A stretch of 64,000 nt of DNA from Gemmatimonadota bacterium (GCA_025359135.1 JANYHJ010000175.1:1-64000), one strand, 5' to 3'; shown: positions 1 through 64,000, counted from the stretch's first letter. The notes: generated by a model not told the origin, from the letters alone. Translations and numbers: made by a program.

Positions 1-297
1 GAGCGTCACCGTCTGCGGCGCGACGCCGATCGCGCGTACGGTGATGCGGTACTGGCCGCCACCGTCGGGAAAGAGGATGGTGTACTTGCCGTCCGCGCCG
101 GTGGTGCGGTTGCGCGAGACGCGCGTCTCGAGGGAGGTCGCGGTCACGGTGGCCCCGGCAAGCGGGCGGCCGGTCGTGTCGGTGACCTTGCCGGTGATGA
201 TATCGGTCGTGCTCCCCACCTGGGCGGTGAGCGCGCCGGCACTCGCCATCATGGCGAACGCGGCAGCGACGAAGGAGCGAGCAAAGGCGAAACGCAT
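1..297 (-). CDS. Exported protein with carboxypeptidase regulatory-like N-terminal domain (partial, 3' end outside window)
   Basis: Only the first 99 codons are inside the window. They begin with a signal peptide (MRFAFARSFVAAAFAMMASA, then GALTAQ). A beta-sandwich of the CarboxypepD_reg type follows, recognised by the pattern GKVTDTTGRPLAGATVTA and later TTGADGKYTI. In Gram-negative bacteria this module usually sits at the N-terminus of TonB-dependent outer-membrane receptors, so such a receptor is the likeliest full product. That part is inference because the barrel is not visible. The start codon is the CAT at 295-297 on the plus strand; no clear Shine-Dalgarno site precedes it. Confidence 0.75.
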   Translation of the reverse strand, partial: MRFAFARSFVAAAFAMMASAGALTAQVGSTTDIITGKVTDTTGRPLAGATVTATSLETRVSRNRTTGADGKYTILFPDGGGQYRITVRAIGVAPQTVTL

Positions 298-407
298 GGA
301 CGAGTATCGGGGCGGGGGTCAGACCACAGGGTCGGCACGGCGACCGGAGGTTCCCAGTCGTAAGTGCAGACCCTGAATACGCCAACGACCTCGGAGCTGT
401 TGGTGTT

Positions 408-1898
408 TCAGCCGATCCCGGGCATCAAGACTGACAGCGAAGCACGCCGAGCGCCCCCCGTTGGAACTGCCCTTCTTTGGTGCGATACGGCCGTCTCCCT
501 AGGAGAAACACCCACGGGCCGCACGAATCCGCCATCATCGTCAGGCAGGGCGCGAAGAACGGCCGCGTTCCGAACCAGAAAATCAACTGTGGCAAGCACA
601 GGGCCGATCGTTCCGGTCACCGGCTGATCGAGTTCTACGATGTAGATGCCCTCACCTCGTGACGGAATCCCGCCGACCACCTTGACGCGAGCCGCATCAA
701 AGAGGGCCTGCCGGACCTGTTGCGATGCGTGTGGGCGCAAGGTGACGAAGATGCGCCGGTCGGAGAACATGACGCCGCCGTAGTTGGTGTCGGAGGCCGT
801 GAGGAACGTGGTGCCTGATGTCGAGGGGAGCGTGAGTGGAGGTGTCGCGGGCACAACGGGTCGCGACGGGCACGTCGAGCTCGGATACAGCGTGTCTGTT
901 CGCCTGGTCCCTACCCACACCACCAGCTTGCCCGCCGTCTCCGACATGATGATGTACGTCTCGCTGAACGGCGTCCCCGCCGGTCGCTTCTTGAGCGTGA
1001 TCGTGGTCCGCGGTCCATCGCCCGTAGGTGCGTACTGGACGACCGTGCTGTCGTCATGCGCGTTGCGGATGCTCATCCGCGGGCCGCACAGGTTCACGAC
1101 GCTCACGCTCTCCGCATGCACCATCGCTGACGGGAGCCACTTGCGCCGGTCCGCACCGTCCCGAGGCGCGACGCCCGCTGGCACAATCGGCAGGTCGCCA
1201 TCCGGTCCTACTCTCGTCACCGCTGAACAGGAGAGCAGCAAATTCCAGACTCTATCGCGGGCCACTGTTCCGCTGTCGAGAGGGAGCTGCATCTCGATCA
1301 GGTAGTCTCCTTCTCCCATGCTGCCCACGCCGGTACCCGCAAGCACTGTCGCCCCGAGTCGATCGAACAGCGCTTGGCGCACATTGACCGCTGTTCCATC
1401 CCTGAATCCCACCCAGAATCGACGAAGCGAGATCAGTCGGTTGCCTCGACTCGAGTCAGGGGCCCAGTAGGCTCGCCCAGCCTTCATCGTGGATGTCTCG
1501 ACGCCTTCAGGGGGAGTAGCAGGCACGACGGGTCGACTCGGACAGGACGCTTGGGGGAAGTTGACCTGTTTGCTGATCGTGCCGATCTGTACATGGAACG
1601 TGCCGCTACTCGCGCTCAGCACGATGTACTCGTCCCTGGAAGCGAGGCCTGGAAGCCGGGCCTTCAGCGTGACTTGCGTCTGCGATCCGGTTGGCGACAA
1701 CGCATAGCTCACGGCGACGGTGGCATCGTTGTGGTTCTCGATGACGACGCGCGCGCCACAGAGCGTGCGGACACTCACGCTCTCCGGATGCACGACCGCT
1801 GCAGCCCGGTCGGTGACGAGCACTTGGCTCGCCGTCGCGCGATCCAGATCGCAACCAGCGAGCGTCGCCAGCGTCAACGCACAGGTCAACAGCGGCAT
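408..1898 (-). CDS. Predicted lipoprotein with two copies of an unknown domain
   Basis: The start is set at 1898 because GGAGGA lies 5 nt upstream and the resulting N-terminus is a lipoprotein signal (MPLLTCALTLATLAGC, Cys16 as lipidation site). The longer open frame to 1994 lacks both. The mature protein (about 480 residues) holds two copies of a roughly 200-residue unit. Each starts near ESVSV-x2-LCG, passes through a beta-rich stretch ending in an identical CPSRPVVPATPP, then contains VRQALFD and a GEGxYxxE motif. No family is recognised. A surface-exposed or periplasmic lipoprotein is the likely role. Confidence 0.8.
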   Translation of the reverse strand: MPLLTCALTLATLAGCDLDRATASQVLVTDRAAAVVHPESVSVRTLCGARVVIENHNDATVAVSYALSPTGSQTQVTLKARLPGLASRDEYIVLSASSGTFHVQIGTISKQVNFPQASCPSRPVVPATPPEGVETSTMKAGRAYWAPDSSRGNRLISLRRFWVGFRDGTAVNVRQALFDRLGATVLAGTGVGSMGEGDYLIEMQLPLDSGTVARDRVWNLLLSCSAVTRVGPDGDLPIVPAGVAPRDGADRRKWLPSAMVHAESVSVVNLCGPRMSIRNAHDDSTVVQYAPTGDGPRTTITLKKRPAGTPFSETYIIMSETAGKLVVWVGTRRTDTLYPSSTCPSRPVVPATPPLTLPSTSGTTFLTASDTNYGGVMFSDRRIFVTLRPHASQQVRQALFDAARVKVVGGIPSRGEGIYIVELDQPVTGTIGPVLATVDFLVRNAAVLRALPDDDGGFVRPVGVSPRETAVSHQRRAVPTGGARRASLSVLMPGIG

Positions 1899-1928
1899 GC
1901 GGTCCTCCAGACGAGAGGTCGTCGTTCG

Positions 1929-1965
1929 ATTGTACGCTGGGACGATCCCGTCGTTCGCGACGGGA
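1929..1965 (-). promoter_or_regulatory. Probable promoter with overlapping inverted repeat for the duplicated lipoprotein gene
   Basis: On the minus strand TACAAT (1934-1929) is a good -10 box, giving a leader of about 24 nt that contains the GGAGGA site before the start at 1898. The expected -35 position falls inside a perfect 8-bp inverted repeat, TCCCGTCG (1946-1953) and CGACGGGA (1958-1965), separated by 4 nt. A repeat at that location would suit a repressor operator. The binding protein is unknown. Confidence 0.45.
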
Positions 1966-2047
1966 CCCATTCGGCCGGCCCCTCGTTCGGGCACAGGCTC
2001 GCGTCGACCTCGTCGCCGACGGAATGGATGCGTGCATCAACGCTACT

Positions 2048-2068
2048 CCCTGCGCCGCACGCGCAGGG
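2048..2068 (-). terminator. Possible terminator hairpin after cysK
   Basis: CCCTGCGC (2048-2055) and GCGCAGGG (2061-2068) form a perfect 8-bp stem with a 5-nt loop, 23 bp beyond the cysK stop. No T-run follows on the minus strand, so intrinsic termination is uncertain. Confidence 0.4.
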
Positions 2069-2090
2069 GGACGTCATGGTCGTGACGCGA

Positions 2091-3002
2091 CTAGAACAGT
2101 CCTTCTATGGACAGGTACCGCTCGCCCGTGTCATAGCAGAACGTCATCACGCGACTCCCCTTCGGCAGCTCCGGCAACTTCTGCGCGACCGCCGCAAGCG
2201 ACGCGCCGCTCGACAGTCCGATGAAGATCCCCTCTTCCTTGGCCGCTCGCTTCGCATAGGCGAACGCGTCCTCTTCCGTCACCGCGATCGTTCCGTCCAA
2301 CGTGTCCCGGTGCAGGTTGGCCGGCACAAACCCGGCGCCGATCCCCTGCACCTTGTGCGGCGAATGCGAGCCGCCGCTGATCGTCTGGCTCTTGGCCGGC
2401 TCCACCGCGAATGTCTTCATCGTCGGGAACTTCGTCTTGAGCACCTCGCTCACCCCGGAGATGTGGCCTCCCGTCCCCACGCCGGTGATCAGGTAGTCGA
2501 GTCCCTCGGGAAAATCCGCGAGAATCTCCTGCGCCGTCGTCTTCGCGTGGATCGCCACGTTCGCCTCGTTCTCGAACTGTTGCGGCATCCACGCGTGCTC
2601 GGTCTTGGCCACGATCTCGAGCGCCCGCGCGATCGCGCCCTTCATCCCGATCTCGCGCGGCGTCAGGTCGAACTCCGCACCGTACGCCGCCATGATGCGG
2701 CGGCGTTCCACGCTCATCGACTCCGGCATCACGAGAATGATCCGGTAGCCCTTGACCGCCGCCACCAGCGCGAGCCCGATCCCCGTGTTGCCCGACGTCG
2801 GCTCGACGATCACGCTGCCCGGCTTCAGGATGCCGCGCGCTTCCGCGTCCTCGATCATCGCCAGCGCGATGCGGTCCTTGATCGACGCGCCCGGGTTCGA
2901 GCGCTCCATCTTCATCCACACCTCGTGCGTGGTGCCGAAGAGCCGGTTGATGCGGACGTGCGGGGTGTTGCCGATCGTGGCCAGGACGTTGGTCGCGCGC
3001 AT
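2091..3002 (-). CDS. cysK: Cysteine synthase (O-acetylserine sulfhydrylase)
   Basis: PLP-dependent enzyme making L-cysteine from O-acetylserine and sulfide in the cytoplasm. The 303 residues match the family length. Visible motifs are NPGASIKDR with the PLP-binding Lys near residue 42, the substrate loop TSGNTG near residue 70, the phosphate-binding [10 protein letters not shown] near residue 175 and SSGASLAA near residue 265. It lies 37 bp downstream of the serine acetyltransferase gene on the same strand, so the two consecutive steps of cysteine synthesis are probably co-transcribed. CysK and the closely related CysM or cystathionine synthases share these motifs; the acetyltransferase neighbour favours CysK. 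Confidence 0.93.
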
Positions 3003-3039
3003 GGGAGGAAAGCCTCGGTCGAGTGCGAAGGAAGAAGAA

Positions 3040-3888
3040 TCAGATCACGAAATCGAGCATGTCGTCTTCGGGTACGCGCGTGCGCGGCAGCTGCGGCGTG
3101 TTGATCACCACCGATCCCGCCGGCACGCTCGACGTGATCCACGTGTTGCCGCCGATGATCGCCCGCTTGCCCACCACCGTCGTGCCGCCTAGGATCGTCG
3201 CACCAGCATAGATCACCGCGTCGTCCTCGATCGTCGGGTGCCGCTTGTTGCCGGCGAGTCCCTTCTGGACGCTCAGCGCACCCAGCGTCACCCCTTGATA
3301 AATCTTCACGCGGTCGCCGATCAGGCTCGTCTCGCCGATCACGATGCCCGTGCCATGGTCGATCGCGAAACCACGACCGATCGACGCCCCCGGATGAATA
3401 TCGATGCCCGTCTGCGCGTGCGCCCACTCGGCCAGCAACCGCGGGAACACCGGCACCTTCATGCGATAGAACTCGTGCGCGATGCGGTGCACTGCGATCG
3501 CCAGGAAGCCGGGATACGCGAGGATCACCTCATCGAGTTCCTCCGACGCCGGGTCCCACGCGTGGATCGCCTTCGCATCCTCGACCAGCTGCTCGCGCAT
3601 CTGCGGCAGCGATTCGAGGAACCACGCCGCCAACTCATGCGCGGGTGACGGACCCGCGCCGTCGAGCGCCTCGAGCAGCAGCGCCCGCACGGCGTCACGG
3701 TCGCGCGCAACATCCATCACGTCCGCGATCTCGGCGGCGCCTCCGCGCACCGCGGGCACGAAGTGCGGGAAGAGCAGCGCGAGGATATCGCGCACCACCC
3801 GGTCGGCGAGCTCGCGATAGGCCCGCGGGAACGGGTACGTGCGGCGCGACTCGGCGATCGCCGTGAGGAACGGATCGGAGGGGGCCAT
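3040..3888 (-). CDS. cysE: Serine O-acetyltransferase
   Basis: Makes O-acetylserine from serine and acetyl-CoA, the substrate of the adjacent cysteine synthase. An alpha-helical N-terminal half of about 150 residues is followed by a left-handed beta-helix of hexapeptide repeats. These begin at [19 protein letters not shown] and include the catalytic His of [10 protein letters not shown] and the later [16 protein letters not shown]. The length of 282 suits the EpsC/SatA type rather than the slightly shorter enteric CysE. The start at 3888 is supported by a -10-like TACCTT exactly 6 nt upstream, suggesting a leaderless message. It is divergent from the tetR gene, 51 bp away. Confidence 0.92.
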
Positions 3889-3894
3889 GCGGGA

Positions 3895-3900
3895 AAGGTA
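3895..3900 (-). promoter_or_regulatory. -10 element for leaderless cysE transcription
   Basis: Minus-strand TACCTT ends 6 nt before the cysE ATG, with no room for a Shine-Dalgarno leader. The same arrangement recurs before several other genes in this window. No convincing -35 hexamer is seen. Confidence 0.55.
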
Positions 3901-3904
3901 ACGC

Positions 3905-3947
3905 TTGACAACTGACCAGAGGTCAGTAATTATATGACCATGGGTCA
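3905..3947 (+). promoter_or_regulatory. tetR promoter with two perfect operator palindromes
   Basis: TTGACA (3905-3910) and AATTAT (3928-3933) are separated by exactly 17 bp. That spacer is itself the palindrome ACTGACC-AGA-GGTCAGT (3911-3927). A second palindrome with the same core, TGACC-ATG-GGTCA (3935-3947), surrounds the ATG at 3940. The centres are 22 bp apart, about two helical turns, so two repressor dimers would bind the same DNA face. Autorepression by the encoded TetR protein is the simplest reading. The divergent cysE -10 box at 3895-3900 is close enough to be affected. Confidence 0.75.
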
Positions 3948-4629
3948 GCTAACGCGTTCCCGCACACCGAGACGCGCCCGCTCGCCGGAGGCCAAGGCCG
4001 AACGCGCCCGCCGCCTGCTCGACGCCGCGCTCGCCGCGCTCGCCCATACCCCGTGGCCAGAGCTCGCCGTCGCCCAAGTCGCCCGCGATGCCGGCGTCGC
4101 CAAGGGCACCCTCTACCTCTACTTCCCCACCAAGGAGTCGCTCGGCCTTGCCCTCGTCGATCGGCTCATGGGCGCCTGGTTCGACGACATCATCGTCGCG
4201 CTCAACGCGTGCCGGCCCCCGATCTCTCCCGCCGCCTGCGCGCAGCTGCTCGTCCGCTCCACCGATCGCCACCGCGCACTTGTGCCCCTGCTGGCCATCA
4301 CCGGCACGCTGCTCGAGGCCAACGTCGCCCCCGCGGCCGCGCGCGCCTACAAGGCCGAGGTGTTGCGCCGCACGCTCGAGTGCGGCGTGGCCCTCGAAAG
4401 CGCGCTCGGCGCGCTTGCACCGAGCGAGGGTGCGCGCGCGCTGCTGCACGTGCACGCACTCGTCACCGGACTGCATCGCATGGCCGAGCCCGCACCGGTG
4501 GTCAAGTCCGTCCTGCGCGCGCCGCGCTTCGCTGCGTTGCGCGTCGATTTCGCCACCGAACTCACGTTCGCCCTCACCGCGCTGCTCACGGGGTTCATCG
4601 CCTCGCGCAAGCCATCGCGTACCTCGTAA
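3940..4629 (+). CDS. TetR/AcrR-family transcriptional regulator
   Basis: The N-terminal helix-turn-helix is clear: RARRLLDAALAAL, then ELAVAQVARDAGVAKGTLY and LYFPTKESL, the canonical TetR pattern. The rest (residues 65-229) is an all-helical ligand and dimerisation domain without recognisable specificity. An ATG at 3934 is in frame, but the -10 box ends at 3933, so transcription should begin near 3940 and I chose that ATG as a leaderless start. Two operator palindromes overlap the promoter, which predicts autoregulation. The following SDR gene starts 9 bp after the stop with AAGGAG ahead of it, so it is probably the co-regulated target. Confidence 0.9.
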   Translation: MGQLTRSRTPRRARSPEAKAERARRLLDAALAALAHTPWPELAVAQVARDAGVAKGTLYLYFPTKESLGLALVDRLMGAWFDDIIVALNACRPPISPAACAQLLVRSTDRHRALVPLLAITGTLLEANVAPAAARAYKAEVLRRTLECGVALESALGALAPSEGARALLHVHALVTGLHRMAEPAPVVKSVLRAPRFAALRVDFATELTFALTALLTGFIASRKPSRTS

Positions 4630-4638
4630 GGAGATCCC

Positions 4639-5424
4639 ATGACCCAGCCACACCCGCTCGCCCTCATCACCGGCGCCTCGATGGGCATCGGTGTCGACAT
4701 CGCCGCCGTGCTCGCCGAGAAGGGACATGACCTCGTGCTTGTTGCCCGATCCGCTGACAAGCTGCAGGCGGTCGCCACCGCCTTGGGCGCAAAGCACGGC
4801 ATCACCGCGCACGTGCTCGTGGCCGACCTCGCCGCGCCCGGTGGCGCCGACAGGGTGGCCGACGAAGTGCTCTCGCGGGGCTGGGTGCTCGACGTGCTCG
4901 TGAACAACGCAGGCTACGGCCTCTTCGGCGCCGTCACGGAAACGGACCCTGCCGACGAGCTCAACATGATCCAACTGAATGTCGTCGCACTCTACCGCCT
5001 CACCAAGCGCCTGCTCCCCGCGATGGTCGCACGCAAGCGTGGCTACATCATGAACGTCGCGAGCACCGCAGCCTTCTTTTCGGGACCGCTGATGGCGGTC
5101 TACTACGCCACCAAGAACTTCGTTCTCGCCTTCAGCGAAGGGCTCGACGAGGAACTCAAGGGCAGCGGCGTGCATGTGAGTTGCCTCTGCCCCGGTCCCA
5201 CCGAGAGCGAGTTCCGCAAACGTGCGGGCTCCGGCCGCTCGAAGCTCTCGAACCGCGGCCAGGTGCCGTCGCGTCCGGTGGCCGAAGCGGGCGTGGCCGG
5301 CATGTTCGCCGGCAAGCGGCTCGTGATTCCCGGCGCGAAGAACCGGTTCGAGACGTCGATCCCGCGCTTGTTGCCGCGCACGATGATGGCCGGCATCGTC
5401 CACAACACGCAGGCCGCGAAGTAG
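4639..5424 (+). CDS. Short-chain dehydrogenase/reductase, YqjQ/DltE-like
   Basis: NAD(P)-dependent oxidoreductase of 261 residues with the classical SDR pattern: TGASMGIG cofactor loop at residues 12-19, NNAG near 92, the catalytic Ser in ASTAAFFSG and YYATK (catalytic Tyr and Lys) near 155. A strong AAGGAG precedes the ATG by 7 nt. It follows the TetR gene closely and is expected to be controlled by it. The substrate cannot be told; proteins of this subgroup are often annotated as acyl or ketone reductases. Confidence 0.88.
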   Translation: MTQPHPLALITGASMGIGVDIAAVLAEKGHDLVLVARSADKLQAVATALGAKHGITAHVLVADLAAPGGADRVADEVLSRGWVLDVLVNNAGYGLFGAVTETDPADELNMIQLNVVALYRLTKRLLPAMVARKRGYIMNVASTAAFFSGPLMAVYYATKNFVLAFSEGLDEELKGSGVHVSCLCPGPTESEFRKRAGSGRSKLSNRGQVPSRPVAEAGVAGMFAGKRLVIPGAKNRFETSIPRLLPRTMMAGIVHNTQAAK

Positions 5425-5433
5425 CGCGCCCTT

Positions 5434-5439
5434 TAGCAT
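5434..5439 (+). promoter_or_regulatory. -10 element for leaderless DUF1835 gene
   Basis: TAGCAT ends 6 nt before the ATG at 5446. There is no Shine-Dalgarno sequence in the 21 bp between the preceding stop codon and this start. Confidence 0.5.
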
Positions 5440-5445
5440 TCCCCG

Positions 5446-6414
5446 ATGCTGCACGTCACAAACGGCGGCTCGGCCGTCTCCGTCCTCCTGCACGCCGGCA
5501 TCGAAGGCGATCTCCTCGCGTGGAACGACGTCCTTCACGAGGGCCCCGTCCGCGGCGAGCTCGCTCCCGCCGACCGTCGTCGCGAGCGTGCCGCGTTCAT
5601 CGCGTCCGAGGGATGGGCCGAAACGGTGGAGGAGGTCGACGCCGCCTTCCGCGCGCGCGACGCGCGCCTCGCGACCGCGCGCGCGGACGGCGAGGCGATC
5701 ACGCTCTGGTTCGAGCACGACCTCTACGACCAGTGGCAGCTGCTCGAGGTGCTCGTCACCTGCGCGGCAAGCGCCGGCACCGGCGTCGCGCTCGAATTAG
5801 TGCTCACCGATGACTATATCGGGCACTTCCGGCCCCACGACGTGCACGCGGCCCACGCGCGCCGCCGCAACGCCACGGCCGTCGACCTGGCCGACGCCAT
5901 CAGCGCGTGGGAAGCGCTCACCGGCGCCGATCCGCGCGCCATCGACGCGGCCATCGCGGTCGACACCGATGCGCTGCCGCATCTCGCGGCCGCACTGCGC
6001 CGCCACGCCGAGGAGTACCCGGACACGAAGGGCGGACTCTCGCGCACGGAGCGACAGCTGCTCGAGGCGCTGACCGACGGACCCCGCACTCTGCGCGCGC
6101 TTTTTCCCGCCACGCATCACGAACGCGAGGGCGCCATCTTCCTCGGCGATACCGTCTTCCTCTCGATCGTCGCACGACTCGCGCGCGCCGCAACGCCGCT
6201 CGTGCGTGCCGGCGCGGCCGAACCAGACGGCGCGCGCGACGCCTGGGCCCGCACGCTCGAGATCACTCCCGCCGGACGCGATGCGCTCGCGGGCACGTTC
6301 GATCACGCCCGCGCCAATCGCGTCGTGCGCTGGCTCGGCGGTGTCGTGCTCGGCAGCAACGCGCCCGACTGGCGCTACGATCGCGAGACAGAGCGGCTCA
6401 CGCTCTCGCGCTGA
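5446..6414 (+). CDS. DUF1835 domain-containing protein
   Basis: The N-terminus MLHVTNGGSAVSVLLHAGI and the following WNDVLHEGPV are characteristic of DUF1835, a cytosolic domain of unknown biochemical role. A motif FEHDLYDQWQLLE follows near residue 90. The C-terminal third (from about 200) has LSRTERQLLEAL and ends in a helix-turn-helix-like region found in the companion domain of this family. The protein is 322 residues, acidic at its N-terminus and very Ala/Arg-rich. It appears to have its own leaderless promoter, so it need not be part of the tetR-SDR unit. Confidence 0.8.
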   Translation: MLHVTNGGSAVSVLLHAGIEGDLLAWNDVLHEGPVRGELAPADRRRERAAFIASEGWAETVEEVDAAFRARDARLATARADGEAITLWFEHDLYDQWQLLEVLVTCAASAGTGVALELVLTDDYIGHFRPHDVHAAHARRRNATAVDLADAISAWEALTGADPRAIDAAIAVDTDALPHLAAALRRHAEEYPDTKGGLSRTERQLLEALTDGPRTLRALFPATHHEREGAIFLGDTVFLSIVARLARAATPLVRAGAAEPDGARDAWARTLEITPAGRDALAGTFDHARANRVVRWLGGVVLGSNAPDWRYDRETERLTLSR

Positions 6415-6637
6415 CCGCAGCGACGGACCTGCGCGCGTAGAGCCACCTCCGCGTCAACGCGCAACCGCGCAATAGCGCGACCCACCCCGCAACACGCGGG
6501 TTACCACCTGCCCGCCCCCATCACGTAGTCTCTCGAACGTCCGACGTCCCTCGTACGCGCAACCTGCGTGAGGGCTCGGCATTGGGAAGCGCGCACGCGC
6601 GCCCTTCCCGCCGAACCCACATGCTAGGAGGTGCCCC

Positions 6638-7957
6638 ATGCGGGCATCAACAGGGAGCACGCTGCGCCGTCGCGCGGTGTGCACGAGTGGCCTCGTCGCG
6701 TTCACGTTCGCGCTCGCGGCCTGCGGTGACCTTCCGTCCGTCCCCGCTACGACCGCGCCGCTTCACGAGGGCGACGTGGTCGAGGCGTCGGGTGACGCCG
6801 AGCTCACGGTGCGCGCCGCCGGTGCGACCCGTGCCACCGTGCGCACCAATGCGCCATGGCGGGTGCGTGCCAACTCGCACGGCGGCGTGGCCACGATGGA
6901 CTTCGAACGACGCGGCCTCGCGGCCCGTGATCCCGCGCGCGACCGCGACGGGAAGGCCGACGACACCGAGGCACGCCTGCTCGGCGACCTCGCACCGACG
7001 CTGCTCGGTCCGCTTGCCATCAACGAGGACGCGAAGCTGGCCGGCTTCGGGCTCAAGTCCGTGGTGCAGCAGACCGTGCTGGACGGCGACGGTCGGCCGA
7101 TGCAGGTCTACGCCATCAGCGACTTCAAGCACGGACCGATGACGGACATGCTGCTCGTGCGCGACGGGCAGGTACTCGCCTACCAGCAGACCTCGTGGGT
7201 GCATGAGCGCGGAGTCTGGCGAGCGGCGGGTGCACGCGTGGTCACGCGTGCACGTGACGGCTCGTCCACGATGGCCACCGTCCGCGTCGCTGGCCGCCTC
7301 GCGGCGGTCGTCAGCGACAGCTCCGCATGGGCGACACTCACCACGCGGATCGAGGAGGTGCAATTCGCCGCGCTGGCCAAGCGCGCGCTGCTGCCGAGTG
7401 AAGCGCACGCGCAGCAGTGGAGTCCGGGATCGGTGGACTGCTCGCTCTACCGCAACCGCTTCGCGCCGTCGAACTCGCCCTGCCTCGCCTACGGTCTCAA
7501 CAAGGTTGGGGCGCCGCTCATTGCGGTGTTCACCGTGCTCGCGGCAAGCTTTCCGCAGTACGCGCCGTCCGCCATGCAGGCGCTCGCCGCGTCACGTGGG
7601 ATCGGCGCCGTCATCGCGCTTCTCGAGGCGGCCGGCGAGGCGATTGCCGTAACGGCGGGCAGCACGTGGGTCGCGCTCGCGGCCGCGGGCGTCCTGATCT
7701 ACTTCACCATGTCCATCGCGGAGTGCATGGCGTCGCATGGACCGACCATCACTTTGTGCTCCGCGGGCCCCGGAGGCAATCCGTTCGGCAGCGGTGTGGG
7801 CAGCAGCACGAACGGCACGGGTGGCGGTGGCAGTGGCGTATCGACCGGGCTGGGAGACGGAAGCTCGAGCGGTTGCGATGCCCTCTGCGACGTTCAGGCT
7901 CGTGATTTGGTCAATCAGCTCCGGGCCCAGGCTTACGCGAACCAAGACCAGAGCTGA
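6638..7957 (+). CDS. Predicted lipoprotein of unknown function
   Basis: AGGAGG stands 6 nt before the ATG. The N-terminus is a lipoprotein signal, TFALAACGDLPS, with the lipidated Cys at residue 28. Residues 40-230 look like a soluble beta-rich domain. A cysteine-containing segment (SVDCSLYRNRFAPSNSPCLAYG) follows, and then long hydrophobic Ala-rich helices (about 285-365) that could cross or lie in a membrane. The tail is Gly/Ser-rich with a CDALCD motif. No family is recognised. A strong terminator follows, so it is probably transcribed alone. Confidence 0.8.
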   Translation: MRASTGSTLRRRAVCTSGLVAFTFALAACGDLPSVPATTAPLHEGDVVEASGDAELTVRAAGATRATVRTNAPWRVRANSHGGVATMDFERRGLAARDPARDRDGKADDTEARLLGDLAPTLLGPLAINEDAKLAGFGLKSVVQQTVLDGDGRPMQVYAISDFKHGPMTDMLLVRDGQVLAYQQTSWVHERGVWRAAGARVVTRARDGSSTMATVRVAGRLAAVVSDSSAWATLTTRIEEVQFAALAKRALLPSEAHAQQWSPGSVDCSLYRNRFAPSNSPCLAYGLNKVGAPLIAVFTVLAASFPQYAPSAMQALAASRGIGAVIALLEAAGEAIAVTAGSTWVALAAAGVLIYFTMSIAECMASHGPTITLCSAGPGGNPFGSGVGSSTNGTGGGGSGVSTGLGDGSSSGCDALCDVQARDLVNQLRAQAYANQDQS

Positions 7958-8000
7958 CGGCGGTTTCAGCTGTCACTCGGACCGCACACACCGCCTGACC

Positions 8001-8050
8001 CGTGCGGCGTCAGCCCAGCGCTGACGCTCGGCTGACGCCGCACGCGCATT
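8001..8050 (+). terminator. Strong rho-independent terminator
   Basis: CGTGCGGCGTCAGCC (8001-8015) pairs perfectly with 8030-8044, a 15-bp stem. Inside the 14-nt loop AGCG and CGCT form a further 4-bp stem capped by CTGA. A short T-run, CATTTTCC, begins 3 nt after the stem. It ends the lipoprotein transcript. Confidence 0.85.
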
Positions 8051-8111
8051 TTCCTCCAGCGTCGCAAGCCCCCTCGTGACGCGCCTCCACCTGCCCTCCA
8101 CCATCACGCGC

Positions 8112-8483
8112 ATGTCACCGAGCCCGAACACTTCGTCATCGACGTCGACAATCACTCCCTTGCTGCCCCTGATCGTGATGGCAATGGTCCTCATGTTCAG
8201 CGGCTCCACCATCGGCCTCATCGGTAAAGTCATCGTCGTGATCGTCGGCAACGTGGCCTGGACCGCGCAGCTCTACGGACGCCAGATCGGGGGGACCGTT
8301 TCCTGGGCGCGCTACCTGTGGGAGACCTTCCTGTGGTGCCTCTTCTGGCTCGCGCTCGTGTTCTCGTCGACCGTGAGCGCATGGATCGGGTTTGGGTTGG
8401 GGATCGCGCTCCTCCTCGGCCATATCGCCAAGGTAGTTCGGTCAGCCCATGAGACTGGACTCGTCCCGCCTGCGGCCCCCTAG
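8112..8483 (+). CDS. Small predicted integral membrane protein
   Basis: About 123 residues from the ATG at 8112; a GTG at 8076 is an alternative start in the same frame. After a Ser/Thr/Pro-rich N-terminus there are three to four hydrophobic segments: LPLIVMAMVLMFSG, then LIGKVIVVIVGNVAW, and WCLFWLALVFSSTVSAW continuing into a last helix with GIALLLGHIAK. No family is recognised. The frame overlaps the stop of the convergent outer-membrane gene by 4 bp. It is preferred over an antisense frame at 7973-8251 because its hydrophobic periodicity is coherent. Confidence 0.6.
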   Translation: MSPSPNTSSSTSTITPLLPLIVMAMVLMFSGSTIGLIGKVIVVIVGNVAWTAQLYGRQIGGTVSWARYLWETFLWCLFWLALVFSSTVSAWIGFGLGIALLLGHIAKVVRSAHETGLVPPAAP

Positions 8484-10789
8484 AACCTCGCGTCCCAGCT
8501 GAAATCCACCCGCACACCACTGCGTGGCCAGATCCCGCGCGCTACATCCAATCGCACCAACCCGTCGAGCGCCGTCACGCCAACACCCGCGCCGCTCATC
8601 GGCCGCATCTGTCCCACCGGCAGGGCGCGCGATCCCGCCCACCCCGCGTCGTAGAACACCACCGGACGCGCGAACGGCAGCGTCGGCCCGATCTCGGCGC
8701 GCGCGAACCAGAACGCATCACCACTCATGGTGCCCGCTACCTGGCCGCGCACCGTGCCCGCACCGCCCATGAACCACTCGCGCTGCACGGGTAGCGTGCC
8801 GACCGAACTGCCTCCGGACAGCACCAACGTCCCCATCACGCGACCAACGCTCGCGCCCGCCGTTCCCTCCACCGCCAAGCGACCGTAACTCGTCGTGCCG
8901 CCCGCGCCTTCGGCACGCGTTGCGAACGACCAACGCGTCGCCGTCGGATCCACCCCCCACGACCAATGGCGATGCAGTTCCGCACCCGCCCACGTGCCTT
9001 CGCGTGCCAGCACGTTCGGCAGAAACGCGGGATCGTCGCCGAAATAGCGTGCACTCCATCGCGTCGTCACGGGCGCGTTCCCCTGCCCCTCGACGAACAC
9101 CCGCAGCAGGTCGCCGCCGATGCGCCGCGTGAGCTCGCCACCCCACGTGCGTGCATAGAACCCTTCGTCGCGCGCAAGCAGCGCTGCGAGCAGTGACTCG
9201 GGAAATCCGAACGGCGTGCCCCAGTCATTCACGCTTATCGTCTTCGCATACGTGGCGAGTCGCCATGCCGTCGTGCCGTTGGTGCGCGTGAGCCCGATCT
9301 CCGCATTCACCCAGCGATCTCCGAGCCCGAAACGTGCGCGGCCGTCGAGCACATAGCCGGCACCGAGCTCCTGCCGCGCCTGGGCGCCAGCCGAGAAACC
9401 CTCCACGCGATTGTAGCGCAGCATGCCGTCCACGAGCCCTGCGCTCCACGTCGGCAATTGCGGACGGAAGGCGGCCTGCCGAGCGAGATCGAGACCGTGC
9501 TCGGCGTCCGCGAGCTGCGACGCGCGTTCCTCCGGCGGATCGAACAGCTTCTCCGGCAGATCGCTCGATCGCGCCAACGCCGCGGTGTCACACGGCACCT
9601 CCACGAGCGTGGTCACGCGACCGCCATAGCGCTCCTGCAGTCGCTGCCAGGTCGGACCGGCCGAGCAATCCGCCACGCGCCGCGCCGAGTCGGCCCGGAT
9701 CCAGTTCCGTACCACCGCGCGCCGCTGGTTCGCCGGCACGCGGCCCAACGTGTCCCAACGAACACCGGCCACCACGTTCGTCGGCAATGGAGGCGGTGCC
9801 TCACCATTCACCGACTCGTACGTGAACTTCTCCTCGAGTTCGAGCGGCAGGCGCCCGACGTTGAGCCGCACGGTGCCGCTCGCCACGTGCTTGCGCGGCA
9901 GCCAGAAGCGTCCCTCGTAGAGCGCCGACTCGATCGAGATCATCGAGAGCTCCGCGCGCACGGGAAACGCGACCTGTCGCACCAACCACGGCACATTCGT
10001 CGTGCCATCGCGCACCGAACGCTCGATGCGCGACGTCAGGTCGGCCTCGGCAGCCAACCGGTACGTGGCGCGCACGAGTTGCGCCGATCCTTCGTCGAAC
10101 CAGAACGACCCGACGAACACGTTGTACGTCGGCGATCGCGGCGAGACGCGCAATTCGCGCAGCGTGATCGTGCGCCCCTCGGCGAGCGTCATCTGCACCG
10201 AATCACCGATGGCGTAGGTGTAGTACGCTTCGCTGCCTCGCGCGAACGGGTGCACGACTCGGGTCTCGTCCACCTCTTCGCGCACCACGGCAGACCCGCC
10301 GATCCAGAGCTGCTCGCTGCCGGGGAAGTATGGAAAGGGGACGCTACCGCCGACGCGTACCGTCCCGGGTGCCAGCGGCGTTGCCTGCCGCAGCCCAGTT
10401 AGCGTCACTTTCGCGCCACTTGAGCGCCCCCATACGACGTTTCCACTCGTTTCTTGCCGAAACAGCGTCTTTTCGAGCCCAACGGAGCGAAGCCCGAGGC
10501 TCACGGTCGCCCTGCGGTACGACTTGGCCGAGTACGCCACGAGCGAGCTGTCGACTGCCAGGCGTGCGGCGCGCGCGCGCAGCAAGAGGCCACGCGCTGC
10601 GCTGTCCCGGAACGCTGATTGCTCGAGCGCGGCCGTCACCGCCATCCGTCGCCCAACGCGCGCGGTGTCGAGCGGCGGCGGCGCCTGAGGCACGGACGCT
10701 AGCGTCTGCGACTCCAGGCTCCGCGGCACGACCCAGCCGGCGAGTGCGAGCGCGACGAATACGCGGAGCAAGTGGAATCGGGCGAGCAT
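8480..10789 (-). CDS. Outer-membrane beta-barrel protein (Omp85/DUF5686-like), paralogue of the gene at 40357-42687
   Basis: A signal peptide (MLARFHLLRVFVALALAG) starts at 10789, which has a TAGAAT box 7 nt upstream. The ATG at 10798 overlaps that box and is therefore unlikely. The first 420 residues form a soluble region with beta-strand motifs (GSEAYYTYAIGDSVQ, LRELRVSPRSPTYNVFVGSF). After LRYNRVEGFSAGAQARQELG the remaining 300 residues alternate polar and hydrophobic residues and end in VRVDFSWDARF, a terminal-Phe barrel signature. A protein of like design lies at 40.4-42.7 kb. It probably sits in the outer membrane; its cargo or partner is unknown. Confidence 0.8.
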   Translation of the reverse strand: MLARFHLLRVFVALALAGWVVPRSLESQTLASVPQAPPPLDTARVGRRMAVTAALEQSAFRDSAARGLLLRARAARLAVDSSLVAYSAKSYRRATVSLGLRSVGLEKTLFRQETSGNVVWGRSSGAKVTLTGLRQATPLAPGTVRVGGSVPFPYFPGSEQLWIGGSAVVREEVDETRVVHPFARGSEAYYTYAIGDSVQMTLAEGRTITLRELRVSPRSPTYNVFVGSFWFDEGSAQLVRATYRLAAEADLTSRIERSVRDGTTNVPWLVRQVAFPVRAELSMISIESALYEGRFWLPRKHVASGTVRLNVGRLPLELEEKFTYESVNGEAPPPLPTNVVAGVRWDTLGRVPANQRRAVVRNWIRADSARRVADCSAGPTWQRLQERYGGRVTTLVEVPCDTAALARSSDLPEKLFDPPEERASQLADAEHGLDLARQAAFRPQLPTWSAGLVDGMLRYNRVEGFSAGAQARQELGAGYVLDGRARFGLGDRWVNAEIGLTRTNGTTAWRLATYAKTISVNDWGTPFGFPESLLAALLARDEGFYARTWGGELTRRIGGDLLRVFVEGQGNAPVTTRWSARYFGDDPAFLPNVLAREGTWAGAELHRHWSWGVDPTATRWSFATRAEGAGGTTSYGRLAVEGTAGASVGRVMGTLVLSGGSSVGTLPVQREWFMGGAGTVRGQVAGTMSGDAFWFARAEIGPTLPFARPVVFYDAGWAGSRALPVGQMRPMSGAGVGVTALDGLVRLDVARGIWPRSGVRVDFSWDARF

Positions 10790-10796
10790 TGCTTGC

Positions 10797-10802
10797 ATTC
10801 TA
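10797..10802 (-). promoter_or_regulatory. -10 element for the outer-membrane barrel gene
   Basis: Minus-strand TAGAAT ends 7 nt before the ATG at 10789. Its position decides the start, because the ATG at 10798 would lie inside the promoter. Confidence 0.45.
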
Positions 10803-10938
10803 TGCGCGTGAGCTTGTCCGGAGTTCCGTGAAGACGTCAACAGGCTGTCAGTCTTGTCCAGCAGGGCTCCTGCGTAGCCCGTACCATCTAGGTCCCGCGA
10901 CAACAACGTGGCGGGTTTCCACTCGGACTCATTCTGCC

Positions 10939-13900
10939 ATGCGCCGTTCCGTTCTCTGTGCCGCGTTGCTGTTCACGGCTGCTCATCCACTTGCAGCCCA
11001 GCAGCGCTCGCTCGATTCCACCACCGTCAACGCGCTGCGTTGGCGCAACGTCGGCCCCGCCAACATGGGCGGTCGCATCGCGGACATCGAGGGCATTCCG
11101 TCGCCGTCCAAGACCTTCTACGTCGCGGCCGCGGCCGGCGGACTCTGGAAGACCATCAACAACGGCACGACCTTCACGCCGATCTTCGACAACGAGCGGG
11201 TCATCTCGCTCGGCGATCTCGCCATCGCGCCGAGCGACACGAACGTGCTCTACCTCGGCACCGGCGAACAGAATTCCCGCAACTCGATCAGCCCCGGCGG
11301 CGGCGTCTACAAGAGCACCGACGGCGGCAAGTCGTGGACGTTCATCGGCCTCAAGGAAACGGAGCACGTCGGACGCATCGTCGTGCACCCCACGGACGCG
11401 AACACGGCCTACGTCGCCGCGCTCGGCGCCGCGTGGCGCTCCAACAAGGAACGCGGCCTCTACAAGACCACTGACGGTGGCGCGACGTGGCAGCTCATCA
11501 AGTTCATCAGCGACAAGGCGGGTTTCGTCGACGTCGCGCTCGACCCGCGCGATCCGAACGTCGTCTGGGCGTCGAGCTACGAGCGCTCGCGCGGCCCCTA
11601 CTTCCTCCAGTCCGGCGGGCCGGGCTCGGCGCTCTGGAAGAGCACCGACGCCGGCGCCACGTGGGCCAAGGTCGAGGGCAACGGCTTCCCGACGCAGCTC
11701 AAGGGCCGCATCAACATCGCGATCTCGCTCTCCAGGCCTGACGTGATGTACACGATGGTCGAGGCCGACACCCTTCCCAACACCGCCAAGGGACAGAAGC
11801 CGCAGCTGCGACCGAGTGGCCTCTATCGGAGTCAGGACGGCGGCAAGACGTGGGAGAAGACCAACAGCGAGAACGTGCGCCCCTTCTACTACAACCAGGT
11901 GCGCGTCGATCCGAAGAACCCGGACCGCGTCTACTGGTCGAGCACGCCGGTCAAGTTCTCCGACGACGGCGGCAAGACCGCGCGCAACGCCACGGTCGGC
12001 ATTCACGTCGACCACCACGCCATGTGGATCGACCCGAATGATCCCGAGCACTTCATCGTCGGTGACGACGGCGGCGTCTCGCAGACGTGGGACAAGGGTG
12101 GCAGCTACGACTTCATCAACACCTTCGCCATCGGCCAGTTCTACAACGTGTCGTTCGACATGCAGACGCCGTATCGCGTCTGCGGAGGCCTGCAGGACAA
12201 TGGCTCGTGGTGCGCCGTGTCGAAGCGTCGTGGCGGCATCACCAACATGTTCTGGTTCAACGTCGGTGGCGGCGACGGCTTCGGCACGGCGCAGGACCCG
12301 ACCGACGCGAACATCATCTATTCCACATCGCAGGGCGGCAACATCGGCCGCGTCAACTACGCCACCGGCGAGCGCACCTCGCTCGTCAAGCCGTCGTGGC
12401 GCGGACGCTACCTCGAGATGGAGGATTCCATCATCGTCGAGCGCGGCGACACGGCACAGCCCGAGACGCCGGCCAACCGGAAGCGCATCGCCGAACTGCG
12501 CGCGCGCCAGAAGGCCGACTCCAACGACCTGGACCTCCGCTTCAACTGGAACACGCCGTACTTCATCTCGCCGCACGCGGCTGCCACGCTCTACGTGGGC
12601 GCCAACCGCGTCCTCAAGAGCACCCAGCACGGCGACAACCTCTACCCGATCTCGCCCGACCTCACGACGCGCGACACGATGCGCATCCGCGTCTCGACCA
12701 AGACCACGGGCGGCATCACGCCGGACGTGACGGGCGCCGAGACCTACAGCACGATCGTATCGCTCGCCGAGTCGCCGGTGCGCCCAGGCATTCTCTGGGC
12801 CGGCACCGATGACGGCCGCGTCTGGTACACGAAGTCGGACGGCGGCAGTTGGGAGGACGTCAGCAACCGCTTCCCCGGCGTGCCGAAGAACAGCTACGTC
12901 TCGCGCATCGAGCCATCCGCTCACGACTCGGCCACCGTGTATGTCGCGTTCGACAATCATCGCAACGGCGACTTCGCGCCCTACGTCTACGTCTCGAACG
13001 ACTGGGGCAAGACCTTCCGCTCGATCGCGAACAACCTGCCTACCGGCGGGCCGGACTTCGTCTACGTGATCCGCGAGGACATGCACAACCGCGACCTGCT
13101 CTTCGTGGGCACCGATGTGGGCGCGTACGTATCGGTGGATCGTGGGCTGAGCTGGCAGCGCTTCATGGCGGGACTGCCGACCGTACCGGTCAACGACCTG
13201 CGCATCCACCCGCGCGATCATGAGTTGATTGCCGGCACGCACGGGCGTGCCATCTGGATCGTGGACATTGCGCCGCTCGAACAGCTCACCAGGACGGTGG
13301 CCGATGCGAAGGTGCACTTCTTCGCGCCCGCGACGGCGTTCCAGTACGGCCAGCCGCTCATCGGTACGCAGATGGGTGGTGGCGGCGGTGGCGAGGGACA
13401 CAAGCTCTTCCAGGCCAATGGCGGCAGCTACGGCGCCGACCTCTGGTATCGCGTGACCGACGGCGTGGCCACGACGCGCGCGAGCATCAAGATCGTGGAC
13501 GCGAGTGGCGACACGATTCGTACCCTGCCGGGCCCCGGGGCCACGGGACTTCACCGCGTCACGTGGGATTTCCGCGGCAAGGCGGCGACGCCCAAGCCGT
13601 TGACTGCTGCCGGCCTTCGCGACTCCGTCACGCGCCAGCGCAAGATCATCGCCATACTTGATTCGGTGGAGAAGGCGGGCACGATGGACAAGGTGATGCT
13701 TGATCGTGCACGCAACATGCTCACCAACCCGGCGGCGATGGAGCAGTTGGCCGGCGCGTTCGGTGGTGGTGGCGGAGGTGGCGGTGGCGGCCGAGGTGGC
13801 GCCGGTGGCGCGGGTGGCGCCAATCCGCAGCGTCCGGGCGAAGGCCCGATGCCGCGCGCCGGTGGTGCAGCTGGTCCGGCCGCGGGCGGCGGTGGTGGTG

Positions 13901-14199
13901 GTGAAGGCGCCGGTGAAGGCGGCGCAGGTGGCCAAGCCGCGCTCTTCGAGGCGCTCGGGCCGCTGCAGGATGCGTTGCGCGCCGTGACTGGTGGCGGCGG
14001 TGGTGGTGGCGGCATCGCGGCCATCTTCGGCGGCGGACGTCGCGGCATCGCACCGCTCGTCAAGCCGGGCGACTACAAGATCGTCTTCAAGCTCGGCTCC
14101 GAAGTGCAGACGCAGCTGCTACGCGTCGAACGCCTCGGTGATCTTACCGGAGCCGCCCCCGGTTTCGGCACCGATGACATGGACGACGACGAGCCCTGA
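10939..14199 (+). CDS. VPS10/sortilin-type BNR-repeat protein (annotated widely as glycosyl hydrolase)
   Basis: The true start is the ATG at 10939, which gives a signal peptide (MRRSVLCAALLFTAAHPLAAQ); the open frame upstream to 10330 is not coding. The 1,086-residue protein carries at least six Asp-box motifs of a sialidase/VPS10 beta-propeller, among them STDGGKSWTF, TTDGGATWQL, STDAGATWAK, SQDGGKTWEK and DRGLSWQRF. A C-terminal beta-sandwich follows. Residues about 935-1035 are an almost pure Gly/Ala/Pro low-complexity insert. Despite the usual name, no glycosidase catalytic residues can be assigned; a secreted peptide- or sugar-binding propeller is safer. It ends in an acidic DDMDDDEP tail. 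Confidence 0.88.
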   Translation: MRRSVLCAALLFTAAHPLAAQQRSLDSTTVNALRWRNVGPANMGGRIADIEGIPSPSKTFYVAAAAGGLWKTINNGTTFTPIFDNERVISLGDLAIAPSDTNVLYLGTGEQNSRNSISPGGGVYKSTDGGKSWTFIGLKETEHVGRIVVHPTDANTAYVAALGAAWRSNKERGLYKTTDGGATWQLIKFISDKAGFVDVALDPRDPNVVWASSYERSRGPYFLQSGGPGSALWKSTDAGATWAKVEGNGFPTQLKGRINIAISLSRPDVMYTMVEADTLPNTAKGQKPQLRPSGLYRSQDGGKTWEKTNSENVRPFYYNQVRVDPKNPDRVYWSSTPVKFSDDGGKTARNATVGIHVDHHAMWIDPNDPEHFIVGDDGGVSQTWDKGGSYDFINTFAIGQFYNVSFDMQTPYRVCGGLQDNGSWCAVSKRRGGITNMFWFNVGGGDGFGTAQDPTDANIIYSTSQGGNIGRVNYATGERTSLVKPSWRGRYLEMEDSIIVERGDTAQPETPANRKRIAELRARQKADSNDLDLRFNWNTPYFISPHAAATLYVGANRVLKSTQHGDNLYPISPDLTTRDTMRIRVSTKTTGGITPDVTGAETYSTIVSLAESPVRPGILWAGTDDGRVWYTKSDGGSWEDVSNRFPGVPKNSYVSRIEPSAHDSATVYVAFDNHRNGDFAPYVYVSNDWGKTFRSIANNLPTGGPDFVYVIREDMHNRDLLFVGTDVGAYVSVDRGLSWQRFMAGLPTVPVNDLRIHPRDHELIAGTHGRAIWIVDIAPLEQLTRTVADAKVHFFAPATAFQYGQPLIGTQMGGGGGGEGHKLFQANGGSYGADLWYRVTDGVATTRASIKIVDASGDTIRTLPGPGATGLHRVTWDFRGKAATPKPLTAAGLRDSVTRQRKIIAILDSVEKAGTMDKVMLDRARNMLTNPAAMEQLAGAFGGGGGGGGGGRGGAGGAGGANPQRPGEGPMPRAGGAAGPAAGGGGGGEGAGEGGAGGQAALFEALGPLQDALRAVTGGGGGGGGIAAIFGGGRRGIAPLVKPGDYKIVFKLGSEVQTQLLRVERLGDLTGAAPGFGTDDMDDDEP

Positions 14200-14201
14200 T
14201 C

Positions 14202-14242
14202 GTCGTCCTGAGCCTGTTGTCGTCCTGAGCGCAGCGAAGGAC
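14202..14242 (+). repeat. Intergenic short repeat GTCGTCCTGAGC (two copies) with hairpin
   Basis: GTCGTCCTGAGC occurs at 14202-14213 and again at 14219-14230. The second copy continues as GCAGCGAAGGAC, so that GTCCT (14222-14226) can pair with AGGAC (14238-14242). A third copy is at 49354-49365. Similar 'CCTGAGCGxAGCGAAGGA' elements are common dispersed intergenic repeats in several GC-rich phyla. Here the first copy starts 2 bp after a stop codon. Confidence 0.55.
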
Positions 14243-14257
14243 CCGCTTCTGCAGTGC

Positions 14258-14292
14258 ACCGCCCGTTGCCGAGCACCTCGGCTACGGGCGGT
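14258..14292. terminator. Bidirectional terminator between convergent genes
   Basis: ACCGCCCGT (14258-14266) pairs with ACGGGCGGT (14284-14292). Inside, CCGAG (14269-14273) pairs with CTCGG (14277-14281). On the plus strand CTGTTT follows. The hairpin sits between the BNR gene and the oppositely oriented asparaginase gene and could serve both. Confidence 0.6.
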
Positions 14293-14297
14293 CTGTT

Positions 14298-15449
14298 TCA
14301 GTACGAATCGAAGATCCGCTGTATCTCCCGCAGCTCGCGCGTCCGCGTCAACGCGAGCATCAACAGGATCCGCGCCTTCGCCGGCGTCAGATGTTGCACG
14401 CCGATATTCGGAACCCACGGCGCCACCGCGAACGCGCTATCCAGTCCGGGACACATCCGTCGTGCGAAGTTCGGCGTGCTGTCATTGCGCGGCGGCGGCG
14501 GTCGCACGGGCTCGGGCTCGCGGTCGCTGCTCTCCACGTGCTCGCCACTCGGAAAGACCTGCACCACGATCGTGCCCGCGCGCGCGAGTACCTGGAACGC
14601 GCCGGACTCGGTGCACGTGAGTCCGGTGGCGCTCACCACGATCCCCGCCGGCTTGTGCTCGGCACGCGGTCCCGTGCCGCCGGGATACGCGAAGGTCAGT
14701 TCCACCGTCGGCAGTGACGTCACGCCGTCCAAGTCGAACTCGCTTGCGCTGCCGCGCCGCCTTGTCGGCGCAAAGAAGTACTCCGGCCCGCCGCCCGAGA
14801 CGACGCCGAGCATCCCCATCTCGCCGCTGCTGAAGCCGCCCGCGCGCGGATAGAGCTTGCGCGCCTCGCGCGCCGAGATGATGCGGTCATCCATGACCAC
14901 CAACACCCCTTTGCCAAGAGACTGCGGCGCGGCGGCCGTGCGCACCGCACTCAGCAGGTTGATCGGCCCATCGGGACTGATGCCCGTGGCCGGACGCTGC
15001 GCGCCGACGACCACCACCGGCTTCTCCGAGCGGATGGTCAGGTAGAGGAAGAACGCCGTCTCCTCGAGACGGTCGGTGCCGTGCGTGACCACGACGCCGG
15101 CCAGGTCGCGCCGGTTGCGCAGCACGCCATCGATGCGCCGTGCCAGCGCCACCCATTGGTCCGGCGTGATCATCGTGCTCGCCACGTTCGAGAACTGCTC
15201 CGTCTCGATCTGCGCGAAGTTCACGAGCGACGGCACCGAGGCGACGATCTGTTCTGTCGTGAGCGCTCCGGCGCGATAGCCACCAAGCGTGCCGGGCGCG
15301 TCCTGCACGCCCGAGATCGTGCCACCTGTGCCGATGATGAGCACCTTGGGACGGGGCGCGGCATCGCGCTGTGCGGCGATCGCGCCGGGCAAGGCGATCA
15401 GCAGCAGGCCAAGTGCCAGGACGCGGGGCATGTGATTGACGGGAGGCAT
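14298..15449 (-). CDS. Exported L-asparaginase (type II)
   Basis: Hydrolyses L-asparagine to aspartate and ammonia. A signal peptide (ending LLLIALPGAIAAQ) is followed by the first catalytic motif IIGTGGTISG near residue 40 and the second, VVVTHGTDRLEETAFFL, near residue 118; both catalytic Thr residues are kept. The position after HGTD is usually Thr and is Arg here. A long Pro/Arg-containing insert near 300 and a C-terminal helical tail follow. The start at 15449 is chosen because TAGTTT lies 6 nt upstream; the internal ATG at 15431 would give a more compact signal peptide. The periplasm is the expected location. Confidence 0.88.
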   Translation of the reverse strand: MPPVNHMPRVLALGLLLIALPGAIAAQRDAAPRPKVLIIGTGGTISGVQDAPGTLGGYRAGALTTEQIVASVPSLVNFAQIETEQFSNVASTMITPDQWVALARRIDGVLRNRRDLAGVVVTHGTDRLEETAFFLYLTIRSEKPVVVVGAQRPATGISPDGPINLLSAVRTAAAPQSLGKGVLVVMDDRIISAREARKLYPRAGGFSSGEMGMLGVVSGGGPEYFFAPTRRRGSASEFDLDGVTSLPTVELTFAYPGGTGPRAEHKPAGIVVSATGLTCTESGAFQVLARAGTIVVQVFPSGEHVESSDREPEPVRPPPPRNDSTPNFARRMCPGLDSAFAVAPWVPNIGVQHLTPAKARILLMLALTRTRELREIQRIFDSY

Positions 15450-15455
15450 CCCGCG

Positions 15456-15461
15456 AAACTA
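15456..15461 (-). promoter_or_regulatory. -10 element for leaderless asparaginase gene
   Basis: Minus-strand TAGTTT ends 6 nt before the ATG at 15449. Confidence 0.5.
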
Positions 15462-15509
15462 CGCACTCACCGGGTCACTCGCGAATCACTTTGCATATCA
15501 TTCGCATTC

Positions 15510-16319
15510 GTGACTCCGCACCTCACCGTCGCCCAGCTCGCCGCTGTCTGCGCACTCGCCGTCATCGCTGGCATGGCCAACTCCATTGCCGGTGGCGGCA
15601 TGCTGCTTGTGTTTCCCGCGCTCGTGGGACTTGGCGTGCCGCCCATCATCGCCAACGCCACGAGCACGGTCGCGCTCTGGCCGGGCGCGATCACGAGCAT
15701 GTGGGGGTACCGCGACGAACTCGTTGGCGTGCGTGCGTGGGCCTCGCGCTTCGCCATTCCATGCGTGTTCGGCGGTCTCGGTGGCGCGCTCTTGCTGCTC
15801 GCCACGCCGGAAACGCGCTTCAAGGCGCTCGTCCCGTGGCTGGTGCTCTCGGCCACCCTCATCTTCGCCGCACAGAAGCCGCTCGTGCGCTGGCTCGCCA
15901 AGGAAGGCGGCCTCATCAAGCACGCCGAAGTCGTGCTCGCCGACGGATCGCTCGCGCCCCCGACCACTGCATTTCTCGTGGTGCAGTTCCTGATCGCCAT
16001 CTACGGCGGCTACTTCGGCGCCGGTGCCGGCATCCTCATGCTCGGCATCCTCGGCTTCATGGGACTCTCGAACATCCACCAGATGAACGGCCTCAAGAAC
16101 TGGGCGGCGCTCTGCTTCAATGGCGTCGCCATCGCGACGTTCGCGATCGGCGGCGTGGTGGATTGGACGCTGGTCCTGGCGCTCGGCCTCTCCGCCGCCA
16201 GCGGTGGCTACATGGCCTCGCGTCTCGCGCAGCGCGTGCCTCAGGCCGTGGTGCGGACGCTGATCACGATCATGGGGGTCGGCTACGCGGGGTGGCTGCT
16301 ATTTCCCCGACGCGGCTGA
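15510..16319 (+). CDS. Sulfite exporter TauE/SafE-family membrane protein
   Basis: The GTG at 15510 starts the conserved part (VTPHLTVAQL); TATCAT lies 8 nt before it. The 269 residues contain about eight hydrophobic helices in two related halves. Each half has the family's glycine-rich loop: GMANSIAGGGMLLVFP in the first and GGYFGAGAGILMLGILG in the second. The family exports small sulfur-containing or organic anions across the inner membrane; the actual substrate is not visible here. It is divergent from the asparaginase gene with 60 bp between starts. Confidence 0.9.
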   Translation: MTPHLTVAQLAAVCALAVIAGMANSIAGGGMLLVFPALVGLGVPPIIANATSTVALWPGAITSMWGYRDELVGVRAWASRFAIPCVFGGLGGALLLLATPETRFKALVPWLVLSATLIFAAQKPLVRWLAKEGGLIKHAEVVLADGSLAPPTTAFLVVQFLIAIYGGYFGAGAGILMLGILGFMGLSNIHQMNGLKNWAALCFNGVAIATFAIGGVVDWTLVLALGLSAASGGYMASRLAQRVPQAVVRTLITIMGVGYAGWLLFPRRG

Positions 16320-16614
16320 GCCCGTCGTCCCACGTGATGCACGTCACGTGCCCGTGTTGGTTCGCGCCCCACCGTCACGCCATCGGCGGGAAAGCGCACT
16401 TCCGGCACTTAACGTGACCTCGCGCACCACGTCAGCCACGGGGACCGGGTAACTCTTGCTGGTCCGTTGTTCTCCCGCCCCCAGCGAGTGTTCCACGTGC
16501 TCGAGCCCACCGACCACGGCCGCGACGATGCGGCCAAGGTGCCGCGCCCCCGCAAGAGCGGAGCTCGTCGGCGAACGCCAGCCCCAGGAACGCTTGCCGT
16601 TCCTCCGGATGGCG
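16320..16614. other. Intergenic region with a perfect 20-bp palindromic element
   Basis: No convincing gene lies between the TauE stop and the tRNA-Cys terminator. CACGTGA (16331-16337) and TCACGTG (16344-16350) form a perfect inverted repeat with a 6-bp spacer just after the TauE stop; it could be an operator or a short hairpin. A second hairpin, AGGAACG/CGTTCCT with a 5-nt loop, is at about 16587-16605. Frames running through this region, including one that reads through the tRNA, show no protein-like composition. Confidence 0.5.
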
Positions 16615-16645
16615 AACGCCCCGGCGCTGAGGGCACCGGGGCGTT
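16615..16645 (-). terminator. Terminator hairpin downstream of tRNA-Cys
   Basis: AACGCCCCGG (16615-16624) and CCGGGGCGTT (16636-16645) form a perfect 10-bp stem with an 11-nt loop. It lies 42 bp beyond the 3' end of the minus-strand tRNA. Only two T residues follow, so it is a plausible rather than certain intrinsic terminator. Confidence 0.55.
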
Positions 16646-16686
16646 TCGGCTGGTCACCGGGGGCAGTTTCACCGCCGGATCGGAAG

Positions 16687-16758
16687 AGGCGCGGGCCGGA
16701 ATCGAACCGGCGAATAGCGGTTTTGCAGACCGCTGCCTTACCACTTGGCTACCGCGCC
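16687..16758 (-). tRNA. tRNA-Cys (anticodon GCA)
   Basis: On the minus strand GGCGCGG and CCGCGCC form the acceptor stem. The D loop has AAGTGGTAAGGC. The anticodon arm GCGGTCTGCAAAACCGC places GCA at the centre. The T arm is CCGGTTCGATTCCGG. The discriminator base is T (U73), an identity element of cysteine tRNAs. The length is 72 nt and no CCA is encoded. Confidence 0.97.
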
Positions 16759-16919
16759 ATGAACAAGGGCAAGCTACCGAGCGCCCGAAGGGCGAACAAG
16801 GTTCGCGCAAGAGCGCGCAGGGCACCACACCCCCCGGCGTCGCCTTGAGCCTCTCCGCGTCCCCGCGTCGGCGCACGCCACCCGCCCCCGCAACCGTCGC
16901 GCGTCGCGACCATGCCCAG

Positions 16920-17990
16920 ATGCGGGGCGCGCTCGATCACGTCACGGAAGCCATCCTCACGGCCGATGACTCCGGTGCGCTCCTCACCGGCAATGCTGCC
17001 GCGCGCGCGCTCCTCGCCCTGCCGCCCGACACGCCACTCGAGGGCCGCACGCTCGACGACGCCCTCGCGCAGGAAGCGCACGCCGTCTTCGCCACCGCGC
17101 GCGAACATGCCGCCGAGCTCGGCAGCTGGACCGGCGACGTCGTCATGCGGCGCGCCAACGGCGAGGACTGTGCGGTCTCGCTCACCCTCCTCGCACAACG
17201 TTCACCCGGTGGCGCGCTGACCGGCTGGACGGTCGTCGCGCGCGAACTCTCGAGTCCCGTGCGTCTGCGCGCGGTTGATTCCCAAGCCCGACGCTACGAG
17301 GCGGTTGGTCGCCTCGCCTCGGGCGTCGCGCACGACTTCCAGAACCTCCTCGCCGCCACGCTGGCGACATCCGAGCACCTGCTCGAGCGCTTCGCCGAGG
17401 GCAGCGCGGAACGGAGCGATGTCGAAGCCATTCGTTCGGCGAGCGAGCGCTCCTCGGGACTCGTCAAGCAGTTGCTGGGCTATGCACGACGGGCCTTCGA
17501 CGCGCCACGTGCGTCCGATTTGAACGCCGCCGCGCGCGGCGTCCACGACCTGCTGGCGCGCGTGCTCACGCCGGCCATCACGCTCGAGTACGACCTCGCG
17601 CCGGTCCTGCCCCTCGTGCCGATCGACCGTGCCCCGCTCGAGCAGGCGTTGCTCACCCTCGCCGTCGTCGTGCGCGACGTGCTCCCCACGGGCGGCGTCA
17701 TGACGATCCGCACCGACGAGATCGTGCACATTCCGCAGGGTACCGTGCGCTCCGTGGCCCCGCCGGGGCGCTACGTCGCCCTCACGGTCAGCGCTCGCCG
17801 CACTGCGGCGCAGCTCGCCGGCTCGGCTCGGCGTCGCGACGATACGGGACTCGCCCTCGCGTCCGTGAGCGCGCTCGCGGCGCAGTCGGGCGGCTATCTC
17901 TGGGGCGAATCCACCCTGGGCCGCGAGGCCACGTACACGCTCTGGATTCCGCGCGCCGACGACGAGCTGAGCGCCACCGTCATCGACTGA
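16920..17990 (+). CDS. PAS histidine kinase-like protein with degenerate ATPase domain
   Basis: After the ATG at 16920 (start uncertain; the upstream frame runs through the tRNA and is not coding) a PAS-like domain covers residues 1-115. The dimerisation helix is ordinary, RLASGVAHDFQNLLAA, with the phospho-acceptor His near residue 139. The ATP-binding part is not. The N box reads EQALLTLAVVVRDVLP where family members have asparagines, no DxGxG G1 box is present, and the G2 box has become RDDTGLALAS. It may be an inactive or scaffold kinase. No response regulator gene is adjacent. Confidence 0.78.
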   Translation: MRGALDHVTEAILTADDSGALLTGNAAARALLALPPDTPLEGRTLDDALAQEAHAVFATAREHAAELGSWTGDVVMRRANGEDCAVSLTLLAQRSPGGALTGWTVVARELSSPVRLRAVDSQARRYEAVGRLASGVAHDFQNLLAATLATSEHLLERFAEGSAERSDVEAIRSASERSSGLVKQLLGYARRAFDAPRASDLNAAARGVHDLLARVLTPAITLEYDLAPVLPLVPIDRAPLEQALLTLAVVVRDVLPTGGVMTIRTDEIVHIPQGTVRSVAPPGRYVALTVSARRTAAQLAGSARRRDDTGLALASVSALAAQSGGYLWGESTLGREATYTLWIPRADDELSATVID

Positions 17991-17996
17991 ACCTCG

Positions 17997-18002
17997 TAGC
18001 TT
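17997..18002 (+). promoter_or_regulatory. -10 element for leaderless deoxynucleoside kinase gene
   Basis: TAGCTT ends 6 nt before the ATG at 18009; there is no Shine-Dalgarno sequence. Confidence 0.55.
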
Positions 18003-18008
18003 TCCGCC

Positions 18009-18665
18009 ATGCTTCTCGCGATTGCGGGCATGGTGGGCACGGGCAAGAGCACGCTCACAGGCGCCCTCGCCACCCGCTTCGGCCTCCAGCAGGCACAGGA
18101 GTCCGTCGACGACGACAACCCGTGGCTCGCCGCCTACTACGGCGACCCGGACGGGATGCGCCGCTACGCACTGCCGCTCCAGCTGCACTTCCTCGCCACG
18201 CGCTTTGCCGCGCTGCGCCGCATGCGGGCGCGCGGCGGTGGCTGGGTCCTCGACCGCACCTGGTACGAGGACGCCGAGATCTTCGCGCGCGGCGCCTTCG
18301 AGCGCGGACAGATGACGGGCGAGGAGTTCGACCTCTACGAGCGGCTCTACGGCGAATTGCTCCGCTCGCCCGCGGCACGCGCGCCCGCGCTCCTCGTCTA
18401 CCTCCACGCACCCCTCGACGAGATCCTCGCGCGCATCGCGCGGCGCGGCCGGGACAAGGAGCGCGACACCCCGGCCGACTATTGGGAGGAGCTCCACGCG
18501 CGCTACGAACGCTGGATCGCGTCCTTCCGTCGTTGCCCGGTGCTCCGCGTCGATGTCCGCGACTACGACGTGGTGGCCTCGCCGGCCTCCCTCGACACCG
18601 TGGTCCGCCTCATCCGCGACCGGGTGGCGCCCCGGCTCCCGCAGCACGAACTTTGGGACGGATGA
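18009..18665 (+). CDS. Deoxynucleoside kinase family protein
   Basis: Phosphorylates deoxynucleosides in salvage. The 218 residues start directly with the P-loop AGMVGTGKSTL (residues 6-16). The motif WVLDRTWYEDAEIFA near 80 corresponds to the family's DRS/WYED region that binds substrate and activates catalysis. An arginine-rich lid, ILARIARRGRDKER, lies near 140. The length and motifs suit the dCK/dGK/dAK group; base specificity cannot be read from this. The next gene overlaps it by 4 bp (ATGA). Confidence 0.88.
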   Translation: MLLAIAGMVGTGKSTLTGALATRFGLQQAQESVDDDNPWLAAYYGDPDGMRRYALPLQLHFLATRFAALRRMRARGGGWVLDRTWYEDAEIFARGAFERGQMTGEEFDLYERLYGELLRSPAARAPALLVYLHAPLDEILARIARRGRDKERDTPADYWEELHARYERWIASFRRCPVLRVDVRDYDVVASPASLDTVVRLIRDRVAPRLPQHELWDG

Positions 18666-19009
18666 AGGTCCTCCCGCGCTTTCGTGTTGCCGTACTCGTC
18701 GCCGTCGTGGCGGCCGCGTCCCTCGCCGGGGCGTCGGCCACGCGGGCTGCCGCACCCGGCCGCCAGCATGTCATCGACATGAAGGGCAAGCGCTATCGCC
18801 CCGATTCGCTCTTCATTGCCGCGGGCGACACCGTGGTCTGGAACAACGCCGACGACGAGCCGCACTCCGTCACGATGGACACCACCGAATTCGATTCGGG
18901 TGACATCAACCCGGGTTCGAAATTCCGCTGGACCTTCCGCCAGAAGGGACGCCTCCGCTACCACTGCGAAGTGCATCCGCGCATGAAGGGCACCCTCATC
19001 GTCCGCTAG
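18662..19009 (+). CDS. Exported cupredoxin (plastocyanin-like blue copper protein)
   Basis: A signal peptide of about 30 residues is followed by a single cupredoxin domain of about 85 residues. The type 1 copper ligands are visible: His in DEPHSVTMD, and Cys, His and Met in [11 protein letters not shown]. The protein should be a periplasmic electron carrier or copper-binding protein. It overlaps the kinase gene by ATGA and is therefore probably translationally coupled, although no functional link between the two is evident. Confidence 0.9.
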
Positions 19010-19040
19010 CTCCCAACGCCCCGACTTCCCCCGACTTCCC

Positions 19041-19247
19041 ATGATCGGCCAGCTCATCGCCCAGCTCGCGCAGACGAACATCGAACTGTGGCACGAGGAG
19101 GACAAGGCGCGCCTCACCGATGACCACGTCGTGGCCGCGGCCAAGCGCAACGTCGACAAGCTCAACCAGCGTCGCAACGACCTGATCGAGCAGATCGACG
19201 CGCGCGTGCGCCAGGCCATCTCCGACGCCCAGTCGGCGAACCCGTAG
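19041..19247 (+). CDS. N-terminal half of a split DUF4254 protein
   Basis: The 68 residues contain [14 protein letters not shown] and [14 protein letters not shown], which resemble the first half of DUF4254. In the single-chain proteins I know from Bacteroidota-like genomes this is followed by the part encoded here by the next gene. The stop is 2 bp before the next ATG, in another frame. DUF4254 genes are usually found in surface polysaccharide or LPS loci, as here; their biochemical role is not known. Confidence 0.7.
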
Positions 19248-19249
19248 CC

Positions 19250-19528
19250 ATGGCCGAGACCATTGGCTGGCTCTGCGACAAGCTGAGCATCATCGAGCTC
19301 AAGCTCTACCACATGCGCGAACAGGCGGAGCGTGCCGACGTCACGACCGAGTTCCGCACCCTCTGCCTCGACAAGGTCGGCGTCATGGTCGAGCAGCGCG
19401 ACGACCTGGCCAACGAGCTCACGCAACTGTTCGGCGACATCGTGGCCGGTCGCGTCGTACCCAAGGTCTACCGCCAGTTCAAGATGTACAACGATCCGCA
19501 GTACCGGACCAAGGCGGCGCCCACATGA
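19250..19528 (+). CDS. C-terminal half of a split DUF4254 protein
   Basis: The 92 residues carry [19 protein letters not shown], then [18 protein letters not shown], and [11 protein letters not shown], which resemble the second half of DUF4254. A single insertion or deletion at the junction would restore one chain, but both pieces have clean starts and stops, so two interacting subunits are equally possible. The last 4 bp overlap the start of rfbF (ATGA), tying it to the sugar operon. Confidence 0.7.
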
Positions 19529-20292
19529 AGGCGGTCATCCTCGCCGGCGGCCTCGGCACGCGCCTCGCCGAGGAGACGAGCGTCCGCCCCAAGCCCATGG
19601 TGGAGATCGGCGGCAAGCCGATCCTCTGGCACATCATGAAGATCTATGCGGCCCACGGCATCCACGACTTCGTGATCTGCCTCGGCTACAAGGGCTACAT
19701 GATCAAGGAGTACTTCGCCAACTACTTCCTGCACCAGGCCGACGTCACCATCGACCTCGCCGCCAACAGGATCGACGTGCACGGAGCCAAGGCCGAGCCA
19801 TGGCGCGTCTCGCTCATCGACACGGGCGAAAACACGATGACGGGCGGCCGCTTGCGTCGCGTGCGCGACTACGTCGGCAACGACGACTTCTGCTTCACGT
19901 ACGGCGACGGCGTGGGCGACGTGGACATCACGACGCTCATCGCGGAGCACCGGGCGTCCAAGCGGCTCGCGACGGTGACCGTCACGCATCCGCCCGGTCG
20001 CTTCGGCGCCGTGCGCCTCGATGGCACGCGCGTCAGCGAGTTCGTCGAGAAGCCCGCAGGCGACGGCTCGTGGATCAACGCCGGCTTCTTCGTCTGCTCG
20101 CCCCGCGCGCTCGACTACGTGAGCGGCGACGACACCGTCTGGGAGCGCGAGCCGATGGAACGGCTCGCGCGTGACGGACAGCTCTCCGCGCACAAGCACG
20201 AAGGATTCTGGCAGCCCATGGACGCCCTGCGCGACAAGCAGCAACTCGAAGCGCTCTGGGCCACGGGCAACGCCCCGTGGAAGCGCTGGTGA
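19525..20292 (+). CDS. rfbF: Glucose-1-phosphate cytidylyltransferase
   Basis: Makes CDP-glucose from CTP and glucose 1-phosphate, the first step toward CDP-activated deoxysugars. The 255 residues begin with the nucleotidyltransferase signature [20 protein letters not shown] and [18 protein letters not shown], which distinguishes RfbF from the dTDP enzyme Rml[11 protein letters not shown] carries the metal-binding Asp. [19 protein letters not shown] and [14 protein letters not shown] complete the sugar-binding part. It overlaps the DUF4254 gene by 4 bp and is followed 6 bp later by rfbG. Confidence 0.94.
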
Positions 20293-20298
20293 CACCGG

Positions 20299-21369
20299 GT
20301 GATTGATCGCGCCTTCTGGAACGGTCGGCGCGTCTTCGTCACCGGTCATACCGGCTTCAAGGGCAGCTGGCTCACACTCTGGCTCGATTCGCTCGGCGCG
20401 CACGTCGCGGGCCTGGCACTGGCACCCGCCACGACGCCGGCGCTCTTCGACGTCGCGAACGTCGGCAACGGCATCGTCTCCACCATCGCCGACATCCGCG
20501 ACGAGGCCGCCCTCGCGCGCGCCATGATTGCGGCCGATCCGGAGGTGATCTTCCACCTCGCCGCGCAACCGCTCGTGCGTGCCTCGTATCGCGAGCCCGT
20601 GGCCACGTTCGCCGCCAACGTCATGGGCACCGCGCACCTGCTCGAAGGAGCGCGCGCGCTGCCGAGCCTGCGGGCCGTCGTCGTCATCACCACCGACAAG
20701 GTCTACGAGAATCGTGAGCGGGAGCACGGCTACACCGAGACCGACACGCTCGGCGGCCACGATCCGTACAGCGCATCCAAGGCCGCGGCCGAACTCGTGG
20801 TCGCGTCATATCGCCGGTCTTTCTTCAGCGCGCCGATCGATGGCCGGACGATCGGCGTCGCCACGGCGCGCGCCGGCAATGTCATCGGCGGCGGCGACTG
20901 GGCTGACGATCGGCTCATCCCCGATCTCGTGCGTGCCTTCGCGGTGGGCCGCACCGTCGACATCCGCTATCCGCAGGCCGTGCGTCCGTGGCAGCATGTC
21001 ATCGAGCCGCTCTCGGGATACCTGCGCCTCGCGGAACGCCTGGTGAGCGCGCCGAACAGCTACGCAGAAGCGTGGAACTTCGGCCCTGATACGCTCGATG
21101 CGCGACCGGTGGCATGGATCGCCGACCGCGTCGTCGCGCACTGGGGCAACGGCGCGCGGTGGACCCACACGGGCGGCGATCATCCGCACGAGACGGGACA
21201 CCTCGCGCTCGACATCTCCAAGGCCCGACAGCGCCTCGATTGGCGTCCGCGCCTCGACCTCGCCACGGCTCTCGACTGGACCGTGGACTGGTATCGCGCG
21301 CACGCCCGCGGAGCCGACATGCGCGCCGTCTCGCTCGAGCAGCTTCACGCCTACGCCTCGCGTCCGTGA
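20299..21369 (+). CDS. rfbG: CDP-glucose 4,6-dehydratase
   Basis: Converts CDP-glucose to CDP-4-keto-6-deoxyglucose using bound NAD. It is an extended SDR of 356 residues starting with GTG. The cofactor loop is VTGHTGFKGSWL near residue 15. FHLAAQPLVRASYREPV and TTDKVYENRE, followed by the catalytic HDPYSASKAAAE near 155, are typical of RfbG. AGNVIGGGDWADDRLIPD and RPWQHVIEPLSGYL complete the match. It overlaps the methyltransferase gene by GTGA. Confidence 0.94.
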   Translation: MIDRAFWNGRRVFVTGHTGFKGSWLTLWLDSLGAHVAGLALAPATTPALFDVANVGNGIVSTIADIRDEAALARAMIAADPEVIFHLAAQPLVRASYREPVATFAANVMGTAHLLEGARALPSLRAVVVITTDKVYENREREHGYTETDTLGGHDPYSASKAAAELVVASYRRSFFSAPIDGRTIGVATARAGNVIGGGDWADDRLIPDLVRAFAVGRTVDIRYPQAVRPWQHVIEPLSGYLRLAERLVSAPNSYAEAWNFGPDTLDARPVAWIADRVVAHWGNGARWTHTGGDHPHETGHLALDISKARQRLDWRPRLDLATALDWTVDWYRAHARGADMRAVSLEQLHAYASRP

Positions 21370-22607
21370 CCACACGCACCCGCGCCTGCCGCTCCTGCGG
21401 CGCCGCGCTCACCGCCACCTTCTGCGACCTCGGCATGTCGCCGCCGTCGAACGCCTACCGCACCACGGAGACGCTCGACCAGGCGGAGGCCTTCTACCCG
21501 TTGCACGCGTGGGTCTGCGGCACCTGCTTCCTCGTGCAGCTCGAGCAGTTCCAGAGCCCCGACGAGATCTTCAGCGACTACGCCTACTTCTCGTCGATGT
21601 CGGACAGTTGGCTCGCGCACTGCGAAGCGTACGCCGGCAGCGCCATCGCGAGCCTGCGACTCGACACCAGGAGTCAGGTGGTCGAAATCGCCAGCAACGA
21701 CGGATACCTGCTGCAGTTCTTCCACAAGCAGGGCATTCCGGTGCTCGGCATCGAGCCTGCGGCCAACGTGGCCAGGCACGCCGAAGCGAAGGGCATTCGC
21801 AGCGTCGTGAAGTTCTTCGGCGCCGCCACGGCGCGTGAGCTCGTGGCTGCGGGCGCGCGAGCCGACCTGCTGATCGGCAACAACGTGCTCGCGCACGTGC
21901 CCGACCTGAACGACTTCATCGCGGGACTCGCCGTGCTGCTCGCTCCCACGGGCACGATCAACATGGAGTTCCCGCACCTCCTGCGCCTCATGGCGGAGAA
22001 CCAGTTCGACACGATCTACCACGAACACTTCTCCTACCTGTCGCTGCTCGCCGTGCGGACCGCGTTCGCGCGGCATGGCCTCGTGATCTTCGACGTCGAA
22101 GAGGTGCGCACGCATGGCGGGTCGCTGCGCATCCACGCACGCCACGCCGCCGATGCGTCGCGGCCCGTCTCGGATCGTGCGCGCGCACTCGACGCGCGCG
22201 AACAGGCCGCGGGCCTGGGCTCACTCGCCGCGTACGGCGCATTCGACGAGCAGGTCAAGGAGACCAAGCGCGCACTGCTCGCGTTCCTCATCGAGGCCCG
22301 CCGCGCCGGCAAGCGCATCGCCGGATATGGCGCGGCCGCCAAGGGCAACACCCTCCTCAACTACTGCGGCATCCGCTCCGACTTTCTCGACTACGTGGTC
22401 GACCGCAGCCCGCACAAGCAGGGCCGGTTTCTCCCGGGCACGCACCTCCCCATCCTCGCGCCCGACCAGCTCGCGGTCACGAAGCCCGACTACGTGCTCA
22501 TCCTGCCGTGGAACATCGCGGCCGAGGTCATGGAGCAGATGGCGCACATCCGGAGTTGGGGCGGCCGGTTCGTCGTCCCCATTCCGCGCGTCACGGTGCT
22601 CGCGTGA
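21366..22607 (+). CDS. Sugar C-methyltransferase with zinc-binding domain (SAM-dependent)
   Basis: 413 residues starting with the GTG that overlaps the rfbG stop. Three parts are visible: an N-terminal zinc-binding domain (CRSCG near residue 7, CGTC near 50), a SAM-binding core with VVEIASNDGYLLQ near 103 and NNVLAHVPDL, and a C-terminal domain with GYGAAAKGNTLLNY. This three-part design is that of NDP-hexose C-methyltransferases such as those for branched deoxysugars. In this operon the likely substrate is a CDP-4-keto-6-deoxyhexose, which would give a methyl-branched sugar; that is inference. Confidence 0.88.
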   Translation: MTTRTRACRSCGAALTATFCDLGMSPPSNAYRTTETLDQAEAFYPLHAWVCGTCFLVQLEQFQSPDEIFSDYAYFSSMSDSWLAHCEAYAGSAIASLRLDTRSQVVEIASNDGYLLQFFHKQGIPVLGIEPAANVARHAEAKGIRSVVKFFGAATARELVAAGARADLLIGNNVLAHVPDLNDFIAGLAVLLAPTGTINMEFPHLLRLMAENQFDTIYHEHFSYLSLLAVRTAFARHGLVIFDVEEVRTHGGSLRIHARHAADASRPVSDRARALDAREQAAGLGSLAAYGAFDEQVKETKRALLAFLIEARRAGKRIAGYGAAAKGNTLLNYCGIRSDFLDYVVDRSPHKQGRFLPGTHLPILAPDQLAVTKPDYVLILPWNIAAEVMEQMAHIRSWGGRFVVPIPRVTVLA

Positions 22608-23140
22608 TCTTCACGCCCACGCCCCTCGCCGGCGCGGTGATGATCGACGTCGAGCGCATCGACGATGAGCGCGGCTTCTTCGCGCGCTCCTTCGCCGTGG
22701 ACGAGTTCGAGGCACAAGGACTCGACGCGCGCGTGGCCCAGTGCAACAGCTCCTTCAACCGCAAGCGGGGCATCCTGCGCGGCATGCACTGGCAAGCCGA
22801 TCCACACGGCGAGGCCAAGCTCGTGCGCTGCGTTGCGGGCGCCATCTACGATGTCATCGTCGACATCCGCCAGGACTCCGCCACGCGCTGGCAGTGGACG
22901 GGCGTCGAGCTCAGTGCACAGAACCGACGCGCGCTCTACATCCCGATCGGCTTCGCCCACGGCTTCCAGGTGCTCGACGACAACACCGAAGTGTTCTACC
23001 AGATGTCGGTGCCGTTCCACGGTCCCTCGGGTCGCGGCCTGCGCTTCGACGACCCGCGTGTCGGCATCGCGTGGCCGCTCGCCAACCCGATCATGAACGA
23101 GCGTGATCGCGTCTTTCCGCTGCTCGAGGACGCGACGTGA
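22604..23140 (+). CDS. RfbC/RmlC-like 4-keto-6-deoxyhexose 3,5-epimerase
   Basis: 178 residues from the GTG overlapping the previous stop; ORFs starting further upstream are extensions into the methyltransferase gene. The cupin motifs of RmlC are clear: DERGFFARSF, CNSSFNRKRGILRGMHWQ with the catalytic His, and LVRCVAGAIYDVIVDIR. ALYIPIGFAHGFQVL and the catalytic Tyr of EVFYQMS follow. RmlC acts on dTDP sugars, but the neighbours here make CDP sugars, so a CDP-linked substrate is more likely. Confidence 0.9.
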   Translation: MIFTPTPLAGAVMIDVERIDDERGFFARSFAVDEFEAQGLDARVAQCNSSFNRKRGILRGMHWQADPHGEAKLVRCVAGAIYDVIVDIRQDSATRWQWTGVELSAQNRRALYIPIGFAHGFQVLDDNTEVFYQMSVPFHGPSGRGLRFDDPRVGIAWPLANPIMNERDRVFPLLEDAT

Positions 23141-24006
23141 AGGTGCTCCTCCTCGGCGCCCGCGGTCAGTTGGGCAGCGACCTTCGTCTGGGCGGAGTGG
23201 CTCACGAGATCGTCGCACCCGCGCGCGAGGCGCTCGACGTCACCGACGCGGGCGCCGTGCGCGGCGCGATCGCGGCCGCCCGGCCCGACGTCGTCATCAA
23301 CTGCACCGCGTTCCACAACGTGCCGCTGTGCGAGTCGGAACCCGAGCTCGCGTTCCGCACCAATGGCGTGGCCGTGCGCGACATCGCCATGGCCTGCGCC
23401 GAACGCAACGTCCGCCTCGTCACCTACAGCAGTGACTATGTGTTCGGTGGCGACCAGACTACGCCCTACAGCGAAGACGCGACGCCTCACCCGCTCCAGG
23501 TGTACGGTATCACGCGACTCGCGGGCGAGCACGCGGCACTTGCCTGCGCTCCCGAGCACGCGATCGTCATCCGCACGTGCGGCCTCTACGGCGCCGCCGG
23601 TTCGTCGTCCAAGGGCGGAAATTTCGTGAACGGTCGCGTACTCGAGGCGCGCGCCGGTCATGATCTCGAGATGGCGAGCGAGCAGGTCGTCTCGCCCACC
23701 GCCACGACCGACCTCGCGCACGCCACCTGGCAACTGCTGCTCGCATCCGGCACGACGCCCGGCATCTACCACCTCGTGAATGAGGGCGCCTGCAGCTGGT
23801 TCGAGTTTGCGCAGGAGATCTTCGCGCTCACGCGCTCACGCGGCACCGTGCGTCCCGTGGATCGCGGAGCGCGCACGGGTGCCATGCGCCGCCCCCGCTA
23901 CTCGGTCCTCGCCAACACCCGTGCCCGCGCACTCGGCGTGACGCTGCGTCCGTGGCGCGACGCACTCGCCGACTACGTGCGCACTACCTGGCCGGAGTTC
24001 GCGTGA
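23137..24006 (+). CDS. RfbD/RmlD-like 4-ketohexose reductase
   Basis: 289 residues, GTG start overlapping the epimerase stop. The dinucleotide motif LGARGQLGSDL opens the protein, and VTYSSDYVFGGDQTTPYSE is the typical RmlD active-site region. The YxxxK motif, however, reads VYGITRLAGE, so the usual catalytic Lys is Arg. C-terminal RPRYSVLANTRARALGV is the conserved substrate-binding end. The Lys-to-Arg change could alter activity or cofactor handling. Expected role: reducing the 4-keto group of the activated deoxysugar. Confidence 0.88.
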   Translation: MKVLLLGARGQLGSDLRLGGVAHEIVAPAREALDVTDAGAVRGAIAAARPDVVINCTAFHNVPLCESEPELAFRTNGVAVRDIAMACAERNVRLVTYSSDYVFGGDQTTPYSEDATPHPLQVYGITRLAGEHAALACAPEHAIVIRTCGLYGAAGSSSKGGNFVNGRVLEARAGHDLEMASEQVVSPTATTDLAHATWQLLLASGTTPGIYHLVNEGACSWFEFAQEIFALTRSRGTVRPVDRGARTGAMRRPRYSVLANTRARALGVTLRPWRDALADYVRTTWPEFA

Positions 24007-24968
24007 CCGCCGCCGCACGCACCTGCCGCATCTGCGGTGGCGCCATCGCCGGCACACTCGACGTCCGCGAGATGATGTTCGGCACGCGTGAGCAGTTCCG
24101 CTATGAGCGCTGCGGTGCCTGCGGATGTCTCCAGATCGCCGAACTTCCCGCGGACGTCGGCCGCTTCTATCCAGCCGACTACTACAGCTTCGCCGTCAAG
24201 CCGCCCAACGCGCTCAAGCGCCTGCGGCGACGCATCAAGCGCCGCCCCATCCTCGGCGCACCAGCGGCGGTCGCGAAGCTCCTGCGTTCCGCCTTTCCGC
24301 GTGATGGCCTGCTGCACCTCTATCGCGAAGTCGGCGCGCGCACGAGTGATCGCATCCTCGATGTCGGCACCGGTTCGGGCGAACATGTACTCGCGTTGCG
24401 CGACGCGGGCGTCTCGGCGGCCGTCGGACTCGACCCCTTCATCGCCACCGACATCATGGATCAGGGGCGCATCCTGGTCCACAAGCAGGAGTTGGGTCGC
24501 ATGAGCGGCCAGTTCGAGCTCGTCACGTTCCATCACGCGCTCGAGCATGTGCCCGACCAGGTAGCGACCCTCACGGACGCGCGAGCCCGCCTCGCACCCA
24601 ACGGACGCGTGCTCGTGCGCGTGCCGTCCGTGTCGTCGTGGGCCTTCGAGCACTACGGCGCCGACTGGGTCAACCTCGATGCACCGCGTCACTTCTGTCT
24701 CCACTCGCACGAGAGCATCCGACTGGCAGCGCAGCGCGCCGGCCTGCGCGTCGATCGACTCTGGTGCGACTCCACCGCGATGTCGTTCATGGGCAGTGAG
24801 CAGTACCGACGCGACATGCCCCTCATGGATCCCCTGAGCTTCGCGCGCACGAAACGCGGCGGACTCTTCTCCCCCGCGGAACGCACCGAGTTCGAGCGCC
24901 GGGCGCAGGCCCTCAATCGCGAACTTCGTGGTGACTGGATCTGCGTCCTCATGAGCGCCGCCTCCTGA
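24003..24968 (+). CDS. Class I SAM-dependent methyltransferase with N-terminal zinc-binding motif
   Basis: 321 residues from the GTG overlapping the reductase stop. The N-terminus has CRICGG and CGACGC, a probable zinc ribbon. The SAM pocket motif RILDVGTGSGEHVLALRDAG is near residue 115, followed by VTFHHALEHVPD and the late-strand motif NGRVLVRVPSVSSWA. It resembles methyltransferases acting on surface glycans or NDP sugars. O- or C-methylation of the sugar made in this operon is inferred from position only. Confidence 0.86.
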   Translation: MTAAARTCRICGGAIAGTLDVREMMFGTREQFRYERCGACGCLQIAELPADVGRFYPADYYSFAVKPPNALKRLRRRIKRRPILGAPAAVAKLLRSAFPRDGLLHLYREVGARTSDRILDVGTGSGEHVLALRDAGVSAAVGLDPFIATDIMDQGRILVHKQELGRMSGQFELVTFHHALEHVPDQVATLTDARARLAPNGRVLVRVPSVSSWAFEHYGADWVNLDAPRHFCLHSHESIRLAAQRAGLRVDRLWCDSTAMSFMGSEQYRRDMPLMDPLSFARTKRGGLFSPAERTEFERRAQALNRELRGDWICVLMSAAS

Positions 24969-24972
24969 TCGC

Positions 24973-25956
24973 ATGGGCTCCCCGACTCGTCCGCGCGTCA
25001 GCGTGCTCGTCCTCGGCTACAACCGCTTTGACGACACCGTCGGCAAGGCGCTCGCGAGCCTCTACGCGGACCCCGACAGCGCAACGTGGGAAGTCATCGT
25101 CGTCGACAATGCGTCCGACGCGGCGAATTGCGAGAAATTCGTGGCCGCCACGGTCGCGTATCCGCGCATGCAGCTTCATCACCTGCAGGAGAATCGCGGC
25201 TATCCCGGTGGCATGAATGCGTGCTTGGCGCTCGCCACGGGTGAACTCTTCGTCCTCGTCTCCAGCGACATCATCGTGCCGGTCGGCATGATCGCACGGC
25301 TTGTCGATGCCTTCGACGCGAACCCCTCGGCCGGACTCGTCGCGCCGGTCACGAACTTCGCCGGCAACGCGCAGCAGATCTGGATGGATCCGTCACTCCC
25401 GGTCGCGGACGTCCTCGCGCGCGGCCTCACGTATGCCAACACCGACGATGGTGGCGCCGAGTGGCTCCCCGCCTATCGTCTCGACTTCTGCTGCGTGGCC
25501 ATGCGGCGCGACGTCTACGACCAGCTCGGCGGCCTCGACGAGCAGTTCATTCCCGGCTACTTCGAGGACTTCGACTATTCGCTCCGCGCCCGCGCGGCCG
25601 GCTTCGACCTGCTCATCGCCGACAACGCCTTCGTCTATCACGAGGGCGGCGGCACGTTCGGGCGCATGAGTGACGTCAAGCGTCAGCTCGCCACGCGCAA
25701 TCGCACGTACTTCCTGCAGAAGCACGGCGCCGCCACGCCCATGCCGCACGAACGCGACGCGAACGCGGCCATGCTCGAGGCATACGCAGACGCCGCGGAG
25801 CGCGGCACGCGACCGTCACCATCGCGCGTCACCAATCGCCTGCTGCTCGCGCGCGCCCGTCGCCCCAAGGGCGTCGTCAAGAAGGTGCGCTATCTCCGTC
25901 GGGTCAACGCAGCCCGGCGACGGCTCGCGCCGTACCTCCCGGACAAGCACAGCTAG
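24973..25956 (+). CDS. Family 2 glycosyltransferase
   Basis: GT-A fold enzyme of 327 residues. It starts with SVLVLGYNRFDDTVGKAL and VIVVDNASD, the nucleotide-sugar binding half, then ENRGYPGGMNACLALATGEL. The position of the metal-binding motif is SSDIIVP. A typical acceptor-side motif LGGLDEQFIPGYFEDFDYSLRA is near residue 190, resembling rhamnosyltransferase-like enzymes. It is the last gene of the coupled sugar operon and probably transfers a deoxyhexose onto a surface glycan. Confidence 0.9.
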   Translation: MGSPTRPRVSVLVLGYNRFDDTVGKALASLYADPDSATWEVIVVDNASDAANCEKFVAATVAYPRMQLHHLQENRGYPGGMNACLALATGELFVLVSSDIIVPVGMIARLVDAFDANPSAGLVAPVTNFAGNAQQIWMDPSLPVADVLARGLTYANTDDGGAEWLPAYRLDFCCVAMRRDVYDQLGGLDEQFIPGYFEDFDYSLRARAAGFDLLIADNAFVYHEGGGTFGRMSDVKRQLATRNRTYFLQKHGAATPMPHERDANAAMLEAYADAAERGTRPSPSRVTNRLLLARARRPKGVVKKVRYLRRVNAARRRLAPYLPDKHS

Positions 25957-26051
25957 CACCCGTACCAGATCGGAACGCGGCGCTGCATGCGTTCGCGAAT
26001 CGCTGCACGTGCATCAGCGCAGTGCAGTGCGCGCACGAGCGCGCGTTGACG

Positions 26052-27179
26052 TCAATCGCCGAGGGCGGCCTGCGCGTCGCGCGCGAGCGCTTCGAACGCC
26101 TCCGCCACGCGTGGTGCCGTGATGGCCGGCACGCCCTGACCCTCTGGCGCCATCAGGGCGCGCGACGGTACGCCTACCGCCTTCCAGAGGTCGGGCACGT
26201 TGCCGTCGGTGGTCGTGTGCAGCGAGAGCACGGGCCGGCCCGTCGCGACCGCCAGATGCAACGTCATCGTGTCGGGCGTGATCATCACCGCGGCGCGCTC
26301 CACGAGGGCCGCGAGCGTCAGCAGCGGCGCCGCCGGATCGAAGATGTGGACGCGCGTGGAGTTCACCTGCGCACGTACGCCTTCCGCCTCTGCCGCGTCC
26401 GCCGGACCCGGCACCATCACGATGTGCAGTGCGCCGTGAGCAGCGAGCAGGACCGGCAGCAGCGCCGTGGCCTCCGACGCCGTCCAGGACCGCGCGGCCG
26501 CCGCACTGCGGAGGTTGAGCGTCACGAACGCGCCGATGCCGTGCGATTCAAGAAATCGCTCGGCCGTCCTCCGTGCGCCGTCGGGTATGTGCAACCGGAT
26601 CGGCGCGGCGAGGTTGCTCGCGGCCGCGTCGCGCCCCACCGGCCCGAACGCGGCGCGCACCACATGGCTCATCTGCCGGGACACGTGCGCGGTCGTGAGC
26701 GATCGAGGCAGCCGCACCACGCGCGTAAAGAAGCCGTGATAGCGTTTGGGACGCCACGTGCTCACGCGATGCGTAGTGGCGTGTGATGCCACGCCCGCCG
26801 TCCAGCCTGCGCGCACCGAGCGTCCGGGAATCAGGCTGAAGATCGCGTCGTATCGCCGCGCACGCAGTTGCGATCGTAAGCGCCACAGCCCACTCCACGT
26901 GCCATCGTCCATGAAGACGCGCGCAACGCGTGCATCCCCCTCGAGCAGCGCCGCGTTTCGCGTCGAGGCCAGCACGTCCACTTCGACGCCGGGCGCGAGC
27001 TCGCGCAGCAGGTCGAACACGGGCGTCGTCAGGATCATGTCCCCGAGCCGGTCGTGACGCACCACCAACACGCGCTTGGCCGAACGCGGCACGAAGGCCG
27101 CGCGATCGACGCGCGTGGGAAACAGCAACCGGTAGACGGGAAAGAGCGCCGCGTAGAAGCGACGCTTGAGGCTGGCCAC
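26052..27179 (-). CDS. Family 9 glycosyltransferase (heptosyltransferase-like)
   Basis: 375 residues starting with GTG. The family 9 hallmarks are RVLVVRHDRLGDMILTTPVFDLLRE near residue 35, DVLASTRNAALLEGDARV, and the donor-site region ITPDTMTLHLAVATGRPVLSLH near 305. Enzymes of this family add heptoses or related sugars to the LPS core in the cytoplasm. It is divergent from a second GT9 gene, and the two are clearly distinct in sequence, suggesting successive additions. Confidence 0.9.
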   Translation of the reverse strand: MASLKRRFYAALFPVYRLLFPTRVDRAAFVPRSAKRVLVVRHDRLGDMILTTPVFDLLRELAPGVEVDVLASTRNAALLEGDARVARVFMDDGTWSGLWRLRSQLRARRYDAIFSLIPGRSVRAGWTAGVASHATTHRVSTWRPKRYHGFFTRVVRLPRSLTTAHVSRQMSHVVRAAFGPVGRDAAASNLAAPIRLHIPDGARRTAERFLESHGIGAFVTLNLRSAAAARSWTASEATALLPVLLAAHGALHIVMVPGPADAAEAEGVRAQVNSTRVHIFDPAAPLLTLAALVERAAVMITPDTMTLHLAVATGRPVLSLHTTTDGNVPDLWKAVGVPSRALMAPEGQGVPAITAPRVAEAFEALARDAQAALGD

Positions 27180-27260
27180 GCGAATCAGGGTTGGGTGTCA
27201 CCTGCCGGATGGCGTAACTTGCTCCGGTCGCGCCCGCCCCGGCACCCTCGCCTTCCCCGG

Positions 27261-28262
27261 ATGTCCGCCACGCCACGTCGCATCATCGTCAGCCGGACCG
27301 ATCGCCTGGGCGACGTCGTCCTCACGCTGCCGTTGCTCGGCCTCTTGAAGCAGCGCTGGCCCGACGCCCAGCTCCTGCCGCTCGTGCGCCGTTACGCCCA
27401 GCCCATCGTCGAGGCCTCCGAGCACGTGCACGCGGTGCTCGAGTGGCCCGAGCATGGCAGCGCATCCGACGACGAACGCGCCCGGATCCTGCGCGAGGCA
27501 GATGCCGACATCATCCTCCATGTCTTCCCGCGACGTGAGGTCGCCAACGCTGCGCGCGACGCACGGATCCTGCGACGCATCGGCTCGGCCCGTAGGTGGT
27601 TTCACTGGCTCACCTGCACGGAGCGCGTCAACGTCAGCCGCAAGCGCTCCCTGCTGCACGAGGCACAGCTCAACCTCAAGCTTTCGCGACCGCTGCTCGA
27701 CAACACCGATCTCGCGCTTCACCAGCTCGTGCCGTACATCGGGCTCACGCGAACCGCGCCGTTGTCGGAGCTGCTCGCGGCACGCCTCCGCACCGGGCGC
27801 ACCAACGTGCTCCTGCAGCCGCTCACTGGCGGCACCGTGCCGCCCTGGCCGCTCGCGCGCTGGAAGGCACTCACCGAGTCGCTCGGCGCCGATCGGTTCC
27901 GCTTCTTCGTGACCGGAACTAGCGACGAAGGGCGTTCCCTGCGCCCATGGCTCGATTCACTCGGCGCGCATGTCGAAGACGCCACCGGCCTCGCGCTGGC
28001 GGAGCTGCTCGCGTTCACGCGCGCGAGCGACGGACTTGTCGCCGCATCCACCGGGCCGTTGCACATCGCGGCCGCGGTCGGTGTTCCGGCGCTGGGCCTC
28101 TATCCCGCGCGCTCCAATCCGCTGCTCTCGCGCTGGCAGCCGCTCGGCGCACGCGCGGAGGTCATCGTGGCGCCAGAGCCCGCGCACTTGCCGTCCTCCC
28201 TCGACATCGACGGCATCGCCGTGGAGCAGGTGCGCGATGCGGTGGCACGCTGGTCGCACTGA
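27261..28262 (+). CDS. Second family 9 glycosyltransferase (heptosyltransferase-like)
   Basis: 333 residues from the ATG at 27261. The N-terminal motif RRIIVSRTDRLGDVVLTLPL and the donor motif LVAASTGPLHIAAAVGVPALGLYP are typical of GT9. VLLQPLTGG sits at the position of the interdomain substrate loop. A TAACTT at 27215-27220 could be its -10 element with a leader of about 34 nt. It is followed by a convergent acyltransferase, and together these suggest LPS core and lipid A assembly. Confidence 0.88.
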   Translation: MSATPRRIIVSRTDRLGDVVLTLPLLGLLKQRWPDAQLLPLVRRYAQPIVEASEHVHAVLEWPEHGSASDDERARILREADADIILHVFPRREVANAARDARILRRIGSARRWFHWLTCTERVNVSRKRSLLHEAQLNLKLSRPLLDNTDLALHQLVPYIGLTRTAPLSELLAARLRTGRTNVLLQPLTGGTVPPWPLARWKALTESLGADRFRFFVTGTSDEGRSLRPWLDSLGAHVEDATGLALAELLAFTRASDGLVAASTGPLHIAAAVGVPALGLYPARSNPLLSRWQPLGARAEVIVAPEPAHLPSSLDIDGIAVEQVRDAVARWSH

Positions 28263-28274
28263 CGCGAGCGCCTG

Positions 28275-29234
28275 CTACTCCGCCGCCACTCCCGCGCTTC
28301 GTACTGGTGGCCACACGGTGCCCGCAGGCGGCGCGTGCTTCCAGCGACGGTGCTGCCAGAAGTACTGCTCCGGTGTCGCCCGCACGAAGCGCTCGAGCGT
28401 CGCCGTGTAGTCGTGCACGATCATGTCGACATCGTACTCGCGATCACCCGTCGGGTTGACGGGCACGCGCTCGAGCCGCAGCCGGTACTTGCCCGATGGT
28501 TGGCGAATCGCGGCCGCAAACACCACCGGCGCATGGAACCGCAGCGCAAAGACCGCCGGTCCGCGCGGCGTCTTCGCGAGCCGGCCGAAGAATGGCACGA
28601 AGGTCGACGCGAGTCCGATGACCCCTTGATCCATCACGAACGCCACCGCGCGCCCGGCCCTGAGCGAACGCGGCGTGCGGCGCACCGCCTCGGCGTCGGG
28701 CACGACGATCATCCCGAGCCGCTCGCGCGTCCGGTTGATGTAGCGCTCGAAGAGCGGGTTGGACTGCGAGCGGACGATGGCGTCGAGCCCCGAACCCATG
28801 GCCGTGAGTCGCGCCCCCACGTAGGAACCTGCGAGTTCCCAGTTGCCGAAGTGGCCGGTGACCATGCAGATCCCCTTGCCCTCGGCGAGCGCCGCCTCGA
28901 CCACGGGCCAATCCGCGCACGGTTCGAAGCGCTCGAACACCTCTTCAGGACCGCCTGAGAGCAACGTCGCCTCGATCGTCACCCGTCCGAGGTGTCCATA
29001 GCTCGCGCGTGCCACGGCCCGCACGCGCTCCTCGTTGAACTCGGGGAAGCAGCGCCTGAGCGCCTCCTCCACGAGGTCGCGCCGAATGCCGAGCGGCGAG
29101 TAGCCCAGCCGGCCGACGGCCTCGCCGACCGCGGTCGCCGTGTTCCACCCGGCCATGCGGAGCGTGCCGATCAGCGTGCGCAGGGCAGCGTACTGCGTAC
29201 GATGCGCGAGGGTCGGAGTCTTGTCGTTGGCCAT
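28275..29234 (-). CDS. LpxL/HtrB-family lipid A-type acyltransferase
   Basis: 319 residues from the ATG at 29234; the longer frame overlaps the OmpA 3' end and is not supported. The active-site H-x4-E motif appears as VTGHFGNWELAGS near residue 120. Later motifs include FVMDQGVIG followed by VPFFGRLAKTPRGPAV, and the C-terminal EQYFWQHRRWK, which are standard for this family. The enzyme transfers fatty acyl chains to lipid A precursors at the inner membrane. It supports the presence of LPS in this organism. Confidence 0.9.
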   Translation of the reverse strand: MANDKTPTLAHRTQYAALRTLIGTLRMAGWNTATAVGEAVGRLGYSPLGIRRDLVEEALRRCFPEFNEERVRAVARASYGHLGRVTIEATLLSGGPEEVFERFEPCADWPVVEAALAEGKGICMVTGHFGNWELAGSYVGARLTAMGSGLDAIVRSQSNPLFERYINRTRERLGMIVVPDAEAVRRTPRSLRAGRAVAFVMDQGVIGLASTFVPFFGRLAKTPRGPAVFALRFHAPVVFAAAIRQPSGKYRLRLERVPVNPTGDREYDVDMIVHDYTATLERFVRATPEQYFWQHRRWKHAPPAGTVWPPVRSAGVAAE

Positions 29235-29297
29235 GTCGGGGCGCCGGTCACGCGTGCACCGGCTGATGGCGAAAACTAATCCTCCCGAACGATCGAA

Positions 29298-29327
29298 CGC
29301 CCCCGCCACCCGAAGGTGACGGAGGCG
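29298..29327 (-). terminator. Terminator hairpin with UUCG tetraloop after the ompA-type gene
   Basis: Read on the minus strand, CGCCTCCGTCACC and GGTGGCGGGGGCG form a 13-bp stem (two G-U pairs) closed by a cUUCGg tetraloop, followed by TTCG. It begins 32 bp after the OmpA stop. Confidence 0.65.
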
Positions 29328-29358
29328 CTCGCCTCGTACGGTGCTGCGTGAGTTCCGC

Positions 29359-30951
29359 TTAGTTCGTGCGGCGGATCTCGACGCGGCGGTTCTGCGCACG
29401 ACCAGCGTCAGTCGTGTTCGGAGCCGCGGGGCGAGCCGGGCCGAAGCCCTTCGCCGAGATGCGGCTTGCATCAACACCCTTGCCGATCAGGTACTCGCGC
29501 ACCGCGTTGGCCCGGGCCTGCGAGAGGCGACGGTTGGCGGCGGCGGCACCGCGGTTATCGGTGAAGCCTTCGACGGCGATCTTGACGTCGGGGTTCGCCA
29601 CCAGGCTGGCCGCGACCGCGTCGAGCGAGGAGCCCGACTCGGCGAGCAGCGTCGCCTTGGCGTTGTCGAAGTTCACGCCCTGCAGCGTGAGGTTCTTCTT
29701 GCCGGCCTCGAAGAGGACCTGACAGCCGTTGGCATCAACCTTGGTGCCAGCCGGCGTGTTCGGACACTTGTCCAGATAGTCGGCAACACCGTCGTTGTCC
29801 GAATCCAGCGGGCAACCCGAGACGTCAACCTTCACGCCGGCCGGGGTGTTCGGGCACTTGTCGAGACGATCCGGCACGCCGTCCTTGTCCGAGTCCACGT
29901 CCACCGGGCAGCCGGTCGCATCGACCTTGAACCCGGCCGGGGTGTTCGGGCACTTGTCGAGGTAGTCCGCAACACCGTCCTTGTCCGAGTCGATCGGGCA
30001 ACCGGTGGCATCAACCTTCACGCCGGCCGGGGTGTTCGGGCACTTGTCCATGTAGTCCGCGACACCGTCCTTGTCCGAGTCGATCGGGCAACCAGCGGCG
30101 TCGACCTTGGCGCCAGCCGGGGTGTTCGGGCACTTGTCCATGTAATCGGCAACACCGTCACGGTCGCTATCGAGCGGGCAACCATTGGCGTCCACGCGCG
30201 CGCCAGCCGGGGTGTTCGGGCACTTGTCGAGGTAGTCCGCGACGCCGTCCTTGTCGGTGTCGATCGGGCAGCCCGTCTCGTCCACCTTCACGCCAGTCGG
30301 AGTGTTCGGGCACTTGTCGAGCTTGTCCGACACGCCGTCGCCGTCGGTGTCCTTCGAGCCGCCGAGGCGGTACGTGAGGCCGCCTTCGACGCCGAGATTC
30401 ACGTCAATGCCGTTGGCCTTGTAGCCGAGGCGATCCTTCGGGTAGGGAACGAAGCCGAAGGTTCCGTCGATGCGCGCGCCCAGCTGGTCCGTCCACTTCC
30501 AGTCGACGCCGATGACGCCGCGAGCACCGACGTCCCAGATCGAGTTCTGGTTGCGGTTCGGCGGCACGCCGAGATAGGCGTAGCTGCCGTTGACTCCGTA
30601 GAAGTTGTTCTTGTGGACCAGGTAGCCGCCGCCGATGTGCACATCGAGGTTGTCGCCGGCGGGCACGTGGTACGTCAGGAGGCCGGTGTGCGAGTAGCTC
30701 TTTTCCGAGCCGTCGCCAGCCGTGCGGGCCCCAGTAAACTCGACTGCCAGGTTCTGCGCGAAGAAGTAGCCGATCAGGCCGCCGAAGCCAACCTGATTCC
30801 GCTTGCTCCATGGCATTCCGGAATCAAAACGCTCGAACTTTCCGAACACCGCGACTTCGAAAGTCCCGGGATCCTGCGCGCGCACTGCGCGCGACGGGAG
30901 CGCGAGCGCGGCGAGACCGGCGAGCAAGAGCGCACCGCGACGAAGAGTCAT
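29359..30951 (-). CDS. OmpA-family protein with seven thrombospondin type 3 repeats
   Basis: GGAGG stands 4 nt before the ATG at 30951, which opens a signal peptide (LLLAGLAALALPSRAVRAQ). Residues 25-190 resemble an eight-stranded OmpA barrel. Seven calcium-binding type 3 repeats of 30 residues follow, built as DSDKDGVADYLDKCPNTPAG plus KVDATGCPI. The C-terminal 110 residues are the peptidoglycan-binding OmpA domain with VEGFTDNRG, RRLSQARANAVREYL and AQNRRVEIR. Expected role: anchoring the outer membrane to the cell wall through a stiff calcium-stabilised stalk. Confidence 0.95.
   Translation of the reverse strand: MTLRRGALLLAGLAALALPSRAVRAQDPGTFEVAVFGKFERFDSGMPWSKRNQVGFGGLIGYFFAQNLAVEFTGARTAGDGSEKSYSHTGLLTYHVPAGDNLDVHIGGGYLVHKNNFYGVNGSYAYLGVPPNRNQNSIWDVGARGVIGVDWKWTDQLGARIDGTFGFVPYPKDRLGYKANGIDVNLGVEGGLTYRLGGSKDTDGDGVSDKLDKCPNTPTGVKVDETGCPIDTDKDGVADYLDKCPNTPAGARVDANGCPLDSDRDGVADYMDKCPNTPAGAKVDAAGCPIDSDKDGVADYMDKCPNTPAGVKVDATGCPIDSDKDGVADYLDKCPNTPAGFKVDATGCPVDVDSDKDGVPDRLDKCPNTPAGVKVDVSGCPLDSDNDGVADYLDKCPNTPAGTKVDANGCQVLFEAGKKNLTLQGVNFDNAKATLLAESGSSLDAVAASLVANPDVKIAVEGFTDNRGAAAANRRLSQARANAVREYLIGKGVDASRISAKGFGPARPAAPNTTDAGRAQNRRVEIRRTN
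29716..30352 (-). repeat. Tandem 90-bp repeats encoding thrombospondin type 3 units
   Basis: Seven in-frame units of 90 bp (one is 96 bp) lie inside the OmpA-family gene. Units share the segment for DKCPNTPAG almost unchanged at the DNA level, while the D/N-rich calcium loops vary slightly. The arrangement suggests expansion by slippage or unequal recombination. Confidence 0.9.
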
Positions 30952-31007
30952 GCATCCTCCAAAAGAGAGAGCGAAATGGCGAACCGGCACATGCGGAACA
31001 CCTACGC

Positions 31008-31013
31008 AATATA
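31008..31013 (-). promoter_or_regulatory. Probable -10 element of the ompA-type gene
   Basis: Minus-strand TATATT lies in the 263-bp gap upstream of the OmpA start and would give a leader of about 50 nt including the GGAGG site. No good -35 hexamer is seen. The remainder of the gap shows nothing gene-like. Confidence 0.45.
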
Positions 31014-31214
31014 GCGGCACCGACGACGTTGCCGGCGCGCAGCACAGCTGCAAAACCGCTGAACCAGTGGTTCGCGGGCAATCTGGGCGAGCCAGAAGGC
31101 TCGCAAACAGCGGCAAAACTCGCAAGTCCCCCGGGCGCGGGCGAGGGGAGACTTGCCCCGCGGCCGGCCCGTGCTTGACCGCAGCAAGGGCCCGCACCTC
31201 GGGTTGTGCTCCCC

Positions 31215-33440
31215 TTAGACGGGGAAGAGCATCTCCCGGTAACGCGGCAGCGGCCAGGCCGTGTCACCCATGACCAGTTCCAGTGCGTCCGAACAGGCAC
31301 GAACGGCTCCCATCGCCGCTGCGCCCTCCGCCGTCAGGAACTTCGCCTGGGCTTCGGGCGCGTCGTGCAATCCCTCGGCCTTGGCGATCGCTACCTGCAG
31401 CGCGGCCTGCGCCTCCTGCAAGCCGCTCACCAGCGTGCTCACCTTCCTGACTTCGGCCAACGCGGGATTCTCCTTCAAGCCGAGCGCCTTGGTCTCGCTG
31501 GCCGTGCGCGTCAGCGACGCGAGGTAGCCCAGCCCAGCGGGCAGGATCTGCGTCCCGGCCATCTGGTCCAGTGTGTGGCACTCGATCAGCATGTCCTTGA
31601 TGTACCGCTCCAGCCGCACGTGGTAGCGCGACTCGAGCTCCTCCTTCGACAGGATCCCCAGACCCGTCAGCAGCTTCTTTGCGCGAGGCGTCGACAGTTG
31701 CGCCAGCGCCTCGGGGGTGCGGCGGAGGTTGAGCAACCCGCGCTTCGCGGCCTCCTTCACCCACGCGTCGCTGTAGTTGTTGCCCTCGAAGCGCACGGCC
31801 GTGGTCGCCTTGAAGGCACGACGCACCACCACGAGCGCGGCATCATCCACCTTCCGCGTCTTCTTGAGCTCGGCCTTGAGCTCGGCCGTGATCTCCTCGA
31901 GCGCGCCCGCCACGCAGGCGTTCAGCAGCATCACCGGGAAGGCGATCGACTGCGATCCGCCCACCGCGCGGAACTCGAACTTCGCGCCCGTGAAGGCGAA
32001 CGGCGACGTCCGGTTGCGATCCGTGTTGTCCTGGGCGACTTCGGGCAGCTTCGCCACGCCAAGCGCCAGCATCGCATCCGCAGCCCCCTGCCCACCCGTC
32101 TTGCCGGCCGCGATGTCCTCGATCACGCGCGTCAGCATCTGCCCCATGAACACCGAGATGATGGCGGGCGGCGCCTCGTTCGCGCCGAGACGGTGCTCGT
32201 TGCCCGAGGTCGCAATCCCCGCGCGCAACAGCCCCGCATGCTCGTGCACCCCCTTGAGCACGGCGGCGAGAAAAAGCAGGAAGCGCACGTTCTGGTGGGG
32301 TGTCTTCCCCGGCTTGAGCAGGTTCACGCCGTCCAGCGCATTGTCCGAGATGATCGACATCGACCAGTTGCAGTGCTTGCCCGAGCCGTTCACGCCGGCA
32401 AAGGGCTTCTCGTGCACGATGGCCTGCAGGCCGTGGCGCAGCGCCACGCGACGCAGCACCGCCATCACGAGTTGGTTGTGGTCGACCGCGATGTCCGTCT
32501 CCTCGAAGATCGGCGCCATCTCGAACTGCGACGGCGCGACTTCATTGTGGCGCGTCACGATCGGCACGCCGAGGCGCATCAGCTCCCATTCGACTTCCGC
32601 GATGCAGGCCTGCACCCGCTCGGGAATGCCGCCGAAGTAGTGGTCCTCGAGCTGCTGCCCGCGCGGCGGCGGCGCGCCCACCAACGTCCGGTTCGCCATC
32701 ACCAGGTCCGGGCGCATCGCGAAGTGCGTCCGATCGATCAGGAAGTATTCCTGCTCTGCGCCGAGCGTGGTGAAGACCCGCAGCGCGCCCTTGTCGCCGA
32801 TCGTCTCGAGCAGCGCGGTCGCCCGCGCCGACAGGACGTCCGAGCTGCGCAGCAGCGGCGTCATCTCGTCGAGCGCCTCACCGTTGTAGCCGATGAACAC
32901 CGACGGAATGAACAGCGTCTTCGTGCCGCCGGATTCCAGAATGAACACCGGGCTCGCCGGGTTCCACGCCGTGTAGCCGCGCGCTTCCCAGGTGGCGCGC
33001 AAGCCGCCGCTCGGAAAACTCGACGCGTCCGGCTCGCTCTGGATCAACTGCTCGCCTGAAAACTGCTCGATCGGGAGCTTGTTCTCGTCGAAGGTCAGGA
33101 AGGCGTCGTGCTTCTCGGCCGTGAGCCCCGTCTGCGGCTGGAACCAGTGCGTGAAGTGCGAGACGCCGCGCGAGACCGCCCACTCCTTGATCACCTGTGC
33201 TACGACGGGCGCGATCTCCGTGTCGAGTTTCTTTCCGAGGCGTACCGCCTCGACGAGCTTCGCATAGGTGGCCTTCGGCAATTTCTCGCGCATCTGGCGC
33301 GCGCCGAACGTGTTCATGCCGAAGTAATGGGGTGTTGGCCGCATGTCGGCGGTATCTCGGTACGCTCCCGGCGTGCGGAGCGGCTGGCGTGTGATCTCGC
33401 GCAGCGCCTGCTGGCGCGGGGTCAAGGAATCGCTGGCCAT
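31215..33440 (-). CDS. glnN: Glutamine synthetase type III
   Basis: Makes glutamine from glutamate, ammonia and ATP. The 741-residue length and the N-terminal FGMNTFGARQMREKLPKATY are specific to GSIII, which is much longer than GSI. Other motifs are HFTHWFQPQTGLTAEKHDAF, FPSGGLRATWEARGYTAWNP, AEQEYFLID, RHNEVAPSQFEMAP and EKPFAGVNGSGKHCNWS. A GSI gene lies about 2 kb away on the same strand, so the organism has two forms. The upstream gap of 210 bp holds a short palindrome. Confidence 0.95.
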   Translation of the reverse strand: MASDSLTPRQQALREITRQPLRTPGAYRDTADMRPTPHYFGMNTFGARQMREKLPKATYAKLVEAVRLGKKLDTEIAPVVAQVIKEWAVSRGVSHFTHWFQPQTGLTAEKHDAFLTFDENKLPIEQFSGEQLIQSEPDASSFPSGGLRATWEARGYTAWNPASPVFILESGGTKTLFIPSVFIGYNGEALDEMTPLLRSSDVLSARATALLETIGDKGALRVFTTLGAEQEYFLIDRTHFAMRPDLVMANRTLVGAPPPRGQQLEDHYFGGIPERVQACIAEVEWELMRLGVPIVTRHNEVAPSQFEMAPIFEETDIAVDHNQLVMAVLRRVALRHGLQAIVHEKPFAGVNGSGKHCNWSMSIISDNALDGVNLLKPGKTPHQNVRFLLFLAAVLKGVHEHAGLLRAGIATSGNEHRLGANEAPPAIISVFMGQMLTRVIEDIAAGKTGGQGAADAMLALGVAKLPEVAQDNTDRNRTSPFAFTGAKFEFRAVGGSQSIAFPVMLLNACVAGALEEITAELKAELKKTRKVDDAALVVVRRAFKATTAVRFEGNNYSDAWVKEAAKRGLLNLRRTPEALAQLSTPRAKKLLTGLGILSKEELESRYHVRLERYIKDMLIECHTLDQMAGTQILPAGLGYLASLTRTASETKALGLKENPALAEVRKVSTLVSGLQEAQAALQVAIAKAEGLHDAPEAQAKFLTAEGAAAMGAVRACSDALELVMGDTAWPLPRYREMLFPV

Positions 33441-33531
33441 GACGAGTGAGACTCCGGAGGAGTGAGCAGCTGTGAATTCGAGCGTCCAAGCGACGCGTGC
33501 GTTGCGCGTCTTTGTGCGGAATGAACAAGAC

Positions 33532-33545
33532 TAGTCGGTCGACTA
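33532..33545. promoter_or_regulatory. Short inverted repeat upstream of glnN
   Basis: TAGTCG (33532-33537) and CGACTA (33540-33545) form a perfect 6-bp inverted repeat, 92 bp upstream of the glnN start in a stretch with lower GC than its surroundings. It could be an operator, but nothing else supports this. Confidence 0.25.
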
Positions 33546-33651
33546 TCCACCTTCAACCGCAGAATTTGGGAGATTGTGCTCGAGATCGTGCGTTTTCAGC
33601 GTCTTTCAATGCTCACGACTGCAAATCGTTATGAGACATATGGTTAGATCG

Positions 33652-34611
33652 CTATCTTGCGACCAGAGGGTACGCCACCAGCGCCAACGGCACCGATCGG
33701 AGGCCCCGCCAGCTCAACGCCCGCCCGCTCACGGGCCGCACCACCAACTGCGCTGAAATCCCACCGTCCAGCAATACCGCATCGCGAACGCCGAGCAACC
33801 CCATCACGGCCGCCATCTCCGGCGTCGTCAACCCGAACGGGAGCACCCCCAAGCCTCGGCCCAGCCCTGCGAACCTCGTCATCGCCACGATCACCGTACC
33901 ATCCGAAAGCGTCCCGATCGCCAAGCGCGCATCGCGGTGCGCCACATCGATGCCTCGACCAGCCGCGTGGAGCGCTGGTGGCACCGTGCCCGCGACAAGC
34001 AACGTCGGATACGACTGGAAGCCCCAGCGCGCCTCGGCCGGTGGGGCCGCCCCGCCATGCATGAGCCGCAGCCGCCCGCTACTGTCGATCGCCACCGTCG
34101 ACACGAGCGGCCCGCGCCCCGCCGGCAGAAAGTCGTGGCCGTCGAGCCGCACCCAACCCCACGGCAGGTCGACTTCGAACTGCCCGGCATTCACGGCCGC
34201 AACCGCTCCGCGCGGTGCGCGCGCGATGGTCCAGTCGCGCTTGCCGTGGTCAAGCGCCATTTCGAGTGACAGTCGCACGGCGCCAGCTGCCATGCGCACC
34301 ACCACCACGTCGGTCCAGTGCGCTTCCCCACTGCCGCGCAGGCGCACCTGCTCGAGCGTGATCCCGGCCGGAAGCACGCCGCCCACGGGCGTCCCCCGGA
34401 GAGCCGCGCCCCCTTCGGCAAACGCCGCCGGCGCAGAATCCGAGCGCCAGATCGTCGTGAACGCGCCCGTGCCGACTGCACGCTCGAGAACGGACGAGGG
34501 CAATCCGGTCGCCTGCGCACGCGCGGGAGGCGCGCCGATCAGCGCACCTCCCGCCAGGCACCACCCCACCCATCGGGCGCCGCGCCATGCGCGCCGCGCC
34601 GCGTCGGGCAT
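33652..34611 (-). CDS. Exported NAGPA-domain (phosphodiester glycosidase-like) protein
   Basis: 319 residues with an N-terminal signal sequence ending GGALIGAPPARAQA. The NAGPA fold is indicated by AVAAVNAGQFEVD near residue 140, RLAIGTLSDGTVIVAM near 235 and TTPEMAAVMGLLGVRDAVLLDGG near 265. The family removes phosphodiester-linked sugar caps, including those on exopolysaccharide and peptidoglycan-related polymers. Its start codon abuts the stop of the upstream helical protein, so the two are probably co-expressed. The true substrate is unknown. Confidence 0.82.
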   Translation of the reverse strand: MPDAARRAWRGARWVGWCLAGGALIGAPPARAQATGLPSSVLERAVGTGAFTTIWRSDSAPAAFAEGGAALRGTPVGGVLPAGITLEQVRLRGSGEAHWTDVVVVRMAAGAVRLSLEMALDHGKRDWTIARAPRGAVAAVNAGQFEVDLPWGWVRLDGHDFLPAGRGPLVSTVAIDSSGRLRLMHGGAAPPAEARWGFQSYPTLLVAGTVPPALHAAGRGIDVAHRDARLAIGTLSDGTVIVAMTRFAGLGRGLGVLPFGLTTPEMAAVMGLLGVRDAVLLDGGISAQLVVRPVSGRALSWRGLRSVPLALVAYPLVAR

Positions 34612-35526
34612 CTACAGCGCCTTCTTCACTTTCTCGAGATCAGCGCGCTTCGCGCGCAGCCGGTTCAGTTCATCGCGCGTCAACATGCCGCCGCCGTTCC
34701 CGCTGCCGAGGAAGGTCATCGCCTTCTCGCGCTGCAGCGCGAACTCGGGCAGCCCCATCCCGGCGGCCTGTGCGCCTGCGGTCTGCGCGGTGGTCTCCAC
34801 GTCGCGCACGCGCACCTGCAGCGAGTCGCGCTGCAACTCGATCGCCTCGAGCTTGAGCATCACCGCGAGCTTCTTCGGCTCCGCGCCGCACGTCGTGCGC
34901 GCCTTGGCCGAGTCGGCAGAGAGGTCGATGCCCATCATCGTGTAGCTCTCGCGCATCAGCGTCGCCTGCACCGCCGCCAGCTTGATCGTGTCGCCGGCCG
35001 CCATCGCCTCCTGCTGCTGCGTCGAGTACTTCTGCATCATCTGCGAGTACGCCATCGCCTTCTTGGGATCGCCCATGACTTTCATCATGGCCACCTTCGC
35101 CTGGCCCTCGTGCGCCCTGTTCAGCTTCGAGAACTGGTTGTCGAAGCAGCTGCTCCACGTCGAGCGCGCACTCTCCCACGAGCGGATCGCCGCCTCGTTG
35201 GGCTCGCGCAGGTCGCGCGCCGACTTGTCCTGCGTCTCGAGCTGGGCCTGCAGCGCCTCGCGCTGCCCCATCTTTTCCGCGGTCACGCCAAGGCCCTTGA
35301 GCAGGCGGCCAAGCGCGTCGTCCGTCAACTCGGAACCCTGCACGCGCGGTGACACCTTGTCCTCCGCGCCGGTCGCCTTGTCGGCGGCTTTCTCGCCCAC
35401 CTTCTCGGCCGCCTTCCTGATCAGCCCGCCGAACTGGGCCGACGCCGGCAGGGGCGCGGCGACGAAGCAGATGAGCAGGGGCAGCAGAGAGAGTGGGCGA
35501 TGGATAGAACGGCGCGATGGCATCAT
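34612..35526 (-). CDS. Exported helical protein of unknown function
   Basis: 304 residues; GGAG lies 6 nt before the double ATG at 35526/35523. A signal peptide (LSLLPLLICFVAAPLPASAQ) is followed by an almost wholly helical, charged and Gln-rich chain. Single cysteines occur near residues 128 and 215 and the chain ends in a Lys-rich helix (LRAKRADLEKVKKAL). The pattern FGGLIRKAAEKVGEKAADKA at the mature N-terminus looks amphipathic. No family is recognised. It lies between glnA and the NAGPA gene on the same strand with short gaps. Confidence 0.75.
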   Translation of the reverse strand: MMPSRRSIHRPLSLLPLLICFVAAPLPASAQFGGLIRKAAEKVGEKAADKATGAEDKVSPRVQGSELTDDALGRLLKGLGVTAEKMGQREALQAQLETQDKSARDLREPNEAAIRSWESARSTWSSCFDNQFSKLNRAHEGQAKVAMMKVMGDPKKAMAYSQMMQKYSTQQQEAMAAGDTIKLAAVQATLMRESYTMMGIDLSADSAKARTTCGAEPKKLAVMLKLEAIELQRDSLQVRVRDVETTAQTAGAQAAGMGLPEFALQREKAMTFLGSGNGGGMLTRDELNRLRAKRADLEKVKKAL

Positions 35527-35603
35527 GCGAAGCTCCAGGCGAAGGACGGTCGTCGAAAGTTGGCGTCGCGCGGAGCTGGCGCCATGGGGGCGCGGCTCAC
35601 GAC

Positions 35604-36968
35604 CTAGTACTTGGCCAGGTATTGCTCAAGCTCCCAGCTCGAGACCTGCGTGATGTACGCGCGCCACTCCTCGCGCTTCGCCGCCAGAAACTGGCGGGTG
35701 ATGTGCTCGCCGAGCGACGCGGTCACGACCAGGTCCTTCTCGAGCTCGTCGCAGGCCTCGTTCAGGTCATGCGGCAGGTCGTCGATGCGGAGCCGCCGCT
35801 TCTCGCGGTGCGACATCTCCCAGATGTTCGTGTTCACCGGCTCGCGACTCGACAGCTTGTGGTCGAGCCCCTCGAGACCCGCCGCCAGCAGCACCGTCAG
35901 CGCGAGGTACGGATTGGCCGCGGGGTCCGGCATCCGGCATTCCACGCGCGTCCCCGTACCCCGCCGGTCGGGCACGCGCAGCAGCGGGCTGCGGTTGCGC
36001 ATCGACCATGCGACGTTCACCGGCGCCTCGAACCCGGGCACGAGACGCTTGTACGAGTTCACGAGCGGATTGGTGATCGCACACATCCCGCGCGCATGGG
36101 CGAGCAGCCCACCGATGAACCAGTGCGCGTACTTCGACAACTCCCAGCGCGCCTCGGCGTCCCAGAAGAGGTTCTCCGCGCCCTTGAACAGCGAGAGATG
36201 CGCGTGCATGCCGCTCCCGTTCTGTCCGTAGACGGGCTTCGGCATGAATGACGCGTGCAGTCCAAAGCGCCGCGCGACGTGCCGCACCACGAAACGGAAC
36301 GTGGTGATGTTGTCCGCCGTCACCAGCGCGTCCGCATAGCGGAAGTCGATCTCGTGCTGGCCGTGCGCCACCTCGTGGTGGGCGGCCTCGATTTCGAACC
36401 CCATCCGTTCGAGCACGTCCACGATCGCGCGGCGCGCATCTTCGCCGCGATCCACCGGCGTGAGGTCGAAATAGCCGCCGCCATCGTGCGTCCCCAGCGT
36501 TGCCTGGCCGTCGGGGCCGAGCTTGAACATGAAGAACTCGGCTTCCATCCCTGCGTTCATCACGAGCCCCATGCGCGCCGCCCGCGCGATCTGCCGCTTC
36601 AAGCACCCGCGCGGGTCGCCCTCGAACGGCCGGCCGTCGGGATGCGTGATGTCGCAGATCAGCCGCGCTACCCGCGATTCCTCTTCCGCAAACGGAAAGA
36701 TCCGGAAGGTCGAGAAGTCGGGCTTGAGGAGCATGTCCGACTCCTCGATCCGCACGAACCCCTCGATCGACGATCCGTCGAACATGATGTCGCCCGCCAG
36801 CGCCTTCTCGAACTGCGATGCCGGCACCTCGACGTTCTTGTTCACCCCGAGGATGTCCGTGAACTGCAACCGCAGAAATCGCACATCATGCGCCTGGGCG
36901 AGCTCCATCACGTCCCGCGCCGTGGCGCCGGACAGGTCAGGGAGCATTGCGCGGGGCGAAGTCGGCAT
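35604..36968 (-). CDS. glnA: Glutamine synthetase type I
   Basis: 454 residues, the length of the GSI-alpha form. Motifs in order are FTDILGVNKNVEVP, FDGSSIEGFVRIEESDM, MEAEFFMFKLGPDG with metal ligands, HHEVAHGQHEIDFRY, KPVYGQNGSGMHAHLSL (the ATP and glutamate site), NSYKRLVPGFEAPVNVAWS, and CRMPDPAANPYLA. The NxxPDPAANPY-type region lacks the 25-residue insert and the adenylylation Tyr loop of the enteric beta form. The start at 36968 is preferred, but an ATG at 36947 is possible. Confidence 0.95.
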   Translation of the reverse strand: MPTSPRAMLPDLSGATARDVMELAQAHDVRFLRLQFTDILGVNKNVEVPASQFEKALAGDIMFDGSSIEGFVRIEESDMLLKPDFSTFRIFPFAEEESRVARLICDITHPDGRPFEGDPRGCLKRQIARAARMGLVMNAGMEAEFFMFKLGPDGQATLGTHDGGGYFDLTPVDRGEDARRAIVDVLERMGFEIEAAHHEVAHGQHEIDFRYADALVTADNITTFRFVVRHVARRFGLHASFMPKPVYGQNGSGMHAHLSLFKGAENLFWDAEARWELSKYAHWFIGGLLAHARGMCAITNPLVNSYKRLVPGFEAPVNVAWSMRNRSPLLRVPDRRGTGTRVECRMPDPAANPYLALTVLLAAGLEGLDHKLSSREPVNTNIWEMSHREKRRLRIDDLPHDLNEACDELEKDLVVTASLGEHITRQFLAAKREEWRAYITQVSSWELEQYLAKY

Positions 36969-37051
36969 TGCTGGCGTGAAGGACGACGGGACGAGAGGGG
37001 AGCGGAAGCATACGCCCGCCCCACACGCGGCGGGAGCGTCGCGCCGTGGAT

Positions 37052-37057
37052 TATCTT
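37052..37057 (+). promoter_or_regulatory. -10 element for leaderless zinc-ribbon gene
   Basis: TATCTT ends exactly 6 nt before the ATG at 37064. It therefore decides against the upstream ATG at 37046 as the start. Confidence 0.5.
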
Positions 37058-37063
37058 GTCTCG

Positions 37064-37879
37064 ATGACGACCGGCGCCACTCCCGTAGCGATCGCCACCA
37101 CGCCCTGCCCGCGCTGCGGAGCTGCCACCAACGGGCGCTTCTGCGCTGACTGTGGAACGCCTGTGGCCGGCCTGCGCTGCCGACGCTGCGATGCGGGCCT
37201 CTCGAACGGCGCGAAGTACTGCCATCGCTGCGGCTCCCCCACCGTTGCGTCGGGTCGCATCGCACTCGGTGGGAGCACCACCGTGCCATGGGGCATCGCG
37301 GTCGTCTCGGCACTGCTGCTCGTGGCCGTCATCGCCACCAATCGCTTCGCCGAAAAGGCGCCGGCAACAACAGCTGGCGCAGCCCCGGGCGCGGCGCCGT
37401 TCGCCGGCGGCGGCGATGCGCGCGGCGGTGGCCGACCGCCTGACCTCAACTCGATGACGCCCAAGGACGCGGCCGATCGCCTCTTCGACCGCGTCATGCG
37501 GCTCAAGGAGGAGGGAAAGCGCGATTCCGTGCGTTTCTTCGCCCCGATGGCGCTCTCCGCCACCGCCAACGTCCAGCCGGCCGACGCCGACCTGCGCTTT
37601 CATCTGGGCGCCATCGCCATCGCCACGGAAGACTCGACACTTGCCCTCATGGCACGCGCGCAGGCCGACACGATCCTCGCGGCGCGAGCGACGCACCTGC
37701 TCGGTCTCATCCTCGGCGTACAGGCGAGTGCCATTCGCGGTGACGAGAAGGCGCGCAAGGAATTTGCGCGCCGGCTCATCGAGGCGTCCGGCAAGGAGCT
37801 CGCGCTGCCGCTCGATGAATACCTGCAGCATCGCCCGGTGATCGACGACGCCCTCCGGACCGCGCGCGCCACTCCATGA
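37064..37879 (+). CDS. Double zinc-ribbon membrane-anchored protein
   Basis: Residues 12-57 hold four CxxC pairs (CPRCG, CADCG, CRRCD, CHRCG), two tandem zinc ribbons. A single membrane helix, VPWGIAVVSALLLVAVIATN, follows near 80. After a Gly/Ala/Pro linker, residues 125-270 form a helical domain with DAADRLFDRVMRLKEEG and HLGAIAIATEDSTLALMARAQAD, possibly a TPR-like fold facing the periplasm. The zinc ribbons should face the cytoplasm. The function is unknown. Confidence 0.82.
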   Translation: MTTGATPVAIATTPCPRCGAATNGRFCADCGTPVAGLRCRRCDAGLSNGAKYCHRCGSPTVASGRIALGGSTTVPWGIAVVSALLLVAVIATNRFAEKAPATTAGAAPGAAPFAGGGDARGGGRPPDLNSMTPKDAADRLFDRVMRLKEEGKRDSVRFFAPMALSATANVQPADADLRFHLGAIAIATEDSTLALMARAQADTILAARATHLLGLILGVQASAIRGDEKARKEFARRLIEASGKELALPLDEYLQHRPVIDDALRTARATP

Positions 37880-37946
37880 GCCGCGCGCGCGCGCGACCCG
37901 GAGCACGCGGCGTGCACTGGCACGCTGGCGTGAGCGTCGAGCTCTC

Positions 37947-39227
37947 GTGACGAGCGCCGGGGCACCGAACGCGGCGCGCACTGCCGGAGCGCGTCATGCC
38001 GCCGTGCTGGCCGAGGCACTGCACGGGTGTGCGCGTGCCGCCACGCGCGAGCAACTCTTCGCCAGCCTCGACGCGCTGGCCGCTGGTCCACTCGGCGCGG
38101 CTGGCATCACCGTCTTCCTGTCGGCGAGCGACCAGGTGCCACGCGTGGTGCATTCCGGCGGTGCCGCGCGCAGCGTCATCGGCGCGTCGCCCTCGCCCGC
38201 GTTCGCACAGGCGGCCGCCGCCGCCCTCAGCTCGGGCACGCCCATGACGCTGCGCGCCCTCGGCTCGATGCCCGGCGACCGCGATGACGCCCGCGTACGC
38301 GCGCTGCTGGATGCGGGCGTGCATGCCATCGCCTGCGTCCCGTTCGGCACGCCGCGCACGGCGCCCGGCCTCCTCGCCGTGCGCTACGGCCGCGATACGT
38401 CGCTCGATGAAGCCGAGCTCGATCTTCTCCGGGATGTCGCGCTGCTCACCGCGCTCGGCGTCGAGCGGGTCGATGCCAATCAGCCGGTTGCGCCGACGAC
38501 GCTCTCAGACGTCGAGCGTCGCCAACGCCATCTCGCGCTGCTCGGGGAGCTGGTGCCCGCCGTCATTCACGACCTCAACAACCCGCTCACCGGCATTTCC
38601 GCCTTTGCCGAGCTGCTCGAGGCGGAGATCACCGATCCCGATCAACGTGAGTCGGTCGGGTACATCCGGCGGGAAGCGCATACCGCCGCACGCCTGCTCA
38701 AGGATCTCCAGATCCTCGCCCGCACCTCGGGTGGGGACACGCTGGTCGAGATCAATCAGCTGGTCGAGTCGGCGGTGCGACTGCGCGGTTACCTGTTGCG
38801 CTCCGCAGGTGCGACCCTGCGCGTCACGCTCGAGTCCGGGCTGCCGCCCGTCTCGGGCGACAGTCAGGCGCTCCTGCAGCTGCTCATGCACCTGCTCGCG
38901 CGTGCCGAAACTGGAGTGCGACAGGCCGAGCCGTCGAATCGCGTGGTCGAAGTCCACACGATCCGCGAGCCGAACGTCGTGATCGTGCATGTGACGAACA
39001 CGGGACAGGGGATGTCGCCCGAGGCACTCGGCCGTATGTTTGACCTGCAGCCACACGCCGGCGCGAACGCGCCGGCTGTCGGCGTGGGTCTCGCGATCGC
39101 GAAGGCGATTGTCGAGGCGCACGGCGGCACCTTGGCGGCGGACGGCGGCCCCGACAAGCCCACGCGCATCGAGGTACGTCTCCCGTTGCCTCCCCTCGCC
39201 GATTCCCGGTCCCCCGCACCCCGATGA
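37947..39227 (+). CDS. GAF-domain sensor histidine kinase
   Basis: 426 residues starting with GTG. A GAF-type sensor domain spans about 20-180 (ending in DLLRDVALLTALGVERV). The dimerisation and phosphotransfer helix has LVPAVIHDLNNPLTGISAF, with His near 210. The ATPase domain has TNTGQGMSPEALGRMF as G1, where Asn replaces the usual Asp, and GVGLAIAKAIVEAHGG as G2. The N box LLQLLMHLLARAETGV lacks the usual Asn. It overlaps the HD-GYP response regulator by ATGA, so these form a two-component pair. No membrane helices are present; it is cytoplasmic. Confidence 0.88.
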   Translation: MTSAGAPNAARTAGARHAAVLAEALHGCARAATREQLFASLDALAAGPLGAAGITVFLSASDQVPRVVHSGGAARSVIGASPSPAFAQAAAAALSSGTPMTLRALGSMPGDRDDARVRALLDAGVHAIACVPFGTPRTAPGLLAVRYGRDTSLDEAELDLLRDVALLTALGVERVDANQPVAPTTLSDVERRQRHLALLGELVPAVIHDLNNPLTGISAFAELLEAEITDPDQRESVGYIRREAHTAARLLKDLQILARTSGGDTLVEINQLVESAVRLRGYLLRSAGATLRVTLESGLPPVSGDSQALLQLLMHLLARAETGVRQAEPSNRVVEVHTIREPNVVIVHVTNTGQGMSPEALGRMFDLQPHAGANAPAVGVGLAIAKAIVEAHGGTLAADGGPDKPTRIEVRLPLPPLADSRSPAPR

Positions 39228-40339
39228 GCGAACGTCCAGCCCCATCGGCATCCCGGCTCACGCGCTCGCTGCGCATGCTCAACGAGCCCGGCATTCGCCG
39301 CCTCATCGTCATCGACGACGAGGAAGCGATTCGCGTGGCCCTCGCGAAGTTCCTGCGCTCGCGCGGCTTCGAGGTGCAGACGGCCGAGTCGAGCGAGGTC
39401 GCACTCGATATCCTCAACAAGGAGCGCTTCCACGCCGCACTCTGCGACGTGCGGATGCCCGGCATCAGCGGCCTGGATCTCGTGCCCCGCGCGCTCGGCA
39501 TCGATCCGGATCTCGCGATCCTCATGCTCACGGCAGTCAATGACGCTCCAACGGCCACCGAGGCCCTGCTCCTCGGCGCCGTGGACTACCTCATGAAGCC
39601 GATCGAGCTCGCCGACCTCGAACAGGTCATCGAGCGAGCACTGCACAAGCGCGACCTCGGCATCGAACAACGCAAGGTCGACACGATGATCCGCGAGGAG
39701 GTCGCGCAGCGCACGCTCGACCTTGAGCGTGAGCGCGCGGCCCTTCGCCAGCTCTCCGTCGGCGTGATCGACAGCCTCATCGCGGTGCAGGAAGCCAAGG
39801 ACATCTACCTGCGCGGCCACGCGCATCGCGTCGCCGACTTCGCCGCCGGCATGGCCGAGTTCCTGGGTCTGCACGAGGAGATTGTCGAGGCCGTGCGCAT
39901 GGCCGGCCGCCTCCACGACGTCGGCATGATCGGCATCCGCGAGAGCGTGCTGCACAAGCCCGGGCCGCTCACCGCCGAGGAGTTCGAACACGTCAAGGAA
40001 CACGTGCGCATCGGCGTCGAGGTGCTCTCGCCGCTCGAGCACCTGGGCGTCGCGCTCGAGTTCGTGCGCGATCACCACGAGCACTGGGACGGCGGCGGCT
40101 ATCCGCGCGCACTCAAGGGCGAGGAGATCGCGATCGGCGGACGCATCATCGCCGCCGCCGATGCGTTCGATGCGTTGACCTCGCGTCGCCCCTATCGCGA
40201 ACCGACGTCGCCACAGCAGGCCATCGAGTTCCTCGAGAACCACAGCGGCATGCACCTCGACCCGCGCGTCTTCAACGCGCTCAGGGCCATCGTCGAGCGC
40301 AGGAAGAGCCTCGTCTTCATCGAGGACGACGGACCGTAA
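39224..40339 (+). CDS. Response regulator with HD-GYP phosphodiesterase output domain
   Basis: Residues 25-145 are a receiver domain: LIVIDDEEAIRVAL, phospho-acceptor Asp in ALCDVRMPGISG, the conserved Thr in LMLTAV and Lys in YLMKPIE. A coiled-coil linker leads to an HD-GYP domain from about 190, with AGRLHDVGMIGI, HHEHWDGGGYPRALKGEEI and ADAFDALTSRRPYR. HD-GYP proteins hydrolyse cyclic di-GMP, so this pair probably lowers cyclic di-GMP in response to the kinase signal. The gene overlaps its kinase by 4 bp and converges with the following barrel gene. Confidence 0.94.
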   Translation: MSERPAPSASRLTRSLRMLNEPGIRRLIVIDDEEAIRVALAKFLRSRGFEVQTAESSEVALDILNKERFHAALCDVRMPGISGLDLVPRALGIDPDLAILMLTAVNDAPTATEALLLGAVDYLMKPIELADLEQVIERALHKRDLGIEQRKVDTMIREEVAQRTLDLERERAALRQLSVGVIDSLIAVQEAKDIYLRGHAHRVADFAAGMAEFLGLHEEIVEAVRMAGRLHDVGMIGIRESVLHKPGPLTAEEFEHVKEHVRIGVEVLSPLEHLGVALEFVRDHHEHWDGGGYPRALKGEEIAIGGRIIAAADAFDALTSRRPYREPTSPQQAIEFLENHSGMHLDPRVFNALRAIVERRKSLVFIEDDGP

Positions 40340-40356
40340 GCCGCCCGCGGCGCCCG

Positions 40357-42687
40357 CTACAGGACGCCGCCGAAGGCCACGAGAAGCTTCCATGGTTCAG
40401 GGTGGTCGAGCGTCCGCGACGCACCGACGCTCACTGCGCCGCCGAGAAAGCGGAGCCGCGCGTCGAACGTGGCGCGCCATCCCTCCGACGGCACGAACCC
40501 CAGCGACGCCATGCGCGCACGAAGCGCATCACTCGCCCCGATGCGACCGCCGTACACGCCGATCGTCGGCATCGGCGCAATGGCGGGCAACACCAACCCG
40601 CCGATCCGCAGCGGCGCTTGCCAGAACGGCAACTGCCAGCCGAGCGTGGTGCGGGCGACCACGCCCTTGTCGCCCGTGAATGCCTTGTACTCGTAGCCCG
40701 GCAAGCCCTCGACGCCGCCCGCCTCAACCCACTGCTGCGTCGGCGGATGACCGCCAATCAGCCAGATCGCATCGGCACGGCTCGAGAGCAGCAGCGGGCC
40801 GAACCACTCGCGATGCTCGATACGCGCCGAAGCACGGTTCCACGCCAGCGCGCCAAACGCCGATTGCCACGCCAGGGTCGTGCGAAGGCCGCCCTGCACC
40901 GAGGCCGATCCGCCGTTGCGACCGATTTCGAGCACGGCGTTCGTCAGCCAGTAGCTGCCCGGTTCAACCGGGCGATTGTCGCGGAAATCGGTCGACGCCA
41001 GAGGCCCGCGCGCAATGACGCGCGGCGTCGAGGCATCCTCAGCCCGCCCCGCCTCGAGGCGCAACGCCGCCGTGTGCGTCGTGCCCAGTTCGCGCGTCAA
41101 GCCCGCGAGCACGGCACGACGATCCACCCAGTCGGCGTCATCACGACCAAACAGTCCGCCAATCGTGCCACCGCCCCCACCCATGATCGGCGCAAAATCG
41201 TTCGTGCTCGCGAGATACCGCTCGGCGCGCAGGCTCGTCACCCACGGTCCGCGCACCAGCGCGGCTTCGAGCCCGCCCTTGGGCGTCTGCGCCGACCAGG
41301 CCCAGCCGGCCACGGCGCGCACCGACGCGCCCGGCAGAGCATCGCGCAATTGGAGCGTGCCCGCGATGCCCGTGTACAGCCCCTCCACGCGGTTGAAGCG
41401 CAGCAGGTCGGCGAAACGCCTCGCCTGGAACACCAGCTGCGGCGAGCCATCAGCGCGCAGGTCGGGGGGCGCGACATCGTCGAAGTCACGCGCACCCGTG
41501 TTGCGTGTCTCCTCGCCAAGCGCGACGCGCCAGTCGCCCCATTGCCGCACGCTATCTGCGCTGGCGCTGGTGAGACGGTAGCGCTGTACCCGCATCGGAT
41601 CAGCCGTATCGGACACGGCCACCTCGCGCTCGGTCACGTCCACGTCGCGCCACTGCGAGATGATGCGGATGATGGGCCGCGTTTCGGTCATGGCCGTGAG
41701 CGCCTGAAACTCGAGACGCTGACGTCGTGGCAGCCAGTAGCGTCCCATCACCTCGGCGTTCTCGAAATCGATGTACGCGACGCCGCGCAGGCGGCTCGCC
41801 GCCATCACCAGCCGCAAGGCGAGGGGCATCGAACGACCGGCTCCGCCTTGCTCCGAATAGAGTCGACCGCGCAAGCGGATGATCTCGGCGCGCTCGGCGT
41901 CCACGAACACCTCGCCGCCGAAGAGGAGCGCTCCCGGCGGCGCGTCCGGCTTGGGATCCACCAGCACGCGCACCACGGTGACGAGTCGCGGACCGACGTG
42001 GAGGGTGGCCGCCGTATCACCCCCGCTATAGCGGTAGTAGAGCGGCGCATCGGTCGCGAAGGGATGCACGGCGACGCGTCGGCTGGAGTCCGGCGCGGTG
42101 CGGGCCCCGGCGGCTTCTCGGCGACCGGTGTCGCGCACCTCGCGGGGCGGCTCCGCGCTGTCGCGCTGCGCCGAATCGCGCCCGCTCGAGTCGCGGCGAG
42201 CAGCGGCGCCAAAAAGAACCGCGAAACGGTTGCCGTAGAGGAGCGGGGCGGTCCACGTCGACCGGATCCAGGTCAGCGCGGAAATCGACGGGCCCAGCAA
42301 CTGCGCCCGGTACCCGATGATCCGCTGCTCGTAGGCGCCGGAACGCTGCCAGGTGGCGCGGCTCTGCACTTGCTCGATCTGGCCAGACTGCTCGCTGCTC
42401 GCGGCGGCGGTACCGGCCACCGCTCCGGCGCTCCCGGTCGGTGCGTTGAGGATCAGGCCGATCTCGCTCTCGATCTGTGCCGTGTACCGCTCGAGGGCCG
42501 CCGGCACCCGCCGGTTGGCGCGTTGTCCCCGCCGCACGAACGCTTCAAGCGCCGCGGAAGAGAAGGCCGCGCTGTCCGGCCGCGCCGACGCGACGGCTGT
42601 GGCGGCCGCACCAGCGCTCGCCGGATGAACCTGAGTTGCCCCCTCTTGGAGGGCGAGCAGCGCGGCGACGAGGAAGGGGAGCGTCAT
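40357..42687 (-). CDS. Outer-membrane beta-barrel protein, paralogue of the gene at 8480-10789
   Basis: 776 residues with a signal peptide (MTLPFLVAALLALQEG). A soluble N-terminal half has VRRGQRANRRVPAALERYTA, then YRYSGGDTAATLHVGPRL and GEVFVDAERAEIIRLRGRLY. From LLRFNRVEGLYTGIAGTLQL onward it is a predicted barrel with Gly- and aromatic-rich strands. The break point and the phrase RxNRVEGxxxG match the protein at 8.5-10.8 kb, so the two share one architecture though they differ in most positions. Outer-membrane location is likely; the role is unknown. Confidence 0.78.
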   Translation of the reverse strand: MTLPFLVAALLALQEGATQVHPASAGAAATAVASARPDSAAFSSAALEAFVRRGQRANRRVPAALERYTAQIESEIGLILNAPTGSAGAVAGTAAASSEQSGQIEQVQSRATWQRSGAYEQRIIGYRAQLLGPSISALTWIRSTWTAPLLYGNRFAVLFGAAARRDSSGRDSAQRDSAEPPREVRDTGRREAAGARTAPDSSRRVAVHPFATDAPLYYRYSGGDTAATLHVGPRLVTVVRVLVDPKPDAPPGALLFGGEVFVDAERAEIIRLRGRLYSEQGGAGRSMPLALRLVMAASRLRGVAYIDFENAEVMGRYWLPRRQRLEFQALTAMTETRPIIRIISQWRDVDVTEREVAVSDTADPMRVQRYRLTSASADSVRQWGDWRVALGEETRNTGARDFDDVAPPDLRADGSPQLVFQARRFADLLRFNRVEGLYTGIAGTLQLRDALPGASVRAVAGWAWSAQTPKGGLEAALVRGPWVTSLRAERYLASTNDFAPIMGGGGGTIGGLFGRDDADWVDRRAVLAGLTRELGTTHTAALRLEAGRAEDASTPRVIARGPLASTDFRDNRPVEPGSYWLTNAVLEIGRNGGSASVQGGLRTTLAWQSAFGALAWNRASARIEHREWFGPLLLSSRADAIWLIGGHPPTQQWVEAGGVEGLPGYEYKAFTGDKGVVARTTLGWQLPFWQAPLRIGGLVLPAIAPMPTIGVYGGRIGASDALRARMASLGFVPSEGWRATFDARLRFLGGAVSVGASRTLDHPEPWKLLVAFGGVL

Positions 42688-42764
42688 CGGGACTCAGGGG
42701 GCGTACGGCAATGCTGACAGCGGGGTTTCCCGTGGTCGAATCCGCCCCGTCACGCGATCAACGC

Positions 42765-42793
42765 TTGACCCTGTGCCCTCGTCGTTATACATC
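42765..42793 (+). promoter_or_regulatory. Probable promoter of the histone-like gene
   Basis: TTGACC (42765-42770) is followed after 15-17 bp by the AT-rich TATACATC (42786-42793). Transcription would start near 42800, leaving a leader of about 115 nt before the ATG at 42917. Confidence 0.5.
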
Positions 42794-42916
42794 GTCTCCG
42801 TTGAACGTGCGTGTCATCGCGTTGGGTCCCGCCGAAGCTGGCACATGGACGGGACCGACGCGCAACCAGGCTGAACTTTCTTTCTTGTGACGATACCCAA
42901 CCACTTGGGAGGCGAA

Positions 42917-43585
42917 ATGCCCCGCGGTGATGATCTGGAGAAGGAGTTGCGGCTCTCTGAGCGTGATGATGAGAGCGACGAAACCGGCGGCGGGTACGGC
43001 GGCGGTCCCTCGTACGACGAAGAGGACGAAGAGGACGGCGGGTGGGCCCTGACCAAGGACCGCTCCGACGATCTCTGGGACTCGACGGACGATCTCGACG
43101 ACGACGAGGAGGAGGGGGCGGAGCGCCCCGCCGTTGTTGAGGAAGAGGAAGAGGAGATGGTTTTCGGCACGGCGCCGATGCCCAAGCCGAAGATCGCGAA
43201 GGCGTCGGCCGCGACGGCGCCTGGCGGCGACGCGAAGGCGGCACCCTCGAAGGGGGCGGCGCCCAAGGCGACGGCCGCGCCCGCCGCCAAGGCTGCGGCG
43301 GCGCCGAAGGTTGCGGCACCCAAGGCTGCGGCACCCAAGGCACCTGCTGCCAGCGCACCTGCTGCCAAGGTCGCTGCGGTCAAGCCGGCCAAGGCCGCAC
43401 CCAAGAAGGCTGTCAAGAAGCCGGCCAAGCCGAGCAAGGTTGCTGCCAAGAAGAAGACCAAGCCGGCCCCGCAGAGCGCCGCAAAGAAGTCCGCGAGGAA
43501 CGTCGTGAAGAACGTCGTGAAGAAGGCGGCCAAGCCAGCGAAGAAGTCGCCGGCCAAGGGCAAGAAGACCGCCAAGAAGAAGTAG
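42917..43585 (+). CDS. Histone H1-like basic protein with acidic N-terminal region
   Basis: GGGAGG lies 3 nt before the ATG at 42917; a GTG at 42887 in frame has no such site. The first 80 residues are strongly acidic (EDEEDGG, DDLDDDEEEGAE, EEEEEEM). Residues 95-222 are Ala/Lys/Pro repeats such as AAPKAAAPKAPAA and KKAVKKPAKPSKVAAKKK, ending GKKTAKKK. The basic part resembles bacterial H1-like DNA-binding proteins (for example HctA or AlgP-type tails). The acidic segment could mask it or bind partners. A role in nucleoid organisation is likely but unproven. Confidence 0.85.
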   Translation: MPRGDDLEKELRLSERDDESDETGGGYGGGPSYDEEDEEDGGWALTKDRSDDLWDSTDDLDDDEEEGAERPAVVEEEEEEMVFGTAPMPKPKIAKASAATAPGGDAKAAPSKGAAPKATAAPAAKAAAAPKVAAPKAAAPKAPAASAPAAKVAAVKPAKAAPKKAVKKPAKPSKVAAKKKTKPAPQSAAKKSARNVVKNVVKKAAKPAKKSPAKGKKTAKKK

Positions 43586-43669
43586 GAGATCGCCGCCAGC
43601 TTCGTGCTGCGCACCGCGGCGGTGTCCCGACTTGGGGCGCCGTCGTTCGTGTCTCCGCGCGGGGCGTGG

Positions 43670-43675
43670 TAGCTT
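43670..43675 (+). promoter_or_regulatory. -10 element for leaderless PAS-GAF kinase gene
   Basis: TAGCTT ends 6 nt before the ATG at 43682, in the same spacing and sequence as before the deoxynucleoside kinase gene at 18009. Confidence 0.55.
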
Positions 43676-43681
43676 TCGGCC

Positions 43682-45169
43682 ATGGCCGTCGTGGAACGGC
43701 GGATCCTGGACGCCCTCCCGTTCACGATCTACGCCGTGGACCTGGAGGGACGCATCACCCATGTGAACCTGTCGTGGGGTGAGTTTGCGTGCGACAACGG
43801 CGCGCCGGGTCTGGCCGCTGAGGAGAACGTGCGCGGCATTTCCGTGTGGGATGCCTTGCCCGATCGCGGCGCCAAGGAACAGGTCGAGAACGCGATGGCC
43901 TTGCTCACCGCCGGCAAGATGCCACACGTGCGCTGGGAGTTTCCGTGCTCGTCGCCGGAAGAGGAGCGCGTCTTCCTGATGCAGATCTCGCCGCTCCGCG
44001 ACGGCGACGCGATCACCGGCTACGTCTTCTCGACCACGGACATCACGCCGAGCCACCAGTCGCGCGAGGCCCTCATCGACACCGGCATCGCGCTCTCGCG
44101 CACGCTGGACCTCGAGCGCGTCTACCTCGAGGTGGGCCAGCAGGCGCGACGCGCGACGCGCGCCACCTCGTTCGCGCTTGCGCTCGCCGACCCCGACACG
44201 TCGCAGTTGCGCCTCGTCTTCCGCGCCGGCTTCAGCGGCACCGACGAATCGGTGGAGCACATGCTCACGGGCGTCTGGCTCAAGGCGCTCGCCAACGATC
44301 GTCCGACCGTGACCCACGAGGCCGATCACACCATCATCGTCGCCCCGATGACCTCGGCCGAGGGCGTCGTCGGCACCATGACCGTCGCGATGCGACGCGA
44401 AGAGATGCCACACCGGCTCGAGGCCGCCGAACGGGTGCTCGACACGCTCGCCGCGCAGACCGCCGCGTCGATCGAGCGCGCCTGGCTGGTCAAGCGCGTC
44501 GAGCAGAAGCGACGGCTCGAGGCGATTGGTGAAGTGGCCGCCGGCGTCGCACATGAATTGCGCAATCCGCTCTTCGGCATCTCCTCCGCCGCGCAGCTGC
44601 TGCGCTTCCGCACGGGTGAAGATCCCGTCGTCGAGAAAAACGTGGGACGCATCCTGCGCGAGGTCGATCGCCTCAACCGCATGGTCGGATCGCTGCTCGA
44701 TTACGGTCGCCCGCACACCCCCGTGCTCGCGCCAAACGATCCCGACCTCGTCTGGGACGACGTCTTCGAGGGACAGCGCGGTCGCCTCGAGACCAAGGGG
44801 CTCACGCTGGTGCGCACTCGCGCGTCGCCCGCAATGAGCTGCCGCCTCGATGCCGAGCAATTCGCGCAGGTCTGCAGCAACATCCTCGTCAACGCGTGCG
44901 ACGCGGCCTCCGAGGGAAGCACCCTCACCCTGTCCAGCAGCCCGCACCAGGGCGGCTGGCGCTGTCGCCTGCACAACGGGGGCGCGGCCATTCCGGATGA
45001 CGTGCTCGCGCGCGTGTTCGAGCTGTTCTTCTCCACCAAGACCGGGGGCACCGGCATCGGACTCGCCCTCTGCCAGCGCATCATGGACGAGCACCACGGC
45101 GACATCAGCCTCGAGAGCACGCCCGAGACCGGCACCACGGTGACGGTGACCCTCCCCGTCCTCGACTGA
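43682..45169 (+). CDS. PAS-GAF sensor histidine kinase (NtrB/AtoS type)
   Basis: 495 residues without membrane helices. An N-terminal PAS domain (about 8-120, FTIYAVDLEGRITHVNLSW) is followed by a GAF domain (about 135-275). The kinase core has AIGEVAAGVAHELRNPLFGI with the phospho-acceptor His near 293, the N box VCSNILVNACDAAS, and FELFFSTKTGGTGIGLALC. The G1 box HNGGAAIPDD lacks the usual Asp, as in some NtrB-like kinases. The sigma-54-type regulator begins 6 bp after its stop, so the two form a cognate pair. Confidence 0.92.
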   Translation: MAVVERRILDALPFTIYAVDLEGRITHVNLSWGEFACDNGAPGLAAEENVRGISVWDALPDRGAKEQVENAMALLTAGKMPHVRWEFPCSSPEEERVFLMQISPLRDGDAITGYVFSTTDITPSHQSREALIDTGIALSRTLDLERVYLEVGQQARRATRATSFALALADPDTSQLRLVFRAGFSGTDESVEHMLTGVWLKALANDRPTVTHEADHTIIVAPMTSAEGVVGTMTVAMRREEMPHRLEAAERVLDTLAAQTAASIERAWLVKRVEQKRRLEAIGEVAAGVAHELRNPLFGISSAAQLLRFRTGEDPVVEKNVGRILREVDRLNRMVGSLLDYGRPHTPVLAPNDPDLVWDDVFEGQRGRLETKGLTLVRTRASPAMSCRLDAEQFAQVCSNILVNACDAASEGSTLTLSSSPHQGGWRCRLHNGGAAIPDDVLARVFELFFSTKTGGTGIGLALCQRIMDEHHGDISLESTPETGTTVTVTLPVLD

Positions 45170-45175
45170 GCGCGC

Positions 45176-46504
<1,329 letters not shown>

Positions 46505-46510
<6 letters not shown>

Positions 46511-46574
46511 CCGATTATCGGTGTCCGAATACTGGTCTATTGCTTCAGCCTAAATGACCTGATATCGGACAGTC
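46505..46574. repeat. Pair of 17-bp direct repeats upstream of the single-domain receiver gene
   Basis: AAATGACCGATTATCGG (46505-46521) and AAATGACCTGATATCGG (46552-46568) agree at 14 of 17 positions and are 47 bp apart. The first contains the perfect palindrome CCGAT-T-ATCGG and overlaps the stop of the NtrC-type gene. TGTCCGA (46522-46528) and TCGGACA (46565-46571) form an additional inverted repeat across the pair. They lie 100-170 bp upstream of the receiver gene, a distance suited to activator sites. An AT-rich stretch at about 46600-46630 may hold its promoter. Confidence 0.5.
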
Positions 46575-46671
46575 ATTGTGCCCGTGTCGTGGGCTGAGAC
46601 TTTGTAAATTGTTGTAAGATATAGATATACGGACGGTGGATTGACGGGCACGGATTTCGCGTGCGGTGGGG

Positions 46672-47106
46672 ATGTCTCCAACCTCACCTCTCGTGACCGA
46701 AGTGCATCAGCGGAACGTCCTCATTGTCGAAGATGAGCAGGGAATTCGGGACATTCTCGCCGAGCTGTTTGACACGGCGACGTCGCGCGTGTCCACGGCG
46801 GCGACGCTCGAGGAAGCAAAGGGGTTCCTCACCCGCGAAACCTTCAACCTGATCGTCACCGACATCCGTCTGGGCGCGCGCCGCGACGGTGGACTGCAGG
46901 TGATGGCGGCGGGCGGCTTGCTCTCGCCCGACGCGACGGTCATCGTGCTCACCGCCTATCCGGACGACGACAATCGGCACGCTTCGCTTCGCCTCGGCGC
47001 CACCCATTTCCTCGGGAAGCCGGTGGACCTCGCGACGATCGCGTCCGTCGCCAAGCTGGCCGGCGTCATGACTTCGATTGAACCCAAATCCGACGCGGCG
47101 ACTTGA
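46672..47106 (+). CDS. Single-domain response regulator (receiver only)
   Basis: 144 residues from the ATG at 46672; a GTG at 46666 is in frame. The receiver fold is complete: NVLIVEDEQGIRDILAEL, phospho-acceptor Asp in LIVTDIRLG, Thr in VIVLTAY and Lys in HFLGKPVDL. Nothing follows the receiver, so it may relay phosphate or regulate by protein contact. Low-GC upstream sequence with direct repeats suggests separate regulation from the preceding kinase-regulator pair. Confidence 0.9.
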   Translation: MSPTSPLVTEVHQRNVLIVEDEQGIRDILAELFDTATSRVSTAATLEEAKGFLTRETFNLIVTDIRLGARRDGGLQVMAAGGLLSPDATVIVLTAYPDDDNRHASLRLGATHFLGKPVDLATIASVAKLAGVMTSIEPKSDAAT

Positions 47107-47215
47107 TCGCGGATGCCATCACGGCTCGCGCCGCGACTCGCTGAGCACCGGCGAGCGGATCGGAGCTGACCGCTGCCGGTACTGGCGCGATGCTGCGCGG
47201 GGTCCGATTCGGCGT

Positions 47216-47221
47216 TAGCTT
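47216..47221 (+). promoter_or_regulatory. -10 element for leaderless MerR-like gene
   Basis: TAGCTT ends 6 nt before the second of two adjacent ATG codons (47225 and 47228), which favours 47228 as the start. Confidence 0.55.
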
Positions 47222-47227
47222 CGCATG

Positions 47228-47770
47228 ATGGCCGAGAATCCCGTCACCCTGCTGCGCGCCCACGCCAGGCAGGCGCCGTGGAATGCGCGCGGCCTCGCCG
47301 CATACGCGTCCGGCCTGGCCGACGCCGCCGGAGTCCGTCCCACGAACGCCGTCGCACGGGCTGCGCCGAGCATGCGCGCCGTCCGCTTCTACATCTCGAG
47401 CGGTCTGCTCGACCGCCCTGATGGCGCCGGCACTGCGGCCACCTACGGCTACAAGCACCTGATCCAGCTGCTCGCCATCAAGATCCGCCAGCGGGAGGGG
47501 CAGACGCTCGACACGATCCGGAAGGAGATGGTCGTGACGACGGGCGACGCGCTCGAGCGTCGCGTAGCGACCGCACTCGCGCCGGTTCTCGGCGCGGCAC
47601 CCCTTCCCGCGACCGCCGATGAGGGCGTGCTCGGCGCGCCGTGGCGGCGTGCGCAAGTAGCCGACGGCATCGAGCTGCATGTGCGTGCCGATTCACCCGC
47701 GGCTCGCGATGACGTGCTCGCCGTGGTGCGGGATGCCATTCGCGGCGCCCTCGGCCAACTGTCGGGATAG
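47228..47770 (+). CDS. MerR-family-like DNA-binding protein
   Basis: 180 residues. The segment PSMRAVRFYISSGLLDRPDG followed by YGYKHLIQLLAIKIRQREG matches the winged helix of MerR regulators, with RxYxxxGLL and the second helix intact. It is preceded by an unusually long N-terminus of about 45 residues. The C-terminal part has no effector cysteines. It is directly followed (2 bp) by an SDR gene and then by the RepA-like gene, suggesting a common transcript. Confidence 0.78.
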   Translation: MAENPVTLLRAHARQAPWNARGLAAYASGLADAAGVRPTNAVARAAPSMRAVRFYISSGLLDRPDGAGTAATYGYKHLIQLLAIKIRQREGQTLDTIRKEMVVTTGDALERRVATALAPVLGAAPLPATADEGVLGAPWRRAQVADGIELHVRADSPAARDDVLAVVRDAIRGALGQLSG

Positions 47771-47772
47771 AG

Positions 47773-48465
47773 ATGGGCGACCTTCGCACCATCGTGCTCA
47801 CCGGCGTTGGTCGGCCAGGTCAGGTTGGCGAGGCCGTCGCCCAATCTTTCGCGACGCCCGGTACGGTGCTGCATCTCGTCGACCGAGATCCCTCGGTGGC
47901 CGATCGTGCGCGCGAACTCGCGGGCCGCGGCGCCACCGTGCACGCCCACGTGGCTGATCTCACCGACGGCGCGGCGGTGCGCGCCGTGGCGACGGCCGTC
48001 GGCGCACGCGCGGACGCCCTCATCCACATGGCCGGCGGGTTCGCCATGAGCGGGCCGGTGATCGGCGCGGACATCGAGGTCATGCGCCGACAGCTCGCCA
48101 TCTCCCTGGAAACCGCCTTCGTGGCCACGCAGGCCTTCCTGCCGGCATTGCGGGCCGCGCAGGGCGCGATCGTGTACTTCGGCGCCGCCTCCGTGCTCGA
48201 GGGCGGCTCGGCGAAGAACATGAGCGGCTACGCCGCGTCCAAGGCGGCGCTGCTCGCGTTCATGCGCACGGTCGCGCAGGAGGAGCGGGAGTTCGGCGTG
48301 CGCGCCAACGCGGTGGCGCCGACCGCGATCCGCACGGCGGCCAACGAGTCGGGTATGGGCTCGACGTTCGACTACGTCGAACGCGAGGAGGTGGCCTCCA
48401 CGGTGGCTTGGCTTGTCAGTCCTGCCGCCGGGGCGATCACCGGGCAAGTGGTCCGGCTCGGATGA
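47773..48465 (+). CDS. SDR-family oxidoreductase
   Basis: 230 residues with the SDR fold. The cofactor loop is VLTGVGRPGQVGEAVAQ, less standard than TGxxxGIG. ADALIHMAGGFAMSG replaces the usual NNAG region, and SGYAASKAALLAFMRT provides the catalytic Tyr and Lys. NAVAPTAIRTAANE and a C-terminal ITGQVVRLG complete the pattern. It lies 2 bp after the MerR-like gene. The substrate is unknown. Confidence 0.87.
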   Translation: MGDLRTIVLTGVGRPGQVGEAVAQSFATPGTVLHLVDRDPSVADRARELAGRGATVHAHVADLTDGAAVRAVATAVGARADALIHMAGGFAMSGPVIGADIEVMRRQLAISLETAFVATQAFLPALRAAQGAIVYFGAASVLEGGSAKNMSGYAASKAALLAFMRTVAQEEREFGVRANAVAPTAIRTAANESGMGSTFDYVEREEVASTVAWLVSPAAGAITGQVVRLG

Positions 48466-48505
48466 GGCGGCGTCACGCGCGCACGCCCAAGCGCGGGGCC
48501 GCGAC

Positions 48506-49363
48506 ATGACGCTCGCCGAGCGCCGCCGCGCGATGGTCCGCACCATCCGCCTCGATCGGGCACTCGAGGGGCTGCCCCTCTTCCGCCTCAGCGATTCGGC
48601 CGAGGAGGGCGCTATCGTGTGGGAGGAGGGCGACGGCGTGCGCTGGCGCGTGCTGCCGGCCCCGGGCGACCGCTTGCCGGGCACGTTCGATCAGGATGTC
48701 TACGTCGAGCTGATGCACCGTTGGCACGACGCCGGCTCGCCCGAGGACGGTGTGGTGCACTTCACGCTGCACGACTTCCTGCGGTCGATGGGCCGACGCG
48801 CCGATGGACGCACGTACGAACTGCTGCGCTCCGCGCTCGCGCGCCTCGAGCGCACGATCCTCGAATCGCAGCAGGCGTACTACGACGCGGCGAATGCGAC
48901 CCCGCTGGATGGGCGTTTCACGATCCTCACGTCGATCGTGATCGATCGCCGTCGCGCGGGAGACCGCGACCAGTTCTCGCTCTTTCCGGCGCTGCCCGCG
49001 GGGGAGCCGGGCGACGCCCGCGTCACCATCGGTCCGATGCTGCGCAGCAACATCATGACGGGGCACCACGTGACGCTCAACGTGCAGACGTACAAGGCGC
49101 TCCCCTCGCCCGTGGCGCGCCGACTGTTCCGACTACTGGAGCTCATCCGCGAGCAGGGCGATACTCAGTGGAAGCTCCCGCTCGACAAGCTGGCCGCCTT
49201 GCTTCCTCTCACGCAGCGCTATCCCTCGCACCTCACGCGGGTGCTGCAACCCGCGCACGAGATGCTGCTCACGGCTGGGCTCGTGAAGCAGGCAACCATC
49301 CGCCAGTCGAAGCGTGTCTGGGTGGCTGAGTACGTGGTCACGCCGCGCGCGCTGTCGTCCTGA
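48506..49363 (+). CDS. RepA-like replication initiator protein
   Basis: 285 residues from the ATG at 48506. LEGLPLFRLSD, then GTFDQDVYVELM, FTLHDFLRSMGRRADGRTYE and ARLERTILESQQAYY match the first winged helix of the plasmid initiator family RPA. ALPSPVARRLFRLLELIRE and LPLDKLAALLPLTQRYPSHL correspond to the second. Such proteins normally start replication of plasmids by binding iterons; no iterons, parA or parB are visible nearby. The neighbours are chromosomal in character, so it may be a domesticated initiator or a DNA-binding regulator. Confidence 0.7.
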   Translation: MTLAERRRAMVRTIRLDRALEGLPLFRLSDSAEEGAIVWEEGDGVRWRVLPAPGDRLPGTFDQDVYVELMHRWHDAGSPEDGVVHFTLHDFLRSMGRRADGRTYELLRSALARLERTILESQQAYYDAANATPLDGRFTILTSIVIDRRRAGDRDQFSLFPALPAGEPGDARVTIGPMLRSNIMTGHHVTLNVQTYKALPSPVARRLFRLLELIREQGDTQWKLPLDKLAALLPLTQRYPSHLTRVLQPAHEMLLTAGLVKQATIRQSKRVWVAEYVVTPRALSS

Positions 49364-49536
49364 GCGGAGCGGTACATGCGCCTGTTCGTTTGACCGGCGC
49401 GTCCGCGCCAAGGCGCACCTTTATCTCAGTCGTAGTGATGCGGCGCACGTTCCCGTGCACCCGGAAGCGGAACACTCCACCGTCTCGCCGCGTAGTGGAA
49501 TAGATTCAGTCGTCTCTCTCAGGCCCCGGATCCGCC

Positions 49537-51117
49537 ATGCGCCGCAAGCCACTCGCCATCGCCGGCATTGTCGCTCTTCCGCTGCTCGCCGGCGGATTCT
49601 TCTTGCAGGCGCGCGAATCGCGTGACGGTGCGCAGCTCTTCGGCGAAGTCTATCAACTCGTCAATGAGCGCTTTGTCGACACGGTCGGCGCCGGTGCGCT
49701 CTACGAAAGAGCCGCGCGCGGACTCGTGAAGGAACTGCAGGATCCATACAGCGAGTTGCTCTCGCCCAAGGACCTTGCACTGTTCCAGCGCAACACGGGC
49801 GGCAAGTACGGCGGCGTGGGCATGCAGATCGAGGACCAGCAGGGTCAGGTCACCGTGAGCCGCGTCTTTCCGGGCACGCCGGCCGAGGCCGCGGGCATCA
49901 CCGAGGGCGACCGCATCATCATGGTGGACACCTCGTCCACGCGCGGCTGGAAGCTCAATCAGGTCTCGGAGCGCCTGCTCGGCACACCGGGCACCAAGGT
50001 GAGCGCGAAGTTTGCGCGCGCCGGCGTCAGCGAGCCGATTGCGGCCACATTCACGCGCGCCATCATCAAGATTCCCAGCATCCCGTACGCGATCACCTTC
50101 GACGGGAAGATCGGCTACATCCCGATGCAGCAGTTCAACGAGTCCACTGCATCGGACATGGCCAAGGCCCTGCAGAAGTTCTCGATCGAGGGCGCCAAGG
50201 GGCTCATTCTGGACCTGCGCGGCAATCCCGGCGGCTACCTCGACCAAGCACTCGCCGTGAGCAACATGTTCATCGCGCAGGGCCAGGAGATCGCGTCGGT
50301 GCGCGGCCGCGAGGCGGAACAGCGCTACAAGGCGGAGCGTCGCCCGCTGGCGCCGACGATTCCGATGGTGATCCTCACGGACGGCTACACCGCGTCGGCC
50401 TCGGAGATCGTGGCGGGTGCGCTCCAGGACCACGACCGCGCCGTCATCCTCGGCACGACGTCGTTCGGCAAGGGGCTCGTGCAGACGGTGTACAACCTCG
50501 ACGGCGGTTGGGCGCTCAAGATGACCACGGGCAAGTGGTTCACGCCGAGCGGCCGCACGATCCAGAAGGAGCGCAAGTTGCTCGCCGACGGCCGCTTCGT
50601 GGAGACGCATCCCGATTCGCTCGAGAGCGATTCGGCGCGCAAGGCGCGTCCCGCGTTCAAGTCCGATGCTGGCCGGGTGGTCTTCGGCGGCGGCGCCGTG
50701 ACGCCCGACCTGATCATCCGCCCGGACACGTTCACGACAGTGGAGCAGTCGTTCATCAGGACGATCGCGCCGAAGTCGCAGGAGATCTACATCCAGCTCT
50801 ATGAATTCGCGCTCGGCCAGCGGGGCAAGGTCACGGCCGACTTCCAGGTGACGCCGGCGTGGCGTGATTCGCTGTTCCGCCGCATCACCGCGGCCGGCGT
50901 CAAGGTCGAGCGTCCGATGTACGACCACGCGTCCAAGTACGTCGACCGCCTGATCGAGAACCGGGTCGCTCGCTTCGCCTTCGGTGATTCCACCGCCAAG
51001 CGTCGTGACATCGACGACGACGTGCAGCTGCGTCGCGCGCTCGAGATCCTTCGCAAGGGTCAGTCGCAGAAGGAACTCTTCGCCATTGCTGCGCGCGCTG
51101 CCACCAGCAACCAGTAG
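49537..51117 (+). CDS. S41-family C-terminal processing protease (CtpA-like)
   Basis: 526 residues with an N-terminal signal or anchor (LAIAGIVALPLLAGGFFL). A PDZ domain covers about 85-165 (GGVGMQIEDQQGQVTVSRVF, GITEGDRIIMVD). The protease core has GLILDLRGNPGGYLDQAL, the catalytic Ser in DGYTASASEIVAGAL near 290 and the catalytic Lys in TTSFGKGLVQTVYN near 310. A long C-terminal region of about 150 residues is typical of envelope Ctp proteases. It probably trims periplasmic or outer-membrane proteins. TAGATT at 49501-49506 may be its -10 element. Confidence 0.94.
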   Translation: MRRKPLAIAGIVALPLLAGGFFLQARESRDGAQLFGEVYQLVNERFVDTVGAGALYERAARGLVKELQDPYSELLSPKDLALFQRNTGGKYGGVGMQIEDQQGQVTVSRVFPGTPAEAAGITEGDRIIMVDTSSTRGWKLNQVSERLLGTPGTKVSAKFARAGVSEPIAATFTRAIIKIPSIPYAITFDGKIGYIPMQQFNESTASDMAKALQKFSIEGAKGLILDLRGNPGGYLDQALAVSNMFIAQGQEIASVRGREAEQRYKAERRPLAPTIPMVILTDGYTASASEIVAGALQDHDRAVILGTTSFGKGLVQTVYNLDGGWALKMTTGKWFTPSGRTIQKERKLLADGRFVETHPDSLESDSARKARPAFKSDAGRVVFGGGAVTPDLIIRPDTFTTVEQSFIRTIAPKSQEIYIQLYEFALGQRGKVTADFQVTPAWRDSLFRRITAAGVKVERPMYDHASKYVDRLIENRVARFAFGDSTAKRRDIDDDVQLRRALEILRKGQSQKELFAIAARAATSNQ

Positions 51118-51164
51118 TTTCCCCCACGTTCATCGCGCCGCCCCGATCGGGGCGGCTGGACCAC

Positions 51165-52232
51165 ATGATCCTTCGCTCCGTAGTCGCCGCCGCGCTCGTC
51201 GCGGCGGTGCCGTTTGGCCCCCTGCGCGCGCAGGCCGCGCGACCGCTCCCACGCCCCGTCCCGTCCGATTCCGGCGAGCGCCACTTCCGGAAGATCACGC
51301 AGCTCACCGACGGCGGCGAGAACGCGGAAGCGTACTTCAGTCACGACGGCAAGTGGCTGACGTTCCAGAGCACGCGCGATGGTCGCACCTGTGACCAGCA
51401 ATACGTGATGCAGCTGGCCACGGCGAAGACGACGCGCATCTCGACGGGGCAGGGCAAGACGACGTGCGGCTATTTCTTGCCGGGAGACAAGCGGCTCTTC
51501 TTCGGCTCGTCGCACGCGGTGGACACGGCCTGCGCGCCCAAGCCCGACCCGAGCAAGGGCTACGTGTGGCGCCTCGATCCCTACGACATCTACTTCGCCA
51601 ACCGCGACGGGTCGGGGCTCACGCGCCTCACGAACTACGGCGTGTACACGGCCGAGGGCGTGCTTTCGCCGGATGGCAAGCGGATCGTGTTCACGTCGCT
51701 CAAGGACGGCGACTTGGACATCTACACGATGAACGTGGACGGCACCGACATCAAGCGACTCACGTACCAGCCGGGCTATGACGGTGGGCCGTGGTGGTCG
51801 CCTGACGGCAAGCAGATCGTCTATCGCGCCTGGCACTACCCCGCGTCGGATTCAGCCGGCCTGCACACCTACCAGGATCTTCTCAAGCAAGGCCTCGTGC
51901 GTCCCGGCAAGATGGAGCTGTGGGTGATGGACGCCGACGGCGGCAACCAGCGACAGATCACCAACCTGGGCGGCGCGAACTTCGGGCCCTCGTGGGCGCC
52001 CGGCGGCAAGCAGATCGTGTTCTCGAGCAACTACAAGAATCCGCGGTCGCGCAACTTCGACCTCTTTCTCGTCAACCTCGACGGTAGCGGGCTCGAGCAG
52101 CTGACGTACAACAAGGATTTCGACGGCTTCCCGATGTTCAGCCCGGACGGGAAGAAGATCGTCTGGGCGAGCAACCGGCACGACACGAAGGAAGGCGAGA
52201 CGAACTTGTTCATCGCGGAGTGGGTGCCGTAG
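51165..52232 (+). CDS. Exported TolB-like PD40 beta-propeller protein
   Basis: 355 residues with a signal peptide (SVVAAALVAAVPFGPLRAQ). At least five PD40 repeats are visible as phrases like FSHDGKWLTFQSTRDG, LSPDGKRIVFTSLKDGD, WSPDGKQIVYRAWH, WAPGGKQIVFSSN and FSPDGKKIVWASNRH. These form a six- or seven-bladed propeller in the periplasm, as in TolB or the propeller of S9 peptidases, but no catalytic domain is attached. It follows the protease gene by 47 bp on the same strand. Confidence 0.9.
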   Translation: MILRSVVAAALVAAVPFGPLRAQAARPLPRPVPSDSGERHFRKITQLTDGGENAEAYFSHDGKWLTFQSTRDGRTCDQQYVMQLATAKTTRISTGQGKTTCGYFLPGDKRLFFGSSHAVDTACAPKPDPSKGYVWRLDPYDIYFANRDGSGLTRLTNYGVYTAEGVLSPDGKRIVFTSLKDGDLDIYTMNVDGTDIKRLTYQPGYDGGPWWSPDGKQIVYRAWHYPASDSAGLHTYQDLLKQGLVRPGKMELWVMDADGGNQRQITNLGGANFGPSWAPGGKQIVFSSNYKNPRSRNFDLFLVNLDGSGLEQLTYNKDFDGFPMFSPDGKKIVWASNRHDTKEGETNLFIAEWVP

Positions 52233-52260
52233 GCGCCGTGCGCAACCAGCGGCTGCTCGC

Positions 52261-53307
52261 CTAGTTGTCGTCCCCGCCGCCGAGCCACGCGCGCACCATG
52301 CGCGCCACGCGCTCGGCACTTGGTGGGTCGAGATTGGCGAGCACGACCAGATCGTAGCCGCCGGGCAGCGCGCCCTCGACGACGGCGTTGATGCCACCGC
52401 TGCCGCCGGCGATGCCGACGCCCGCTGGCGGTCCACCTGGCACCTTCTGCTCGCGCAGTGCCTGCACGAAGCGCATGAGGTACTGCGCGGTACTGTAGCC
52501 ACCGCCCGCTGCACTTCCGCGTCCGGGAAGGTCATCGGTGTTGGGCTTGAGCGGCGCGTCGCCCCGGGCACCGTCTCGGCCGGTGGTGTAGCCGACAGCC
52601 GTGTTGGCCGGCAGCGAGTCCACCGCCCACGCCGCCGTGCGTGACAGTCCTGCGGGACCGTACACGTGCGCACGCATGTAGTCGTAGTAGTCCTCGCCAG
52701 ACACGCGGCCGATGATTTCGCCGAGCACCACGTAGCACGCATTGCAGTACTGTTGCCGCGTGCCCGGCGCGAAGGCCGGTGCCTCGTTCACGAACAGGGC
52801 CAAGTAGTCGCGGTTGTGACGAATGGACGACCGCGGCCGGCCCGGCAACGTGCCGAAGATGTGGCCGCCCAGTCCGGCACGATGGCCGAGGAGCTGCCGG
52901 ATGGTCACGGACTTCGCGATGGCCTGATTCGGATAGTCGGGCCAGTACACGGAGATCGTCGAGTCAGGATTCACCTTGCCGGCCAGGGTCAACTGCCGGA
53001 TCGCGACCTGTGTGAAGAGCTTGTTGATGGAGCCAAGGTTGAAGGCTGTCTCGACGGTGTTCGGCAGCTTCCTCGCGTGGACGGCCATGCCGTACGCGCG
53101 TTCCCACACGGGCGCACCGTTCTTCGCCACGAGCACGACGCCGGAAAACGCGCCCCGCTTCGCCAGCGAATCCATGGTCCCGCTCAGGCGCTGGACGAGC
53201 TCCGCCTGCGTGATCAGTGGAGCGCGCGGTGGACCGCCAGACGGTTGCTGCGCCGGCAGCGCGACGGGAAAGGAGAGCAGCGCGCAGGCGATGAGATGGC
53301 GAATCAT
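52261..53307 (-). CDS. Exported serine hydrolase, beta-lactamase/esterase class C fold
   Basis: 348 residues with a signal peptide (MIRHLIACALLSFPVALPAQ). The nucleophile motif SxxK appears as NLGSINKLFTQVA near residue 93, and the second motif YxN as RQQYCNACYVV near 185. Where most members have HxG or KTG the sequence shows GIAGGSGGINAVVEG, so the third motif is altered. Such proteins are peptidases, esterases or beta-lactamase relatives; antibiotic resistance should not be assumed. Confidence 0.88.
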   Translation of the reverse strand: MIRHLIACALLSFPVALPAQQPSGGPPRAPLITQAELVQRLSGTMDSLAKRGAFSGVVLVAKNGAPVWERAYGMAVHARKLPNTVETAFNLGSINKLFTQVAIRQLTLAGKVNPDSTISVYWPDYPNQAIAKSVTIRQLLGHRAGLGGHIFGTLPGRPRSSIRHNRDYLALFVNEAPAFAPGTRQQYCNACYVVLGEIIGRVSGEDYYDYMRAHVYGPAGLSRTAAWAVDSLPANTAVGYTTGRDGARGDAPLKPNTDDLPGRGSAAGGGYSTAQYLMRFVQALREQKVPGGPPAGVGIAGGSGGINAVVEGALPGGYDLVVLANLDPPSAERVARMVRAWLGGGDDN

Positions 53308-53457
53308 GCGGGGGTTCGTGAAGGTCGTGAGGTGGCGGACAACGTGTCATGCCCACCCGTGATTGGGCACCCCCCGTGACGGCACGGTTGCCATCCACGC
53401 CCCTACCGCACGCCCCCGCGTGCCGCGTACTATCCGGCGACCCCAGCCACTCCGCGC

Positions 53458-54516
53458 ATGCTGTTCATCGGACTCCTCGCTGCCGTTGCCGCCGCTCTCC
53501 TGCTCGCATCCTTCAAGGTCGTCGGTCAGGCGGAGGTCATGGTCATCGAGCGATTCGGGCGCTTCGATCGACTCGCGCGTTCCGGCCTCAACATCCTCTT
53601 GCCGCTGATCGAACGGCCCCGCACGATCGACGTGCGCTATTTCGAGGCCGATGCCAGCGGCATCAAGAAGATCACGGCCGGCTCTACGGCGCACATCGAC
53701 CTGCGCGAGCAGGTGCTCAGCTTCCCGAGCCAGCCGGTGATCACGAAGGACAACGTCACGATCGACATCGACGCCGTGCTCTACTATCGCGTGGCCGATC
53801 CGCAGAAGGCCACCTACGCGGTGCAGAACCTGCCTTTCGCGCTCGAGACCCTCACGCGCACCACGCTGCGCAACATCGTCGGCGAGATCGAACTCGACCA
53901 GACCCTGGCGTCGCGCGACATGATCAACAAGCGCATGCGCGAGGTCATCGAGGAGGCGGCGATCTCGTGGGGCGTGGACGTGACGCGCGTCGAGCTCCAG
54001 TCCATCGAGCCGCCGCGCGACATCCAGCAGTCGATGGAGCTGCAGATGCGCGCCGAACGGGAGCGCCGCGCGGCGGTCACCAACGCTGAGGCGACGAAGC
54101 GCGCCGCGATCCTCGAATCCGAAGGCTCGAAGGAGTCGCAGGCCCTGCGCGCACAGGGCGAGAAGGAAGCCGCCGTGTTGCGCGCGCAAGGACTCGCGGA
54201 GGCGCGCATCACGATGGCCGAGGCGGAAGCCGAAGCCATTCGGCGCATTGCGGCGGCGCTGCCGGACGGCGACGTGGCCACCTACCTGCTCGGGATGAAG
54301 TATCTCGAGGCGCTCCCCCAGCTCGCACAGGGCAAAGGCACCACCATCTTCCTGCCGTCCGAAGCGACCGGCGTGATGGGAGCGCTGGGTGGGCTCAAGG
54401 AGTTGCTCAAGAGCTCCGCCGTCGCGAACGAGCCGGCCGTGGCCGCACGCACATCCACGGTATCCGCGCGCGCCACCATCGATCCGACCGGAGGCCCGAC
54501 GACGGGCCGCGGATGA
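53458..54516 (+). CDS. Slipin/paraslipin (SPFH band 7 membrane protein)
   Basis: 352 residues. An N-terminal hydrophobic hairpin (MLFIGLLAAVAAALLLASF) anchors it to the inner membrane. The SPFH domain follows with VMVIERFGRFDRLARSGLNI, QPVITKDNVTIDIDAVLYY and TTLRNIVGEIELDQTLASR. A long charged coiled coil from about 195 (MRAERERRAAVTNAEATKRA) and a Gly/Ala-rich tail end the protein. It belongs to scaffolding proteins that organise membrane microdomains. No NfeD partner is seen; the next gene overlaps it by ATGA. Confidence 0.92.
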   Translation: MLFIGLLAAVAAALLLASFKVVGQAEVMVIERFGRFDRLARSGLNILLPLIERPRTIDVRYFEADASGIKKITAGSTAHIDLREQVLSFPSQPVITKDNVTIDIDAVLYYRVADPQKATYAVQNLPFALETLTRTTLRNIVGEIELDQTLASRDMINKRMREVIEEAAISWGVDVTRVELQSIEPPRDIQQSMELQMRAERERRAAVTNAEATKRAAILESEGSKESQALRAQGEKEAAVLRAQGLAEARITMAEAEAEAIRRIAAALPDGDVATYLLGMKYLEALPQLAQGKGTTIFLPSEATGVMGALGGLKELLKSSAVANEPAVAARTSTVSARATIDPTGGPTTGRG

Positions 54517-54737
54517 CCAAACGCATCAGCGAACAGCAAGCCGAAAAGATCGCGAGGGCGCACGGCTGTGTGCGCTGCGGCGAGTACAGCTACAAGCGCG
54601 TGAAGGTCACCCCCGCCACGATGGCCGCGACCGAGGAATTCCAGGAGTCGTGGCACGTGATGCTGCGCTGCGGGGTCTGTGGCGTCGAATCGGAACTCGG
54701 GCTCGACGATGAGGGCGACGTACTCTACGCGCACTGA
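54513..54737 (+). CDS. Small zinc-ribbon-like protein
   Basis: 74 residues, start overlapping the slipin stop. GCVRCGEYSYKRV and LRCGVCGVESELG provide two CxxC pairs about 30 residues apart, a single treble-clef or ribbon zinc site. The rest is polar and acidic. It may be coupled to slipin production. No family name can be assigned. Confidence 0.75.
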   Translation: MTKRISEQQAEKIARAHGCVRCGEYSYKRVKVTPATMAATEEFQESWHVMLRCGVCGVESELGLDDEGDVLYAH

Positions 54738-54803
54738 CGCCGGGCTGACGCGCTCCATACCTCATTCATGGTCAATCGTTCGTCATCACGCCACGAGGCG
54801 CCC

Positions 54804-55778
54804 ATGACGGTCCTCGATCTCTCCAAGCTCAAGAAGGGCGACCGGGTCCAGCACCCGCTCATGGTGCAGGCCCGGGATGAGCGTGCCACGAAGGATGGCA
54901 AGCCGTTCGTCACGCTCGCCCTCGGCAATCGCTCGGGATCCATCGACGTCGCGCCCACCTGGCAGGAGAAGCTCGACTGGGTCGAGGGGGCGATGCCCGG
55001 CAAGCTGGTGCAGGCGCTGGGCACGGTGGTCTCGTACAAGGAAAAGCGGCAGCTCGAACTGTCCGGCCCCCTCCGCCTGCTCCCGATGGGCGGACTCGCG
55101 CTCGACGATTTCCTGCCGAGCATCACGGACGACCCCGAGCGACTGTGGGAGTGGATCGACAAGGAACGCGCCGCACTCAAGTCGAAGGCGCTCAGGTCGG
55201 TAGTCGACCTCTTCTTCCGCGATGACGACTTTCGCGCGCGCTTCGAGCGTGCGCCGGGGGCGCCACGCGGACACCACGCGCTCGTCGGCGGGCTGCTGCT
55301 GCACGTCGTCGAGGTGGCCGGCATCGGCAAGTCGATTGCGAAGGTTATGCGCGCCGATCCGGAACTCGTGGTCGCCGGCGCGCTGCTGCACGACATCGGC
55401 AAGGTCGACTCGTACGCCGTCGAACCCGGCGGCTTCACCGTTACGCAGGCCGGGTTCCTGCTCGGACACGTCGTGCTCGGCTCGCTGATGCTCGAGCGCA
55501 GGCTGCCTTCGCTCCCGCCGGGAACTCTTTCGGAGTCGCAAGCGCTCGAATTGCACCACTTCATCCAATCGCATCACGGCGTCCCCGAGTTCGGGGCCGC
55601 CGTTCCCCCCATGACGGTCGAGGCCGAGATCCTCCACTGGGCGGACGAGGCAAGCGCCAAGGCGTCCGGCATGGCGTCGGTGATTGCCAGCGACGAGTAC
55701 TTCGTCGATGGTCAGTTCAGCCTCGGCAAGCCGTTTCCGGTCGACAAGCGCGTCTGGCGCCGGCCACACGTTTGGTAG
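54804..55778 (+). CDS. HD-domain 3'-5' exoribonuclease, YhaM-like
   Basis: 324 residues from the ATG at 54804, chosen because MTVLDLSKLKKGDRVQHPL is the typical family start; an ATG at 54768 is in frame. The N-terminal OB fold carries RATKDGKPFVTLALGNRSGS. The HD domain starts at HHALVGGLLLHVVEV, with the metal-binding LLHDIGKVDSY near 220 and HHFIQSHHG further on. YhaM-type enzymes degrade RNA and single-stranded DNA ends with manganese. It is cytoplasmic and probably in RNA turnover. Confidence 0.88.
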   Translation: MTVLDLSKLKKGDRVQHPLMVQARDERATKDGKPFVTLALGNRSGSIDVAPTWQEKLDWVEGAMPGKLVQALGTVVSYKEKRQLELSGPLRLLPMGGLALDDFLPSITDDPERLWEWIDKERAALKSKALRSVVDLFFRDDDFRARFERAPGAPRGHHALVGGLLLHVVEVAGIGKSIAKVMRADPELVVAGALLHDIGKVDSYAVEPGGFTVTQAGFLLGHVVLGSLMLERRLPSLPPGTLSESQALELHHFIQSHHGVPEFGAAVPPMTVEAEILHWADEASAKASGMASVIASDEYFVDGQFSLGKPFPVDKRVWRRPHVW

Positions 55779-55927
55779 TGCATTCGCCCCGTTGACCATT
55801 GGCGAGATCGCGCGTTCACGCGCCCCTCTCGCGGATCGCACGGACCCTGCACAATACGGGAGCCACCCACGCAACGCGCGACGAAGCGCGACGTCACCGC
55901 TGACCCACCCCTGGCAGGAGCAAGCGC

Positions 55928-56661
55928 GTGACTGGCCGCGCCATCATGTTGGGCCTGTTCGTTCTGGCAGCCGTCGCGCCGACCGCCAGGGTGCAACCGC
56001 TGTCGACGAAGCGCCCGAAGCTCGCGACGGGCGCCGACAGCAACGACGCCCTGGCCTTCCTCGACCTAGGCCGGCGCGAACTCGAGGATGATCCCCGCAT
56101 CGCGAACCTCGCCTTCTATATGGGCATCGCGCCTGCAACCGGACCTAGCGCAGGCGCACTACGGACGCGTCGTCGCCCTGATGCTCGACGACCACGACCT
56201 GTTGGCCATCCATTTCGATGGCGGCGGCAACAAGGAAGAGCGTGCGCGCGACAAGATGGTGGACTCCATCTACGCGCTCTCGTTCAGCCTCGACCCGTTC
56301 CTGCATCGCGCGTGGGACAAGACACTGCTCATCGCCTTCGGCGACCTTCGCGCACACAGCGATGGCTCGGCGCGCGCCAAGCTCGAGATCGAGGAGGAGC
56401 TGAGCACGTACGGACCGAGCTGGAAGGCGTGGCTCTTCTACTCCGCGGGCCGGTTTCGTGAGGCGCTGGACCTCTATGCCCGGGCGAGCCGCAGGGCGCC
56501 GAAGAACGACGCATACCTGGCCCGGCGCGCCGAGCTGCACATGCGACTGCTCGAACCGGACAGCGCGTTCAAGTACTTCGCGGAGGCCATCAAGGTGGCA
56601 AGCGCGACGGAGAAGAATGGCGACCGGCTGGTCCGCTTCTACCGGCCCAAGGCGGTCCACG
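55928..56661 (+). pseudogene. Frameshifted gene for an exported TPR-like protein
   Basis: AGGAG precedes a GTG start, and a signal peptide (IMLGLFVLAAVAPTARVQ) follows. The frame codes for LDLGRRELEDDPRIANLAFYMGI up to about 56130. From there the sensible continuation, LQPDLAQAHYGRVVAL, is in the next frame, as if one extra C had been inserted at 56132-56133. The second frame carries TPR-like helices such as AWLFYSAGRFREALDLYARA and AYLARRAELHMRLLEP. No stop occurs near the expected end; the frame would run through a hairpin into the antisense gene. Decayed gene or sequencing error cannot be told apart. Confidence 0.7.
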
Positions 56662-56667
56662 TGTCCC

Positions 56668-56692
56668 GGGCGGCGCCGCACCGGCGCCGCCC
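56668..56692 (+). terminator. Terminator-like hairpin between convergent genes
   Basis: GGGCGGCGCC (56668-56677) and GGCGCCGCCC (56683-56692) form a perfect 10-bp stem with a 5-nt loop, followed on the plus strand by GATTT. It lies between the frameshifted gene and the convergent propeller gene and may act in both directions. Confidence 0.6.
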
Positions 56693-56709
56693 GATTTGGT
56701 ATCAATTTG

Positions 56710-57720
56710 CTACGAAATGGGCTTCGGCCGCACCACTGCGCGCCCGATCGTGTTGTTGTCCGTGCCAAACCAGATCGTGCCCGTCTTCGCGTCGAATACC
56801 ATGTGCCGGACCGTGCCGCCGCCACTCTCGATCGGCGTCGGCGTCGTGAACTGCTTCGTGTGCGGATCGAAGCCCACCAGGCGGTTCGGCTGCGCGCCCG
56901 TTTCCACGAACCAGAGCCGGTCCTGGTCGTCGACCGTCAGCGCGTACGGCAACGCGCCCTTGCCCATCGGCGCCTGCCACTCCTCGACCTTGCGCGTGCG
57001 CGGGTCCACCACCGACAGGAAGCCCCGCGTGTAGTCCACGACCCAGACGCGGCCGTCTCGCGTGCGCGCGATCCGTCGCGGGTGCGCGTTGCTGTCGGCG
57101 AGCGCGTACTCGGTCAGCTGCATCGTCGAGGGATCCACCGTGCCGATCTTGTTCGTGCCGAATTCGCAGAACCACGGGTGACCGAGCGCGTCCATCACGA
57201 TCCCGTACGGACGAGCCCCGGGCGTCGGCATCGCGATCAGGTGGATCGCGCCGGTCTTCACCGTGAGGCGGCCCACGAATCCGCCGTTCTGCACGGTGAA
57301 CCAGAGGTCGCCGGCCGGGTCGAACACCATCGTGTGCGGATCCTTGGCCTTGGGATCCGGCATCGGGTAGCGGGTGATGGCGCGTGTGACGGGATCGAGG
57401 CGACCGATCATCCCGTTCGCGTTGCCCGAGTACCAGATCTGCCCCGCCCGGTCCACGATCACCGTATGCGGATGCGTGCCCGGGTCGACTTCGAAGCGCG
57501 TGAAGCCTCCCGTGGCAGGATCGAGCCGGGCCACGTAGTTCCCCACCTGGCCGACGAACCAGATGCCCCCGTCCGCCGCCACGGCTGGATCACGCGGGCG
57601 GGACTTCTCCCACGGTACGGTCCACTCGTGTGTCGGCACCAAGCCGCTCATGCCCTGAGCGACCGCGGCAATTGGCCACAGCATCGCCACCACGAATCCC
57701 GCCGCCCCCCATCGCAACAT
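56710..57720 (-). CDS. Exported Vgb-like NHL/SMP beta-propeller protein
   Basis: 336 residues from the ATG at 57720, with GGGGAG upstream and a signal peptide (MLRWGAAGFVVAMLWPIAAVAQ). Repeating units of about 45 residues contain GGIWFVGQVGNYVARLDPATG, GQIWYSGNANGMIGRLDPVT, GDLWFTVQNGGFVGRLTVKTG and DRLWFVETGAQPNRLVGFDP. This is the virginiamycin B lyase-like propeller. The lyase active-site His residues cannot be assigned with confidence, so the name describes the fold only. Confidence 0.87.
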   Translation of the reverse strand: MLRWGAAGFVVAMLWPIAAVAQGMSGLVPTHEWTVPWEKSRPRDPAVAADGGIWFVGQVGNYVARLDPATGGFTRFEVDPGTHPHTVIVDRAGQIWYSGNANGMIGRLDPVTRAITRYPMPDPKAKDPHTMVFDPAGDLWFTVQNGGFVGRLTVKTGAIHLIAMPTPGARPYGIVMDALGHPWFCEFGTNKIGTVDPSTMQLTEYALADSNAHPRRIARTRDGRVWVVDYTRGFLSVVDPRTRKVEEWQAPMGKGALPYALTVDDQDRLWFVETGAQPNRLVGFDPHTKQFTTPTPIESGGGTVRHMVFDAKTGTIWFGTDNNTIGRAVVRPKPIS

Positions 57721-57853
57721 GACTTGTCTCCCCGGTGGTTCAGCCCCTCGAGCCCCGCGATTCGGCCATTTGGCGCGACCGGGCCCGTCCTGCATATTGC
57801 CACTCCTGCGCGCCGTTTGCGCGGGGTCCGCCCTTTCGAGCCGAGCTGCCGCC

Positions 57854-58441
57854 ATGCCTCGCACTGTCCGCCGCCTTCTCGCGTTGCTGTTCGCCAGTGC
57901 GTGCGCCTCGGGCGGCGGCGCCAAGGACGCGTCGAACGACCCTCCCGCCATCGTCGTGCAGAACACGCACAGCATCATCCAGACCGGCGGGCAGAACAGC
58001 ATGGGCATCGGCAGCGGGATGACGGCGGTGGTCCAGGCGGCCACGACCCGCGTCAACGTTTCTGCCGACAAGGTCTTCGCGGCGCTGCCGGCCACCTACG
58101 AGACGCTCGGCATTCCCGTCACCACCATGGTGAGCAAGGACCGGATGCTCGGCAACCTCGAACTCAAGGCGCGAGCGCGCCTCGGATCGCTCCCCACCCG
58201 ACGTCTCTTCGATTGCGGCACGCAGCTCGGCGAACCGAATTCGGACAGCTACCAGCTCACGCTCTCGATCTCGTCCGAGGTCAAGGACCACGCCGACGGT
58301 TCGAGTACGCTGGCCACGCTCATCCAGGGCTCGGGGCGTCCGGTCTCGTTCAACGGTGCCGACGTCCGCTGCACGTCATTGGGGGAACTCGAGAAGCGCA
58401 TCGCCACGTTGGTCCAGGTCAAGATCGCCGAGCTGCGCTAG
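57854..58441 (+). CDS. Predicted lipoprotein of unknown function
   Basis: 195 residues from the ATG at 57854; the longer open frame from 57719 lacks a signal. The N-terminus RRLLALLFASACASGGG is a lipoprotein signal with Cys near residue 18. The mature part has VSADKVFAALPATYETLGIP and SYQLTLSISSEVKDHADGSS, and ends in LEKRIATLVQVKIAELR. No family is recognised. Similar small lipoproteins with a repeated alpha/beta design are common in this kind of genome. It is divergent from the propeller gene. Confidence 0.78.
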   Translation: MPRTVRRLLALLFASACASGGGAKDASNDPPAIVVQNTHSIIQTGGQNSMGIGSGMTAVVQAATTRVNVSADKVFAALPATYETLGIPVTTMVSKDRMLGNLELKARARLGSLPTRRLFDCGTQLGEPNSDSYQLTLSISSEVKDHADGSSTLATLIQGSGRPVSFNGADVRCTSLGELEKRIATLVQVKIAELR

Positions 58442-58478
58442 GCGCCGGCCCGCACCCGTCCTCTCCGCCCACTTCCGG

Positions 58479-59243
58479 ATGCCTCTTCAGTTCGTTGATC
58501 CCTCCCTGCGTCGCGTACTCTTTGGTTGGCGCAGCCCCTCGCTCGGCATGGACATGCCGATCGTCGAGTACGGCCACGCGGGCAAGCCGATCCTGCTCTT
58601 CCCCACGGCCGCCGCCGACTACCTCGAAAACGAGCGCTTCTTCCTGATCAAGGCGATGGAGCCCCTGCTCTTCGCCGGGCGCGTGCGGATCTTCTCCATC
58701 GATTCGATCAACGCGCACGCCTGGATGGACAAGACGATTCCCGTGAAGGAGTCGGCGCGGCGGCAGGCCATGTATGTGCGCTACGTCGAGGACGAGGTCG
58801 TGCCCCACATCCGTCGCATGTGCGGCGACGGCGCAACGCGCGTGCTCACCACGGGTGCGAGCTTCGGCGCCTTCCACGCGGCGAACTGCATGCTGCGTCG
58901 TCCGGACCTCTTCGACGGACTCATCGCGATGAGCGGGTTCTACGACTTGTCCAAGTCGTACCTCAAGGGGTACTCCGACGACAACTGCTTCTTCAACAAT
59001 CCGCTCTGGTATGTGCCCGGGCTCACGGGCCGGTTCCTGGACCTGCTCCGCCGCGAGAGTCGCATCTGCATCGTGACCGGACAGGGCGCCTACGAGGTGC
59101 CGGACGCGTCGCGCCGCCTGGCCGATGCCCTCGGGGCAAAGGGAATTCCACACCAATTGGACGTGTGGGGGCACGACGTCAATCATGATTGGCCTTGGTG
59201 GCGGAAGATGCTGCCGCACTGCGTGCAGCGCCTGGGCTTCTAG
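58479..59243 (+). CDS. Alpha/beta-hydrolase fold esterase (putative esterase D family)
   Basis: 254 residues from the ATG at 58479. The nucleophile elbow is TTGASFGAFHAANCM near residue 128, preceded by the oxyanion region PILLFPTAAADYLENERFF. The acid and base follow in IVTGQGAYE and WGHDVNHDWPWWRKMLP, with His near 236. The closest known pattern is that of esterases related to the antigen 85/esterase D group. No signal peptide is seen, so a cytoplasmic enzyme is expected. The substrate is unknown. Confidence 0.87.
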   Translation: MPLQFVDPSLRRVLFGWRSPSLGMDMPIVEYGHAGKPILLFPTAAADYLENERFFLIKAMEPLLFAGRVRIFSIDSINAHAWMDKTIPVKESARRQAMYVRYVEDEVVPHIRRMCGDGATRVLTTGASFGAFHAANCMLRRPDLFDGLIAMSGFYDLSKSYLKGYSDDNCFFNNPLWYVPGLTGRFLDLLRRESRICIVTGQGAYEVPDASRRLADALGAKGIPHQLDVWGHDVNHDWPWWRKMLPHCVQRLGF

Positions 59244-59330
59244 CCGGCGTCCGGGCTGGCCGGCGGGCCGCGGTCTGGTTGCCGCGACCACGGGCAGGGG
59301 GTACCTTCCGGATCTCACCCTCGGGATGCC

Positions 59331-60149
59331 GTGGCCCCTCGCGTCCATAGTAGGTCCGCCCTTCACGCAGTCGCCCTGCTCCTTCTGGCGACCGTCGGCG
59401 GCTGCCGTCCGTCCTCCCTCTTCGAGGTGCCGTTCGGCCGGGGTGTCCGCTCCAGCCTGAGCGCCGATGGCGAAGTGGGGTCGGGCGACGTGCACGGCAT
59501 GGTCAGCGACTCGGCCACCGGCCTGCCCGTCGTCGGGGCGCTGGTCTTTGCCACGAGCGACACCTCCCCCTTCGCGCCGCCGTCGAACTTCTCGACGGTC
59601 ACGGATGGGTCGGGCCGGTTCACCCTGCTCGACGTGCCGGCCGGCAAGCGGTTCGTCGAGGTTCGCGCCATCGGATTCACGCGCGAACGCCACGTCGTGC
59701 AGGTGCAACGCGGCCTCCAGTACACGACCAATCTCGAGCTGCGCACGGGCGAAGCGCTCTACCTGCAGCAACTCGAGGACCTGCGCGTTCCCACGCGCGT
59801 CTCACCCTGCCGCCCCAGCGACGTCAGCACCACGTGGATCGCTGGCGCCCTCGTGGAGGCGCTCTCGCCGCACGATCAACAGGATACGGTCGTGCGTCGC
59901 GACGGCCGCATCCCCACGCCGACGCCCGAAAAGGTGCGCCTGGTCCTCAATCCGGATCAGTGTCGACGCGCCATCACGGCTTGGAACGAGCAGGGCGGCA
60001 TTCCGAATCCGTATACGCAGGTCTACCTCTTCGACCTCGGCGGTGACGGCTACGCGCTGTTCGATCCCGCGCAGGCGCTGGGCAATGCCCAGGCGCGGGT
60101 TCCGGTGCTTTCGCGCGAGTTCCGCCTGCTCACGATCCTGAGCTTCTAG
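59331..60149 (+). CDS. Lipoprotein with carboxypeptidase regulatory-like domain
   Basis: 272 residues from a GTG at 59331; TACCTT at 59302-59307 gives a probable -10 element with a short leader. The N-terminus ALHAVALLLLATVGGC is a lipoprotein signal. GDVHGMVSDSATGLPVVGAL and TDGSGRFTLLDVPAGKRFVE mark a CarboxypepD_reg beta-sandwich at residues 50-140. The C-terminal half (CRPSDVSTTWIAGALVEALS onward) is a separate unknown domain. Surface location in the envelope is likely. Confidence 0.8.
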   Translation: MAPRVHSRSALHAVALLLLATVGGCRPSSLFEVPFGRGVRSSLSADGEVGSGDVHGMVSDSATGLPVVGALVFATSDTSPFAPPSNFSTVTDGSGRFTLLDVPAGKRFVEVRAIGFTRERHVVQVQRGLQYTTNLELRTGEALYLQQLEDLRVPTRVSPCRPSDVSTTWIAGALVEALSPHDQQDTVVRRDGRIPTPTPEKVRLVLNPDQCRRAITAWNEQGGIPNPYTQVYLFDLGGDGYALFDPAQALGNAQARVPVLSREFRLLTILSF

Positions 60150-60156
60150 CTCCACC

Positions 60157-60176
60157 CTCGCGCACCACGGCGCGAG
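60157..60176 (+). terminator. Possible terminator hairpin
   Basis: CTCGCGC (60157-60163) and GCGCGAG (60170-60176) form a perfect 7-bp stem with a 6-nt loop, 8 bp after the stop of the preceding lipoprotein gene. No T-run follows. It separates that gene from the polyamine-linked cluster. Confidence 0.4.
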
Positions 60177-60211
60177 TGTCTCACGCGTATGCCCCGTTCC
60201 CGGAGCTGGCC

Positions 60212-61150
60212 ATGGGCCTCGGCAACTTCCTGAAGAAGCAGTTCATCGATGTCATCCAGTGGACCGAATCGGATGACACCACGCTCGCGTGGCGCTATCC
60301 GATGGCGGACCAGGAAATCCAGTACGGCGGTCAGCTCACGGTGCGCGAGTCGCAGCGTGCGCTCTTCGTCAACGAGGGCAAGGTCGCCGACACGTTCGGC
60401 CCCGGCCTCCACACCCTCGAGACGCGGAACGTCCCGCTGCTCACCAACCTCAAGAACTGGGACAAGCTCTTCAAGTCCCCGTTCAAGAGCGACGTCTACT
60501 TCTTCTCGACGCGCACGCGGACGAACCAGAAGTGGGGCACGCAGAATCCCGTCACGATCCGCGACAAGGACTTCGGCGCCGTGCGCCTGCGCGCCTTCGG
60601 CATCTACAGCTGGCACTTGAGCGACCCGGTCGCGTTCCACACCAAGCTCTCCGGCACGCGCGAGAGCTACGGCGTGGCCGACATCGAGGGCCAATTGCGC
60701 AACACGATCGTCGGCGCGGTCTCGGCCGCGTTCGCGCAGAGCGGCGTGCCGTTCCTCGACATGGCGGCCAACACGCCGGCCATGGGCGACGCGATGAAGG
60801 CACTGCTCACGCCGACATTCGCCGACATGGGACTCGCGCTCGACTCGTTCATGGTCGAGAATGTCTCGCTCCCCGAGGAACTGCAGAAAGTCCTCGACCA
60901 GCGCATCCAGATGAACATGGTTGGCAACCTCGACCAGTACATGAAGTTCCAGGTGGCACAGTCGGTGCCGATCGCGGCCGCGAATTCTGGCGGTGGTGGC
61001 ATCGCCGGTCTCGGTGCCGGACTCGCCGCTGGCATGGGCATCGGCAACGCAATCTCGGGTGCCCTCAATCCGCAGGCCCCGACACCGCCACCGGCTGCGC
61101 CCGCCGCGCCTGCCGCCTCCGACGCGACGTCCAAGCCGAGCGGCTCGTGA
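60212..61150 (+). CDS. SPFH-domain protein of the virion-core/YdjI-like type
   Basis: 312 residues; GGAG lies 6 nt before the ATG at 60212. The start MGLGNFLKKQFIDVIQWTES is characteristic of this group, followed by LTVRESQRALFVNEGKVADT and NVPLLTNLKNWDKLFKSPFK. Residues about 200-255 form a helical SPFH tail. Unlike the usual members, which end in zinc ribbons, the end here is a Gly-rich stretch and a Pro/Ala tail. It opens a tightly packed cluster: the next ATG overlaps its stop by one base. A membrane-scaffold role is inferred. Confidence 0.87.
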   Translation: MGLGNFLKKQFIDVIQWTESDDTTLAWRYPMADQEIQYGGQLTVRESQRALFVNEGKVADTFGPGLHTLETRNVPLLTNLKNWDKLFKSPFKSDVYFFSTRTRTNQKWGTQNPVTIRDKDFGAVRLRAFGIYSWHLSDPVAFHTKLSGTRESYGVADIEGQLRNTIVGAVSAAFAQSGVPFLDMAANTPAMGDAMKALLTPTFADMGLALDSFMVENVSLPEELQKVLDQRIQMNMVGNLDQYMKFQVAQSVPIAAANSGGGGIAGLGAGLAAGMGIGNAISGALNPQAPTPPPAAPAAPAASDATSKPSGS

Positions 61151-61560
61151 TGGCCATCTACGGACAGGAATGGATCATCGAGGCGCGTGGCGCTGATGCC
61201 GCGCGCCTCGCAGATCAGGCGATCCTCGAAGCGCTCTTCACGCGCATCATTACGGAGTTGCAGCTGACCCCGGTGGCAGGGGCACAATGGCATCGGTTCC
61301 CGGCGCCCGGTGGCATCACCGGCCTGCAGATGCTCGCCGAATCGCACCTCGCGGTGCACACCTTTCCCGAGCACGGCACGCTCTGCCTCAACCTGTTCTG
61401 CTGCAAGCCGCGCAACGAGTTCGATTTCGCGTCGGCGTTGCGGCTCCTCGTCGGCGCGCAGGTCACGCAAGTACGCTGCCTCGAGCGGGCGTACGGACCC
61501 GAAGGACAGCATCGCGCACGCACGACGCCCGTCTCGGTCCGGGTCATCCGCTCCGAATGA
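61150..61560 (+). CDS. speH: S-adenosylmethionine decarboxylase (prokaryotic, pyruvoyl type)
   Basis: Produces decarboxylated AdoMet, the aminopropyl donor for spermidine. The 136 residues contain the self-cleavage site in LAESHLAVHTFPEHG, where the Ser after Glu becomes the pyruvoyl group, and LCLNLFCCKPRNEF with the catalytic Cys region. The length suits the bacterial SpeH-type. The start shares one base with the SPFH stop, and the next gene overlaps by ATGA. A spermidine synthase-like gene at the window end completes the reaction pair. Confidence 0.93.
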   Translation: MAIYGQEWIIEARGADAARLADQAILEALFTRIITELQLTPVAGAQWHRFPAPGGITGLQMLAESHLAVHTFPEHGTLCLNLFCCKPRNEFDFASALRLLVGAQVTQVRCLERAYGPEGQHRARTTPVSVRVIRSE

Positions 61561-62192
61561 GCGCGGTTCGCGCGTCATGTCCCAACTGCGGCGCGCAGAT
61601 CGAGTTCCGGTGGGCGCAGGCGGTGCAGGCGACGTGCGGGTACTGCCAGTCGATTCTCGTCCGACATGACCTCGACCTGACCAAGGTCGGCACGAGCACC
61701 ATCGTGCCGCTCACGCCATCGCCGATCCAGCTCGGCACCGAGGGCCGGTGGAACGGCCGCGGCTTCACCGTGATCGGACGCCTCGTCTACCGCTGGACCG
61801 GTGGCGGTTGGAGCGAGTGGCACTGCCGCTTCGACGACGACACGAGCGCCTGGCTCTCCGACGCGCAGGCCGACTACGTGCTCACGCGACTGGTCACGCC
61901 GGCTGATCGCCTGCCGGACATCGAGGCGCTGCATCCCGGACTGGTCGTGGTGCACGACCGGGTGCGCTACCGCCTCACCAGCGTGACACGTGCCAGCTAC
62001 GTCGGCACGGAGGGCGAGCTGCCGTTCGCGTACCAGCCCGGTCCCGACGTGCCGTTCGCCGACGCGCGCAGCGAGGACGGTGGTTTCGCCACCATCGACT
62101 ACAGTGAATCGCCGGCGCTGCTTTTTGTCGGCGAATCCGTCGAGCTCCGCCAGCTCGAATTGCGCAACCTGCGCGAGTTCGAGGGCTGGTGA
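61557..62192 (+). CDS. DUF4178 protein with zinc ribbon (first copy)
   Basis: 211 residues. A zinc ribbon opens the protein: CPNCGAQIEF and CGYCQS. The DUF4178 domain follows with GRWNGRGFTVIGRLVYRW and WSEWHCRFDDDTSAWLSDAQ, then a beta-rich second half with the phrase YSESPALLFVGESVELRQLEL. The domain is of unknown function and lies next to AdoMet decarboxylase and DUF350 genes in other bacteria too, as I recall. It overlaps both neighbours by 4 bp, so the products are probably made in fixed ratio. Confidence 0.88.
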   Translation: MSAVRASCPNCGAQIEFRWAQAVQATCGYCQSILVRHDLDLTKVGTSTIVPLTPSPIQLGTEGRWNGRGFTVIGRLVYRWTGGGWSEWHCRFDDDTSAWLSDAQADYVLTRLVTPADRLPDIEALHPGLVVVHDRVRYRLTSVTRASYVGTEGELPFAYQPGPDVPFADARSEDGGFATIDYSESPALLFVGESVELRQLELRNLREFEGW

Positions 62193-63508
62193 TAGGCGTC
62201 CCGGTTCGCGGGCTCAACTGTCCGAGCTGTGGCGCCGCGATCCAGCTGCGCGGCTTCCAGTTCTCGCAGAGCGTCGTCTGCAACAGCTGTCTGGCCGTGC
62301 TCGATGCGAGTGACGCCAACGTCGCCGTGCTGCAGACCTTCGACCAGAAGCTGTTCCGCTACGCACCGCAGCTTCCCCTTGGCAGCCGTGGCACGTGGAA
62401 GGGCGATCCGTGGGAGATCATCGGCTTCCAGGTTCGGCAGATCACCGTCGAGGGTGACAACTACCATTGGCAGGAATACCTCCTGTTCAATCCCTTCCGC
62501 GGGTATCGCTACCTCTCCGAGTACGAAGGACACTGGAACGACATCGTGGCCGTGCGCGGCCTTCCGAACGTGGAACGAAACCGTGCGCACCCGGTCGCTT
62601 CGTGGCACAACGAGGCGTTCAAGCTCTTCCAGACGTCGCACGCCACCACCGTCTTCGCACTCGGCGAGTTTCCATGGATGGTGGCGGTCGGTGATCAGCT
62701 CACCGTGCGCGACTACGTCGCGCCGCCGTTTCTCCTGTCGGCCGAGGAGACCGAGGACGAGGTGAGCTGGTCGCTCGGAGAGTACGTCTCCGGTGAGCGG
62801 TTGCGCGCGGCCTTCAAGGTCAAGGAGGCGCTCAAGGCGCCGAGCGGCACGTTCGCGAACCAGCCGAACCCGCGCGCAGGACGCGCCGGAGCTTACTGGA
62901 AGGGCTTCGGTGTGATGTTGGTCGCACTCATCGCGCTCGTGGTTCTGCGCTTCGCGTCCGCCACTGACCGCGTCGCGACTCACCTCGAGGGCAGCTTTCA
63001 CCCGGGCGTTGTCACTGACAAGGCGCCGTTCGTCTCCGACACCTTCACGCTCGGCGGGCGCACGTCGAACGTCGAGCTCGCGACGAAAAGCAGCGTGGAC
63101 GGCTCGTGGCTCTTCCTCGGCATGTCGCTCGTCAACGATTCGACCGGCCAGGTCCTCGAAGTCGGCCGCGAGGTCAGCTACTACTACGGCGTCGACGACG
63201 GCGAATCGTGGAGCGAGGGCTCCCGCACCGACCACGTCCGTGTGCCCGCCGTGCCCGCCGGTCGTTGGTTTCTCCGCATGGAACTCGACGGACCCGATTC
63301 CGGCCGCGCGATCGATTGGTCGGTGAGTGTACGCCGCGATGCGCCCGGCTTCGTCTGGTGGCTGATCGCGTTGGTGATCCTGGTCCTGCCACCCATCTTC
63401 ATCGGACTGCGGTCTGCCGCCTTCGAGACGACGCGCTGGGCCGAGTCCGATTTCGCACCGAAGGGATCGAGCCGCGACAGCGACGACGACTCCAGCTCCG
63501 ACGACTGA
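62189..63508 (+). CDS. DUF4178 protein with zinc ribbon and two membrane helices (second copy)
   Basis: 439 residues, GTG start overlapping the previous stop. A zinc ribbon (CPSCGAAI, CNSCLA) and a DUF4178 domain with GTWKGDPWEIIGFQVRQI and WQEYLLFNPFRGYRYLSEYE fill residues 1-225. A membrane helix (GVMLVALIALVVLRFA) follows near 250, then an external beta-sandwich with SYYYGVDDGESWSEGS. A second helix (FVWWLIALVILVLPPIFIGL) near 395 leads to an acidic Ser/Asp tail. The zinc ribbon should be cytoplasmic and the sandwich periplasmic. Confidence 0.9.
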   Translation: MIGVPVRGLNCPSCGAAIQLRGFQFSQSVVCNSCLAVLDASDANVAVLQTFDQKLFRYAPQLPLGSRGTWKGDPWEIIGFQVRQITVEGDNYHWQEYLLFNPFRGYRYLSEYEGHWNDIVAVRGLPNVERNRAHPVASWHNEAFKLFQTSHATTVFALGEFPWMVAVGDQLTVRDYVAPPFLLSAEETEDEVSWSLGEYVSGERLRAAFKVKEALKAPSGTFANQPNPRAGRAGAYWKGFGVMLVALIALVVLRFASATDRVATHLEGSFHPGVVTDKAPFVSDTFTLGGRTSNVELATKSSVDGSWLFLGMSLVNDSTGQVLEVGREVSYYYGVDDGESWSEGSRTDHVRVPAVPAGRWFLRMELDGPDSGRAIDWSVSVRRDAPGFVWWLIALVILVLPPIFIGLRSAAFETTRWAESDFAPKGSSRDSDDDSSSDD

Positions 63509-63693
63509 TGCCCATCCCACGCGGTTACCTCATCTTCGGCGTGCTGCTGCTTGCCACCGCCGCCGTCCTCGAGTTCCGTGGCACGAGCTTCGCCGCGACG
63601 CGAGAGAATCGCGGCGACCCGCGGTCCATCCGCAGCAACCCCGGTTCCTATCGGTCGACCTACTACGGCGGCCGAACTTCCTACGGCAAGTGA
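63508..63693 (+). CDS. Small membrane-anchored protein of the polyamine-linked cluster
   Basis: 61 residues; the ATG shares one base with the previous stop. One N-terminal helix (YLIFGVLLLATAAVLEF) is followed by a basic, Arg/Ser/Tyr-rich external tail with YRSTYYGGRTSYGK at the end. No family is recognised. Its place in an unbroken chain of overlapping genes argues that it is real. Confidence 0.75.
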   Translation: MPIPRGYLIFGVLLLATAAVLEFRGTSFAATRENRGDPRSIRSNPGSYRSTYYGGRTSYGK

Positions 63694-63707
63694 GGCTTGA
63701 GCGTCCC

Positions 63708-63917
63708 ATGGACATCCTGCTGAAGAACGTCACCGCCAGCGTCGTCTACGCCGTGCTGGGTATCGTCATCCTGCTTGGCGCGTTCGTGGCCGTCGACAAG
63801 CTCACGCCCGGCCACCTCTGGAACGAGATCCTCCAACAGAAGAACTCCGCCATCGCCATCCTCATGGGCTGCCTCGGCATCGGGATTTCGATCATCATCG
63901 CGGCGAGCATCCACTAG
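63708..63917 (+). CDS. DUF350 membrane protein
   Basis: 69 residues from the ATG at 63708; a GTG at 63690 overlapping the previous stop is the alternative. Two membrane helices are visible, SVVYAVLGIVILLGAFVAVD and AIAILMGCLGIGISIIIAAS, the usual two-helix DUF350 unit (YjfL-like). DUF350 proteins recur beside polyamine and amidoligase genes. Their function is unknown; a channel or anchor has been considered. Confidence 0.85.
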   Translation: MDILLKNVTASVVYAVLGIVILLGAFVAVDKLTPGHLWNEILQQKNSAIAILMGCLGIGISIIIAASIH

Positions 63918-63927
63918 GCCACGGCAC

Positions 63928-64000
63928 GTGGCCGCGGCGCTCTTTGCCACCGTCTGCCTGATCGCCGCCTGCGGGCTCGTCTACGAGCTCGTGGCCGGCG
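63928..64000 (+). CDS. Start of a membrane-anchored spermidine synthase-like protein (partial)
   Basis: Only 24 codons are inside the window, beginning with GTG at 63928. ALFATVCLIAACGLVYELVAG is the first membrane helix found at the N-terminus of polyamine aminopropyltransferases fused to a transmembrane domain, which typically follow a DUF350 gene. With the AdoMet decarboxylase gene 2.8 kb upstream this would complete the aminopropyl transfer pathway. The catalytic domain is outside the window, so the call rests on the N-terminus and context. Confidence 0.6.
   Translation, partial: MAAALFATVCLIAACGLVYELVAG

Follow-up and report, generated by a model that had tools for sequence, protein, structure and literature searches.

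An eight-gene bacterial membrane cluster with a spermidine-synthase-like protein and an invariant C-terminal lysine, a candidate site of protein aminopropylation

Gene order at the locus and across phyla

The window (the whole 64-kb stretch of Gemmatimonadota DNA analysed here, corresponding to C8:1-64000 of a 4.13 Mb assembly) ends within a run of seven consecutive plus-strand genes. All seven were located by reading the open reading frames of the window, and each named family is backed by Pfam or NCBIfam profile matches, confirming the order given in an initial annotation made from the sequence alone. The contig runs about 50 kb further, and there the seventh gene is completed and followed by an eighth:

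60212..61150, plus strand: SPFH/band-7 protein (Band_7_1), 312 aa; PF13421, 8.6e-76
61150..61560, plus strand: SpeH, class-1b AdoMet decarboxylase (AdoMet_dc), 136 aa; PF02675, 6e-21
61557..62192, plus strand: DUF4178a, 211 aa, N-terminal zinc ribbon and DUF4178; PF13785, 2.1e-18
62189..63508, plus strand: DUF4178b, 439 aa, zinc ribbon, DUF4178 and two transmembrane (TM) helices; PF13785, 2e-20
63508..63693, plus strand: 61-aa single-TM protein, the proposed acceptor; C-terminal lysine in relatives
63688..63690, plus strand: AAG codon of the invariant C-terminal lysine, abutting the stop codon
63708..63917, plus strand: DUF350 membrane protein, 69 aa, two TM helices; PF03994, 1.5e-12, over half of the model
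63928..64000 in the window (63928-65424 on the contig), plus strand: 7TM-spermidine-synthase-like protein (SpdSyn), 498 aa; PRK03612, 1.7e-204
65421-66953 on the contig, past the window edge: Tat-signal FAD amine-oxidase-like protein, eighth gene of the operon; FAD motif and profiles

The genes are tightly packed. Five overlapping junctions had been claimed and only the first four hold (1, 4, 4, and 1 bp), but the last two junctions are indeed gaps of less than 15 bp (14 bp between the small protein and DUF350, 10 bp between DUF350 and SpdSyn); the SpdSyn and oxidase genes overlap by 4 bp. An ATP-grasp or potassium channel gene had been anticipated beyond 64 kb; none is apparent among the long open reading frames of the next 13 kb, and the genes 3′ of the oxidase look unrelated to the cluster.

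The product of the eighth gene carries a twin-arginine signal and a GxGG motif for FAD binding; it scores above cut-off against the NAD_binding_8 and DAO profiles, and its Novosphingobium ortholog does so against PF01593. A twin-arginine signal is present in 43/45 oxidases, and eight of the nine genomes with no oxidase in the operon encode one elsewhere.

A comparison of gene neighborhoods reveals conservation within and beyond the phylum. When 200 sampled Gemmatimonadota genomes were scanned for DUF4178, 20 were positive, every time with exactly two adjacent copies; an AdoMet decarboxylase gene adjoins the pair in 19 of these 20, and all eight genes occur in identical order in 17. Among the exceptions, two genomes from another family (L080 and L081) have both DUF4178 genes fused into a single open reading frame and lack SPFH, and one (G024) retains only SPFH-DUF4178a-DUF4178b at the cluster, SpeH, SpdSyn, the oxidase, and the small protein being gone from there. 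Near relatives include Gemmatimonadota MAGs, for example L083 (88% identity in SpdSyn), and Gemmatirosa kalamazoonensis. Scanning 84,980 species genomes with a SpdSyn profile returned 80 loci, distributed over Gemmatimonadota, Acidobacteriota, several classes of Proteobacteria, Verrucomicrobiota, Elusimicrobiota, Spirochaetota, Planctomycetota, Fibrobacterota, a Vampirovibrio, FCPU426, and others. Most of these loci carry the module, and the eight-gene order is largely kept across about 11 phyla. Even in the nine genomes where SpdSyn has neither DUF4178 nor a small protein close by, two DUF4178 genes are present elsewhere (9/9), with a lysine-tailed protein as DUF4178 neighbor at all six readable loci, the other three being too short. 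Because the order is identical in 17/20 genomes and the module mostly intact across about 11 phyla, we conclude that the cluster is real and that its gene order is conserved far beyond chance, bearing out the proposal of a co-inherited membrane module.

An invariant C-terminal lysine

The most informative part of the cluster, overlooked in the initial annotation, is the lysine at which the 61-residue protein ends. This protein consists of a short N-terminus, one TM helix, and an Arg/Tyr-rich tail ending in -Gly-Lys-COOH; within the phylum the tail follows the pattern PRSVRDNPGAYRS..Y...GR..RGK, and the Gly-Lys end is found in 19/19 relatives. The lysine codon may be AAA or AAG among relatives, and all three stop codons are used.

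All 105 distinct acceptor candidates, which span about 11 phyla and four architectures that are not equivalent (a 1-TM protein, a small lipoprotein, a tail fused to DUF4178, and a lipoprotein of 190-510 residues), end in lysine. The 105 comprise 91 standalone small proteins, 7 DUF4178-fused tails, and 7 larger lipoproteins; the 91 in turn comprise an initial set of 84 (80 after dropping 4 duplicate records) and 11 found later. Several other proteobacterial SpdSyn loci belonged to another subtype or were too short, and these were counted only if the tail protein was readable. In the initial set the lysine is present in 84/84, representing 43 clusters below 60% identity. Between phyla the tails are otherwise unrelated, as in ...VARSAYHK, ...GPKGHSSYHK, and ...ASGYTGPSHK. 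Variovorax- and Rubrivivax-like genomes have the TM helix and tail fused onto the end of a DUF4178 protein, again terminating in HK (7/7). No small protein is found in operons of the kind named group 2 by Ravi et al. 2024 (PspA, CesT-like, DUF4178, a 4-8TM DUF350, and SpdSyn; no oxidase) or at L173, a SpdSyn locus without those neighbors; there, a 190-510-residue lipoprotein ends in GK (7/7).

Because a few candidates had first been spotted by their lysine, we repeated the tail count by position only, with lysine not a criterion; 44/44 end in lysine, and once these 44 are removed, the remaining TM-containing small open reading frames at the same loci have a C-terminal lysine in about 1%. No comparable conservation of a C-terminal residue was found in the other operon proteins. 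The lysine-tailed protein persists where the operon has no oxidase, as in group 2 and in Ensifer (L167), and G024, the one genome whose cluster has lost SpeH, SpdSyn, and oxidase, has no such protein there.

The lipoprotein forms bear on the location of the tail. Their lipoboxes (LFSC in the Burkholderia small lipoprotein; LISAC, LLSAC, and LQGC in the group-2 operon lipoproteins) are ordinary and, read as such, place the lysine of these forms outside the cytoplasm, and the DUF4178-TM-tail fusions suggest a similar location.

Active sites, topology, and scaffold proteins

SpeH retains its catalytic residues. Alignment to PDB 2iii and 1tlu shows that the pyruvoyl Ser, the His, the Cys, and the Pro are all kept in the motif AESHLAVHTFPEH...LFCC, as they are in 19/19 relatives, and the motif ESHLAVHTFPEHGTLCLNLFCC carries the residues expected of class 1b AdoMet decarboxylases (Ser63, His68, and Cys83 in Thermotoga maritima numbering, with the Pro); the Pro has been given as the mark that separates true AdoMet decarboxylases from ADC, and the roles of these residues have been described (PMC10407285). 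With this marker and every catalytic residue in place, we rejected the idea that SpeH is a neofunctionalised ornithine or arginine decarboxylase. A paralog elsewhere in the genome (C127), in which both the pyruvoyl Ser and the catalytic Cys are missing, was rejected as a second functional AdoMet decarboxylase.

SpdSyn combines an MFS-like N-terminal half, a strongly hydrophobic TM7 (mean hydropathy 1.87 over 44 sequences), and an aminopropyltransferase domain; the 7TM part is also described by Ravi et al. 2024 (PMC11237479). In an AlphaFold2 model of the L083 ortholog (pLDDT 90) the transferase domain folds like 1uir, with other PDB entries such as 2o06 and 2hte also matched, and the closest relative of known structure is a triamine/agmatine aminopropyltransferase. 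In the Plasmodium enzyme (PfSpdS), binding of the aminopropyl group and of the attacking amine falls to Tyr102, His103, Asp127, Asp178, Asp196, and Asp199; the matching residues Y263, H264, D310, D342, D360, and D363 are invariant in 44 sequences. The domain retains the spermidine-synthase fold and the residues for decarboxylated AdoMet and the attacking amine, as well as D363, the Asp that would bind the far amine of putrescine. The likeness to canonical SpeE (1uir, 2o06, 2hte) is in fold and catalytic residues: SpeE is cytosolic and soluble, takes putrescine or agmatine as acceptor, and has no membrane part, whereas SpdSyn has seven predicted TM helices and thus is not a soluble cytosolic spermidine synthase, and its gatekeeper loop is altered to DFPDPSNYxxGK. 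Group-2 members carry lysine-rich N-terminal tails.

The transferase domain is predicted to be extracytoplasmic, at the outer face of the inner membrane, because the charge pattern places the N-terminus inside (Lys plus Arg 8.8 in loops 2/4/6 versus 2.3 in loops 1/3/5; even exceeds odd in 44/44 proteins), seven helices are predicted, and the oxidase is Tat-exported. In our own reading, the loop features resemble those of an MFS N-half. In the DSSP output for the AlphaFold2 model, residues 127-180 form a single helix that takes in TM5 and TM6, with the hairpin at P155-G158 not resolved; should this helix cross the membrane only once, the domain would be inside. The lysine and the transferase may share one side of the membrane, the side of the lysine being read from the lipoprotein forms and that of the transferase only from the charge rule and the predicted TM count. 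With 0.30 Cys per 100 aa the domain is poor in this residue, in line with an outer location; since SPFH has few Cys as well, this does not settle the matter.

The SPFH protein is probably a cytosolic, membrane-associated scaffold. A comparison of tails shows that the window's protein lacks the C-terminal zinc ribbon common to most relatives, and proteobacterial forms have a SHOCT-like tail. The initial annotation suggested that the DUF4178 ribbons replace the lost one; we abandon this idea, as the SPFH ribbon coexists with both DUF4178 ribbons in 16/18 relatives and the loss is confined to the window's genus. Ribbons are a constant feature of the DUF4178 proteins, being present in 20/20 relatives for DUF4178a and formed by invariant cysteines (C11, C14, C31, and C34) in DUF4178b. 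The suggested role of a purely cytoplasmic adaptor does not suit DUF4178b. Its AlphaFold2 model (pLDDT 88) has TM helices at about 230-257 and 389-418, a beta-sandwich (262-383) between them that is predicted to lie on the outer side, and an acidic cytosolic tail. A fold search with DUF4178b gave only generic jelly-roll or beta-sandwich matches with low TM-scores, and a profile sequence search only zinc ribbons such as LysW. The C-terminus of DUF350 is conserved among relatives.

The absence of an ornithine or arginine decarboxylase, noted in the initial annotation, holds for the window but not for the genome, which encodes a biosynthetic arginine decarboxylase, SpeA (782.8 bits with TIGR01273, cut-off 624.1), and two genes of the arginase/agmatinase family; putrescine may therefore exist in the host. 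No other close SpeE-like gene was found in the genome.

A candidate reaction and its alternatives

We propose, at about even odds (roughly 0.5), that the cluster encodes a membrane-spanning protein-modification module that acts on the small exported protein at its C-terminal lysine. Cytosolic SpeH, with its catalytic residues intact, would make decarboxylated AdoMet; the MFS-like seven-helix part of SpdSyn, together with DUF350, would carry this compound or its aminopropyl group outward; and the transferase domain on the outer face would aminopropylate the side-chain amine of the lysine. Since the aminobutyl side chain of lysine resembles putrescine, the product would be a spermidine-like protein end instead of free spermidine, and the Tat-exported flavin amine oxidase, where present, may oxidise that end. 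The complex would be assembled by cytosolic SPFH and the DUF4178 proteins, with ribbons inside and the beta-sandwich outside. Decarboxylated AdoMet is cytosolic and we know of no transporter for it, so that its export across the membrane is an added assumption of the aminopropylation model. At the level of sequence, the gene set and order, the intact active sites, the invariant lysine, and the extracytoplasmic lysine of the lipoprotein forms support this proposal. The broader idea, that extracytoplasmic lysine aminopropylation with exported decarboxylated AdoMet is widespread in bacteria and leaves on the protein a spermidine analogue that can then be oxidised, we hold more tentatively, at somewhat less than even odds. 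The view that the acceptor need not be putrescine gains support and is also a published one (cited in PMC11237479), and we count the suggestion that the module attaches an aminopropylated product as supported.

Other readings have to be weighed against the same evidence. SpdSyn might instead aminopropylate a small molecule or a lipid head group, with the lysine serving only to hold the complex together by docking or charge pairing; every active-site residue for a small amine is retained, and DUF350 and SPFH suggest a lipid environment. A docking signal should conserve neighboring residues too, but a free terminal lysine is the sole residue shared among otherwise unrelated tails, and we consider this reading rather unlikely. 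We give still less credence to ordinary synthesis of spermidine or aminopropylagmatine by a membrane-anchored SpeE using the product of SpeH and putrescine or agmatine derived from SpeA. The SpeA and arginase/agmatinase-family genes, the want of a second close SpeE-like gene, the intact catalytic residues including D363, and the triamine/agmatine aminopropyltransferase as best solved relative would all suit such a pathway, but it leaves the lysine-tailed protein, the exported oxidase, and the predicted outer domain unexplained, and Li et al. 2019 (as cited in PMC11237479) propose another acceptor.

The oxidase raises a further alternative, that it acts directly on the C-terminal lysine to yield a lysyl-oxidase-like aldehyde for cross-linking, the aminopropyltransferase product being separate. 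Both tail and oxidase are predicted to be outside, and the oxidase is encoded elsewhere in most genomes without it in the operon (8/9); but lysine-tailed proteins are kept without a cluster oxidase, in group 2 and Ensifer, and SpdSyn is always there. We regard direct oxidation as quite improbable.

This type of cluster is already in the literature, as is the notion that its acceptor is not putrescine. Clusters of AdoMet decarboxylase, an MFS-SpdSyn fusion, and DUF350 have been reported, with an acceptor inferred not to be putrescine (Li et al. 2019, Biochem J 476:2579, cited in PMC11237479); they share with ours the enzyme pair, the DUF350 linkage, and the inference, but as cited there they come with no named acceptor and no mention of a small lysine-tailed protein or an outer location. 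Co-location of the 7TM-SpdSyn fusion, AdoMet decarboxylase, DUF350, and DUF4178 is common to the present operon and to the clusters of Li 2019 and Ravi 2024, for which a further hallmark would be an active AdoMet decarboxylase that leads to no spermidine. The PspA-linked operons of Ravi et al. 2024 (PMC11237479) share DUF4178, DUF350, and 7TM-SpdSyn, have a lipoprotein and a band-7 or PspA scaffold, and in one variant a polyamine oxidase. The present operon differs from these in having two DUF4178 genes, a 61-aa protein with one TM helix where they have a lipoprotein, and, as a fixed member, a Tat oxidase; the CesT/Tir-PspA dyad of their group 2 is absent from the eight genes, SPFH taking its place. 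A C-terminal lysine is not known to be reported for them. What is new is the invariant C-terminal lysine (105/105). A search of openly accessible journal articles found no C-terminal lysine, extracytoplasmic SpdSyn domain, or bacterial lysine aminopropylation, and no paper joining three or more of Mycobacterium tuberculosis Rv2597-Rv2601 and speE.

Two more distant systems invite comparison. In Escherichia coli the yjfIJKLMC operon is a DUF350-linked (yjfL) polyamine system adjoining an exported protein with a Gly/Ser-rich tail; YjfC and YgiC are ATP-grasp peptide-spermidine ligases with DUF1190 partners YjfM and YgiB, whereas here there is an aminopropyltransferase instead, and DUF1190 proteins end in -GG (5/6), not -GK. 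It is plausible by analogy that the yjf/ygi systems and the present module share a spermidine-like protein C-terminus as product. Diatom silaffins are likewise small secreted proteins whose lysines bear propylamine units, and aminopropyltransferase fusions of bacterial origin have been proposed as their modifying enzymes (PMC3820600); silaffins differ in being eukaryotic, with many repeats and internal, N-methylated lysines.

MFS-SpdSyn aminopropyltransferases are found in many bacterial phyla, and an invariant C-terminal lysine on an exported partner offers one concrete candidate for their acceptor. If the proposal is true, there would be protein lysine aminopropylation in bacteria, a chemistry otherwise known from diatom silaffins; an AdoMet-derived transfer would be placed outside the cytoplasm; DUF350, DUF4178, and the SPFH/PspA envelope systems would be joined in one chemical task; and the module would be a counterpart to the peptide-spermidine ligases encoded by yjf and ygi operons in E. 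coli.

SPFH tails and DUF4178 fusion

The C-termini of the SPFH proteins, compared across loci L066-L081 and L083-L162, vary with lineage: a zinc ribbon stands at the tail in 32 of the 52 named loci and in 16 of 18 genomes of the phylum Gemmatimonadota, the proteobacterial tail is a SHOCT-like helix, and the tail in the window's own genus is plain and rich in Pro/Ala. At two loci from another family of the phylum (L080 and L081), both DUF4178 proteins form a single fused ORF of 640-690 aa, which the SPFH gene does not adjoin.

Plasmid-borne versions and a DUF1190 exception

The Gemmatirosa kalamazoonensis operon lies on a 1.1-Mb plasmid (NZ_CP007129.1:1071269-1072768; G080:C3). In an Alteromonas plasmid version (L166:11009-12633), the places of PspA and CesT are taken by two other proteins, one of them TelA-like ('toxic anion resistance') and the other a membrane protein with a coiled coil. 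A single DUF1190 protein, at locus L195, lacks the GG end, its terminus apparently being frameshifted.

Related proteins elsewhere in the source genome

Separate from the operon enzyme, the source genome encodes a 1013-aa member of the fused MFS/spermidine-synthase subfamily (G000:C236:8220-11260; L194). It also carries a second AdoMet_dc-like gene (G000:C127:43340-43654, equivalent to L082:9323-9661), in which the pyruvoyl Ser is replaced by Cys and the catalytic Cys is absent; weak AdoMet_dc matches of this kind are frequent across the same family of genomes, mostly one in each.
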